Under the pieces are notes generated by a model. The model saw only the letters and a list, made by a program, of their open reading frames with translations, was not told the origin of the DNA and made no database searches. The position numbers were made by a program, and so were the translations under genes. 47,181 bases of DNA from contig QCGF01000004.1 of assembly GCA_003278175.1 (NCBI GenBank), positions 1-47,181 on the forward strand, given 5' to 3'. Source of the stretch: Prochlorococcus sp. AG-363-P15. Its GTDB lineage: Bacteria; Cyanobacteriota; Cyanobacteriia; PCC-6307; Cyanobiaceae. This document shows, piece by piece, positions 1-47,181 of this stretch (positions are counted from its first letter, which is position 1; the number at the start of each line of letters is the position of its first letter).

Positions 1-252
1 TTTAGTAGTTACAGGAAATAAAAATCAAATTGCAGAATCCATACATCAATCTTCAATGAAATGACTAGATGAAGAAATATCTATATCACGGCTCCATTGA
101 CTAAGTCCAAGGTGGGTTGTCAGGAATTCTTCTTATAACTGCTTTAATAAGAAAAATTTTCTGTCTAAATAGTCTTTGATAACTTCATAGTCCACTATTT
201 CGCGAAATATTAACTAAAGTACGTAAAACATTTCTAACTAGAGAGAAAGTTT

Positions 253-462
253 TTGAGTACTTCCAAAAGGGATTCAGCTACACAAATAATAAGATACTTA
301 CGAGTTGAGCTCAGAGAGCTTGATCTAAGCCTTGCAGAAGATGGCCTACTTCCAGAACCTGGCCAAATACGTGCATTACTGGCTCAACTAGATGCCCTTC
401 AAGACCTTGTACAAGGAGTCAAAAAGAAGCCAACACCAAATACGCCAAGACGCTCCTTGTGA
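253..462 (+). CDS. small conserved-looking hypothetical protein (TTG start)
   Basis: 69-aa ORF, TTG at 253, helical composition with no low complexity; no family recognised. Confidence 0.5.
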   Translation: MSTSKRDSATQIIRYLRVELRELDLSLAEDGLLPEPGQIRALLAQLDALQDLVQGVKKKPTPNTPRRSL

Positions 463-951
463 CCTTCTCTTCTGATGATGAATTTATCCCAGTTGATTTA
501 GTTGGTCATTTAAGAAAAACCTTCATTCAAACAAAGTCCTGCAATACGCTTTGTATAAGCACCAAATACAAATTCCAGCTTGCAATTAATTTAGGATAAA
601 ATTGTTAATTTTTTTCCAAAAAAACGAGCAGAAAGCCCCAAGAAAATTTAAAAGCAGTATTTACTTCAATAGTGCCTTCAAAAATTTCTGACAAAATCGG
701 TGTAAAAATAGACCTCTAGATGATTCACCAAATCGCCTTGCAAATTTTGTGCACATTGATTGGCATAACAGTCTTATTGCGGGTATCAAGTAACTAAGAT
801 GACTCCAATTAACCTAATTCCAAGCATGCTGGTACAAATATCAATTCATTGATTTTAAAACTGGATTCTTGTTGCAATATAAAATATTTATCTTAATAAA
901 CATGCCATTAAGTTACTTTCTCTTTAGAAAAGGAAGATAGCAAACTACAAA

Positions 952-1107
952 ATGTCATCGATACTAAAATTCTGCCAGCACCCTATTGAAGGTTGTGCGT
1001 ATCTTGTCTATATAGGATTATTTATTCGTTGGAAATACCCACGACATTGGAACAAATTCTTAGAAACCATTTCAGCACCATCAAAAAGCAATAGACTGCT
1101 CGAATAA
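952..1107 (+). CDS. possible small protein, 51 aa (MSSILKFCQHPIEGCAYLVYIGLFIRWKYPRHWNKFLETISAPSKSNRLLE)
   Basis: ATG-to-TAA ORF below the ORF-track length cutoff; protein-like composition with a short hydrophobic stretch. Confidence 0.35.
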   Translation: MSSILKFCQHPIEGCAYLVYIGLFIRWKYPRHWNKFLETISAPSKSNRLLE

Positions 1108-1185
1108 ATCAGTTCTTATCGTTAGAGATAGAATCCGCCCAAAGGAATCAAATTAAATAATCTCCACTCAGAACATAACCAAATT

Positions 1186-1210
1186 TTAGTTGCAACTAAG
1201 TTGCAACTAA
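1186..1210. repeat. tandem palindrome TTAGTTGCAACTAAGTTGCAACTAA
   Basis: two overlapping copies of TAGTTGCAACTA-type palindrome; the whole 25-mer is self-complementary except its central base. Confidence 0.7.
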
Positions 1211-1239
1211 TTTACAAATAAATTCAGAAGGTTATGGAG

Positions 1240-1413
1240 CTAGATTCGGCAGCCGAGATTAATCAGGCCACCATCCAAAAGCCTTCCTAATCTTATTGCT
1301 GCAGCCTCTTCAGTTCTGGAGAAGTCACGCTGATTCTTTGCGACCCAGTCCATCTCTTCTGAGGTAATAACCCCAGTAGATAGTGATTCGAGGAAAAGTG
1401 CTCCTAGATTCAT
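1240..1413 (-). CDS. conserved-looking small hypothetical protein, 57 aa (MNLGALFLESLSTGVITSEEMDWVAKNQRDFSRTEEAAAIRLGRLLDGGLINLGCRI)
   Basis: complete ATG..TAG ORF below the 60-aa cutoff; resembles small conserved proteins of marine picocyanobacteria (from memory, not searched). Confidence 0.65.
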   Translation of the reverse strand: MNLGALFLESLSTGVITSEEMDWVAKNQRDFSRTEEAAAIRLGRLLDGGLINLGCRI

Positions 1414-1750
1414 AATTTCCGGAGAGAGAAGGGTTAAATAAAGTGATCAGCGGATTTCTAGATGAATGTCTAAATTAAGCTGATCTTTCGAGAAAGATTA
1501 GCGAAGCTAAAAGGAATAACTACATGTCGTAACACTAGATACAGATTTCACGTTACCAAATGTCAAAAAAGGACACCATATACAGCGAGTAAGTAATAAT
1601 TCCTAGTTTTTTTTAGGCAAATTCTGAATTATTTCCTTCAATTTACTTTGCAAAACTCATAGGCATTTAAAGGTCTTTTGATTGGAAAAGTAGTTTGGAA
1701 AAAATCTTAAGTTTTCAAGTCGCATGTTCTTTCCCGTAAGCAATAGCAAT

Positions 1751-1948
1751 TCAATCCTCATCTTGGCCTTTCTTATTGTTGAATAAATTTTCCAGCTGGC
1801 CATAAGCCGCAGCCAATAAAGACAAGGCAAGCAGAGCACCTATTGAAACAAGGGCAATTGAAAGTGCACTTACCCCTGCATCATTAGGACCATAATTAAT
1901 CGCTGGATCAAAACTGTACATTTGAGCTTGTAAGAAAGAAAAGTTCAT
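1751..1948 (-). CDS. small single-pass membrane protein, hypothetical
   Basis: 65-aa ORF with a clear hydrophobic helix (ALSIALVSIGALLALSLLAAAY) and a charged C-terminus. Confidence 0.5.
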   Translation of the reverse strand: MNFSFLQAQMYSFDPAINYGPNDAGVSALSIALVSIGALLALSLLAAAYGQLENLFNNKKGQDED

Positions 1949-2143
1949 GCCTTAGAAATTTTTAGAGCTAATCGGCTCTTCTGGATTATTAATGCAAATA
2001 ATCTAAACTGCGACTTCAAACTCTAAAAAGAGTGTTTCTACACATATGTTTTTATTGCTTGAATCCAGTTGGAATCTTTACTTCAAAAAACCAATCAAAA
2101 AGTATCTGCATAAAAATCATTCAAGGCAACTCAACGGATGAGT

Positions 2144-2335
2144 TCAAGATTCATAATTTAAACAAGCAATCTGGTTGGGTTTATCAGAGCATTCCCTGTC
2201 CCAGTAATCTGCGTTTTCTTTAAGAACTAACTTTTGAACCTTAGGAGATGCAAGAGCTATCGGCGACAAACCAATACTTTCCCCGTAGTGTGAACTAGCC
2301 CCTTCAAGCATTGCGCTGAAAAGAAGTCTTAGCAT
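2144..2335 (-). CDS. small hypothetical protein with signal-like N-terminus and two C-terminal Cys
   Basis: 63-aa ORF; ENADYWDRECSDKPNQIACLNYES resembles Cys-pair tails of small Prochlorococcus proteins (from memory). Confidence 0.45.
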   Translation of the reverse strand: MLRLLFSAMLEGASSHYGESIGLSPIALASPKVQKLVLKENADYWDRECSDKPNQIACLNYES

Positions 2336-2731
2336 TTGACTGCAAAATCTACCTATAGCAATAAAACAGCATCCTTATAAAAATGGCGATAAGCCTGATT
2401 ACTTAATTAAAGCAGTTCAAAAGCATTTACATTTCCCAATCAGGGGAGTCATGATTGCTCGGGAAGGAATTTTTCAAGGAAAAGCCAAGTATTAATAACC
2501 TTTACGTAGTCTACTTAAAGAGAATGACCTCGGTCATCTGAAAATTTTGGCGTCACTCTCCAAACCAAGTGCTTAAGAAAGCAAGCCCCAACTCTGATTT
2601 CAGAAAGGCTTATGCAAAGACAAAATCAAATCTGCTCTAACTCTTTAGAATATAAGTACTCAAAGGGACTTGTTTGTTCAGTTTTAAATAGTTAAAACCA
2701 CAAGTAGTTGTAGTCGGACTAGAAAACAAAT

Positions 2732-3295
2732 ATGGATAACGACGATTTTTCCGAATCATCAGAGGAAAAGCAACCAACTTCAAATGGCCTCCGAGAAATA
2801 TTGGAGGCACTTCGTACTATCTTTGTGGCAGCCATAGCCCTTGTGATTAGCATTGGACAATGGGTTTCAAAGAAATTTACTACTTGGCAAATCAAAAGCG
2901 AAGAACAATCCAAGATCCTTGATAGGCAAAGGGCTGATGAACAAGAAAAAATAGCAAGAGCACTTAGAGAAGAACAAAAGATCATCCGAGAAGAAAAACG
3001 TTTGGCGGATGAAAAAGCAAAAATAGCCGAAGAACAAAGAGCTGAAGAACGTGCAGTTCGTGAAGAAGAACGCAAAACGAAAGAACGAAGATTTAGTCCA
3101 AAGAAACTCCTTTATCCAAGCTTGTCAGCAGTTAGCACTTTCGCATTAATTGTTGGAGTTACAAGGCTCGGCCCAATAGCAGAGTGGACAAGAAGCCAAA
3201 ACGAATGCATTCAACAAAATTCTCTTATTGATGGAGAAATTGGTAAGACAAACCTAGTAAACAAGGTCATGCGCTGTAATGGTGGACATGACTAG
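2732..3295 (+). CDS. membrane-anchored coiled-coil protein, hypothetical
   Basis: 187 aa; hydrophobic helix (TIFVAAIALVISIGQWV), long charged Glu/Arg/Lys coiled coil, second hydrophobic segment near the C-terminus. Confidence 0.65.
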   Translation: MDNDDFSESSEEKQPTSNGLREILEALRTIFVAAIALVISIGQWVSKKFTTWQIKSEEQSKILDRQRADEQEKIARALREEQKIIREEKRLADEKAKIAEEQRAEERAVREEERKTKERRFSPKKLLYPSLSAVSTFALIVGVTRLGPIAEWTRSQNECIQQNSLIDGEIGKTNLVNKVMRCNGGHD

Positions 3296-3399
3296 CATTT
3301 TTCTAAGCCAATAATCCAAGAGAAATTTCAAAAACCTCCTAGGCACTCGTTTCAATTAAAAGAGGTTTCAAAAATTCACTACCACAACTAATAAATCAA

Positions 3400-3422
3400 A
3401 CTGCCCTAATTTATTGGGCAGT
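3400..3422 (-). terminator. hairpin downstream of minus-strand small ORF
   Basis: perfect 7-bp stem ACTGCCC/GGGCAGT with 9-nt loop, 6 nt past the stop of ORF 3429..3557(-). Confidence 0.5.
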
Positions 3423-3428
3423 CATGCT

Positions 3429-3557
3429 CTACAACTCCTTGGAACTATTAATTTTCTCCTGCTCATCTGAGTCAATCACCTGTACTTCGAATTTCACTAG
3501 AAAGCCTATAAGTATTAGAACGAGTCCAACAACAGGCCATGAAGGAGAGACAGCCAA
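3429..3557 (-). CDS. possible 42-aa single-pass membrane protein (TTG start)
   Basis: LAVSPSWPVVGLVLILIGFLVKFEVQVIDSDEQEKINSSKEL followed immediately by a hairpin; below the ORF-track cutoff. Confidence 0.45.
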   Translation of the reverse strand: MAVSPSWPVVGLVLILIGFLVKFEVQVIDSDEQEKINSSKEL

Positions 3558-3631
3558 ATTTTTTCTCCCGAACCTTTAACAAGCCTAAGCTTTAGAGCTT
3601 ACATGTAGTGAAAAAAGCTGGTGCATCGAAC

Positions 3632-3739
3632 ATGATCCAAAGGTTATCCACACTTGAGCAATATTTTGATGCCTTCTCAAAAGGACATCCCTCACAGCAA
3701 AGGCAATCGCAGAAACAAAATCATAAGAAGCATTCCTAA
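3632..3739 (+). CDS. possible 35-aa small protein
   Basis: ATG..TAA ORF MIQRLSTLEQYFDAFSKGHPSQQRQSQKQNHKKHS. Confidence 0.3.
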   Translation: MIQRLSTLEQYFDAFSKGHPSQQRQSQKQNHKKHS

Positions 3740-4003
3740 AGATCATTGCAGACAACAATCAATGCTTTTTGGTCCATCAAAGGAAGCTATTTGACGGATT
3801 AAAAAGATTTCTCATGCTTCATAAGACTTCACGGACTAATCAATCATCGAAAACTGCTTTGCACCAAAAAGCAGGGGAATCAAAATCAACCTAATTTGGT
3901 CCTTTATATAAGCTGGCAGGCTAAAGGTCTCAAATTCAACGGGCTTATGTATATTCAATCTCTAACCCAGGTTTAAAGGGTTTAGAAACTGCACTGAAAT
4001 TCA

Positions 4004-4144
4004 ATGGAAACCTCCTCACCTGCTTTCTCCTTAGTGATTGCAATCTTAATTGGCGTATTAAGCATAACAAGTATTGCTGTTTATTTGTCTTTTGGTCCGC
4101 CCTCCAAGAAACTTATAGACCCTTGGGAGGCAGATGATGACTAA
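4004..4144 (+). CDS. psbN: Photosystem II protein PsbN (46 aa)
   Basis: METSSPAFSLVIAILIGVLSITSIAVYLSFGPPSKKLIDPWEADDD; METSSPA start, one TM helix and FGPPSKxLxDP motif diagnostic of PsbN; missed by the supplied ORF track. Confidence 0.95.
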   Translation: METSSPAFSLVIAILIGVLSITSIAVYLSFGPPSKKLIDPWEADDD

Positions 4145-4476
4145 GGTGTAGTTAAAAAATAGTTCCTGTAATCGATTAAAATTACTCCAAATTTATTTTA
4201 AGGACTTGGTCAAAAGCGACAATCATCAAGAAGAAGAATCGAACCATTCTAAATATTTAACGCCCAATATTTTAAGACGAAAAATCTTTTTAGGCAAATT
4301 CCACCTATTAATAAATTTACAGGACAACACTGCCTGGAGACATCCGGCAATTAATCACTCTAAGAATTCCCTGAAAAAAGAGAAATGGTCAAGAGTCAAC
4401 GATACTTAATTGAGGCATAAAATAAGCTCCAATTGGATTTTTAAAGCCTAAAACTATTTATTCTTGACAATAAAAT

Positions 4477-4501
4477 AAGGGCAAAGCATAACTCTGCCCT
4501 T
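4477..4501 (-). terminator. hairpin downstream of ORF 4527..4727(-)
   Basis: perfect 7-bp stem AAGGGCA/TGCCCTT with 11-nt loop, 25 nt past the stop codon. Confidence 0.5.
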
Positions 4502-4526
4502 GCAAAATAAACTCCAAAACTAACTA

Positions 4527-4727
4527 TTAGGCGTCTTTGACGACATAATAGTCTTTGGCATAGAAACTGGTATAACCACTTTGTGCCCTCCATCGGAAAA
4601 GAACGATGTGGAATGGGATTACAAACAAAGCATGGAAAAACGTCAGGAGCAAAAAGTCCATAGGGACACCTGGTTGTCCATAAATGGCAAACAGAGGGGT
4701 TAGAGACATTGCTTTGAAGAGAGACAA
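4527..4727 (-). CDS. small membrane-associated hypothetical protein
   Basis: 66-aa ORF with hydrophobic stretch FLLLTFFHALFVIPFHIVLF, followed by a hairpin. Confidence 0.55.
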   Translation of the reverse strand: MSLFKAMSLTPLFAIYGQPGVPMDFLLLTFFHALFVIPFHIVLFRWRAQSGYTSFYAKDYYVVKDA

Positions 4728-4831
4728 CCTGTACTTATTAGAGCTTGAACCATAAACCCCTCAACAAGGAAATAATCACTAAAAAATTAACGGCTTTTTA
4801 AATCTTCCAAAAAAGAAAGGCAATGAGCTCC

Positions 4832-5605
4832 TCAGGAAACACTACGCATTAGAAGCGATACACCCATCAAAAGAGCAAGAACCTCAAAAGCTCGCTTAAC
4901 AAATCGACTCCCTCTCGAAAGAGAAAGTTGAGCGCCGCTATAGCCTCCAAAAAACGAACCTGCGATCAACATAGGCAACCAACTCCATTTGATTTCGCCA
5001 TTAATCCCAAGAACAAGAGCACCAGTTCCGTTCCAAAACAACCCAACCAAAATGAGGGTATAACCTACTGATTGTGCGTAAGAGAGTCCAAACCACCTCA
5101 CAAGCCACAATGTCACAAACAAGCCTGTACCTGAAGATAATGATCCATTTAAAACACCAATAAGAAACAAGATCAGGCCGCCAACAAACAATCTCATTCG
5201 GCTCATATTGCACAATTGAGACGAGACACCAAGTTGAGGACTTTTAATAGAGTAAATACCTAATGCAAAGGTGAAGCAACCAAGCGCAAGTGTTCCAATT
5301 TCAGAAGGAACAGTTAATGCAACACTGGCCCCAATCCAAACGCCTGGCAAACCAAAAGCAAGGATAAATGTTACTAAATTAGTTTCTAGTTTTTTTTCTT
5401 GTAAATAGCGAAGTCCAGCACCCATACCTAATGCAACACTAGCCAATTTATGTGTAGCCAAGGCCATTGAGAAAGGAAGCCCCAGAAGAATCAACGCGGG
5501 TAGTTGCACAAGACCAGCTCCACCCCCTGCACAAGCAGAAAGCAAGTTTGAGAAGAAAGAGACCAGCCCAAGGACTAGTTGCATAAAAAGATCTTCTAGA
5601 TTCAT
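4832..5605 (-). CDS. TauE/SafE family sulfite/anion exporter-like membrane protein
   Basis: 257 aa, multi-TM; AGGGAGLVQLPALILLGLP and paired GSLSSGTGLF motifs typical of the family. Confidence 0.85.
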   Translation of the reverse strand: MNLEDLFMQLVLGLVSFFSNLLSACAGGGAGLVQLPALILLGLPFSMALATHKLASVALGMGAGLRYLQEKKLETNLVTFILAFGLPGVWIGASVALTVPSEIGTLALGCFTFALGIYSIKSPQLGVSSQLCNMSRMRLFVGGLILFLIGVLNGSLSSGTGLFVTLWLVRWFGLSYAQSVGYTLILVGLFWNGTGALVLGINGEIKWSWLPMLIAGSFFGGYSGAQLSLSRGSRFVKRAFEVLALLMGVSLLMRSVS

Positions 5606-5889
5606 TCCAAGAGCTAAACCCTTCGCCTTGTGTTCTTACCTATAAGGGAATCTTATTAAATTCGAACTCTAAAACCGATCACAACAAATAACTAATTTAA
5701 TAATTCTAAACTAGCCAATTATGATCCCAGACCCCTTAATAGAAAAATAATTTAGAGAATGCACCTTCACTACAAATGTCAAGAAAGTGTGGCCAGAAAG
5801 AAATTCATCCGATAGATAGTGGTTGGCACCTCGAAATCACATAGAACAACTAGATATAAAATCTATAAAAAGAGAAGCTTGCGAATAAT

Positions 5890-6168
5890 CTAAGGGCTTG
5901 ATTTATTTTTTCTCTTTCTTAAATCCTGATATTCCTTCCTTATCTTAAATAAAAGAGCTCTTTTCCTTTCAACATTTATTTTCTTTTGTTCATAATCATG
6001 TAAGTTCCTTTCTTCTCGAGACATTTGCATCCAAGAATCTATATCACGCTGTTTTTTTATTTTTTTAATGTTTTTAATTCTTCTGAAGGCAAGTTTTTTG
6101 AAAGGGTAGCTTAAAAAAATTCCTATTGCGGCCACAAGAAGAACGAAACAAAGTAGTAAAATATTCAT
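5890..6168 (-). CDS. membrane-anchored basic hypothetical protein
   Basis: 92 aa; N-terminal TM (ILLLCFVLLVAAIGIFLSY) then Lys/Arg-rich helix. Confidence 0.5.
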   Translation of the reverse strand: MNILLLCFVLLVAAIGIFLSYPFKKLAFRRIKNIKKIKKQRDIDSWMQMSREERNLHDYEQKKINVERKRALLFKIRKEYQDLRKRKNKSSP

Positions 6169-6640
6169 TGGTATTTAGCTCTATTTATCTTGATTAAAAG
6201 TGTATTCAAAAGTCTTAATACCACTTCCTTCAGGGGCCATAAGCAAATTAACTCTATTCAGACAAACTGAATTCAATTCCCTATAAAGGAAAGTTCTTAA
6301 TGCACTAATGGAGCATGTAATCTTTGAAATTACTAACAAGAGAGAAAAGTATCTCCGGAAATTAAAAAGGGGTATGAATTGTGAAAAAAATTTCATAGAT
6401 TTTAAAACCTTTCAGAGCAAAAGCTATATATGCACATTACCAAGTCGCCAGCAGATACCGAATAAAGTTACTCGACTAAAGAATCGAGCTCAATAGTCAA
6501 GATCCAACTTCTGATTAAGTTAAGGCTAAGTGGTCGTTAAGTTTGGTCACCAAATATAGTTCTAATAACACATTATTATATGAAACAATTAAGGGCTAAG
6601 TTTCACTATATAACCAAAGAAGATTTCTATACAAATCATG

Positions 6641-8065
6641 TTAGTCGACGCCTTCTCCCAGTCGCCACATCAACAAACCTGCCTCTGCAATCTCAACCGG
6701 ATCAACTACTGACCGGGTGTCGAAAACCCAAGCTGGAGCACGCATAATCTCAGCTAACTCTTGCCAATTCAATTTTCGATATTGATCCCATTCAGTAAGT
6801 ATCAAGACTGCGTCTGCTCCCTGCACAGCATCCCTAACCGTTGGTGAGAACTGCCAAGTTCCTTCTCCGTTCAAGCCTGCAGAAGAGTTGCTAGGTGACT
6901 TATGGAGATCTCGAGCTATTTGAAGTGGATCTACTTTAGGGTCGTGTATTGCCAGTTGAGCACCTTCCTCAAGCAAGTCCAATGAGATACTTATTGCTGG
7001 TGATTCACGCGTATCATTTGTGTCAGCCTTAAAAGCAAATCCAAGAATCGCCAATCGTTTACCAGTAACAGTGCCAAACAATCTCTGGACCAAGAGACCA
7101 GCTATTCGATTTTGCTGCCAATTATTTAGTTCAATAACCTGCTCCCAATAAGCAGCCACTTCTGGCAAGGAAAAATGACGACATAGATAGACCAAATTAA
7201 GAATATCTTTTTTGAAACAACTTCCGCCAAAGCCTGGTCCGGCAGACAAAAATTTAGATCCAATCCGACTATCAGTTCCTATAGCTAAAGCCACTTCTCG
7301 TACGTCCGCACCAGTGGATTCACAAAGGGCAGCAACAGAGTTGATCGAACTAATTCTTTGAGCCAAAAAGGCATTTGCAATAAGCTTTGAAAGCTCACTA
7401 CTCCACAAATTTGTTCTAAGAATCTTTTCGGTAGGGACCCAATAGCTATAAATAGTTGACAAGGCATCTACAGCAACCTCATCATCTCCTCCTATAAGAA
7501 CACGATCAGGCTGTTCAAGATCTCTTATAGCGGTACCTTCAGCAAGAAACTCAGGATTTGAAAGCACAGAAAAGGTTGGCAGAGCTTCATTTTCCCCAGG
7601 CTGACATTGGGGAGTATCGAGTATGGCCTTAATTACGGCTGCCGTACGCACAGGCAAAGTACTCTTTTCGATTACAACAGTATGGCCTTGGGCGTATTGA
7701 GCAACCTGTCTTGCACATGCCTCTACCCAACGCAAATCACTAGCTTGACCCGCTCCAATCCCTTTGTTTTTAGTTGGAGTATTAACTGAAATAAAGACCA
7801 TATCAGCAGACGCAATAGCCTCATTTACCGAGGTTGAGAAAAAAAGATTTCTACCTCTTGCCCTAGAAATAACTGCCTCCAAGCCCGGCTCATAAATAGG
7901 GAGTTGATTAAGGTCTGGATTATTCCAGGCTTCTATCCGAGAATCATTTAGATCAACGACAGTAACAGTAATATGAGGACATCGATCTGCAATAACAGCC
8001 ATCGTTGGTCCACCGACATAGCCAGCGCCTATACAACAAATTGAGTGCACGGAATAAATCGTCAT
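6641..8065 (-). CDS. ugd: UDP-glucose 6-dehydrogenase (animal-like long form)
   Basis: 474 aa; CCIGAGYVGGPTMAVIA Rossmann motif, EFLAEGTAIRDL, GPGFGGSCFKKDILNLVYLC catalytic Cys motif, FKADTNDTRESPAI. Confidence 0.93.
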   Translation of the reverse strand: MTIYSVHSICCIGAGYVGGPTMAVIADRCPHITVTVVDLNDSRIEAWNNPDLNQLPIYEPGLEAVISRARGRNLFFSTSVNEAIASADMVFISVNTPTKNKGIGAGQASDLRWVEACARQVAQYAQGHTVVIEKSTLPVRTAAVIKAILDTPQCQPGENEALPTFSVLSNPEFLAEGTAIRDLEQPDRVLIGGDDEVAVDALSTIYSYWVPTEKILRTNLWSSELSKLIANAFLAQRISSINSVAALCESTGADVREVALAIGTDSRIGSKFLSAGPGFGGSCFKKDILNLVYLCRHFSLPEVAAYWEQVIELNNWQQNRIAGLLVQRLFGTVTGKRLAILGFAFKADTNDTRESPAISISLDLLEEGAQLAIHDPKVDPLQIARDLHKSPSNSSAGLNGEGTWQFSPTVRDAVQGADAVLILTEWDQYRKLNWQELAEIMRAPAWVFDTRSVVDPVEIAEAGLLMWRLGEGVD

Positions 8066-8092
8066 CGCTACAAATGAGTCAAGAGAATTGAA

Positions 8093-9364
8093 TTAATCAC
8101 GCAAAAGGGCTAACAGCCTATCCAGATCATTAGCAGAGGCAAGAAATTCTATTTTTTCTGAAGAATCTTTATGGGAATGAAGCTTCTTAATACGAACCTG
8201 CCCGGTACTTACTTCATCATCGCCTAAAACCATCGCCCAAGCCGCTCCACATCGATCAGCTCTTTTAAATTGCTTTGCAAAAGAAGCACCGGAACCATCT
8301 AGCTCAACTTTCATGCTTGCCGCCCTCAATTTACGAGCAAGGACTAGGGCCTTTATCTGAGCCTCCTCACCTCGATTTATAAAGTAAACGTCAGGAGATG
8401 TCGGTCCTGATATTGAATCACCTAAAAGAATCATTAATCTCTCCATTCCAATAGCCCAACCGATTCCTGATGTTGCCGAACCGCCCAGTTGTTCAACTAA
8501 ACCGTCATAACGCCCCCCCCCACAAACAGTGGCCTGAGAACCCAAGTGCTTACTAGTAATTTCGAAAGCTGTGTGTGAGTAGTAATCCAAACCACGAACC
8601 AGGCGAGGATTTATTTTGAATGGAATTTGCAAGGCTTTCAAAGAATCTTGCACAGCTAAAAAGCGCTCAGAACTTTCATTACACAAATATTCCTCCAAGA
8701 CAGGTGCCTCTCTTAAAAGAGACTGAGTTTTCGGATCTTTACTATCAAGAATTCTCAATGGATTGTTTTGCAAACGCTGCTGCGAATCAACATCTAGCTC
8801 TTCATATCGATCCTGAAACCACTCAACTAGTTTATTGCGATACCGATTACGGTCTTCAGAAGAGCCAAGGCTATTAAGCTCTAAAGCCAGATCATTTAAC
8901 CCCAAAGAGTCCAATAAATCCCATGCAATGGAGATCACCTCCACATCACAACGAGGTGAATTCATACCAAAACACTCCACACCAATTTGATGAAACTGCC
9001 TCTGGCGACCAGCTTGAGGTCTTTCATAACGAAACATTGGCCCGCCATACCAAAGTCGTTGTGGCCCTTGTTTTAAAAGACCATGCTCCAAAGCGGCTCT
9101 AACAACTGAAGCAGTCCCTTCAGGTCGCAAAGTGCAGGATCTATCACCACGGTCAGAAAAGGTATACATTTCCTTACCGACCACATCAGTTTGCTCACCA
9201 ATACTTCTCGAGAAAAGATCAGTAACCTCTAAAAGAGGTGTACGTATTTCCTTAAAACCTGCACACTGAAGCTGCTCTCGAGCAACTAATTCGACTGCCT
9301 GCCAAAGCTGGGTCTGTTCTGGAAGGATATCAACCATACCCCTTAGGCTCTGGAGCTGATTCAC
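8093..9364 (-). CDS. hisS: histidyl-tRNA synthetase
   Basis: 423 aa; class II motifs incl. [33 protein letters not shown]. Confidence 0.97.
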
Positions 9365-9618
9365 GAGATACCTAGATTCAAATTAATTCTGCCTTATAGA
9401 AATAATTAATGTCTTCTAATCGAATAATTGATGGTCCAATTGTTCACCCGACCACAAAACCAACAACCTATTGCAGAGCTCTAATATTGTCTTTTTATTG
9501 AGTTTCGGCATTAAGCAATTGACTGCCACCAAATTTACCGAGCTCAATCTAAAGGTCACTTTTCAGCAAACTCCCTACAATTTTTGTTTGCTTAAGAAGA
9601 ATCTAAAGCTCTGAACGA

Positions 9619-10674
9619 ATGGCAAGAGTCCTTATATCAGGAGGAGCAGGCTTCATAGGGACCCATGCATCCATAGTGCTATTAGAAAATGGACATGATC
9701 TTGTAGTTATTGATTCATTTGTGAATAGTTCGCCAATAGCACTACAAAGAGTAAAAGAGATTACAGGTTTAAATGAACTTAAGGCTCAACAAAGATTAAA
9801 GGTTGTTGAAGGTGATATCAGAGACAAGGCTGCACTCCAAAAAATATTCACCGATGCAAATAATGACGGTAAAATAATAGACGCTGTAATCCATTTCGCA
9901 GGACTCAAATCCGTTAAAGATTCAATAAAAAGCCCCTTAAATTATTGGGATGTAAACGTAAACGGAAGCTGTTGCCTACTATCAGCCATGCAAGAAAACA
10001 AATGCAGAACTCTTATTTTTAGTAGCAGTGCAACTCTCTACGGTAAACCCAAATCAGTACCTATTTCCGAAACTGCCGCTATCGACCCAATTAATGCCTA
10101 CGGAAATACAAAAGCAGCTATTGAGAAGATGCTTGCAGATATATCTACTGCTGATTCTGACTGGCGGATTGCATGCCTACGATACTTTAATCCCATAGGA
10201 GCACATGCAAGTGGACTGATAGGAGAAGATCCAAGAGGCACTCCCAACAACCTTCTTCCAATAATCAATCAAGTTGCCATAGGCCACCAAAAAGTCTTAA
10301 AAATATATGGCAACAAATGGCCTACAAAAGATGGGACATGCATTCGTGACTATATTCATGTTATGGACCTCGCAGAGGGACATGCAGCAGCTCTTGATTC
10401 ACTTCTTCAAAAAGAGCATCAATTCTTAACTGTAAATCTTGGCACTGGAAAAGGGCACTCTGTTTTAGAAGTCGTCAATTCATTCGAAATAGCTACCGGC
10501 AAAAAAATCCCTTTTGAATTATCTACACCTAGATATGGTGATGTTGGAATCACCATTGCTGACCCCACAAAAGCAAAGAATCTCCTTGGATGGGAGGCTA
10601 AGCGATCACTAGTTGAAAGCTGCAAAGATGCATGGACTTGGCAGACTTCCAATATGAATGGCTATCAGCAATAA
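9619..10674 (+). CDS. galE: UDP-glucose 4-epimerase
   Basis: 351 aa; GGAGFIGTH, SSSATLYG, YGNTK, RYFNPIGAH motifs. Confidence 0.95.
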   Translation: MARVLISGGAGFIGTHASIVLLENGHDLVVIDSFVNSSPIALQRVKEITGLNELKAQQRLKVVEGDIRDKAALQKIFTDANNDGKIIDAVIHFAGLKSVKDSIKSPLNYWDVNVNGSCCLLSAMQENKCRTLIFSSSATLYGKPKSVPISETAAIDPINAYGNTKAAIEKMLADISTADSDWRIACLRYFNPIGAHASGLIGEDPRGTPNNLLPIINQVAIGHQKVLKIYGNKWPTKDGTCIRDYIHVMDLAEGHAAALDSLLQKEHQFLTVNLGTGKGHSVLEVVNSFEIATGKKIPFELSTPRYGDVGITIADPTKAKNLLGWEAKRSLVESCKDAWTWQTSNMNGYQQ

Positions 10675-10681
10675 TATTTTT

Positions 10682-12703
10682 ATGAGACTTTATTGCTTAA
10701 AGAAAAAGCTTCTAGGTAGTGCTCTACTTCTTCAGCTATTGCACTGCCAGGCAGCTAGTTCTGAGGAGATCTGGTCACCTTTCTCATTAGACAAATCTAT
10801 CAAGAACAACGATAATGCGCTCATGCTAAAGCCTAAAAATCTAGGCCGAGATTCAATAAATTCAGTACAGAGTGAAGAGCAGCTTTCTAAAGACAGCTCA
10901 AGCATTACATGGGAACTTATTCCAAGTGAGTCATCTCCAAATAACATGCCTCTGGTTTGGGAGCCAATTCTCAACTCCGGCAAAGATTTGTCAATAGAAT
11001 CAGCCAATATAGATGAAATTAGCACTGCCAGATCTAATTCTTATGATGAAGAGAAAGCGACAGAGTCACTTGTTTTATTTAAACCTAACCCTGAAGATTA
11101 TGTGCCACCCTTACGACTAGGGCTGGCAGTACCAACAGCAAATCAAGTTTCTGAACTTGAAGGTGCACGGATTAGCGCTTCACAGGTCTCCTCATTTGGG
11201 GGGGGAGAAGCAGGAGGAACAGGCAACCAAAATTATATGGCTAGGGTTGACTTGAGTGCAAATGATCGACTACAGCTCTCTGGATTTGTTTCTGAGGCTG
11301 ATGATCCACTTTATTCAAAAATAGTTGGACGGTCCAAGCAACCTGGCAATTTTTGGAGAAGTTACGGAGGAGCTATTCAATGGAAATTAATAAGTCATCA
11401 GCAATATCAAGAAGAACGAAGATATAACAAAGCTTTTGAAGTTGCCTTTTCTAGTTCTTTTGAAGGATGGGAAGTCGGAAGTGGAGGTTGCGACTCAAAA
11501 GCTTGCAAAGGACAAAATGATGCCAGTCCGAATATTTTCAATAATTCTGGAGAACGTGTTTTCACAAGAAATCTTGTTGGTTCATTAGCTCTCCCAACCA
11601 CATGGACATTCTCAACACAATGGCAGGCAAGTATTACACCTGGAGTCAGTTTCCTTCCAGGTAGCCAAGGGAAATACAAAGGAGGGGAAGGGAACTTTTA
11701 TGGCAATAATTTCTGGATTGCTGGCGGTGGTCTATGGCGACCAATCCCAGAATTAGGTCTATTTAGTTCGGTATTAGTACCTCTTGGCCCAGGATCTAAC
11801 AGCTTCAACTCAAACCTGGATTTCGAAAATGTTCCCATCTATAGCGGTGGTTTAGCATGGAATCTAAATCCAAGAATCAGCTTAGAAGGAGCGCTAACAA
11901 ATGGGTGGGGTGCAACTCCTGCCACATCGCTATTAACTTTGCCCTCGGCAAATCGCATGGGCTATTCTGCTCGTTTTGTCTACACCTATGATGCACCAGA
12001 TACACCTCAAATCGGACTAACTCGTCGCCAACGTTCCTTAGCCTCAGGTGGTCTCACTGTAAATACAGCCCTAGTGCCACCAGATAAAACTACTCAGGCA
12101 TGGACAAATATTGATAGTGAAGGAAATTTCTTTGGGTTTATGGGGAGTTCAATTTCCAATATCTTTCAACTGCAATTAACTAATGTCGGCTGGTTTAATA
12201 ACGTACCGCAAACAGATGAGCTGGCCAAAGCTTATGCAACTGATAAAGGATGGAATTGGAGAATTGGAGGTAAAGCCGTTTCCTTCTCTCCTCTTAGAGG
12301 AGCACCTTTATGGGTCGCAGGGCGTATAAGCTTAGGAAGGAATAAGGATCCCAAAAGCTATCAAGGATATGTTTTCGCAGAGTCAATCCAAACTTGGGAA
12401 GCGAACGATTGGTTAGCATTTAACCTCAATACTAAAGGTGCTTGGAGCGGGATTAGTAATCCATGGGGAGTAGGGCTAGGTGCAAATATTCAGCTGAGCA
12501 AAAAATTTCAGCTTATCCCTGAAGGGAATATTGTCATGTCAGACAAAAGTCAAAGCAATGCCACCTTGTCATTGCGATGGCTAATAAATGACTCTATGAA
12601 TATGGATGTCTACATGAGTAATGCCGCAGGTCTCCTAGATATGGGTCAACTTCTAAAATCACTAGACACACGTTTCGGAGGAAGACTTAGCCTTATGTTC
12701 TAA
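10682..12703 (+). CDS. large outer-membrane beta-barrel protein (porin-like), unknown function
   Basis: signal peptide MRLYCLKKKLLGSALLLQLLHCQAASSEE (true start probably 10682 rather than 10658), alternating Gly/aromatic strands, C-terminal ...GGRLSLMF ending in Phe. Confidence 0.75.
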   Translation: MRLYCLKKKLLGSALLLQLLHCQAASSEEIWSPFSLDKSIKNNDNALMLKPKNLGRDSINSVQSEEQLSKDSSSITWELIPSESSPNNMPLVWEPILNSGKDLSIESANIDEISTARSNSYDEEKATESLVLFKPNPEDYVPPLRLGLAVPTANQVSELEGARISASQVSSFGGGEAGGTGNQNYMARVDLSANDRLQLSGFVSEADDPLYSKIVGRSKQPGNFWRSYGGAIQWKLISHQQYQEERRYNKAFEVAFSSSFEGWEVGSGGCDSKACKGQNDASPNIFNNSGERVFTRNLVGSLALPTTWTFSTQWQASITPGVSFLPGSQGKYKGGEGNFYGNNFWIAGGGLWRPIPELGLFSSVLVPLGPGSNSFNSNLDFENVPIYSGGLAWNLNPRISLEGALTNGWGATPATSLLTLPSANRMGYSARFVYTYDAPDTPQIGLTRRQRSLASGGLTVNTALVPPDKTTQAWTNIDSEGNFFGFMGSSISNIFQLQLTNVGWFNNVPQTDELAKAYATDKGWNWRIGGKAVSFSPLRGAPLWVAGRISLGRNKDPKSYQGYVFAESIQTWEANDWLAFNLNTKGAWSGISNPWGVGLGANIQLSKKFQLIPEGNIVMSDKSQSNATLSLRWLINDSMNMDVYMSNAAGLLDMGQLLKSLDTRFGGRLSLMF

Positions 12704-14116
12704 AGGTTTAAGTTTTAATTGAATGCCATTCTGTGACCTCAATGTCAACAAGCCAGAAAGCTCAATTTCATGATTTGCATCCGGCAATAATTCATAGCGC
12801 CTAAGCAATTCAGCCAAGACCAATATTGCTTCCTGTTTAGCAAAGGAAGCGCCAGGACATTTGCGGGGTCCCATCCCAAAAGGCAGGAATGCATTGCGAA
12901 CATTAGAGTTTTCATTCTGATTCAGAAAACGTTCAGGTCGAAAGCAATTAGGGTCAGGCCAATACTTCTCATGTCGTTGAATGACCCATGGAGAAAGAGT
13001 CAAAAGAGAACCTACAGGGCATCGCCTCTTTCCTTCAGGTGCTTTCAAAGTCGTATCTGTTTGTAGTCTCTCTCGAATGAAAAAGCTCACCGGTGGATAT
13101 AACCGTAATGTCTCATTAAAAACTGCTTCGCCAAAAGGAAATTGACGTATATCATCAGGCTTAACCATCGAATCTAATTCCCGATCACTGACTACAGACA
13201 AAACCTCATTTCGCATTCTGCTCTGTACATCTGGGAAAAGAGCCAGCAACCAAGCTGCCATTCCCAAAGAACTAGCAGATGTTTCGTGTCCTGCAAGAAA
13301 TAAGAAGCAAACTTGGTCTACTAGATCATCTTCTGAAAAGCTTTTGTTAGTTTTGGGATCTTTAGCGATTATTAAAGTGTCTAAAAGGTCAATAGGCCTT
13401 ATATTATTAAGTGAATTTTCCTTATAATGGTTCAATCGATCATGAATTAAGGATTGAATCCAACTACGAATTATAGAGGCGTCACGTTTCAAACTTCGCT
13501 GGATCCAACTTTTAGGTAGCCTAAGAAATCTCATAACAAGTGCTCTTCCCGCACGTTGTTGATACCTAGAGAATGCCTTAAAGATATTGTTAGCCTCCTC
13601 TTCCTCAAGTGGTCTACTAAGAATCGTGCGAATTATTACATCTGCGGCAATCATTGTCATCTCTTCATCAATGTCTACATAATTACTTTTATCCTTTAAA
13701 TCCAAGCGATTTAGCAACGCTCTGGTAGCTTTTTCCATTGACGGGAAAACTCTCTTGAGACTTGCAACTTGAAAAGCCTGGTCAATTAAGCGGCGTTGAA
13801 TAGCCCATTCTTCACCATTAACAGAGAAAATTGCTCGTCCAATCAAAGGTTCGAGTATCCAGAGTGTATAAGGGTGCTTTGGGAATAACTCCACTTCATC
13901 GACCATAACCTTACGTACTAGAGGTGGGTCATTTACAAGGAAAACTCGTTTACCTAGTAAGTTCAATTCGCCAATAGATATACGAAAGTCCCATTCATTA
14001 AGAAGACCAAGCCATGAATTCCAGCCCCTAGCAAGCCGCCTAAAGATGTTTGATGTATAAGGTTTCGGCTCTGGCCAAGGAGGTTGATCTCCTTTTGTCT
14101 TTAGCTTGTTAGTCAT
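12662..14116 (-). CDS. cytochrome P450
   Basis: I-helix FLAGHETSASS, ExxR NETLRLYPP, heme loop FLPFGMGPRKCPGASFA; alternative start MTNKLK at 14116 (ORF to 14125). Confidence 0.95.
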   Translation of the reverse strand: MTNKLKTKGDQPPWPEPKPYTSNIFRRLARGWNSWLGLLNEWDFRISIGELNLLGKRVFLVNDPPLVRKVMVDEVELFPKHPYTLWILEPLIGRAIFSVNGEEWAIQRRLIDQAFQVASLKRVFPSMEKATRALLNRLDLKDKSNYVDIDEEMTMIAADVIIRTILSRPLEEEEANNIFKAFSRYQQRAGRALVMRFLRLPKSWIQRSLKRDASIIRSWIQSLIHDRLNHYKENSLNNIRPIDLLDTLIIAKDPKTNKSFSEDDLVDQVCFLFLAGHETSASSLGMAAWLLALFPDVQSRMRNEVLSVVSDRELDSMVKPDDIRQFPFGEAVFNETLRLYPPVSFFIRERLQTDTTLKAPEGKRRCPVGSLLTLSPWVIQRHEKYWPDPNCFRPERFLNQNENSNVRNAFLPFGMGPRKCPGASFAKQEAILVLAELLRRYELLPDANHEIELSGLLTLRSQNGIQLKLKPLEHKAKSSSETCV

Positions 14117-15224
14117 TGGAATCAATTCTTAGTCCTGCTACAAATGAAGATGGCAAGGCGACCTTTGAACAAACATTCCGCAAATACAAAAAATGAATCT
14201 CAAACTGCTTACCTAACAAGTCCCAAAATTTAACCCTAGGATTTATTTTCACAAGATCAACCAAGTCAAGTTGAGGGTAATCATCACCTGATGGCCTTGT
14301 CAGACCGCAACTCGTATAAGGATTGACACCAGCAAAACAAAGAAAGTCTTGCTTTGATGTGACATCGCGCCATGGGATGCGAGGCTCAGTTGATAACTCT
14401 TCTAAATCGTCGCGAAATAAACGAGCACCTGGATATAACGCCACATTTGCGAGATTCTGACCAAGAGTTAGCAAGCTTAACCGAGGCAGCAATGATTTTG
14501 CACAAGGATGTCGGTGCAATTCTGCAGCAAGCATCGCTAAAACGAATGAGCCACTACTGTGGCCGACCAATCTCAACTCTAATGCAGGTTTTGTTGATTC
14601 TAAATCCACCAACCAATCTGCCAATGCCTTTACTCTTTCCCGAAGGTCATGATCACGATGCTGCGCCACACGATGAGTAAACATTATTGATCTGGCCAAC
14701 CAGACGACACCAAGTTTGTTAGCAAGACGCCAAGCTTGCCAAAGAAATATCAAACCTACAACCAATCCGCTTGCAAAGCGAACCTGAGGATCAACTACAA
14801 ATGTTGCAAGTCCATCACCAATCAAACCAGCTAAGCCTAAGGCGATACCAAAAGAAAAAAACAAGAAAAGCAAAGGGTATGCACCACATAATGCGACACC
14901 AGGACAAACCTTTAAAACTTTAAAAATCAAGCCGCCTTTTAGTAAGTACCACCAAGCATATTCAGCACATTGTTTCAGTAGGACTAAAGGATTCCGAGGC
15001 CAGTTAGCCTTGGCAATATCGTCCCAATGCAAAAAGCAAAATTCAGCTAGTACATCTTCATCACCTTCTCCAATCTTTTTCAATGGCCATCGAGTTATTA
15101 GACCATTATCAATGGACTTTCCAAATCTCCACCCAAGTGGTTTAAGTTCACTCTGAAACATTCGCTTGTAATGAGTCGCACCTCTTGGATCAAAACCACT
15201 TAAGAAATAAGTACGCGATGACAT
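14109..15224 (-). CDS. membrane protein with alpha/beta-hydrolase-type lipase motif
   Basis: LRLVGHSSGSFVLAMLAAEL (GHSxG nucleophile elbow), two hydrophobic helices; likely start MSSRTYFLSG at 15224 (ORF extends to 15299). Confidence 0.65.
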   Translation of the reverse strand: MSSRTYFLSGFDPRGATHYKRMFQSELKPLGWRFGKSIDNGLITRWPLKKIGEGDEDVLAEFCFLHWDDIAKANWPRNPLVLLKQCAEYAWWYLLKGGLIFKVLKVCPGVALCGAYPLLFLFFSFGIALGLAGLIGDGLATFVVDPQVRFASGLVVGLIFLWQAWRLANKLGVVWLARSIMFTHRVAQHRDHDLRERVKALADWLVDLESTKPALELRLVGHSSGSFVLAMLAAELHRHPCAKSLLPRLSLLTLGQNLANVALYPGARLFRDDLEELSTEPRIPWRDVTSKQDFLCFAGVNPYTSCGLTRPSGDDYPQLDLVDLVKINPRVKFWDLLGKQFEIHFLYLRNVCSKVALPSSFVAGLRIDSND

Positions 15225-15272
15225 TTGAACATCACAGAATGAGGACCTAGGAGCGCCCCTTAGACTCTCATC

Positions 15273-15884
15273 ATGATTGCTATTAATGGGATCCAACACA
15301 AGAACTCAATAAGGAGGTCTGTAACTAGTGCACTCCTGTTAGGACTAATCGTAAGTCCTCCATTATCAATTAATTCAGCTATTGCAGAAAATACTGATCC
15401 AGTAGTGCGCAAAATCGATAGCGTAATAACTGCTTCTGTTCTCGTTTCTGCACCTCCAACTCAGGCTTGGGAAGTGCTCACACGATATGAATCCACTGCC
15501 CTTAGAATGCCTGACATTAGGTATGTAAAAATTATTGAACGAAATGGAAGCAAAGTAAAGCTTCAACAAACATATAAATCCTCATATACCTTTGGACTAA
15601 AAATCCCGGCCTTACTAGAAGTCGAAGAGAAAGGAAGAAGCATGATCAATTATCAACTCATAGAAGGCAATCTTATAAAGAAATTGGAAGGGAACTGGAT
15701 CCTAATACCAACTAATGACGGCACGTTAATAGCACATAGGATTGAAATTGAACCTGCATTACCAGGTTTCTTAAAGCCACTGTTTGCTAGTCGCTTCGAA
15801 AAGAACCTGAAGAATTCGATGGTGATCTTACGTCAAATAATTTTGGAGACTCCAAGGGTGCAACCCCTCGAGGCCAATCAGTAA
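15273..15884 (+). CDS. secreted SRPBCC/START-like (polyketide cyclase/dehydrase-type fold) protein
   Basis: signal peptide then SVLVSAPPTQAWEVLTRYESTALRMPDIRYVKIIER, typical SRPBCC N-terminal pattern. Confidence 0.75.
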   Translation: MIAINGIQHKNSIRRSVTSALLLGLIVSPPLSINSAIAENTDPVVRKIDSVITASVLVSAPPTQAWEVLTRYESTALRMPDIRYVKIIERNGSKVKLQQTYKSSYTFGLKIPALLEVEEKGRSMINYQLIEGNLIKKLEGNWILIPTNDGTLIAHRIEIEPALPGFLKPLFASRFEKNLKNSMVILRQIILETPRVQPLEANQ

Positions 15885-17019
15885 CTTGATATATGACTTC
15901 TCTCCACTCGACCTTTCTTAGAAGAAAAGCATTAAGAGTTGCCCAACCATCAACAATTTGACCAATAAATAAAGCACGTGCCCAACCCATAAGTGACCGA
16001 GGAGATCGCTGCATTGCTATGGACTCAATCCATAGCAATAAAACAAAGCACCCAATTTCATAAGTAGCCAGTGCTAACCAAGCACCATTAAAGAGGCCAG
16101 CAAATAATAAGGCAGTTGTGCCCATCCCATGCAACGCCACCAACGGCCAGGCAGGGTGATGAAGACGTGCTGTAAGTAGCTGACGGGACACCCAACCCGA
16201 CAGAGCTTGCAGGCTTATTCCATCTTGATGATCCACTATCAATAGTTCAGGCCTGAAAACATAACGAAGACCTAGTTCACGAAGTGGTCGAAGTAAACCA
16301 GTATCTTCACAAAAGCTATACTCCAACAATGTTTTCCAAGACCCAGCATCTATAACCTCACGGCGTACCGCCAACGAACCACCCCAAGGGATAGCCAAGA
16401 TAGTCATCATAACTAAGGCTCCTGCATTCCATACAGCCCTTGTCCAACCCAGCAAAGTATCTCTTTCAGGAACAAACCACCGATTCCCAGATACTGCACC
16501 TATGCCAGGTTGTAAGCAAGCCTGCACTAATTGAGACAACCAATCAGGCTTAACAATGGCATCAGCATCAATGAATGCAACTACTACTGTTTCATCATTT
16601 AAGTTCTCAAAGGCTTGAAGAAGTGCTGCACACTTCAGAGATCCTCTTAAAGGCCTACCTGCGAGAATTTGAAGTTTTAGATCTTTCCATGTGGGCCTAA
16701 CGGAACCAGAAAGCCTGTGTGAAGCCAAGAAAGTCTCAACAATCATTTTTGATGGATCATCAGGTGAGTCAACGACTATTTGCAATCGCCAATCACCTAA
16801 ATAATCTTGTCTAGAAATGGCTTTCAACATAGGTAAAAGACTTTCATCTGCACCACGCAGACACAAAATGACCTCAACCGGAGGCCATTTCAAAATAGGT
16901 GTCTTATCCCAAAAAATTCGTTGAGCACGCCGTCGTTTCACCTGCAATGAAAAAATTGTCACTAAAAGCACTTGCAAGACTAGTGACAAAATCAACAATA
17001 AGGAAATCCAATCCTTCAT
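15787..17019 (-). CDS. GT2-family membrane glycosyltransferase (HpnI/ceramide-glucosyltransferase-like)
   Basis: VEVILCLRGADESLLPMLKAISRQDY, AFIDADAIVKPDWL, FCEDTGLLRPLRELGLRYVFRPE, QLLTARLHHP; TM segments; start at 17019 gives an ATGA overlap with the PKS stop. Confidence 0.88.
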   Translation of the reverse strand: MKDWISLLLILSLVLQVLLVTIFSLQVKRRRAQRIFWDKTPILKWPPVEVILCLRGADESLLPMLKAISRQDYLGDWRLQIVVDSPDDPSKMIVETFLASHRLSGSVRPTWKDLKLQILAGRPLRGSLKCAALLQAFENLNDETVVVAFIDADAIVKPDWLSQLVQACLQPGIGAVSGNRWFVPERDTLLGWTRAVWNAGALVMMTILAIPWGGSLAVRREVIDAGSWKTLLEYSFCEDTGLLRPLRELGLRYVFRPELLIVDHQDGISLQALSGWVSRQLLTARLHHPAWPLVALHGMGTTALLFAGLFNGAWLALATYEIGCFVLLLWIESIAMQRSPRSLMGWARALFIGQIVDGWATLNAFLLRKVEWREVIYQVTDWPRGVAPLESPKLFDVRSPSNSSGSFRSD

Positions 17020-20000
17020 GAAGTAATTGCCAGAGAGCTGCCAAGTAAAGAGTGGCCCCATGGCTCCATTAAATCCTTAAAGTCAGGGCAATGCACATTT
17101 AACCTCTGAAGTACAGATCGAGTCATGGAACAACTAGGTCGAGCTCGAATGCCTTCGGCATTAAGTTCAGGATATGTAAGCTGTTCTGCCCCCCAACGCC
17201 TTTGAAAAAATGGTCTTAAAGGATATAAAGGGTTTTTTGAATCAGAATCAATCGCTGATAACCACTGCTCCATAGAAACAAGTTTTAGGACTTCTCCATC
17301 AGAAATAAATTGACCTAACAAGTCCTTCAACATTAAAGGTCGCGGATGCTGTAAATGAAAGCAACGACCTTTAGCCTCCGAACTCCAAGCCAAGGCAGAA
17401 ACAGCATTAGAGACATAATCAACTGGTACTAAGTCCAATTCCCAGGAGATTCGAGGGGCTTTCCCAAGTTCAAGACAGCCCTGCAGCAGCCTCTGCAATA
17501 AGTCTCCTTCATGCCAATGGCCAGTCTTTGAATGGCCTCCTATTAGAGGAGGCCTATAAATTGTTATCGGCAACCCAGATAGACCTGCCTTAGTGACAAG
17601 TCGTTCACAAACCCATTTAGTTTGTGAGTAGCCAATATATATACCATGCCAATCTTTTAAGTCATCGTCCTCAGAGATCACGCGATTGCGATATGCAGCT
17701 GCTTCGAATACCGAAACACTAGAAATTAACTCTACCCGAATAGGACTTTCAAGTGTGGCAAGTCTCAAGACTTCTCTTGTCCCACCGACATTGCTAGCAG
17801 CAAGCTGGGCATAAGATGCCATTTGACTCAACTGAGCTCCATTGTGTAGGACTCCTCCAAGGCCATGTGCAATCTTTTCAAATACATCTGAATCCAGCCC
17901 AAAAGAAGGCAGAGATAGGTCTCCAACTATTGGTTCTAATCTCTTTTCCCAAGAAGGATTCCAAAGGTCATAACGAGCAAGATTATTTTTAATTCGATCT
18001 AAGCCATTTTCCTTAGATTGAGCACGTACTAAACAACTCACGCGAAGTTCCGGCCAACGTTCTAACTGCCCAGCCAACAAATAAGCACCTAGAAACCCAG
18101 AGCAGCCTGTAATTAAGATCCGTTCACCAGGGGCTTCACATTGAGAACCAATTGGGCAAGTCCAATTGGTCTCTAACATTGCTTCTTTCGAAAGGTCCAA
18201 CTCCTCATTAGAGTGACGATCAGAATGAGGAATTATTTGTTTCAAAGATATTGCAGCAAGCCCATCAAGACTGGGGTCATCAGAAAAAGCATCAAGATCT
18301 AGACGTATCCCGAGTTCAGATTGCACGATCGCGGCAAATTCAACTGCCATCAATGAATCCAAACCGAGATTAAATAAAGAATCACTAGCGTCTATTGAAG
18401 ATGTATCCAAAGATTCATCATCAGATTCTGCAACCATTACTCTTACCAATATCTTGCGAAGCTCCTCCATCAAAACTATCTTCTGTTGAGCTTCAGGAAA
18501 TTCCTTTAATTTTGTCCAAAGACGTTCAGACGGAGATGGTCCTAAATCTTCCAACAATGCAGAGAACCAGCTCCGCTGCCTAGGCAACGATTGATTCGCA
18601 AGTTTTTTCCAATCATTATCAAGAACAGCTACAACACCTCCTCTCCCCCTTTGCAACAACCTCTCCAAACCATTTAAAGCTTTAGACGGCTCAAGCATAT
18701 GAATTCCTACGCCTTCAAAACGACGCTCCAAGCCAACAGCCATTCCATCTCCATTCCAAGGTCCCCACTGAATTGACAACCGAGTTAGCAATTCGTTCTG
18801 TTTATTGCAATAGCCATCGATTACTCCATTTGCGGCAGAATAAGCCGCTTGTCCAGGAGACCCCAACAAAGCCGCAACAGATGAGAACCCAATAAGAAAC
18901 TCCAGGCCAGGGATGTCTTGAGCCAGATCCTCGAGCCGACGCCACCCCTCTAACTTAGGCGACATGACAAAGTCAACGTCTAAATTTCTTAAATCAACAA
19001 GCGAAGTGTCATTCACTACACCAGCCGCGTGAAAAATGCCACGCAAAGGCTTTTCCGTAGGCAAGGATTGGATTTCCTGAAGAAGTAGATTATATTTTTC
19101 AGTTGATTCAATTGATTTTGACGATAAATCATAGTTAATGCATTTAAGTTCGACTCCTTTATTTCTAATTTCCTCAAGGACTCCCAATGCCTTTGTCCCA
19201 GGAGTCTCTGCAGAACGTCCTAGCAATACGAAAGAACTTGCACCTTTCTCAACCAACCAAGGAAGTAATTCCAATCCAATGCCACCTAAAGCACCAGTAA
19301 TCAGATAAGTAGCATGAGGTTGAATCGTAATAGGCTCTTCTTTGTCTGGCTGATTAATTACAACCTTCCCTACATGCCTGGCCTGCGCCATATGCCTAAA
19401 AGCATCCTCACATTTAGCCAAAGGCCAAGCTTCAATTGGGAGGTGTTTAAATAGCCCTTCATTTAGATCTTTAGTAAGTTGAAGTAGTAAGCGACGTAAT
19501 TCTGCTGGATAGGATGCTGCCACCTCCAACAAATCAAACGGAAGGTATCTCACATCAGGACGACGACTTGTAGCATCTTCTTTACTCCAAACCTCTATCT
19601 TTCCTAGCTCTAGAAAACGACCGCCTTTCGAAAGGCAACGGAAGCTAGCATCTACCCAATCACCCTTCAAGCTGTTAATAACAACATCAACACCTCGTCC
19701 ATTAGTGTCTGACAGAACTTGGTCAGCAAAATCAATTGTTCTTGAATCATATACAGCTTCGACACCTTGCTTTATCAGAATAGATTGTTTTGAGGTGCTA
19801 GCAGTTGCAAAAACACGTGCACCTGCTCGTTGTGCAACTTGAAGTGCTGCTTGGCCTACACCACCAGCCGCCGCATGAATAAGAACAGTCTCACCTGGCT
19901 TCAAGTCTGCAAGAGAATGTAATCCATAAAAAGCAGTCAGAAATGCAGTCGAAAAACTTGCCCCTTCCTCAGTACTCATACCCTTAGGCAAAGGCACGCA

Positions 20001-23000
20001 CAACTCTGCACGAGCCACTACATGGCTAGCAAGGCTTCCAATCGTAAGAGCCGCAACAACTCTCTTTCCAAGTAAATCTGGATCCACTCCAGGGCCTAAT
20101 GCAACTACACGACCAACTGCCTCTCCACCAAATGGCAATTTCACCTCATCAGAAAGGCCAAGGGAAGAAGCATGTGCATTGAGCAAACCCAAAGCGTTTA
20201 GAACATCGCGAAAATTCAGACCTGTTGCTTCAACTGCGATCTCCACTTCATTTGGCAAAAGTGAAGAAGGCCGCAAGCGACTCTTTTGCAGGCCCTCTAA
20301 ACGCCCACTTCCATCGCTTGTTATCCGAAAACGGTCGTCATCAAGTCGAGTTAATTGAGGTGTTTGCAACAACCCATCACTCCAACGAAGCTCAGAATGA
20401 TTTTCTCGTCCTCTCCAGATTTGACTCCAAGAATTTTCTGTAAGTTGTTGCACGGGATCCGAAGGGAGGTGCAATACAGTGAAGCTACATGACGAAATTT
20501 CAAGTACTGCAGTGCGTAGGAATGCCGCCATTGCATTACTTACAGGTCCTTCTCCTTCCAAAACCAATAAAAAGGATTGAATATGAGCTTCGTTGACGCG
20601 CTGCGTCAATTCTAGAAAATCACATACTGCCAGTTCAGGTTGTCCATGAGAAAGGTCTGGCCAAAAAATTATCGAGGTAGCATCTAATGTCAGGTCAGTA
20701 TCTATTGGCAATCTGTGGAGTTGTATATTTTGTGAGTCAGACCAATCCCTGAAAGAAGTTATCTTTTCATCAGTAACACCTATAAAATAAATTTGTTCCT
20801 CAGTCAAAGCCTTCTGTTCTTCAGAATCAAGCTCGAAAGGGATCCAAGAAGTTTGGAATAACTCTGGTCCGTTAAGCAAATCGTCCTTAGGTGGGAACAA
20901 AAGGTCAATCAAAGATCTAGTCAGACGTCTAAGCTTTAATCCAACAATTTGGCCAAATCTTTTCTCATTGGTCGCAAGTGTTAAGTCTGCAATCAAAGTC
21001 GATCCATCATCTTCTGAAGGCCTTAAAGCTGTATGACAACGGAATTGATTTGGGAGTGGCCATTCAGATAAAACAATCTGCTCAACTCCAATAGGCAAAA
21101 ATATTTGTCCATTCTCAATTGCCAAGTCAACACAAGCTGCAACTGTCTGAAAGCAACCATCCAGCAAACACCGGTCTGGAGCATTACAAGGCCTTGTAAT
21201 TTCAGCCCATGCTTCTCCAGAGGTTGCACATAATTCTCGAATAGAGCGATATAATGGGCCATATCTAAACCCCAATATTGCCAAGTTTCTATAAAATGTT
21301 TCTACGTCTATAAACAAGGACTCCTGTCGGGGGGGAGTAATTACAGGAATCTTTCCAAAATCATAATCCTTTCTTGAATCCATTACTAACTCGCCGTGAC
21401 GATGCCAGGCATCTTCATTAGATCCATTGCTATGGAAACTCAACACTCCATCATCAAAAAGAGCATGTATAGTTATAGGTTTGTCTGAGACCTTCAAAGC
21501 ATTGTCAAGTTGAAATGAGGAGATCTTTGTAAATTGACTACGCTGTTGTTGTAGATCTAAAGCAAGCTCCAAATATCCAGCAGCAGGAAAAACGAGGTCA
21601 TCACGCACCTTATGATCGGCCAGGTCAGGCGAATCATTTGGGCAGAGGGTCCCTTGATAATGATCGACTGGTCCAGGGATATCAAGCTTTACTAAGTTTT
21701 CAAAAGATCGGCCTTTCTCTATATGGCTACCATTCTCATCAATCTTCCCTAAGTGATTTAGCCAAAGACTTGTTTTAGAGGTTTCATCTTCATTGCGGCT
21801 CCACCAAAAACTTTGCCGAAGGAATGGGTGCCCCGGCAAGCAGACTTTTGTATAAGAGCAAGAAGAGTGAAAGGCTTCCCAATCGATTTTGTATCCCTTA
21901 CCGATCGATATTGCTAGCGCTTCTAATTGATTACGACTCGTTAAAGTCGATATATTTAATTTTAACCCCTCAAGAGAAGAATCAATTGAATGTTTAGCAG
22001 TTCCAGTTAAAAGTGTTTCACCTCTCCAGGCTGGCTCTACTTTTCCTTCAAGTTGTACTAGCAGTTCTTTAAAATCCTTAGCTACTGCAATAAAGCGATG
22101 TGAAAAAAGGCTCCTCCCTAGATTGGTACTCCCACACAAGTCATTAAGACTGAATGTTGAGTTCTTTTTAATCAGGTCTACATATCGACAAATGAGTTCA
22201 TCAAGAGCAGGTTTGGATTTAGCTGATAGACAAAGAAGGTTTAGTGATGGCTCTTCTTTTATTACTTCTTTTTTGCCTTTGCACTCATTACTTGATAAGT
22301 CACTTAAGACGACATGTGCATTAGTTCCTCCAAACCCAAACGAACTAACCCCTACTATCAATGGAGCAGAAGGATTCGGGAACGAAGCAAGCTCAGTTTG
22401 AACTTCCAAGCCTAATTCGTCAAAGCTTACAGAGGGGTTAGGCGTTTTAAAATGCAAGCTAGGAGGTAGTTGGCGCTCACGTACACACAAGGTGGCCTTA
22501 ATTAAACCTGTAATGCCAGCCACTGTTTCTCCATGGCCAAGGTTTGTCTTTACTGATCCAAGTCGACAAGCTTCTCCATTCAAGCGGCCAGCACCAAGAA
22601 CTGAACCAAGAGCACGCAACTCAATGGGGTCCCCTTGCCTGGTCCCTGTGCCATGAGCCTCAACATATTGAGTTTCTTTAGGATCAATGCCAGCCTTTTG
22701 AAACGCACTCCGAACACATGCAGATTGAGAACGTTGACTAGGTGCCGCAAGGCCTTGACTACGGCCATCAGAGTTAATAGCCGTTCCTCGAATCACAGCA
22801 TGAATTTGGTCTTGGTCTTTCATCGCCATGGAAAGAGGTTTTAGCAGTACCACTCCTGCACCTTCAGAGCGGACATAGCCATTTGCATTGGCGTCAAAAC
22901 TCTTACATCGACCATCAGGAGACAATAAACCTGCCTTACAGAAGCTCATTTGTATTCCTGGGTGAATCAGCGCTTGTACGCCACCAGCAATGGCCAACTC

Positions 23001-23603
23001 TGATTCACCACGCAAAATACTTTCACAAGCAAGGTGAACAGCTACTAAGGAAGAAGAGCAAGCTGTATCAACAGTGAAGCTAGGCCCTTTAAGGTCAAAG
23101 AAATAAGAAAGTCGATTAGCCGCAATACAACCTGTATTCCCAGGCAGAATAAATGGTTCGTTATCCGGAGTTACGAAGTCTTCACTTGATGCCCACAAAA
23201 GAGAACTGTAGTCAGAACTAGAAATGCCTATAAAAACGCCTACTGGTTTGCCACGTAAGGAATCAACAGGATGACCTGCATCTTCAATTGAACGCCAGGC
23301 AACTTCTAACAACAAACGCTGCTGAGGATCTAAACAAACAGCTTCACGTGGAGTGATGCCAAAAAAGCTGGGATCAAAGCGATCAATATCATCTAAGAAT
23401 CCTCCACGACGAACATGCTGCATCAATGGTTTTTTCGGGTCAGCATTGTAATGAAAATCCAGATCCCACCTTTCGGAAGGGACTTCAGTGATCACTTCTC
23501 TTCCCTCAGAAAGAATATCCCAGAACTCCTCTGGAGTGTCTATTCCTCCAGGCAGACGACAACCAATCCCAACAATTGCAATAGAGTCGTGGTTAGACAT
23601 CAA
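17016..23603 (-). CDS. type I polyketide synthase: KS-(AT absent)-DH-ER-KR-ACP-thioester reductase
   Basis: KS: VDTACSSS, EAHGTGTRQGDP, NLGHGE. DH: HKVRDDLVFP and DGCFQ. ER: LIHAAAGGVGQAALQVA. KR: ITGALGGIG, FSSVAALLGSPGQAAYSAAN. ACP: LGLDSL. TR: ILITGCSGFLGAYLL, YSQTKW. No GHSxG acyltransferase segment found. Confidence 0.95.
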   Translation of the reverse strand: MMSNHDSIAIVGIGCRLPGGIDTPEEFWDILSEGREVITEVPSERWDLDFHYNADPKKPLMQHVRRGGFLDDIDRFDPSFFGITPREAVCLDPQQRLLLEVAWRSIEDAGHPVDSLRGKPVGVFIGISSSDYSSLLWASSEDFVTPDNEPFILPGNTGCIAANRLSYFFDLKGPSFTVDTACSSSLVAVHLACESILRGESELAIAGGVQALIHPGIQMSFCKAGLLSPDGRCKSFDANANGYVRSEGAGVVLLKPLSMAMKDQDQIHAVIRGTAINSDGRSQGLAAPSQRSQSACVRSAFQKAGIDPKETQYVEAHGTGTRQGDPIELRALGSVLGAGRLNGEACRLGSVKTNLGHGETVAGITGLIKATLCVRERQLPPSLHFKTPNPSVSFDELGLEVQTELASFPNPSAPLIVGVSSFGFGGTNAHVVLSDLSSNECKGKKEVIKEEPSLNLLCLSAKSKPALDELICRYVDLIKKNSTFSLNDLCGSTNLGRSLFSHRFIAVAKDFKELLVQLEGKVEPAWRGETLLTGTAKHSIDSSLEGLKLNISTLTSRNQLEALAISIGKGYKIDWEAFHSSCSYTKVCLPGHPFLRQSFWWSRNEDETSKTSLWLNHLGKIDENGSHIEKGRSFENLVKLDIPGPVDHYQGTLCPNDSPDLADHKVRDDLVFPAAGYLELALDLQQQRSQFTKISSFQLDNALKVSDKPITIHALFDDGVLSFHSNGSNEDAWHRHGELVMDSRKDYDFGKIPVITPPRQESLFIDVETFYRNLAILGFRYGPLYRSIRELCATSGEAWAEITRPCNAPDRCLLDGCFQTVAACVDLAIENGQIFLPIGVEQIVLSEWPLPNQFRCHTALRPSEDDGSTLIADLTLATNEKRFGQIVGLKLRRLTRSLIDLLFPPKDDLLNGPELFQTSWIPFELDSEEQKALTEEQIYFIGVTDEKITSFRDWSDSQNIQLHRLPIDTDLTLDATSIIFWPDLSHGQPELAVCDFLELTQRVNEAHIQSFLLVLEGEGPVSNAMAAFLRTAVLEISSCSFTVLHLPSDPVQQLTENSWSQIWRGRENHSELRWSDGLLQTPQLTRLDDDRFRITSDGSGRLEGLQKSRLRPSSLLPNEVEIAVEATGLNFRDVLNALGLLNAHASSLGLSDEVKLPFGGEAVGRVVALGPGVDPDLLGKRVVAALTIGSLASHVVARAELCVPLPKGMSTEEGASFSTAFLTAFYGLHSLADLKPGETVLIHAAAGGVGQAALQVAQRAGARVFATASTSKQSILIKQGVEAVYDSRTIDFADQVLSDTNGRGVDVVINSLKGDWVDASFRCLSKGGRFLELGKIEVWSKEDATSRRPDVRYLPFDLLEVAASYPAELRRLLLQLTKDLNEGLFKHLPIEAWPLAKCEDAFRHMAQARHVGKVVINQPDKEEPITIQPHATYLITGALGGIGLELLPWLVEKGASSFVLLGRSAETPGTKALGVLEEIRNKGVELKCINYDLSSKSIESTEKYNLLLQEIQSLPTEKPLRGIFHAAGVVNDTSLVDLRNLDVDFVMSPKLEGWRRLEDLAQDIPGLEFLIGFSSVAALLGSPGQAAYSAANGVIDGYCNKQNELLTRLSIQWGPWNGDGMAVGLERRFEGVGIHMLEPSKALNGLERLLQRGRGGVVAVLDNDWKKLANQSLPRQRSWFSALLEDLGPSPSERLWTKLKEFPEAQQKIVLMEELRKILVRVMVAESDDESLDTSSIDASDSLFNLGLDSLMAVEFAAIVQSELGIRLDLDAFSDDPSLDGLAAISLKQIIPHSDRHSNEELDLSKEAMLETNWTCPIGSQCEAPGERILITGCSGFLGAYLLAGQLERWPELRVSCLVRAQSKENGLDRIKNNLARYDLWNPSWEKRLEPIVGDLSLPSFGLDSDVFEKIAHGLGGVLHNGAQLSQMASYAQLAASNVGGTREVLRLATLESPIRVELISSVSVFEAAAYRNRVISEDDDLKDWHGIYIGYSQTKWVCERLVTKAGLSGLPITIYRPPLIGGHSKTGHWHEGDLLQRLLQGCLELGKAPRISWELDLVPVDYVSNAVSALAWSSEAKGRCFHLQHPRPLMLKDLLGQFISDGEVLKLVSMEQWLSAIDSDSKNPLYPLRPFFQRRWGAEQLTYPELNAEGIRARPSCSMTRSVLQRLNVHCPDFKDLMEPWGHSLLGSSLAITS

Positions 23604-24721
23604 TCAGACCCCATTATTAAATGCCTAATACCATCGCGGTTACCTATCAAAGGTTTAAGGCAATATGTTTGTTTGACTAATTGATATTGCTCCGGTTGAG
23701 CCAACCAATTCTGGAGTATGGCAAGCAAGTCTTTAGGCGTATCAATAGCGATGTCTATACCGCGATCAAAAAAATAACGTCTAGCAAGTAACTCCTGTGG
23801 CATAGTGGTTCCAAAACCATTGAAGATCAATACACATCCGGATGCCAGGGCCTCTGTTGCTGTCCTGGCACCAGGTCTTCCAACCATTGCCCAGGCACAA
23901 TGATAAAGCTTTGCCATTTCTTTTGGAGATTGAAATCCACGAGCCTCAACAGATAGTTGCGGATAAAGGGAACTCCATTTAGCCAATTCTTGCTTAACAC
24001 TCACACGCCGACCACATAAAGCAATAACCCTTATCTGTCCTGCAAGTGGAAGTAATGCATTTAACAAGTCCAGATGATTATTAGAGCCATTGGCACCACT
24101 TCCAAGGACAAGAAGTGGCAATGAATCGTCCGATAAATTTTCAGGGAGAGGTTTCTCGAGAAGTCTCTCGAAAGAAGGTTCAAACAAAGGTCCTAATATT
24201 GAGATGCGACTTTTTACATAGCCTCTGCCACGTACTTCCTTGGCCACTTCAGGCGTAAGCGCCCAAAAATAATCAGCCTTTTTAGTTACCCAATTACGGC
24301 TAAACCCAAACCCACCATCAAGTTCAGTACAACACGTAATTGTGCGCAATGATGGCCCAAGGACTCGCTTTGCAAGGTCAAAATGGCCACGATTTATGTG
24401 GGGGTGAGTAGAAATAATTAGTTCAGGCTTGTAAGTCCTTAACAAGCGTATTAAATAATTACGTCCAAAAATAACTGTGCCAGGCTTCACAAGATCCTCA
24501 AACTCAACCAAACGCCAGTAGATCTGATGGAACCAAGGACAATATTTCTGTATCCAGTTGTAAAGATTGACACTTAAACGCATTACGAAACTTGATTTCT
24601 CCAATAGGTGCTCAACTAAAACTGAACCATTGGGGTCCCAATGGTTCAGCCAACTCTTTATTGAATAGGCTGCTGCATCATGAGCAGTTCCACCACTTGA
24701 AGTAAAAATCAGAACACGCAT
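23600..24721 (-). CDS. MGDG-synthase-like / GT28-type glycosyltransferase
   Basis: RVLIFTSSGGTAHDAAAYSIKSWL N-terminal lipid-acceptor motif, IISTHPHINRG, GRPGARTATEALASGCVLIF donor-binding motif; 4-bp overlap with PKS start. Confidence 0.87.
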   Translation of the reverse strand: MRVLIFTSSGGTAHDAAAYSIKSWLNHWDPNGSVLVEHLLEKSSFVMRLSVNLYNWIQKYCPWFHQIYWRLVEFEDLVKPGTVIFGRNYLIRLLRTYKPELIISTHPHINRGHFDLAKRVLGPSLRTITCCTELDGGFGFSRNWVTKKADYFWALTPEVAKEVRGRGYVKSRISILGPLFEPSFERLLEKPLPENLSDDSLPLLVLGSGANGSNNHLDLLNALLPLAGQIRVIALCGRRVSVKQELAKWSSLYPQLSVEARGFQSPKEMAKLYHCAWAMVGRPGARTATEALASGCVLIFNGFGTTMPQELLARRYFFDRGIDIAIDTPKDLLAILQNWLAQPEQYQLVKQTYCLKPLIGNRDGIRHLIMGSD

Positions 24722-24734
24722 ACTTTTAATTCAT

Positions 24735-26105
24735 TCATCTGTAATTAAAAACACCTAAGTTTTTAATTTGGGACCAACTAGCAAGAGCCAGCACCCATCC
24801 AATTCCGCCTAAAGCCACTGCAATTACACGCCCATCCCCTACTCCAAGAGAAGATTGAACCCAGAAAGGTAGATATGACCAATTTAAGATGGGCGTCAAA
24901 ACACGATCAACTGCAATTGAAACTGTCATGAAGGCTAGTAACCGTGCAGACCATTCAAATGTATAGCGCAATGCAAAAACCTTAGGTAAGTCTTGCTCAG
25001 GAGCAAGTTGACTCCATGCTTGTTGAATGGATGACATTACTATTGGCAACCCAAAAGAAAAAAACAATACCCCTAAGAACCAAATTAATGAATGATCCGC
25101 AAAAGACTGCAAACCAGCCCCCATCAAAATCAATGATTGAATCAAAAGCACAATGAACCAAACCCGATGCCAATAAATTCCAATCTTCTTTTGCCACGCA
25201 AAAAATCCGAGCAAATATCCCAATCCCGCCACGATCAGAACATAGGCCATTTGTTCAGTGCCATAGGCAACTGCCACCCAAGCAGGGAAAAGAACCTCAG
25301 TAGCAGCATATGCAAAGGCTACTGAGCTACTTAGCACTAGAGCAATTCGAGCCAATGGATTTGTCCTCCACAAAGACTTAACCAAATTCAAGCCTTGAAC
25401 CAAGTGGACTCCTTTCCAAGGCTTAGCCTCATGTGATCTATCAACAAATTTGCTTGACCATGGAGCCGCCAATACACAAATCATTGCAAGGAAAAAGCTG
25501 CAACCATCAATGGTCAAGACCCCTCGCAAACCAATCAAGCCAAAAAGCCAACTGCCAAAAAATGGAGCCATAGTTAAGACCAAGCTATCTGTAGTAGCAA
25601 AGAGACCATTTGCACGAATAAGTTCATTCCTATCAATCATCAAAGTCGGGATCAACGTAGAAAAGCTCAAGATCAAGGTTGCTTCAGCCATAGCCGCTAA
25701 TCCTTGAACAAACAATAAAATTGATAGAGACGGAGTACTAGTCTCTCTAAAAAGCAATAGTGCAAGTGTGAACGTACAAAAAGCGCCCACGCCATTTGCA
25801 GTAAGCATTACTCTCCTTCGTGACCAAATGGCCATACGGTTAGCAAGAAGTGGAAGTACAAAAATTCTTGCTAGCTGGACCACTACAGCTACAAGCGCAA
25901 AATCAGCTAGAAGTTGAGTTTTAGAAAAAAGCCAAAGCCCTATCCCATAAAGACTGGTTTGAGTACCAAGATTTGAAATGAGCTGGGCGATCCAAAGCCA
26001 AGTAAAAGTTTTTTTAGCTTCTCTAGAGAAGTTCTCTTGACCAACAGTAGAAATAACTGGCTGAGACCCATTTGAGATCTCATTAGAACTCGAGTCTGGC
26101 ATCAC
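24735..26105 (-). CDS. MFS transporter
   Basis: 456 aa, ~12 hydrophobic helices, LPLLANRMAIWSRRRVMLTANG loop motif of MFS exporters. Confidence 0.88.
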   Translation of the reverse strand: MMPDSSSNEISNGSQPVISTVGQENFSREAKKTFTWLWIAQLISNLGTQTSLYGIGLWLFSKTQLLADFALVAVVVQLARIFVLPLLANRMAIWSRRRVMLTANGVGAFCTFTLALLLFRETSTPSLSILLFVQGLAAMAEATLILSFSTLIPTLMIDRNELIRANGLFATTDSLVLTMAPFFGSWLFGLIGLRGVLTIDGCSFFLAMICVLAAPWSSKFVDRSHEAKPWKGVHLVQGLNLVKSLWRTNPLARIALVLSSSVAFAYAATEVLFPAWVAVAYGTEQMAYVLIVAGLGYLLGFFAWQKKIGIYWHRVWFIVLLIQSLILMGAGLQSFADHSLIWFLGVLFFSFGLPIVMSSIQQAWSQLAPEQDLPKVFALRYTFEWSARLLAFMTVSIAVDRVLTPILNWSYLPFWVQSSLGVGDGRVIAVALGGIGWVLALASWSQIKNLGVFNYR

Positions 26106-26218
26106 TTAAACCCGTTCTTCTATAGTTAAGTGCAAAGTATTGCTTTAATAACACGATCTAATTCAACCAAAACGATGATCCTTATGTCAATTTAAGGGTC
26201 CTAGAAAGTACATCTTAC

Positions 26219-26953
26219 ATGCTCTCTCTATTTAAAATGCTAAACCCCTTCTCTTTCTCGCCACCAAAAAGAATTAATACACCATGGGGCAATATAGAAC
26301 CAAAAGTAGACATCTTTCCAATATTATATCTAATATTTATTTATGGGTTAGTGTATATACTTCCATTTGGAAGAGATATCATTGGAATTAGTTGGTTTGA
26401 TTGGTGTAGGAGTGAAGATGGTCCACTTGAATGGATTCAGTTTGCAGGCTTTCTCTTGGCATTTATCTGTTCTTTAATAGTGCTATGGAAACGAAGACGA
26501 CGAGGAATCAATCGATTGTGGATTGCTTGGCTTGTCCTTGCCTTAATTTGTTTCTTCGTTGCTGGCGAAGAAATAAGCTGGGGCGAGCGTATAACAGGTT
26601 TCGGTCTTGATAGTTTAAGAGAAATCAATATTCAAGGCGAGTCAAATATTCACAATATCTCATTCTTTCATCACAAGTTACTGGACCCTGCCTTTGAAAT
26701 ATCTTGCCTATTGTTTGGATGGGTAGGTTGGCATTTGTGGCCAAATTTTGATGTTTTCCCAGGAAAAAGATATAGTCTATACTTCTTGTTTGTTGCTTTA
26801 TTCTATTTCTACTTTGACATCTCCTATGCCTCAACCATTAAACAAATACGTAATGACCAAGAAATATTTGAGGTACTAATGTCTTTAGGTCTACTTTCAC
26901 ATTGTTGGAGTGTCGCAATCCAGGAAAAATTTAGTCCAAGAGATTCAACCTAA
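26219..26953 (+). CDS. multi-pass membrane protein of unknown function with GEEISWGERITG motif
   Basis: 244 aa; conserved-looking cytosolic/membrane motif FVAGEEISWGERITGFGLDSLREINIQGESNIHN between TM helices. Confidence 0.7.
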   Translation: MLSLFKMLNPFSFSPPKRINTPWGNIEPKVDIFPILYLIFIYGLVYILPFGRDIIGISWFDWCRSEDGPLEWIQFAGFLLAFICSLIVLWKRRRRGINRLWIAWLVLALICFFVAGEEISWGERITGFGLDSLREINIQGESNIHNISFFHHKLLDPAFEISCLLFGWVGWHLWPNFDVFPGKRYSLYFLFVALFYFYFDISYASTIKQIRNDQEIFEVLMSLGLLSHCWSVAIQEKFSPRDST

Positions 26954-27066
26954 ATTAATCGCAATATTCTGGCATTGCTTGATTTGAAATAGCCACCTCT
27001 TATTCGTTGGCAATCATAATATAATAATTTAACATTATAATCCACATAAGAAAGAACAATCTCCAA

Positions 27067-28332
27067 ATGTGTGCAGAAAAAATCCTCAACAAAGCCCTTT
27101 CATGGGAAGAACTTTCAAAACTTTCTACCAATGCAACTAATCACACGGAGAGCACTACAAACCCATACTCAATACTTCGACTTTTCGGCAAATCTGAAAA
27201 AGATGCAAGAGTAACCCTCTACAGAGATCATCATGCTTGGTGTCCATATTGTCAGAAAGTGTGGCTATGGCTTGAGTGGAAGCAGATACCCTATAGAACC
27301 AAAAAAGTTACGATGCGCTGTTATGGAAAAAAAGAAAAATGGTATCTGTCCAAGGTCCCCTCAGGAATGCTCCCAGCCATAGAGCTTGACAATCAACTTA
27401 TTACTGAAAGTGATGAAATCCTCCTAGAGCTTGAAAGGAACTTTGGTCCTTTAGGAAGAAAATTAGAAGATGCAAAGACTCTAGATCTAAGGAGGTTGGA
27501 ACGAATGTTATTCAGAGCTTGGTGCATATGGTTATGCACCCCTGCTCTAACTGTTGGACAAGAGCAACGTCGACAAACAAAGTTCCAAGAAGTCGCTCGA
27601 CAAATGGAACGAGAACTCCAAACAAGCACAGGCCCATGGCTCGATCCGATTACGGATAGTTCAGGGACTTCCTTGCCAGGAAGCTCTGATGTGGTCTTCA
27701 TTCCTTATTTAGAACGAATGAATGCCTCACTCGCTTACTTCAAAGGCTTCAACCTACGTTCAGAGCACCCAGCTATTCACAACTGGTTTAAGTCTCTTGA
27801 GTCTCTTGATGTATATCGAGGAACGCAAGGTGATTTTCACACCCATGCCCACGACCTACCACCACAAATGGGAGGTTGCTGGTTTAATTCAAATCCAAAG
27901 CAAAAGCAATTTTCAATGGCAATAGATTCAGGGGAAGGACTGGGGGAAATGGAGACTTCCTTCTCCATGAACGAGGAAAGCCACAATCAGCGGCCGGAGG
28001 TAACTGCGCTCTACAGAGTTCTTAAACATCGGCATACTCTTCTAGACATTAATCCTTTAGATGCCAACTCCTTTGATCAGCCCCTCAGAGCAGCACTTAC
28101 TTGCTTAATGACAGGCATCCCGTGTGCTCCCAAGAAAGGAAGTGCTGTGGGTTTGCGCTACTTAAAAGATCGAATCTCAGTGCCTAGGGATATGCCATTA
28201 CTTTCTGCAAGGAAATTCCGTCATGCACTAGAAATGACTGCCCAAATAGATGGCTCTACGCAAGGTCCAAAGATACAAACCAGAAACCGTTTTGATCAAG
28301 ATCCAGCGCCATTCATTAAAAAGAAACTGTAA
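27067..28332 (+). CDS. glutathione S-transferase-like protein with long C-terminal extension
   Basis: 421 aa; thioredoxin-fold N-terminus YRDHHAWCPYCQKVWLWLEWKQIPY, VPSGMLPAIELDNQLITESDEIL. Confidence 0.85.
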   Translation: MCAEKILNKALSWEELSKLSTNATNHTESTTNPYSILRLFGKSEKDARVTLYRDHHAWCPYCQKVWLWLEWKQIPYRTKKVTMRCYGKKEKWYLSKVPSGMLPAIELDNQLITESDEILLELERNFGPLGRKLEDAKTLDLRRLERMLFRAWCIWLCTPALTVGQEQRRQTKFQEVARQMERELQTSTGPWLDPITDSSGTSLPGSSDVVFIPYLERMNASLAYFKGFNLRSEHPAIHNWFKSLESLDVYRGTQGDFHTHAHDLPPQMGGCWFNSNPKQKQFSMAIDSGEGLGEMETSFSMNEESHNQRPEVTALYRVLKHRHTLLDINPLDANSFDQPLRAALTCLMTGIPCAPKKGSAVGLRYLKDRISVPRDMPLLSARKFRHALEMTAQIDGSTQGPKIQTRNRFDQDPAPFIKKKL

Positions 28333-28431
28333 TCACAAAACATACTCCTAATAAAATTCAAGAGACAATACAAAGAATCTTGCGATTGGATTCATCTAGA
28401 ACGTTATCCGATGCCAATAGTCATTCAGAAA

Positions 28432-29826
28432 TCAACGTCTCTTGCGTGAGTCAATTTGCAATAGGTCCTTAACTTTCTGGACTTGACTAGCTATCTGAGG
28501 ATCGCTAGATAACTTCTTTTCAATTTGTTCTATTGCATACATGACAGTTGTGTGGTCTTTCCCTCCAAATGCCTCACCGATGCGTGGCAAGCTTAGATCA
28601 GTTCCATGACGCATTAAATACATTCCCACTTGTCTGGCCTGGCTAACAGCACGTCTTCGACTAGCACTGCGCATCTCTTCAGGCGTAACTTCAAAAACCT
28701 CAGAGACCTTTTCAATGACTTGAGTAGGTGTAACTTCAACGCCTTGACCATTAGGGTCAAGCATAGGAGCTACAGATTCAACTGTCATTGGAAGACCTGT
28801 GATTGAAGCGAAGGCGACTGCACGTGTAAGGGCTCCTTCTAATTCACGAATATTCGAAGTAAATCGTCCTGCAATGAATTGAATCAGATCTCTAGGCAAC
28901 CTCATCCGTTCTTGCTCAGCCTTCTTTTGAAGAATCGCCATCCGAGTTTCTAAATCGGGAGCCTGAATATCAGCAATCAACCCCATTGAAAACCTTGAAA
29001 TCAAGCGTTCCTGTAACCGTGGAATCTGACTAGGAGGCCTATCACTTGCTATAACAATCTGTCTGCCTGCCTCATGCAAAGCATTAAAAGTATGAAAAAA
29101 CTCTTCTTGTGTATATTCCTTGCCTTCAATGAATTGAATATCGTCTACCAAGATTAAGTCGGCGGCCCTATATCGATCTCTAAAAGCTTGCATACCATCC
29201 TTCCTAATCGCAAGGATCAAATCGTTAGTAAAGGTTTCAGTTGAAACATAAGAAACCTTGGCACTTGGATCTATCTCTAAACGATAATGGCCTATTGCCT
29301 GCATCAAATGTGTTTTTCCAAGACCAACCCCACCACATATAAAAAGAGGGTTAAATTCACGTCCAGGGGCTTCAGCTACTGCTAATGCAGCAGCATGCGC
29401 CATACGACTATTTGGACCAACAACAAATCTATTAAAAACATATCTCAAATTCAGACCTGGAAGTATCCTCTTGGGCCCATTCAGAGCAGGTGAAGATTCC
29501 TTTGGAGATGATAATGATGGCGACCCCACAACTCCTGAAGGCATAGTTGCCTTAGGCAACTGCTGATCCTCTAATGCCTTAACCGTTACACGAACTGGAT
29601 GCCCATGAATTTTTGCAGCAACCTCTTCAATGGTATGAGCATAATTTTTTCTTAACCAATCACTGGAAAAACTATTAGGTGCCTGAAGAATAAGTTCGCC
29701 CTGATCAAATGCCGTACATTCAGCAGGTCGAATCCAGGTTTCAAAGGTGGGCTTACTTAAATTTTGCTGAAGGGCATTCTGCACTTTGCTCCACAGCTCA
29801 TTGCCATTTGGCACTGCCCTTTTCAA
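28432..29826 (-). CDS. dnaA: chromosomal replication initiator DnaA
   Basis: [66 protein letters not shown]. Confidence 0.98.
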
Positions 29827-30255
29827 ATAGAAGTTTGAATCTAAACACTTCTTGGCTTGAGGTCATTTTTTATTAAGAGCTCATTCAAAGAAAGCCAATA
29901 AAAAAAATTTTGAGCTAAGTCCTTATCTCCACTTGCTTTAGCCCATATCTCCCGCAAGGATTTGCTTTAAGCAACTAAGCGGCAAGAGAAAGCAGCTGAA
30001 ACGAAGAGTTACTTAATCATCAAATCCCTACATAAATAATCATTCGCTTATCTAAAAGCAGCATGAAGCCCCTTTTAGACTTTGAGTTTAATCTTATATA
30101 TAAAAGTATTCAGCACTACTTTTAGGCACTTAAAAAACATCATCATAAGATCTTCAAAGCAAACAAAATCAAACAAGAACTGACATTGTGCAAATCATTA
30201 GGCAAGTTGGGGAAGTAATTTCCATGTCAAAAGGCATGAAGCGAAGCCTGAGATA

Positions 30256-30927
30256 ATGAACCTATTCAAGGGTGAAAAATATTTGGAACAAACCCCCGTT
30301 TTGATTTTGATGACCAGATGGCCTGGAGCAGGCCGTTGCAAAGCAAGACTGGCGTCAAAGATTGGATCTAAAAATGCAGCCTACATCCAATCTGTATTGA
30401 TAAAACATACAATAACTGTCGCAAAAGCTATTGAGGAAACAGGTTTAGCAGAAGTCCAACTTGCTATGAGCGGTATTTCGTCAAAGGCTGCCAAGAGATG
30501 GGGAGAACAGCAAGGGTTAAACAAAATCTTTCATCAAGGAGAAGGAACACTTGGCTTAAGAATGCGAAAGCAAGTACTTCGAGTACAAAGGTCACAACCA
30601 AATACTCGAGCTGGAAGGAGCACCATCCTTATAGGGACAGATCTGCCCGGCCTTTGCAAACTAGATCTAATTAAAGCAATCATGTCACTAGAGAATAACG
30701 AAATTGTCCTAGGGCCGTCTCTAGATGGAGGATATTGGTTAATTGGCCTGACAGGGAAACTTGTCAGGCCTGTCGTCACCTGGCCTTTTTACGATATGCC
30801 TTGGGGGACAAGTCAGGTTTTGATGCGAACCATCCTAAGAGCTAAAACTGAAGGGGCTCACTACGATTTTTTACGTGAGCAAAACGATATTGACCAAATA
30901 CAGGATCTTTCCCCATGGCAAGGCTAA
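30256..30927 (+). CDS. DUF2064/TIGR04282-type glycosyltransferase-like protein
   Basis: MTRWPGAGRCKARLA, GTDLPGL, LGPSLDGGYWLIGL motifs. Confidence 0.85.
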   Translation: MNLFKGEKYLEQTPVLILMTRWPGAGRCKARLASKIGSKNAAYIQSVLIKHTITVAKAIEETGLAEVQLAMSGISSKAAKRWGEQQGLNKIFHQGEGTLGLRMRKQVLRVQRSQPNTRAGRSTILIGTDLPGLCKLDLIKAIMSLENNEIVLGPSLDGGYWLIGLTGKLVRPVVTWPFYDMPWGTSQVLMRTILRAKTEGAHYDFLREQNDIDQIQDLSPWQG

Positions 30928-31619
30928 ATAAATCACAAGCACTAAGCATTGTCATCCCCTGCCTGAATGAGGCCAATAACCTTCCACTCTTAATTGCTGA
31001 CCTACAAAGATGGCCTTATAAAATAGAAATTTGTGTTTGCGATGCTTGCAGTACTGATTTATCTGTTCTAGTTGCCGAACTAGCTGGAGCAAAAGTTATT
31101 CAAAATCTAGAAGCAAATCGGGGGAAGCAACTTCATTGCGGAGCATGCAATACAAAAGGAGACTGGCTGCTATTTCTTCATGCAGACTCAAGAATGACAA
31201 GGAGCTGGCCAAAAACAATAGAGAAAATAATTAACCAGAAAGAATCAGAAGATAGTGCATGGTTTTTCGATTTTAGAATCCAAGGAAGTGGACTTTGGCT
31301 AAAATTTTTGGAAATAGCTGTAGCAATAAGAAGTAATATATTTAAAAGACCATATGGGGATCAGGGCTTACTAATAAAAAGATCCCTATACAAAAAATTA
31401 AATGGCTATAAGCCACTTTACATAATGGAAGATCTTGATTTAATCATAAGGATATCAAAACAATCCAAACTCAAAAGGGTAGGACTGCCTATATATATCA
31501 ATGGGCGGAGCTGGGAAAATATTAGTATTTTTTCAAAAGCTCTAAAGAATGCTAGTCTCCGAAGACGTTGGATGAAAGGGATAAGTTCAAGGAGCTTATC
31601 TATAGACTATTATAAATAA
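30915..31619 (+). CDS. TIGR04283-type GT2 glycosyltransferase
   Basis: LSIVIPCLNEANNLPLLIADLQ, HADSRM, RPYGDQGLLIKRSLYKKLNGY; overlaps the preceding gene by 13 bp. Confidence 0.87.
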   Translation: MARLNKSQALSIVIPCLNEANNLPLLIADLQRWPYKIEICVCDACSTDLSVLVAELAGAKVIQNLEANRGKQLHCGACNTKGDWLLFLHADSRMTRSWPKTIEKIINQKESEDSAWFFDFRIQGSGLWLKFLEIAVAIRSNIFKRPYGDQGLLIKRSLYKKLNGYKPLYIMEDLDLIIRISKQSKLKRVGLPIYINGRSWENISIFSKALKNASLRRRWMKGISSRSLSIDYYK

Positions 31620-31759
31620 TATAACTAATAAAAAATATTATATCAAATCTTTTGAAGCTAAAAAATACTTTCGACATATCATTTTTTTGCAGCAATTAAT
31701 ACATTTTGAGTATTCATTAAAAATTTAATCTTAAAGTCAGAAAATATCTACTTAAAAAA

Positions 31760-32290
31760 TCAATTAGCATACCAAAAAGCACATCGATGACCTTTCGGCT
31801 CTAGCACCCAACCTTGACTCAAGTAGAAAGCCACGACTCCAGGGTCAGCAAATAATGTGATTCTTGTAATGCCAATATCTTTGAGTGATTTATTAACATA
31901 GTCCATCAACTGTTTTCCCAAGCCCAAACCTTGATATATAGGATTAACTGCCACATCCCAAACCGTCGCTTCAAGAACACCATCTCCTGTACACCTAGCA
32001 AAACCAATTAATCGTGGGAAACGTTGATCATGTTTCCATAAACCAACCTTCAACAAACTATGGTCCAGAGCACTTCTTACCTTCCGCATAGGCCTTTGAC
32101 TCCAACCAACTGAGATAAGTAATTGCTCGAGTTCGACCAGGTCAAAAGGTCTTTCTTGGCTAAAGACAAGAAGCATTTGCTCATTGGGGGAAGGGCATTC
32201 ACATGCGCCCTTCCCATAAGCATCATTAAGCTCTTCAGTTGTTATAGAGCCTGATCTAATCAAAGATGTTCGCTCAAAAATATTGATCAA
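31760..32290 (-). CDS. GNAT-family N-acetyltransferase
   Basis: WDVAVNPIYQGLGLGKQLMDYVNKSL acetyl-CoA motif A. Confidence 0.87.
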   Translation of the reverse strand: MINIFERTSLIRSGSITTEELNDAYGKGACECPSPNEQMLLVFSQERPFDLVELEQLLISVGWSQRPMRKVRSALDHSLLKVGLWKHDQRFPRLIGFARCTGDGVLEATVWDVAVNPIYQGLGLGKQLMDYVNKSLKDIGITRITLFADPGVVAFYLSQGWVLEPKGHRCAFWYAN

Positions 32291-32322
32291 GTCCTAATAA
32301 TAATTCCCAAGGGATTACTTAT

Positions 32323-34119
32323 TCATAGTTTTGCCAAGCCTCGCTCTTGCAGGTCAGCCAACTGTGCGTAAAGGCCACCAAGAGAACGAAGTTCTTGATG
32401 AGTACCTTCTTCAATCAATCTTCCCCTCCTCAAAACCAAGATTCGATCAGCCGACTCAACAGTTGCGAGTCGGTGCGCAATAACCAAGGCAGTCCTTCTT
32501 TCAAGTAAACGGTCTAAATCTCTTTGAAGTGTGGCTTCAGTGGAAGGATCCATAAAAGCTGTTGCTTCGTCCATTATCAAAACCCTAGGATTTCTAATCG
32601 CAACTCTTGCTACAGACAACAATTGTCTTTCACCTGAAGATAAATTTCCACCACGTTCTCTTAGCTCAGTTTTCAATCCTCGTGGCAACTTATTTAATAG
32701 AAATTGCAAACCCAAATCCTTACATATCTCATTCAATCGATTGTCGTCAATAGATTTATCTAGACGCAAATTGTCTGCAACATTACCACTGAATAAAAAA
32801 GTATCTTGTAACACAACACCCAATTGCTTTCGAAGATGTGCAATTGGAATATTTTTTATATCTTGGCCGTCAATAAGAATTCGTCCACTTTGTGGCTCAT
32901 ACAATCTGCAAAGCAATCTGATTAAAGTTGTTTTCCCAGATCCAGTAGGCCCAACAAGCGCAACATTCTCACCAGGAGCGATACGAAAACTAAGGTTCTG
33001 AATGATTGGCTCGTCTGATCTATAAGAGAAATTAACTTTTTCAAAAACAACTTCTCCTAGTTGCTTTCCATTAGATTGAGATTCTTCTTTAGGTTTAACT
33101 CCAATCTTTTCCCTATCATAAATCTCTATTTTTTCTTCCAGTAACTCACCGATTCTTTCGACTGCCGTGAGCCCACCTTGAATCTGAGTAAAGCGTTCTG
33201 CTAACTGACGTAAGGGGTCAAATAGTCTTTGAGAATAAAGAATAAAAGTTGTAAGCGTACCAAGGCCCATCGCACCTGAAGAAACCATCCAACCTCCTAA
33301 AGCAAGTACTAAAGCAACTGCAGCCAATGAAACCCATTCTATGAATGCAGAAATACTGCTATCAAAAAATATTGTGCTGTTTACGGCTTGGCGATATGCA
33401 AGACCAGTTCTATTAAATTTTCTACCGTTAATTGATTCCCTTCGAAACATCTGAACAACTTCAAGGCCTTGTAAATTTTCTTGAAAGTCTGCATTCAGCT
33501 GAGATAATTCTTCCCTAACACGATAATTAGCACGTCTATAACATTTTTGAAGCCAAAGTATAAAGATCGTGACCGGTATTTGTGTAATTAGTAGTAACAC
33601 ACCTAATCTAAAATCAACGGCAAGCATCGTGATTGCAATAACAAATAAACTTACAACATCAGCCAAAACACCAACTGCACCACTTCCAAATACTTCAGCC
33701 AAAGCATCCACATCACTTGTAAGTCTAGTTAACAATTTACCGACAGGCATCTTGTCATGAAAACGTAATGACAAGGCGATAGCATGAGAGAAAAGGTCGT
33801 CACGAATGCGTGCGGTCAATCTCTGTCCTACTGCCTGAATGTTATAAGTTTGATAGCCCTGTAAAAGCAGTCTAAATACAACAGAGACAAGCAAAGTGCT
33901 TATTAGAATTCTTATCGCAGATCTAAGGGGCAAATCATTAAGGAAAGAGAGAGTTGCCTCACCCCTCAAAACACTTATTGCCTGACCTACCAAGAGAGGT
34001 TGGATAGCACCAGCAAAGGCCACTGGGACTAAAACAAATAAAATTATGAATAACCTCTTTCTATCCTTTTGAAGATAACGCCCCAAACGTTTTATACGTT
34101 GAAAGTCACTTGAAGCCAT
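32323..34119 (-). CDS. ABC exporter, fused permease/ATPase (MsbA/ABCB-like)
   Basis: Walker A GPTGSGKTTLIRL, signature LSSGERQLLSVAR, Walker B VLIMDEATAFMD, six TM helices. Confidence 0.95.
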   Translation of the reverse strand: MASSDFQRIKRLGRYLQKDRKRLFIILFVLVPVAFAGAIQPLLVGQAISVLRGEATLSFLNDLPLRSAIRILISTLLVSVVFRLLLQGYQTYNIQAVGQRLTARIRDDLFSHAIALSLRFHDKMPVGKLLTRLTSDVDALAEVFGSGAVGVLADVVSLFVIAITMLAVDFRLGVLLLITQIPVTIFILWLQKCYRRANYRVREELSQLNADFQENLQGLEVVQMFRRESINGRKFNRTGLAYRQAVNSTIFFDSSISAFIEWVSLAAVALVLALGGWMVSSGAMGLGTLTTFILYSQRLFDPLRQLAERFTQIQGGLTAVERIGELLEEKIEIYDREKIGVKPKEESQSNGKQLGEVVFEKVNFSYRSDEPIIQNLSFRIAPGENVALVGPTGSGKTTLIRLLCRLYEPQSGRILIDGQDIKNIPIAHLRKQLGVVLQDTFLFSGNVADNLRLDKSIDDNRLNEICKDLGLQFLLNKLPRGLKTELRERGGNLSSGERQLLSVARVAIRNPRVLIMDEATAFMDPSTEATLQRDLDRLLERRTALVIAHRLATVESADRILVLRRGRLIEEGTHQELRSLGGLYAQLADLQERGLAKL

Positions 34120-34145
34120 TAGGGAAGAAAAGCCTGGTTAGCTAA

Positions 34146-34775
34146 TTATTTGAAGCGAATTGCTTCAACAATTTTTTGGAGCTCACCACGATCCAAACGC
34201 AAGGCGAGTGGATTTCCAACCAATCGAGCTGTTGATTGAAAAAGCTCCTCAATTTCAATCAAACCATTATCACGAAGAGTTCTGCCCGTCGCGACCAAGT
34301 CGACAATAGCCTCAGTCATACCAGTGATTGGCCCAAGCTCAACTGAACCAGTCAAATGAACAAGTTCAACGGGTAGATCTAACTCGTCAAAAAATGATCT
34401 TGCGCAATTTGTAAATTTGCTAGCGACTCTGCAATGTGGAGGCAAGTCTGTTGCCCTGACATACCCGTTGCCCTCTTTGACTGCAACAGCCATATGGCAA
34501 CTCCCAAAACCAAGGTCAACCAAATGAGCTACTGGCATTTGCTGTTCTCGAAGAACGTCAAAACCAACAACCCCTAACTGAGCCTGCCCATAGGCAACAT
34601 ATACAGGGACATCGCCATTTCGTACTAAAAGTGCTCTGGCACGACCACAAGGAGAAGGAACCATTAACTGCCTATTACCAGTGTCTAAAACCGTTGAGAA
34701 ATCCAATCCTGCTCTCGCAAAACGAGATACAGAATCCTTCAACAAGGCTCCTTTTGCTAATGCAACTGTGATCAT
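34146..34775 (-). CDS. hisG: ATP phosphoribosyltransferase (short form)
   Basis: [42 protein letters not shown]. Confidence 0.93.
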
Positions 34776-34825
34776 GGATTAATTCATCGTCTTGAACTTT
34801 AACGATTTGCCACCCATCCTCCAAC

Positions 34826-35584
34826 ATGTACAACGAAAAAGAGAGTTATTCAATCACTGGGCTCCCTGTACTCAAAGACAACATCATATGGATATGGGCA
34901 AAAGGAACCGAGGCAGTAGCAATTGATCCAGCAGTTGCAAAGCCAGTAGTGGCGTGGCTCAAAAAACATAAGTTAAAACTCATAGGGATACTACAAACTC
35001 ATCACCATGATGATCACATTGGAGGAACTCAAGACCTATTAAAACAATGGCCTGAGGCTGAAGTTATAGCTTCTAAGGCAGATCTAAATCGAATACCTTT
35101 CCAAACTATTTCCGTGACAGATCAAGATGAATTTTACCTAATGGGGTGCAAGGTCGTAGTAATAGGTGTCAATGGGCATACAAGCTCTCACATTGCTTTC
35201 TATATACCACCTATAAAAAATGTATCGGCTTATCCCTCACTTTTCTCTGGGGACACATTATTTGCAGCAGGTTGCGGCCGTCTTTTCGAAGGGACGCCCG
35301 AAGAAATGTTTAATTCATTACAGAAAATCAATCAATTACCCAAAACCACAAAGATATATTGCGCTCATGAATATACAGAAGCCAATCTTCGGTGGGCAAT
35401 GTCAATTTACCCAGAAGATTTATCTATCGAGAAAAGATATAAAAAGACAAAGCAAATCATTCATAGCGGACTAATCAGCCTGCCAACGAGTCTTGAAGAG
35501 GAACGTCAAACGAATCTATTTATTCGCGCAAGAAGTATTGAGGAGTTCACCAGATTACGCCTGCACAAAGACAATTGGAAATGA
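34826..35584 (+). CDS. gloB: hydroxyacylglutathione hydrolase (glyoxalase II)
   Basis: metallo-beta-lactamase THHHDDHIGG, FSGDTLFAAGCGRLFEGTPEEM, YCAHEYTEANLRWA. Confidence 0.95.
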   Translation: MYNEKESYSITGLPVLKDNIIWIWAKGTEAVAIDPAVAKPVVAWLKKHKLKLIGILQTHHHDDHIGGTQDLLKQWPEAEVIASKADLNRIPFQTISVTDQDEFYLMGCKVVVIGVNGHTSSHIAFYIPPIKNVSAYPSLFSGDTLFAAGCGRLFEGTPEEMFNSLQKINQLPKTTKIYCAHEYTEANLRWAMSIYPEDLSIEKRYKKTKQIIHSGLISLPTSLEEERQTNLFIRARSIEEFTRLRLHKDNWK

Positions 35585-35827
35585 TTAAAAAGTGAGCCTT
35601 TGTTTATGAGGAATGGCTTTTAGCATATGTTTAAATTTGACCAAATAAAACAATTGATTACATTCCAAAGAATTAATATCAATAAAATTATATGTCAATA
35701 GGGTAAAAATTGATTGAGGACTAGGCATGCAAATTCAATTAATTTGATTGCCATAGGTGATTCTCTTTGAAAGAGCTATAAACTAATGAGCAAAAGATCT
35801 CTCTATTGATAGGAATTCTTCTTTCCC

Positions 35828-36226
35828 ATGGGCTCCTCTGCAAAGAAAACAATTCATACAAAATCAGCTCCTTCTCCTGTAGGTCCCTATAGCCAGGGAG
35901 TCATTGCTAATGGTTGGCTTTATTGCTCAGGGCAAATTCCTTTGGATCCAGCTACAGGTGTAATGGTCGGAGACGGGGATATACAAGCTGAGACCAGGCA
36001 AGTCCTAAAGAATTTGAAGGCTGTTTTATCTGCAGCCGGAGGCAATCCAAACCAAGTGGTAAGAGCAACGATTTATCTAGTTGACCTAAAGGACTTCGAG
36101 AAAGTAAACGCAATCTATGCAGAGACCTTCTCAGGGGAAAACAGCCCCGCCAGAGCTTGTGTTCAAGTGGCAGCCTTGCCAAAGGGTGCCTTAGTAGAAA
36201 TCGATCTGATCGCTTGGCTGGGCTAA
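35828..36226 (+). CDS. ridA: RidA/YjgF family reactive imine deaminase
   Basis: PVGPYSQGVIANGWLYCSGQIPLDP, SPARACVQVAALPKGALVEIDLIA. Confidence 0.93.
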   Translation: MGSSAKKTIHTKSAPSPVGPYSQGVIANGWLYCSGQIPLDPATGVMVGDGDIQAETRQVLKNLKAVLSAAGGNPNQVVRATIYLVDLKDFEKVNAIYAETFSGENSPARACVQVAALPKGALVEIDLIAWLG

Positions 36227-36458
36227 AAAACGGTATTGCATCTCACTGAACCAATCGATTAAATATTCATTATTTTCCTATTAGGACAAGCTTAAACCCA
36301 CTGCCATCATTTACATATGGAAGGTGGAGTCATTGCTTGGCCGCATAGCCAAAGCTATACCCAAGCGACTTACAGCTAAGAATTGCACTATCTAAGACAG
36401 GCCACTTTGCAATGCGGCCCGATGATTGTCTAGATTATGTATCTAAATAAATGAAATC

Positions 36459-36689
36459 ATGCCTGCGGCCAAGCTGACCATAGGGGAACTAGAGGCTGGC
36501 TATCCGCTTTATTGCAAAGCACTTAGACGCCTTCTTCAAGAAGGCCGAAGTGCAAAAGAGATACAGCGAACAGTTTGCTGGAGCCACTTAGAAACGTTAA
36601 ACAGATGCCTCCCAGGGCGCTACAAAGCCCCCTCATACCTCATGGTTCTAATAAAGAGGGATCTTGAACAACCAAAAGAAGAGGGTTGA
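36459..36689 (+). CDS. small conserved cyanobacterial protein (DUF3136-like)
   Basis: 76 aa; LTIGELEAGYPLYCKALRRLLQEGRSAKEIQRTVCWSHLETLN, family from memory. Confidence 0.65.
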   Translation: MPAAKLTIGELEAGYPLYCKALRRLLQEGRSAKEIQRTVCWSHLETLNRCLPGRYKAPSYLMVLIKRDLEQPKEEG

Positions 36690-36711
36690 ATTTAAGGAAC
36701 TGCACAACAAA

Positions 36712-37620
36712 TCATTTATTTGCAGAATCCAACAAATTGTGCCCCTCAATCTCACCTTTAAAGACTCTACTGGCCTTGATATCAGCCTCCTCGATAGTCA
36801 TTAGATCCTTTCGATCTAGGATTTGACCTTTTCTTGAAAAAAGACGATTCGCTTGCCTTAATCTCATTCGATCAAGTGCATTTCTAATAGAGCGTGCATT
36901 GGCGAAAAATGGAAGGTTCCTACGACGCTCAATATATTCTTTAAAGCACTCAGAGGCTTTGGTGCTAAAAGAGTAATTCTGTTTTGATAGAAGTAATTCA
37001 GCAATCTGCATCAATTCATTATTTGAATAATCAGGAAAATCAATATGGTGAGCGACTCTTGAATAAAGGCCTGGATTCGAGAGATAAAATTTTTCCATTT
37101 CATCTTTATATCCAGCAAAGATCACTAGGAATCCATCTCTTTGCGTTTCCATTCCTTGTAAAAGGATTTCAATAGCCTCAGCCCCATAATCCCTTTCATT
37201 CCCAGAGTTATAGAGGTAATAAGCCTCATCAATAAAAAGCACACCTCCCTGCGCTCGTTTGATAACTTCTTTTGTCTTTGGTGCAGTATGTCCAACGTAC
37301 TGACCAACAAGGTCATCTCTAGTAACAGTTACAACATGTCCCTTTCTTAAATAACCAAGCCTATGAAGTATCTGTGAAATCTTTTTTGCAACTGTTGTTT
37401 TACCTGTACCTGGCCGACCAGTAAATGACATGTGTAGAACTGGTTTTGTAGTTGCAAGCTCTAAATTCTGTCTAACTCGTTCAACAAGTAACAAAGCCGC
37501 GATCTCTTTGATTCTTGTCTTGACTGGTTTCAACCCAACCAGCTCAAGATCTAGCTGCTGAAGCACATCGGCGACGCCAGAATCGACATATTCAGCAGAT
37601 AAATCAATCGGCAAGTTCAT
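36712..37620 (-). CDS. cbbX: CbbX-type Rubisco activase (AAA+)
   Basis: [69 protein letters not shown]. Confidence 0.95.
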
Positions 37621-37858
37621 CTATCCGAGCTGCGAATTTTTTTTCAACATCTGTAACCTGAGCACCTTCCTCATCACTTTGTGGGCGCAGGGTGATGTTT
37701 ACATAAGTTTTCCCAAAACTTATGTCTGGAAAAATCTTCTTTGATTCACTGAGTGCTCCAAGTCGTTCTAAAAAATCTCTAGTTAACTCATATGTTTGAA
37801 ACTCGAATCGCCTCTCAAGGCGATTCGGGCGTCTTCGTGTTTCCCATGCATCCATCAA
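37604..37858 (-). CDS. acRAF / pterin-4a-carbinolamine dehydratase-like Rubisco assembly factor
   Basis: 84-aa PCD-like fold ([29 protein letters not shown]...[10 protein letters not shown]) in the carboxysome locus next to cbbX. Confidence 0.83.
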
Positions 37859-37940
37859 AAATTTTCTTGTTTATCTGATGAACTTATAGCAAAAACAACA
37901 AGTATCATCTCTCGATGTTAAACCAACTAAAAAACAAAAC

Positions 37941-38492
37941 CTAATATCGACGCTTTGCACCACTTGTAACTAAGACAGGCTCAACCTCTTTATCAGGCCT
38001 GGCAATGATATGAGCTGCTACAAGTCCATCACCTACACGCTCACAAGCATCAGCACCTGCACGAACTGAGGCGTTCACTGCTCCTGTTTCACCTCTTACC
38101 ATCACAGTTACATAACCACCACCAACGTACTCTCTTGAAACAAGAGTGACTTCAGCAGCTTTTGTCATCGCATCAGCCGCCTCTATGGCTGGAACCATCC
38201 CACGAGTTTCGATCATTCCAAGAGCGATTCCTTGATTAGCAGAAAAAGATTCTTTAAGAGAAGGTGTTTTTGCGTCTCTATTAGATGCCCCACCCTTGCT
38301 ATTAGAGGGTTTACTCGAAAGTGATCTAGAGCCACCCTTGGCTACTGAACTGCTACTTGTTTTAACTGAACCACTTTGATTAGTTTTTTCTCCCTTAACA
38401 GAGCCTGAGACATTTTTTTTGGTATTAACAACTGGAGATACATCAACCGTTTGATCAGAAGCTTTAGGAGAAGAGGCCGATGAGTTAGTCAT
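37941..38492 (-). CDS. csoS1E: CsoS1E-type BMC shell protein with long Ser/Lys-rich N-terminal extension
   Basis: C-terminal BMC domain GIALGMIETRGMVPAIEAADAMTKAAEVTLVSREYVGGGYVTVMVRGETGAVNASVRAGADACERVGDGLVAAHIIARP; likely start MTNSSASS at 38492. Confidence 0.88.
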   Translation of the reverse strand: MTNSSASSPKASDQTVDVSPVVNTKKNVSGSVKGEKTNQSGSVKTSSSSVAKGGSRSLSSKPSNSKGGASNRDAKTPSLKESFSANQGIALGMIETRGMVPAIEAADAMTKAAEVTLVSREYVGGGYVTVMVRGETGAVNASVRAGADACERVGDGLVAAHIIARPDKEVEPVLVTSGAKRRY

Positions 38493-38537
38493 GAGAATCA
38501 AGTAATGAAGAAAAAGAAAGCAATCCGATCAAAAAAC

Positions 38538-38789
38538 TTATCCATCGGGCGACCAATAATCAATAATTCCTCCAATAGTCAGATCTGTTTGTGTATTTGG
38601 ATCAGGGCAAGCAAATCTTGCAGCAGAACCACTAGCGGTAAAGACCCAGTTACCTTCTCGAGCACCAACAGGATCTACCGCAACAAGTTGTTTACCGCTG
38701 TTATTTCTAAGTATGCGGAGATGCATATGTCCTAAGCCCTCAACTCTTTGAGTGCAAACTAATCTGCCCATAACTTGCATAATTTCCAC
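38538..38789 (-). CDS. csoS4B: carboxysome pentameric vertex protein CsoS4B
   Basis: BMV fold MEIMQVMGRLVCTQRVEGLGHMHLRIL...VAVDPVGAREGNWVFTASGSAAR. Confidence 0.93.
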   Translation of the reverse strand: MEIMQVMGRLVCTQRVEGLGHMHLRILRNNSGKQLVAVDPVGAREGNWVFTASGSAARFACPDPNTQTDLTIGGIIDYWSPDG

Positions 38790-39064
38790 TAGCCGGATCC
38801 TCCTTGTGAAGCCTTAGGCGCGTCAGGATCCCAATGGTCAATGATTCCAACGATAGTCAGGTCACTTGGATATGACTTACTACCAGCAGCCTCTCTGGCA
38901 GCCGAGCTGCCAACACAAATAACCCAATCATCTGGCTTACATCCAACTGCGTCTACAGCAACTTTCTTCGAGCTGCCATCAAGGACAACCTGAAGATGTT
39001 TATGTTCAAAACCTGGGATTCTATTAGTGGAAACAAGCGGCTTGAGAACCTTACAAATCAACAT
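38789..39064 (-). CDS. csoS4A: carboxysome pentameric vertex protein CsoS4A
   Basis: MLICKVLKPLVSTNRIPGFEHKHLQVVLDG...VAVDAVGCKPDDWVICVGSSAAREAAG; start at 39064 after csoSCA (ORF to 39094). Confidence 0.93.
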   Translation of the reverse strand: MLICKVLKPLVSTNRIPGFEHKHLQVVLDGSSKKVAVDAVGCKPDDWVICVGSSAAREAAGSKSYPSDLTIVGIIDHWDPDAPKASQGGSG

Positions 39065-39065
39065 G

Positions 39066-40601
39066 TCAATGAGCCTCCTGAAGTGCAGGTTCAACCGAAG
39101 ACCCTACAACTTCGGCTGAAGTTTTTTGATCCCGGTCTCGAATAGTTAGGAAAGTATGTAGCAACCCATCGCCTACCAGGTCTCGATAACGTGATGCAAT
39201 TGCACTATTTACTCTTCGACAATCTGCTATTGCTCGTTCCCTTGCACCAGGCACAGTTCCTGAATAGTCAAAGCGAATAACGATAGGAATGGGAAGATCG
39301 CGAGAAACATTGAGACCTTTGAAGATCTTTACCCCAACATCTAGGTCAGGTGCTCCCTCCTCAACAGTATCCAAATGAGAAAAATAAGTCAGGTTTCGAA
39401 GATGAACTTCCTTAAAACCTATTCCTACCCCAATAAACCGTTCGGCATGGCCGGCATCTGGGTAAGTACCTCCATGACGCTGGAGGACATAATCAATTTG
39501 GGAGAAATTATTTGCGATCAATCGTGAAATAAATGAAACCATTCCTGGATCTGGCATACCAGGAGCTCCGGCCTGAACCTGAGCTGAAATCTCTTGAAGT
39601 GCCTGATCGGCCGATAGGGGTTTAGTTTTTTGATAAATATCTAAAGCAGAAACCCAATTCTCTAGAGAAATTCTGCCATCAGCAGAAGGGACATGTACAC
39701 GTATTGAATCTGTGTCTGTATCAAGACCGATCAGCAAAAGATCAACTGATGCTCCACAACAAAAGCTTTTCTCTACTGCTTCACGAAAATCAAGCAATCT
39801 TTTATAGCCGGCAGATGCAGCAATTGAGTCATCACTTCCATGCGCAGCACAACCCTGATGAGAAGGGTCAACAGAGCTAAAGTGATAGGTAACTACTTTC
39901 AAATAACGACTTGCTTCGTCCGGAAGAGCAGGAGATGTTTCTCTGTAACGTCTATGTTCAGTCTTTATCCATCTGTTAACAGTATTCTCAATATCAAAAA
40001 GAGCTCCTGCATGAGAGCGGCGCCGAACAGAGCTAAAAGGTATCCGTAATGCATAAGCAATTGAATGTGCAAGCCGTCCATCAGAACAAGGAGTTATATC
40101 CAGAAGATGGAAGCCGCATTCAGCCAAGAATGATTGAAAAGTTTTTGCTTGACTAGTTTGTTCAGAACCTCTTAAGGGATCCGAAGCAAAAAACTGATCG
40201 CTAACCTCTTGATGAGATTGAAAAACACACCAAGCAAATAAGGCCCGCATATCCAGGGGCCTTACCCAGGCCTTGACAAGTAAATGATCAGGGAGCAAAA
40301 AGCCCAGTTCCGAAAGACTTAACTGTTGCGCAAGAGCAACAAAATCCTGTTCATGTTGTAGAGCAGAAATTCTCTTTAAAAAAGGAACAATCCGATCAAA
40401 CTTTTCTTTTATCTCTGACTCATAAGCCTGTAGATAATCATTGGCTAATACGTCTGTAAGTGGGTGAGATCTATTTGGACTTGAAGCAAGGTTTTCAAGA
40501 GAACTCTTACTCTTAGGGTCTTCCACTGAAATGTGTCTCTTACGAGGTGCTGTAGGACCACGTAAGAGCTCAGTCTTTCTGGCCAAACTACGATAGGCCA
40601 T
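39066..40601 (-). CDS. csoSCA: carboxysomal carbonic anhydrase CsoSCA (CsoS3)
   Basis: 511 aa; ITPCSDGRLAH zinc/Asp-Arg motif, SHQGCAAHGSDD, located between csoS2 and csoS4A. Confidence 0.95.
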   Translation of the reverse strand: MAYRSLARKTELLRGPTAPRKRHISVEDPKSKSSLENLASSPNRSHPLTDVLANDYLQAYESEIKEKFDRIVPFLKRISALQHEQDFVALAQQLSLSELGFLLPDHLLVKAWVRPLDMRALFAWCVFQSHQEVSDQFFASDPLRGSEQTSQAKTFQSFLAECGFHLLDITPCSDGRLAHSIAYALRIPFSSVRRRSHAGALFDIENTVNRWIKTEHRRYRETSPALPDEASRYLKVVTYHFSSVDPSHQGCAAHGSDDSIAASAGYKRLLDFREAVEKSFCCGASVDLLLIGLDTDTDSIRVHVPSADGRISLENWVSALDIYQKTKPLSADQALQEISAQVQAGAPGMPDPGMVSFISRLIANNFSQIDYVLQRHGGTYPDAGHAERFIGVGIGFKEVHLRNLTYFSHLDTVEEGAPDLDVGVKIFKGLNVSRDLPIPIVIRFDYSGTVPGARERAIADCRRVNSAIASRYRDLVGDGLLHTFLTIRDRDQKTSAEVVGSSVEPALQEAH

Positions 40602-40608
40602 TTATATA

Positions 40609-42993
40609 TCAGCCTCTAGCTCCACCAGAGAAAGTCACTAATTGACCCTCTCGAGTGTTTCCACTTGCACCTGTTATAAGAAAATCAGGCTTTGCAAGCT
40701 CTTCATTGCGCTTGGAATCAAAAGCTGGCATGGCACTCATTGGTCCAGGTTTTGAAGGATTGCGTCTACGAGCAGAGACACCTTCAGTACCAGTAACACT
40801 TTCGCCTCTTTCCCAATCATCACCAGTGATGTTTAAACCTGATGATTGACCTTCGCCAGTTATTCGTGAAACAGGACGGGAAGGTTCTTGTTGAGTAGCC
40901 AACTCTTCTGAAGCAGGTGAGCTTAATTGGCGAGGTTTACTGTCAAAGCGAAATTGCTCGGTACCAGTAACCTTTTCGGGTGCCATATCGAATGGTCCTG
41001 TAATCCTTGAACCATTTTCATAACTCGTTCCTGTAACCCCGGATACCTGTTCCCGTGCAACCTGTGCAGCTCTTGCTGGGGACTGAACAGTGAATTGACT
41101 TCCCGGTCCAGAATTTGATTCATTTAGATAATTATCACTACCTATTGGAGCTTTAGAGCCACATGCTTCAACCAGCTGATCGCCTCCCACATAAGGAGTG
41201 CCCGTCAAAGATTCACAAGCACCTTTTTGAGCCCCAGTCATAACACCACCAACCCCAGGCTGTTGACCCGTAAGCAAAGCCCCAGGAGTACCTATTCTCC
41301 TCGCAGTACGTTGTTGAATAATCTCTACAGAAGAAGCCTCACACCATTGTCCGGCCTGTTCAAAGCCAGCATATGGGGTCCCGGTTACTGCTTTACAAGT
41401 GCCAGGCTCATCTCCTGTAACAAGCTTAGAGCGGCCTGTCATTGTGCCACTAACTGCTTGAGCGTTATTGGTTTGACTAAGACCCACTTTGGCAGCTTCT
41501 GAATCAGGTCTCCCACCACAAAATGAATCATATTGTTGAGTGCCTACATATTCATCACCAGTAACACGCTTACAGCTACCTGGTTCATTACCTGTAACTA
41601 ACTCTGCACGAGCGACATTAGTTCCAGTTATACCAGAACCACGCAGGGTATTAAAAGAGCCAACTTTTTCTGCTGGCCTACCATCTGGTAGAGGGTCAGA
41701 CCCTAAATACTGATCACCTGTAAGACCCTTCTGAGCTCCAGCCTCATTTCCAGTTACATTGGCTGTACGGCCAACCATTGTTCCACTAACTTTTCTACCA
41801 TCCAAGGTGAGACTCTTCCCAACTTTTCTAGGTGAAGCTTGGCCCCCTCCACAATATTCCTGAGATTGATTTGCGGATATATATTCTGTGCCTGTCAAAG
41901 ATTTACAAGTGCCAGGCTCATCTCCAGTAACTTTTTTTGAACGGCCTACCTCATTTCCTGTAACTATATTTCCATGAGTGGTATTGGTAACTCCAACCTT
42001 ATTTGGTTGGCTAGGAGAAGGTGACGTCTGACAGAAAGTTTCAAACACTTCTGAGCCTAAATACTGTGTCCCAGTCACTGATCGGCATGTACTAGCCTCA
42101 TTACCAGTAGTCTTTGAAGACCTATTAGCTTGAGTGCCAGTCACAAGTTGTCCAGAGATAGTCTCACTTGATCCAACTTTCCAATGTGCATCTTGAGCTG
42201 CTGCTAGTGCCTTCTTAGAACCATTTCGATTGGGCCCACATGGGCGGCATACACCCGACCTTTGCGTACCACTAGCGCCACTCTTACTACGAAGCTCCCG
42301 GACTCTCTGAGACAATTCCCTACTGGTCAACTCAGGGTCGCCTTGTCTGGCAACTGAAGCAGCAGAGGTTGGTTGTTTTCCAGCAGTTTTGCCATGTTTA
42401 GACTGGGCTTCACGACGAGCAAGTACAAGTGCTCTACTGGAATTTTGTATGGCTCGGCGCTTTGTAGAAGAACGACGAGTGCCATTCCTTGAGGCAAGAT
42501 CAACAACCTTATTTGAGCTACTTAAAGGCTTTGCTGAGTTAGGAGTTTCAAAATCTCGCTCTTTACATTCATCACAACAATATTTTGTTGGGGTAGATGT
42601 TGCCAAAGTTGCTTGAACTGATTTGTTTGAAAGGTCTCCACGAGTCCTATCTTTGCTTGTATCTGCTGTCTTACCTCTTCGAGAAAGAGCTTCACGACGG
42701 GCTAACACCAATTCGCGACTAGGTTGGCTAACACGCCTAATGTTTCTGCTAGAAGCTTGGTTTGACGAAGAGATACCTGAATCAAGTTGAATCGTAGGGG
42801 TACTAGTAGTAGCCATTTTAGATCTTGTCTTCCTAGGCTTTACTAATTCTGTTTCTGTTCTGGCAAAGCGAGAATCCTCAGCAGTACGGACTCTATTTTC
42901 TTTGGAGCCGTTTGCTACAACAGCCTTCTTGCCGCCTTGACTAAGAGCCTTTCGGCGCTCAAGTACTAGCTCACGACTGGTTTGTTTTGCCAT
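40609..42993 (-). CDS. csoS2: carboxysome assembly scaffold CsoS2
   Basis: 794 aa; N-repeats (SRELVLARREALSRRGKTA), M-repeats (VTGNEPGTCKxVTGTxY), Arg/Ser-rich, C-terminal FSGGARG. Confidence 0.97.
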   Translation of the reverse strand: MAKQTSRELVLERRKALSQGGKKAVVANGSKENRVRTAEDSRFARTETELVKPRKTRSKMATTSTPTIQLDSGISSSNQASSRNIRRVSQPSRELVLARREALSRRGKTADTSKDRTRGDLSNKSVQATLATSTPTKYCCDECKERDFETPNSAKPLSSSNKVVDLASRNGTRRSSTKRRAIQNSSRALVLARREAQSKHGKTAGKQPTSAASVARQGDPELTSRELSQRVRELRSKSGASGTQRSGVCRPCGPNRNGSKKALAAAQDAHWKVGSSETISGQLVTGTQANRSSKTTGNEASTCRSVTGTQYLGSEVFETFCQTSPSPSQPNKVGVTNTTHGNIVTGNEVGRSKKVTGDEPGTCKSLTGTEYISANQSQEYCGGGQASPRKVGKSLTLDGRKVSGTMVGRTANVTGNEAGAQKGLTGDQYLGSDPLPDGRPAEKVGSFNTLRGSGITGTNVARAELVTGNEPGSCKRVTGDEYVGTQQYDSFCGGRPDSEAAKVGLSQTNNAQAVSGTMTGRSKLVTGDEPGTCKAVTGTPYAGFEQAGQWCEASSVEIIQQRTARRIGTPGALLTGQQPGVGGVMTGAQKGACESLTGTPYVGGDQLVEACGSKAPIGSDNYLNESNSGPGSQFTVQSPARAAQVAREQVSGVTGTSYENGSRITGPFDMAPEKVTGTEQFRFDSKPRQLSSPASEELATQQEPSRPVSRITGEGQSSGLNITGDDWERGESVTGTEGVSARRRNPSKPGPMSAMPAFDSKRNEELAKPDFLITGASGNTREGQLVTFSGGARG
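41159..42183 (-). repeat. CsoS2 M-repeat (middle region) array, 6 repeats
   Basis: six protein repeats of pattern KVG..T..G..[VI][TS]GT..GR...VTG[ND]EPG[TS]CK.[VL]TGT.Y.G.......C; approximate borders. Confidence 0.85.
42273..42990 (-). repeat. CsoS2 N-terminal repeats (Rubisco-binding), about 4 copies
   Basis: SRELVLERRKALSQGGKKA, SRELVLARREALSRRGKTA, SRALVLARREAQSKHGKTA, SRELSQRVRELRSKSG; approximate borders. Confidence 0.85.
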
Positions 42994-43051
42994 GTCTGCC
43001 CAATAGAAACGTCGTAATTCGAGAAGAGATCAATCTCCCCAATAGAAACTA

Positions 43052-43081
43052 AATAGCCTCGAAAATAATCTCGAGGCTATT
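43052..43081 (-). promoter_or_regulatory. intergenic hairpin after cbbS
   Basis: perfect 11-bp stem AATAGCCTCGA/TCGAGGCTATT, 8-nt loop, 14 nt past the cbbS stop. Confidence 0.75.
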
Positions 43082-43095
43082 AACCAAATCGCTGA

Positions 43096-43437
43096 TCAGC
43101 GACCTTCGAAAACTACAAAGCAAGTGCCTTGACTTTGTGTATACGCGTCGTAACCGACGATTCTCACATGGTGATCAGGGTAAGCACGATGACATGCCTC
43201 GAGCTCACTAACAACCACATTCAAATCTTTCTCGCCAAAGAAAGGTAACTTCCAATAAGACCAATAGGTCTGCATGGAACCACTTGGATGAACGTGCTCA
43301 ATTACTGGGCTCCAACCCTGGGCAATAATGTAAGCAATTTGATCATAAATTTCATCCTGGGACATCGGCGGTAAGAAGCCGAATGTTTCCAGGGTGGCGA
43401 CTGTTTGATAGTCACCAACTGTGCTCTGGAAAGGCAT
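43096..43437 (-). CDS. cbbS: Rubisco small subunit (Form IA)
   Basis: ATLETFGFLPPMSQDEIYDQIAYIIAQGWSPVIEHV, YWSYWKLPFFGE, VRIVGYDAYTQSQGTCFVVFEG. Confidence 0.98.
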   Translation of the reverse strand: MPFQSTVGDYQTVATLETFGFLPPMSQDEIYDQIAYIIAQGWSPVIEHVHPSGSMQTYWSYWKLPFFGEKDLNVVVSELEACHRAYPDHHVRIVGYDAYTQSQGTCFVVFEGR

Positions 43438-43513
43438 GGTGAACAGTTAATTAGGGATGTTTTATTGCCGATAGTGATTTATCGACTTATGAAGATTGAG
43501 ATAAGTAAGAAGT

Positions 43514-43534
43514 GAGGAGACATTGTGTCTCCTC
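43514..43534 (-). promoter_or_regulatory. intergenic hairpin after cbbL
   Basis: perfect 9-bp stem GAGGAGACA/TGTCTCCTC, 3-nt loop, 7 nt past the cbbL stop. Confidence 0.75.
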
Positions 43535-43541
43535 CTCTTCA

Positions 43542-44954
43542 CTACTGAACGTCAAGCTTGTCAACTGTGTCGAACTCGAACTTGATCTCCTTCCAGGTCT
43601 CAAGTGCAATGGCCAACTCAGGACTGTGCTTAGCTGCTTCCATAAGGATGTCGCGACTTTCCTTCTCAATCTCTCTACCTGCATTGCGTGCTTTAACACA
43701 GGCTTCAAGGGCTACACGGTTAGCAGCTGCACCAGCAGCTGAGCCCCATGGGTGACCATGAGTACCACCACCAAACTGAAGGCAAGAATCGTCTCCAAAA
43801 ATCGCCAACAAAGCTGGCATGTGCCATACATGAATACCACCTGAGGCAACTGCAAAGACACCAGGCATAGATCCCCAATCCTGATCGAAGAAGTTACCGC
43901 GGGTGCGATCTTCAGGGACAAAGGATTCACGAAGGTTGTCGATATAACCAAGAGTGGTTTGACGGTCACCTTCTAGCTTTCCAACCACAGTTCCAGTATG
44001 GAGTTGATCTCCACCTGATAGACGTAAACACTTGGCAAGCACACGGAAGTGAATGCCGTGTTTTGGATGACGGTCAATAACCGCATGCATTGCACGGTGG
44101 ATGTGCAGAAGCATTCCGTTATTACGACACCAATTAGCTAAACCAGTATTCGCAGTAAAACCACCTGTGATGTAATCATGCATGATGATTGGCATATCGA
44201 GCTCTTTGGCGAACTCAGCACGCGCATACATCTCTTCAGGTGTTGTTGCAGTGCAATTAAGATAGTGACCCTTAACCTCACCAGTTTCTTGCTGAGCAAG
44301 CTTTACGGCTTCAGCAACAAATTCAAAACGTTCTCTCCAACGCTGAAAAGGCTGAGAGTTGATATTCTCGTCATCCTTTGTGAGGTCAAGACCACCACGG
44401 AGACATTCATAAACAACTCGACCGTAATTCTTTCCAGAAAGACCAAGTTTTGGCTTAATGGTGCAACCAAGCAAAGGACGGCCGTACTTGTTTAAACGGT
44501 CACGTTCAACCTGAATACCACTTGGAGGGCCACCACAGGTCTTAATGAAGGCCATTGGGAAGCGAATGTCTTCCAAACGCAAATGGCGCAAAGCCTTGAA
44601 TCCAAAAACGTTACCAACCAAAGAAGTCAGCACGTTTGTGATAGATCCTTCCTCGAAAAGATCAAGTGGATAGGCAATAAACGCATAGAAAGATTCCTTA
44701 TCGCCAGGAACGTCTTCAATGCGATAGCAGCGACCTTTGTAAAACTCAAGGTCAGTTAGCAACTCAGACCAAACTGTGGACCAAGTGCCTGTAGATGATT
44801 CAGCGGCCACAGCAGCAGCTACTTCTTCTCTTGGTACACCTTCTTGCCCAGTGCACTTGAAACATGCCAAAAGGTCGGTGTCTAGGGGCACATAGTCGGG
44901 AGTCCAGTAGGTATCTCTGTACTCCTTAACCCCTGCGTCGTACTTCTTGCTCAT
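43542..44954 (-). CDS. cbbL: Rubisco large subunit (Form IA)
   Basis: 470 aa; [62 protein letters not shown]. Confidence 0.99.
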
Positions 44955-44995
44955 TAGAAAACTCCTTTAAGTCGTTATTTAAGGTTGAGATTTAG

Positions 44996-45015
44996 AGGTC
45001 CTTCTCAAAGGACCT
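44996..45015 (-). promoter_or_regulatory. intergenic hairpin after csoS1
   Basis: perfect 8-bp stem AGGTCCTT/AAGGACCT, 4-nt loop, 10 nt past the csoS1 stop. Confidence 0.75.
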
Positions 45016-45025
45016 GCATTACGTC

Positions 45026-45337
45026 TCAGTCCTTTTGACCAAGGAATGCTCCATTACCAAGAGCAGGCTCAACTTCACGGTGTGGGCGAGCAATGATGTG
45101 TGCAGCAACAAGACCGTCACCAACGCGCTCACATGCATCTGCACCAGCACGAACAGCAGCGTTTACAGCACCTGTTTCACCGCGAACCAACACGGTAACG
45201 TAACCACCACCGACGAATTCACGACCAATAAGGCGCACTTCAGCAGCCTTGGTCATTGCATCAGCTGCTTCGATTGCTGGAACGAGGCCGCGGGTCTCGA
45301 TCATGCCGAGTGCTATGCCCATTGTTTCGTTAGCCAT
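45026..45337 (-). CDS. csoS1: major carboxysome shell hexamer protein CsoS1
   Basis: MANETMGIALGMIETRGLVPAIEAADAMTKAAEVRLIGREFVGGGYVTVLVRGETGAVNAAVRAGADACERVG; true start 45337 (ORF extends to 45394). Confidence 0.97.
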   Translation of the reverse strand: MANETMGIALGMIETRGLVPAIEAADAMTKAAEVRLIGREFVGGGYVTVLVRGETGAVNAAVRAGADACERVGDGLVAAHIIARPHREVEPALGNGAFLGQKD

Positions 45338-45696
45338 TGCCTGCCTAAAAGTAAAGGGATGGAATGTTCGTAAAGAAGGATGCTTTGCAATCACTCAAGA
45401 AGTCAAGTGAATTTGACCAAAAACCCGATTACCTTTCTTTGTAAGTCTGATAAGCCATACTTATCACCCTTGGCATGACTGTTAAAAAGAGCTGTGGTTT
45501 TTTTGATGGGCAGTTCAAGACAATCAATTGCGATCCATCTAGAGCATGAGTATTTTGTGCAACCGAGACAGGTCCCTATGCATTGCTTGGGGGTGGAATG
45601 TTCAACCCAACCCTGTCTCAAATAAATTAAAAAGAGAATTTAGTCGCCCCGTCACCTAGCAAAATGGTGACTTCAATTACTGGTTTAATTTTGACA

Positions 45697-46275
45697 ATGC
45701 CACTACTTACAATTGCTAGTGGCAACCCTAGAAAAGTTGCAGAGATAGAGGCAATGCTTGGTCCATTGCCTTTGAATATCCAGAAACAGCCTAGCGGTCT
45801 AGATGTTGAAGAGACTGGATCTACCTATCTGGAAAACGCATTACTCAAAGCACAAGCAGCAGCAAGAATCACTAAAAGCTGGGCCATTGCAGACGACTCT
45901 GGCCTTGAAGTTGATGCACTCAATGGTAAACCTGGCATTTACTCCGCTCGATTTGCAAAAAGCAACGAAGACAAGCTCAGCAAGATTCTTGACGCACTAG
46001 GCGATACCCCCTATCGAAGTGCCCGATTCCATAGCGTCATGGTTCTTTGCAACCCCAAAGGAGATCTCATCAAAGACGCAGAGGGGATTTGCTGGGGAGA
46101 ACTGCTTCGAACTCCTGCCTACAAAGGTGGAGAGTTCGAATCACTCTTGTGGGTGAAAGAAGCTCAGTGCACCTATGGAGAGTTCACTCAAGAACAGCTT
46201 TCAAAGTTAGGGAGCAGAGGCAAGGCAGCAAGAGCAATTGCACCTTTTCTGCGAGAGTCATTTGGACTTAACTAA
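45697..46275 (+). CDS. rdgB: dITP/XTP pyrophosphatase (Ham1/RdgB)
   Basis: LTIASGNPRKVAEIEAML, AIADDSGLEVDALNGKPGIYSARFA, SKLGSRGKAARAIAPFL; likely start 45697 (ORF from 45664). Confidence 0.93.
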   Translation: MPLLTIASGNPRKVAEIEAMLGPLPLNIQKQPSGLDVEETGSTYLENALLKAQAAARITKSWAIADDSGLEVDALNGKPGIYSARFAKSNEDKLSKILDALGDTPYRSARFHSVMVLCNPKGDLIKDAEGICWGELLRTPAYKGGEFESLLWVKEAQCTYGEFTQEQLSKLGSRGKAARAIAPFLRESFGLN

Positions 46276-46280
46276 TTACC

Positions 46281-47051
46281 TTAAGAATTGATTTGATCAA
46301 TAGCACGCATTGCAGCTGCAGCGGCCTCTTCTACATCTCCTTCTTTTCCTGCAAGGGTTAAACGTCCAAAAGCCCCGACTCCTTTGACATCAACAACAGT
46401 AATATTGGAAGATTTTTCCGCCTCATTAGCCGCTATAAGCACATAACCTGCAGGCTCAGTTTCGAGAATGAACATACTCATACCGGACTCAATCATCGAA
46501 CCCCTTCTGTTCTGGCGATTGATAAGAACTGCGTGGTCTGGTGTAATTGCTCGAATAACTTCCGTCCAACTCACATCACAAGGCCGACGTCTATCAATAC
46601 TGCTTCCAATTGCATCCAACACAACATCGCCAGAATGCAAAACAGTACTTTGATCTCGATGATAAAGAGCCAATGAACCAAAGGCTCTCTCAACCACCAT
46701 CTGGCCAAGCCTGACATTACTGGCCTTAAGAGCAATGTCAGTAACCCGATGAACTGCCATTCCTGGAGAAACTTCCATCCAAAGGCATGCATCTCCAGGG
46801 ATAGGCAAAAACCCCTGGCTTACTGTCCCCATATATGCAGCCAGTTGAGGCTGAAGTGAGTCAAGAAAAACGTATGTTCTTAATTCAATTTGCTGGACAT
46901 GACTAGCCTGACGAGCAACTCGGGCAGTCTCAGAATCAGTAGTTATGACACAGCTTGCCCCTGAAGCCTGAGGGTGAACCTCAGTTCCCGTGACGAGCGA
47001 ACTCCCTCCGAGTCGCCTCTCACGATTCTCCAAATTGGCGAATCCTGTCAT
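46281..47051 (-). CDS. csoS1D: tandem-BMC carboxysome shell protein CsoS1D
   Basis: 256 aa; two BMC-like domains ([20 protein letters not shown]...; [63 protein letters not shown]). Confidence 0.93.
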
Positions 47052-47151
47052 GGCGCGGATAATACTGGACGATTCGACGAAATAGAAAGAAAAAAGAACT
47101 TGCAGCCCGAAAAAGAGCCGATACCTTCGAAGAAATACGCGAATTTAAAGA

Positions 47152-47181
47152 ATGTCTACTCCTCAAGAAAAAGTTTCTAAT
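47152..47181 (+). CDS. possible start of a gene truncated by the window edge (MSTPQEKVSN...)
   Basis: ATG and 10 open codons to the window end; only a short stretch visible. Confidence 0.25.
   Translation, partial: MSTPQEKVSN

Follow-up and report, generated by a model that had tools for sequence, protein, structure and literature searches.

Genes at the locus

The window, by which we mean the whole 47,181-nucleotide stretch of DNA analysed here, is contig C4 of a 1.11-Mb draft genome that is 57% complete. The genome is of the low-light Prochlorococcus type; its two phycobilisome-family genes match the number in other Prochlorococcus-type genomes, against 6-13 in the Synechococcus-type genomes searched. 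The block of interest comprises the following genes.

10658..12703, plus strand: outer-membrane beta-barrel-like (porin-like) protein, its gene tail to tail with that of the P450; C-terminal Phe in the alignment
12662..14116, minus strand: cytochrome P450 (PF00067, 247 bits)
14109..15224, minus strand: membrane alpha/beta-hydrolase-like protein with invariant GHSSG, D and H
15273..15884, plus strand: secreted SRPBCC/START-like protein, antisense and interleaved (PF03364, 43.4 bits)
15787..17019, minus strand: membrane GT2 resembling enzymes that glycosylate lipids (HpnI / ceramide glucosyltransferase-like), by Pfam GT2
17016..23600, minus strand: AT-less type I PKS, KS-DH-ER-KR-ACP-TR, 2194 aa from its ATG, by Pfam and our own domain HMMs
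23600..24721, minus strand: MGDG-synthase-type (GT28-like) lipid glycosyltransferase (PF06925, 42.9 bits)
24735..26105, minus strand: MFS exporter, first gene of the operon, its position kept in most relatives (PF07690, 72.8 bits)

All the genes that the preliminary description placed at 12662-26105 are present, with the coordinates, order and strands it gave. Its limits were too narrow, as the conserved block reaches the porin-like gene. The 13 bp reported between the MFS and glycosyltransferase genes are confirmed, and the ATGA overlap between the PKS and GT2 genes holds provided that GT2 begins at the ATG at 17019. The junction between the MGDG-type glycosyltransferase and the PKS had been read as a 4-bp overlap, which needs a TTG start at 23603; with the PKS ATG at 23600 it is a TGATG stop/start. 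Promoter and terminator scans did no better than shuffled sequence. Outside the block, at 30256-31619, a DUF2064 gene and an overlapping GT2 gene lie near dnaA; genomes G004 and G001 share this conserved pair.

Both glycosyltransferases resemble enzymes that act on lipids. The MGDG-type protein passes the PF06925 gathering cut-off of 25 bits, and its PDB relatives are MGD1 and the processive diacylglycerol glucosyltransferase UgtP (E about 1e-13). The GT2 protein has invariant D98, D165xD167 and E252D253, and its PDB profile matches include ceramide glucosyltransferase; it falls under the curated HpnI cut-off (TIGR03472, 67 bits vs 310). The MFS protein is weakly similar, below cut-off, to H+-antiporter/Mef (macrolide-efflux) models. 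The best solved relatives of the P450 are CYP4B1 and CYP102, making it CYP4/CYP102-like.

The SRPBCC protein carries an N-terminal hydrophobic segment (residues 20-38). The hydrolase has no Pfam or NCBIfam match; S248 of its GHSSG motif, D312/D318 and H369 are invariant in nine orthologues. Its AF2 model, built from two sequences, is weak (pLDDT 53), and Foldseek with that model gave no match at E<=1e-3, the weaker matches including esterases and lipases. The 10658-12703 protein has no Pfam match and its AF2 model failed (pLDDT 25), so we call it only a putative barrel. PDB profile searches for the hydrolase, porin-like and SRPBCC proteins returned nothing firm.

A polyketide synthase that lacks an AT domain

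The PKS is a type I reducing enzyme with KS, DH, ER, KR and ACP in a single chain, their active sites intact, followed by a thioester reductase that exceeds the curated cut-off for reductive release (TIGR01746, 264 bits vs 213). Its parts, all on the minus strand, are as follows.

22299..23591, minus strand: KS (residues 5-435), with C182, H317 and H357 intact
21684..22298, minus strand: excised-AT site (residues 436-640), where the KS-AT linker is joined to the post-AT linker; both flanks align
20904..21683, minus strand: DH, with H664 and D815
19350..20297, minus strand: ER, by Pfam, our own HMMs and residue check
18744..19316, minus strand: KR, with S1575, Y1588 and N1592
18237..18461, minus strand: ACP, with S1750
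17064..18125, minus strand: TR, thioester reductase (PF07993, 188.8 bits), with Y1992 and K1996

Neither Pfam (PF00698) nor our own HMM finds an AT in the PKS, which is thus not a cis-AT enzyme; the preliminary description of the protein overlooked this absence. On the PfaA model the KS scores 307 bits against a cut-off of 1010, and so does not belong to the PUFA-synthase type. All 14 catalytic positions checked are invariant across the 18 AT-less orthologues, where covered. Comparison with two relatives of the same genus puts dN/dS at about 0.13-0.14, with dS near saturation. The invariant residues and the low dN/dS together argue that the PKS is maintained rather than decaying.

Orthologues from 46 loci plus the window were sorted with our own HMMs into three kinds: AT-less single proteins (n=18); AT-bearing single proteins with the architecture KS-AT-DH-ER-KR-ACP-TR (n=16, including G074, whose ACP-TR lies in a separate frame); and split systems with a KS-AT-DH-ER-KR-ACP protein (n=12), 11 of which have a companion KS-KR-ACP-TR protein in the stretch fetched. 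The AT is present in orthologues such as G025, G082 and G188. The AT-less proteins group as a single clade in the KS (98/94), ER (91) and TR (99) trees, and in the KS tree this clade is nested among AT-bearing orthologues. The window KS groups with its own AT-bearing orthologues, in a tree that included no trans-AT reference KSs. The distance from KS to DH is 198-208 residues in 17 of the 18 AT-less proteins and 169 in G358, compared with about 500-580 in AT-bearing ones; in the window the linker region spans about 205 aa against about 507 aa. Since both linkers still align, the shortened distance is explained by one excision of about 300 residues.

In the split loci (L038, L039 and others) the KS-KR-ACP-TR companion is likewise without an AT (by Pfam on two, by our own HMM on 11); its KS belongs to a separate deep clade and its partner protein has an AT. 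The split pair could add a final beta-hydroxy unit and then release a 1,3-diol. We rejected the idea that the P450 makes up for the beta-hydroxyl that disappeared along with the split systems' KR-TR protein, as the split genomes G088 and G257 also have a P450 nearby.

A whole-genome search for the AT family (Acyl_transf_1) gave exactly one match in 17 of the 18 AT-less genomes, the closed genomes G002, G038, G041, G279 and G352 among them, and no match in the eighteenth, the fragmented G150 draft. AT-bearing genomes encode FabD in addition to the PKS AT, except G284, where the search picked up the PKS AT alone. In the window's genome the sole AT gene sits in plsX-fabH-fabD-plsC, with translations identifying FabH on one side, a PlsC-like protein on the other and the PlsX end upstream. 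A classical trans-AT arrangement is not seen, there being no dedicated discrete AT in or near the cluster and only FabD in the genome. With no other AT in 17 of the 18 AT-less genomes, FabD most likely loads malonyl onto the PKS in trans, and this is the simplest reading of the gene content. The single-AT argument is drawn from the closed relatives, as the draft that holds the window reaches only 57% completeness. In barnesin biosynthesis, experiments support FabD as the partner of an AT-less PKS (PMC13096860).

Conservation and inheritance of the block

A check for the block across picocyanobacteria, proposed in the preliminary description, finds it in dozens of genomes, a spread which that description had missed, and absent from some close relatives. 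PKS carriers number 48 of 400 genomes in a family sample (E<=1e-150). The order MFS, MGDG-type glycosyltransferase, PKS, GT2, SRPBCC, hydrolase, P450 and outer-membrane-type protein is kept in most fused-type loci at 37-77% identity, as are the place and strand of the SRPBCC gene. The recurrence of gene order and strand across many genomes is confirmed to be far beyond chance.

A same-genus genome, G001 (93% complete), provides an empty site in which exactly the seven block genes are missing (L119 8782-11578, G001:C11). There the genes run DnaA - GST - small membrane protein - porin - GalE - HisS, in agreement with the window on either side of the block, and the porin-like gene is kept (43%), about 125 bp from the small membrane protein gene.

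In raw counts that ignore kinship, the MGDG-type glycosyltransferase is present in 32 of the 38 PKS carriers among 53 genomes and in none of the 15 non-carriers; for the hydrolase the figures are 22 of 31 carriers and none of 24 non-carriers; the porin-like gene is present in 30 of 32 glycosyltransferase-bearing carriers, none of six PKS carriers that lack the glycosyltransferase and four of 15 non-carriers. A phylum-wide draw of 386 genomes contained the glycosyltransferase solely in the window's family (5 genomes). The scan of genome contigs gave one named locus, in Prochlorococcus AG-409-M05, and the search for phage carriage gave only a distant UgtP-like match (24.5%).

The block varies among carriers. 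G279 and G358 have the PKS with neither P450 nor hydrolase nearby, so these two steps are not universal, and the loci of G082, G405, G319a, G284 and G150 are incomplete or divergent. In the closed genome G279 (G279:C1, L089) the PKS is AT-less and the MFS gene has moved downstream of GT2. Three loci of genus g35 (L086, L087 and L088) have the first two genes swapped, with the glycosyltransferase before the MFS, and a GalE-like gene upstream. In the closed genome G164, also of genus g35 (G164:C1, L128 9841-11423), the glycosyltransferase (63%) is followed by PKS residues 2-145 only, and the other block genes are absent from the 20-kb stretch fetched; this locus is probably a decaying copy.

Proposed pathway and relation to known systems

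Thioester reductase domains release their chain as an aldehyde or alcohol, and full reduction followed by such release gives a saturated product of that kind. We propose that the PKS is a former cis-AT enzyme whose AT was lost once, in an ancestor common to the carriers among LLVII-type Prochlorococcus and to one marine Synechococcus group. Having no loading module, its KS would accept an acyl chain from fatty-acid synthesis, and housekeeping FabD, as the only AT found, would malonylate the enzyme's own ACP in trans. Each extension could then be fully reduced by KR, DH and ER, in one or possibly several rounds, before the TR frees the chain. The MGDG-type glycosyltransferase would add a hexose to the hydroxyl, the P450 may hydroxylate the chain and GT2 may supply a second sugar. 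Outward movement would be predicted to involve the MFS protein together with the secreted SRPBCC and the outer-membrane-type proteins.

An exported glycosylated fatty alcohol is what this gene set, inherited together, points to: the PKS is reducing and carries a TR for release, both glycosyltransferases are of lipid type, and a P450 and an exporter accompany them. Full reduction with TR release, the lipid-acting relatives of the glycosyltransferases and the P450 relatives CYP4B1 and CYP102 all suggest an alkyl glycolipid, and the best-supported product would be a fatty alcohol that carries sugar, may be hydroxylated and reaches the cell surface by export. On balance we favour an exported alkyl glycolipid, made by a FabD-fed PKS that lost its AT once, in a vertically inherited picocyanobacterial cluster. 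A more far-reaching version is tentative and falls a little short of an even chance: that a single natural excision made a cis-AT PKS dependent on FabD, and that the product is an undescribed class of surface alkyl glycolipid, tied to the malonyl supply of fatty-acid synthesis, in Prochlorococcus and marine Synechococcus.

P450s and glycosyltransferases are a common tailoring set in natural-product clusters. The presence of both here, together with an MFS protein that weakly resembles drug exporters (the macrolide-efflux models), makes it possible that the cluster produces a soluble glycosylated polyketide, a signal or allelochemical secreted by the MFS protein, rather than a membrane or surface lipid. 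We regard this as unlikely: both glycosyltransferases are of the lipid-acceptor type, a fully reducing PKS with reductive release is expected to yield an alkyl chain, and a secreted protein of lipid-binding type co-occurs with an outer-membrane-type protein. A different doubt attaches to the source of malonyl. The interaction of FabD with the PKS is proposed from genome content, and the TR could by itself reduce a loaded acyl chain, so that the PKS might draw on another malonyl source, or perform no extension and use only ACP-TR, which would turn a chain from fatty-acid synthesis into a released alcohol. None of the 18 AT-less proteins departs from the catalytic residues of KS, DH, ER and KR, which speaks for an extension step that remains in use, and FabD is the sole AT family member encoded; we think this alternative rather improbable. 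Much the same small weight goes to the notion that the glycosyltransferases and the PKS make separate things, with the MGDG-type enzyme acting on diacylglycerol or another lipid and an unrelated PKS product. The closest characterised relatives of this enzyme do act on diacylglycerol, and G164 retains it beside a PKS remnant of about 145 residues. Against this, it is found only with a PKS (in G164, the remnant), in the same operon and with overlapping or near-adjacent genes; six PKS carriers lack it, yet every genome examined that has it, except G164, has the PKS.

The parallel with heterocyst glycolipids calls for separate comment, as the block shares with hgl islands the logic of a PKS chain, reductive release, sugar transfer and export, and heterocyst-glycolipid analogues are known in cyanobacteria without heterocytes (PMC11804610). 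An hgl island is defined as a cluster of homologues of at least seven heterocyst-glycolipid biosynthesis genes (PMC11804610). By Pfam/NCBIfam composition the block, with one PKS, two glycosyltransferases, MFS, P450, SRPBCC and hydrolase, falls outside this definition. The gene families differ: the PKS is of another type, export is by MFS and there is no ABC exporter pair in the block, the glycosyltransferase is of MGDG type and there is no nitrogen-fixation context. No non-heterocytous hgl island in the published survey contains hglT, and neither Prochlorococcus nor Synechococcus is named in the survey's main text (PMC11804610). True homology to hgl islands is therefore very improbable. The likeness raised in the preliminary description stands as a functional analogy at most, and kinship does not, given the different composition and a KS that is not of the PUFA type.

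Prochlorococcus is usually regarded as poor in PKS chemistry. A PKS-glycolipid-export block that purifying selection maintains in LLVII-grade cells and in marine Synechococcus related to them, and that is missing in some close relatives, would offer a testable lipid marker for lineages of the deep euphotic zone. The pairs of AT-less and AT-bearing orthologues amount to a natural before-and-after experiment for PKS engineering, indicating where FabD can replace an excised AT with the enzyme kept.

Among characterised proteins, the MGDG-type glycosyltransferase shares with MGD1 and UgtP the PF06925 fold family, as judged by sequence, and is unlike them in sitting in a PKS operon. GT2 shares catalytic motifs and membrane segments with the HpnI / ceramide glucosyltransferase-like enzymes, although it scores below the HpnI cut-off. 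The barnesin BrnF-type systems, trans-AT/AT-less PKSs served by FabD, are similar in having no AT in the PKS, no dedicated AT in the genome and FabD as the probable donor (PMC13096860). Unlike them, the window PKS descends from a lineage of cis-AT orthologues and has shed the AT while both linkers stayed in place; it is fully reducing, with in-line ER and TR, rather than an NRPS hybrid.

The preliminary description had named close homologues with a characterised product as evidence against its reading; the literature searched contains none, nor any paper on the cluster apart from the likely case of CF-20. CF-20 is an uncharacterised PKS family of marine and freshwater clade-d picocyanobacteria (Calteau et al. 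2014, PMC4247773), and the window's cluster family may be the same. As far as the main text of that paper goes, the two are alike in being a widespread picocyanobacterial PKS cluster with conserved gene order, thought to be vertically inherited and assigned no product. They differ in that the terms AT-less and trans-AT do not occur in that main text, whereas the window PKS is AT-less (PMC4247773). On this comparison, the family is probably CF-20.
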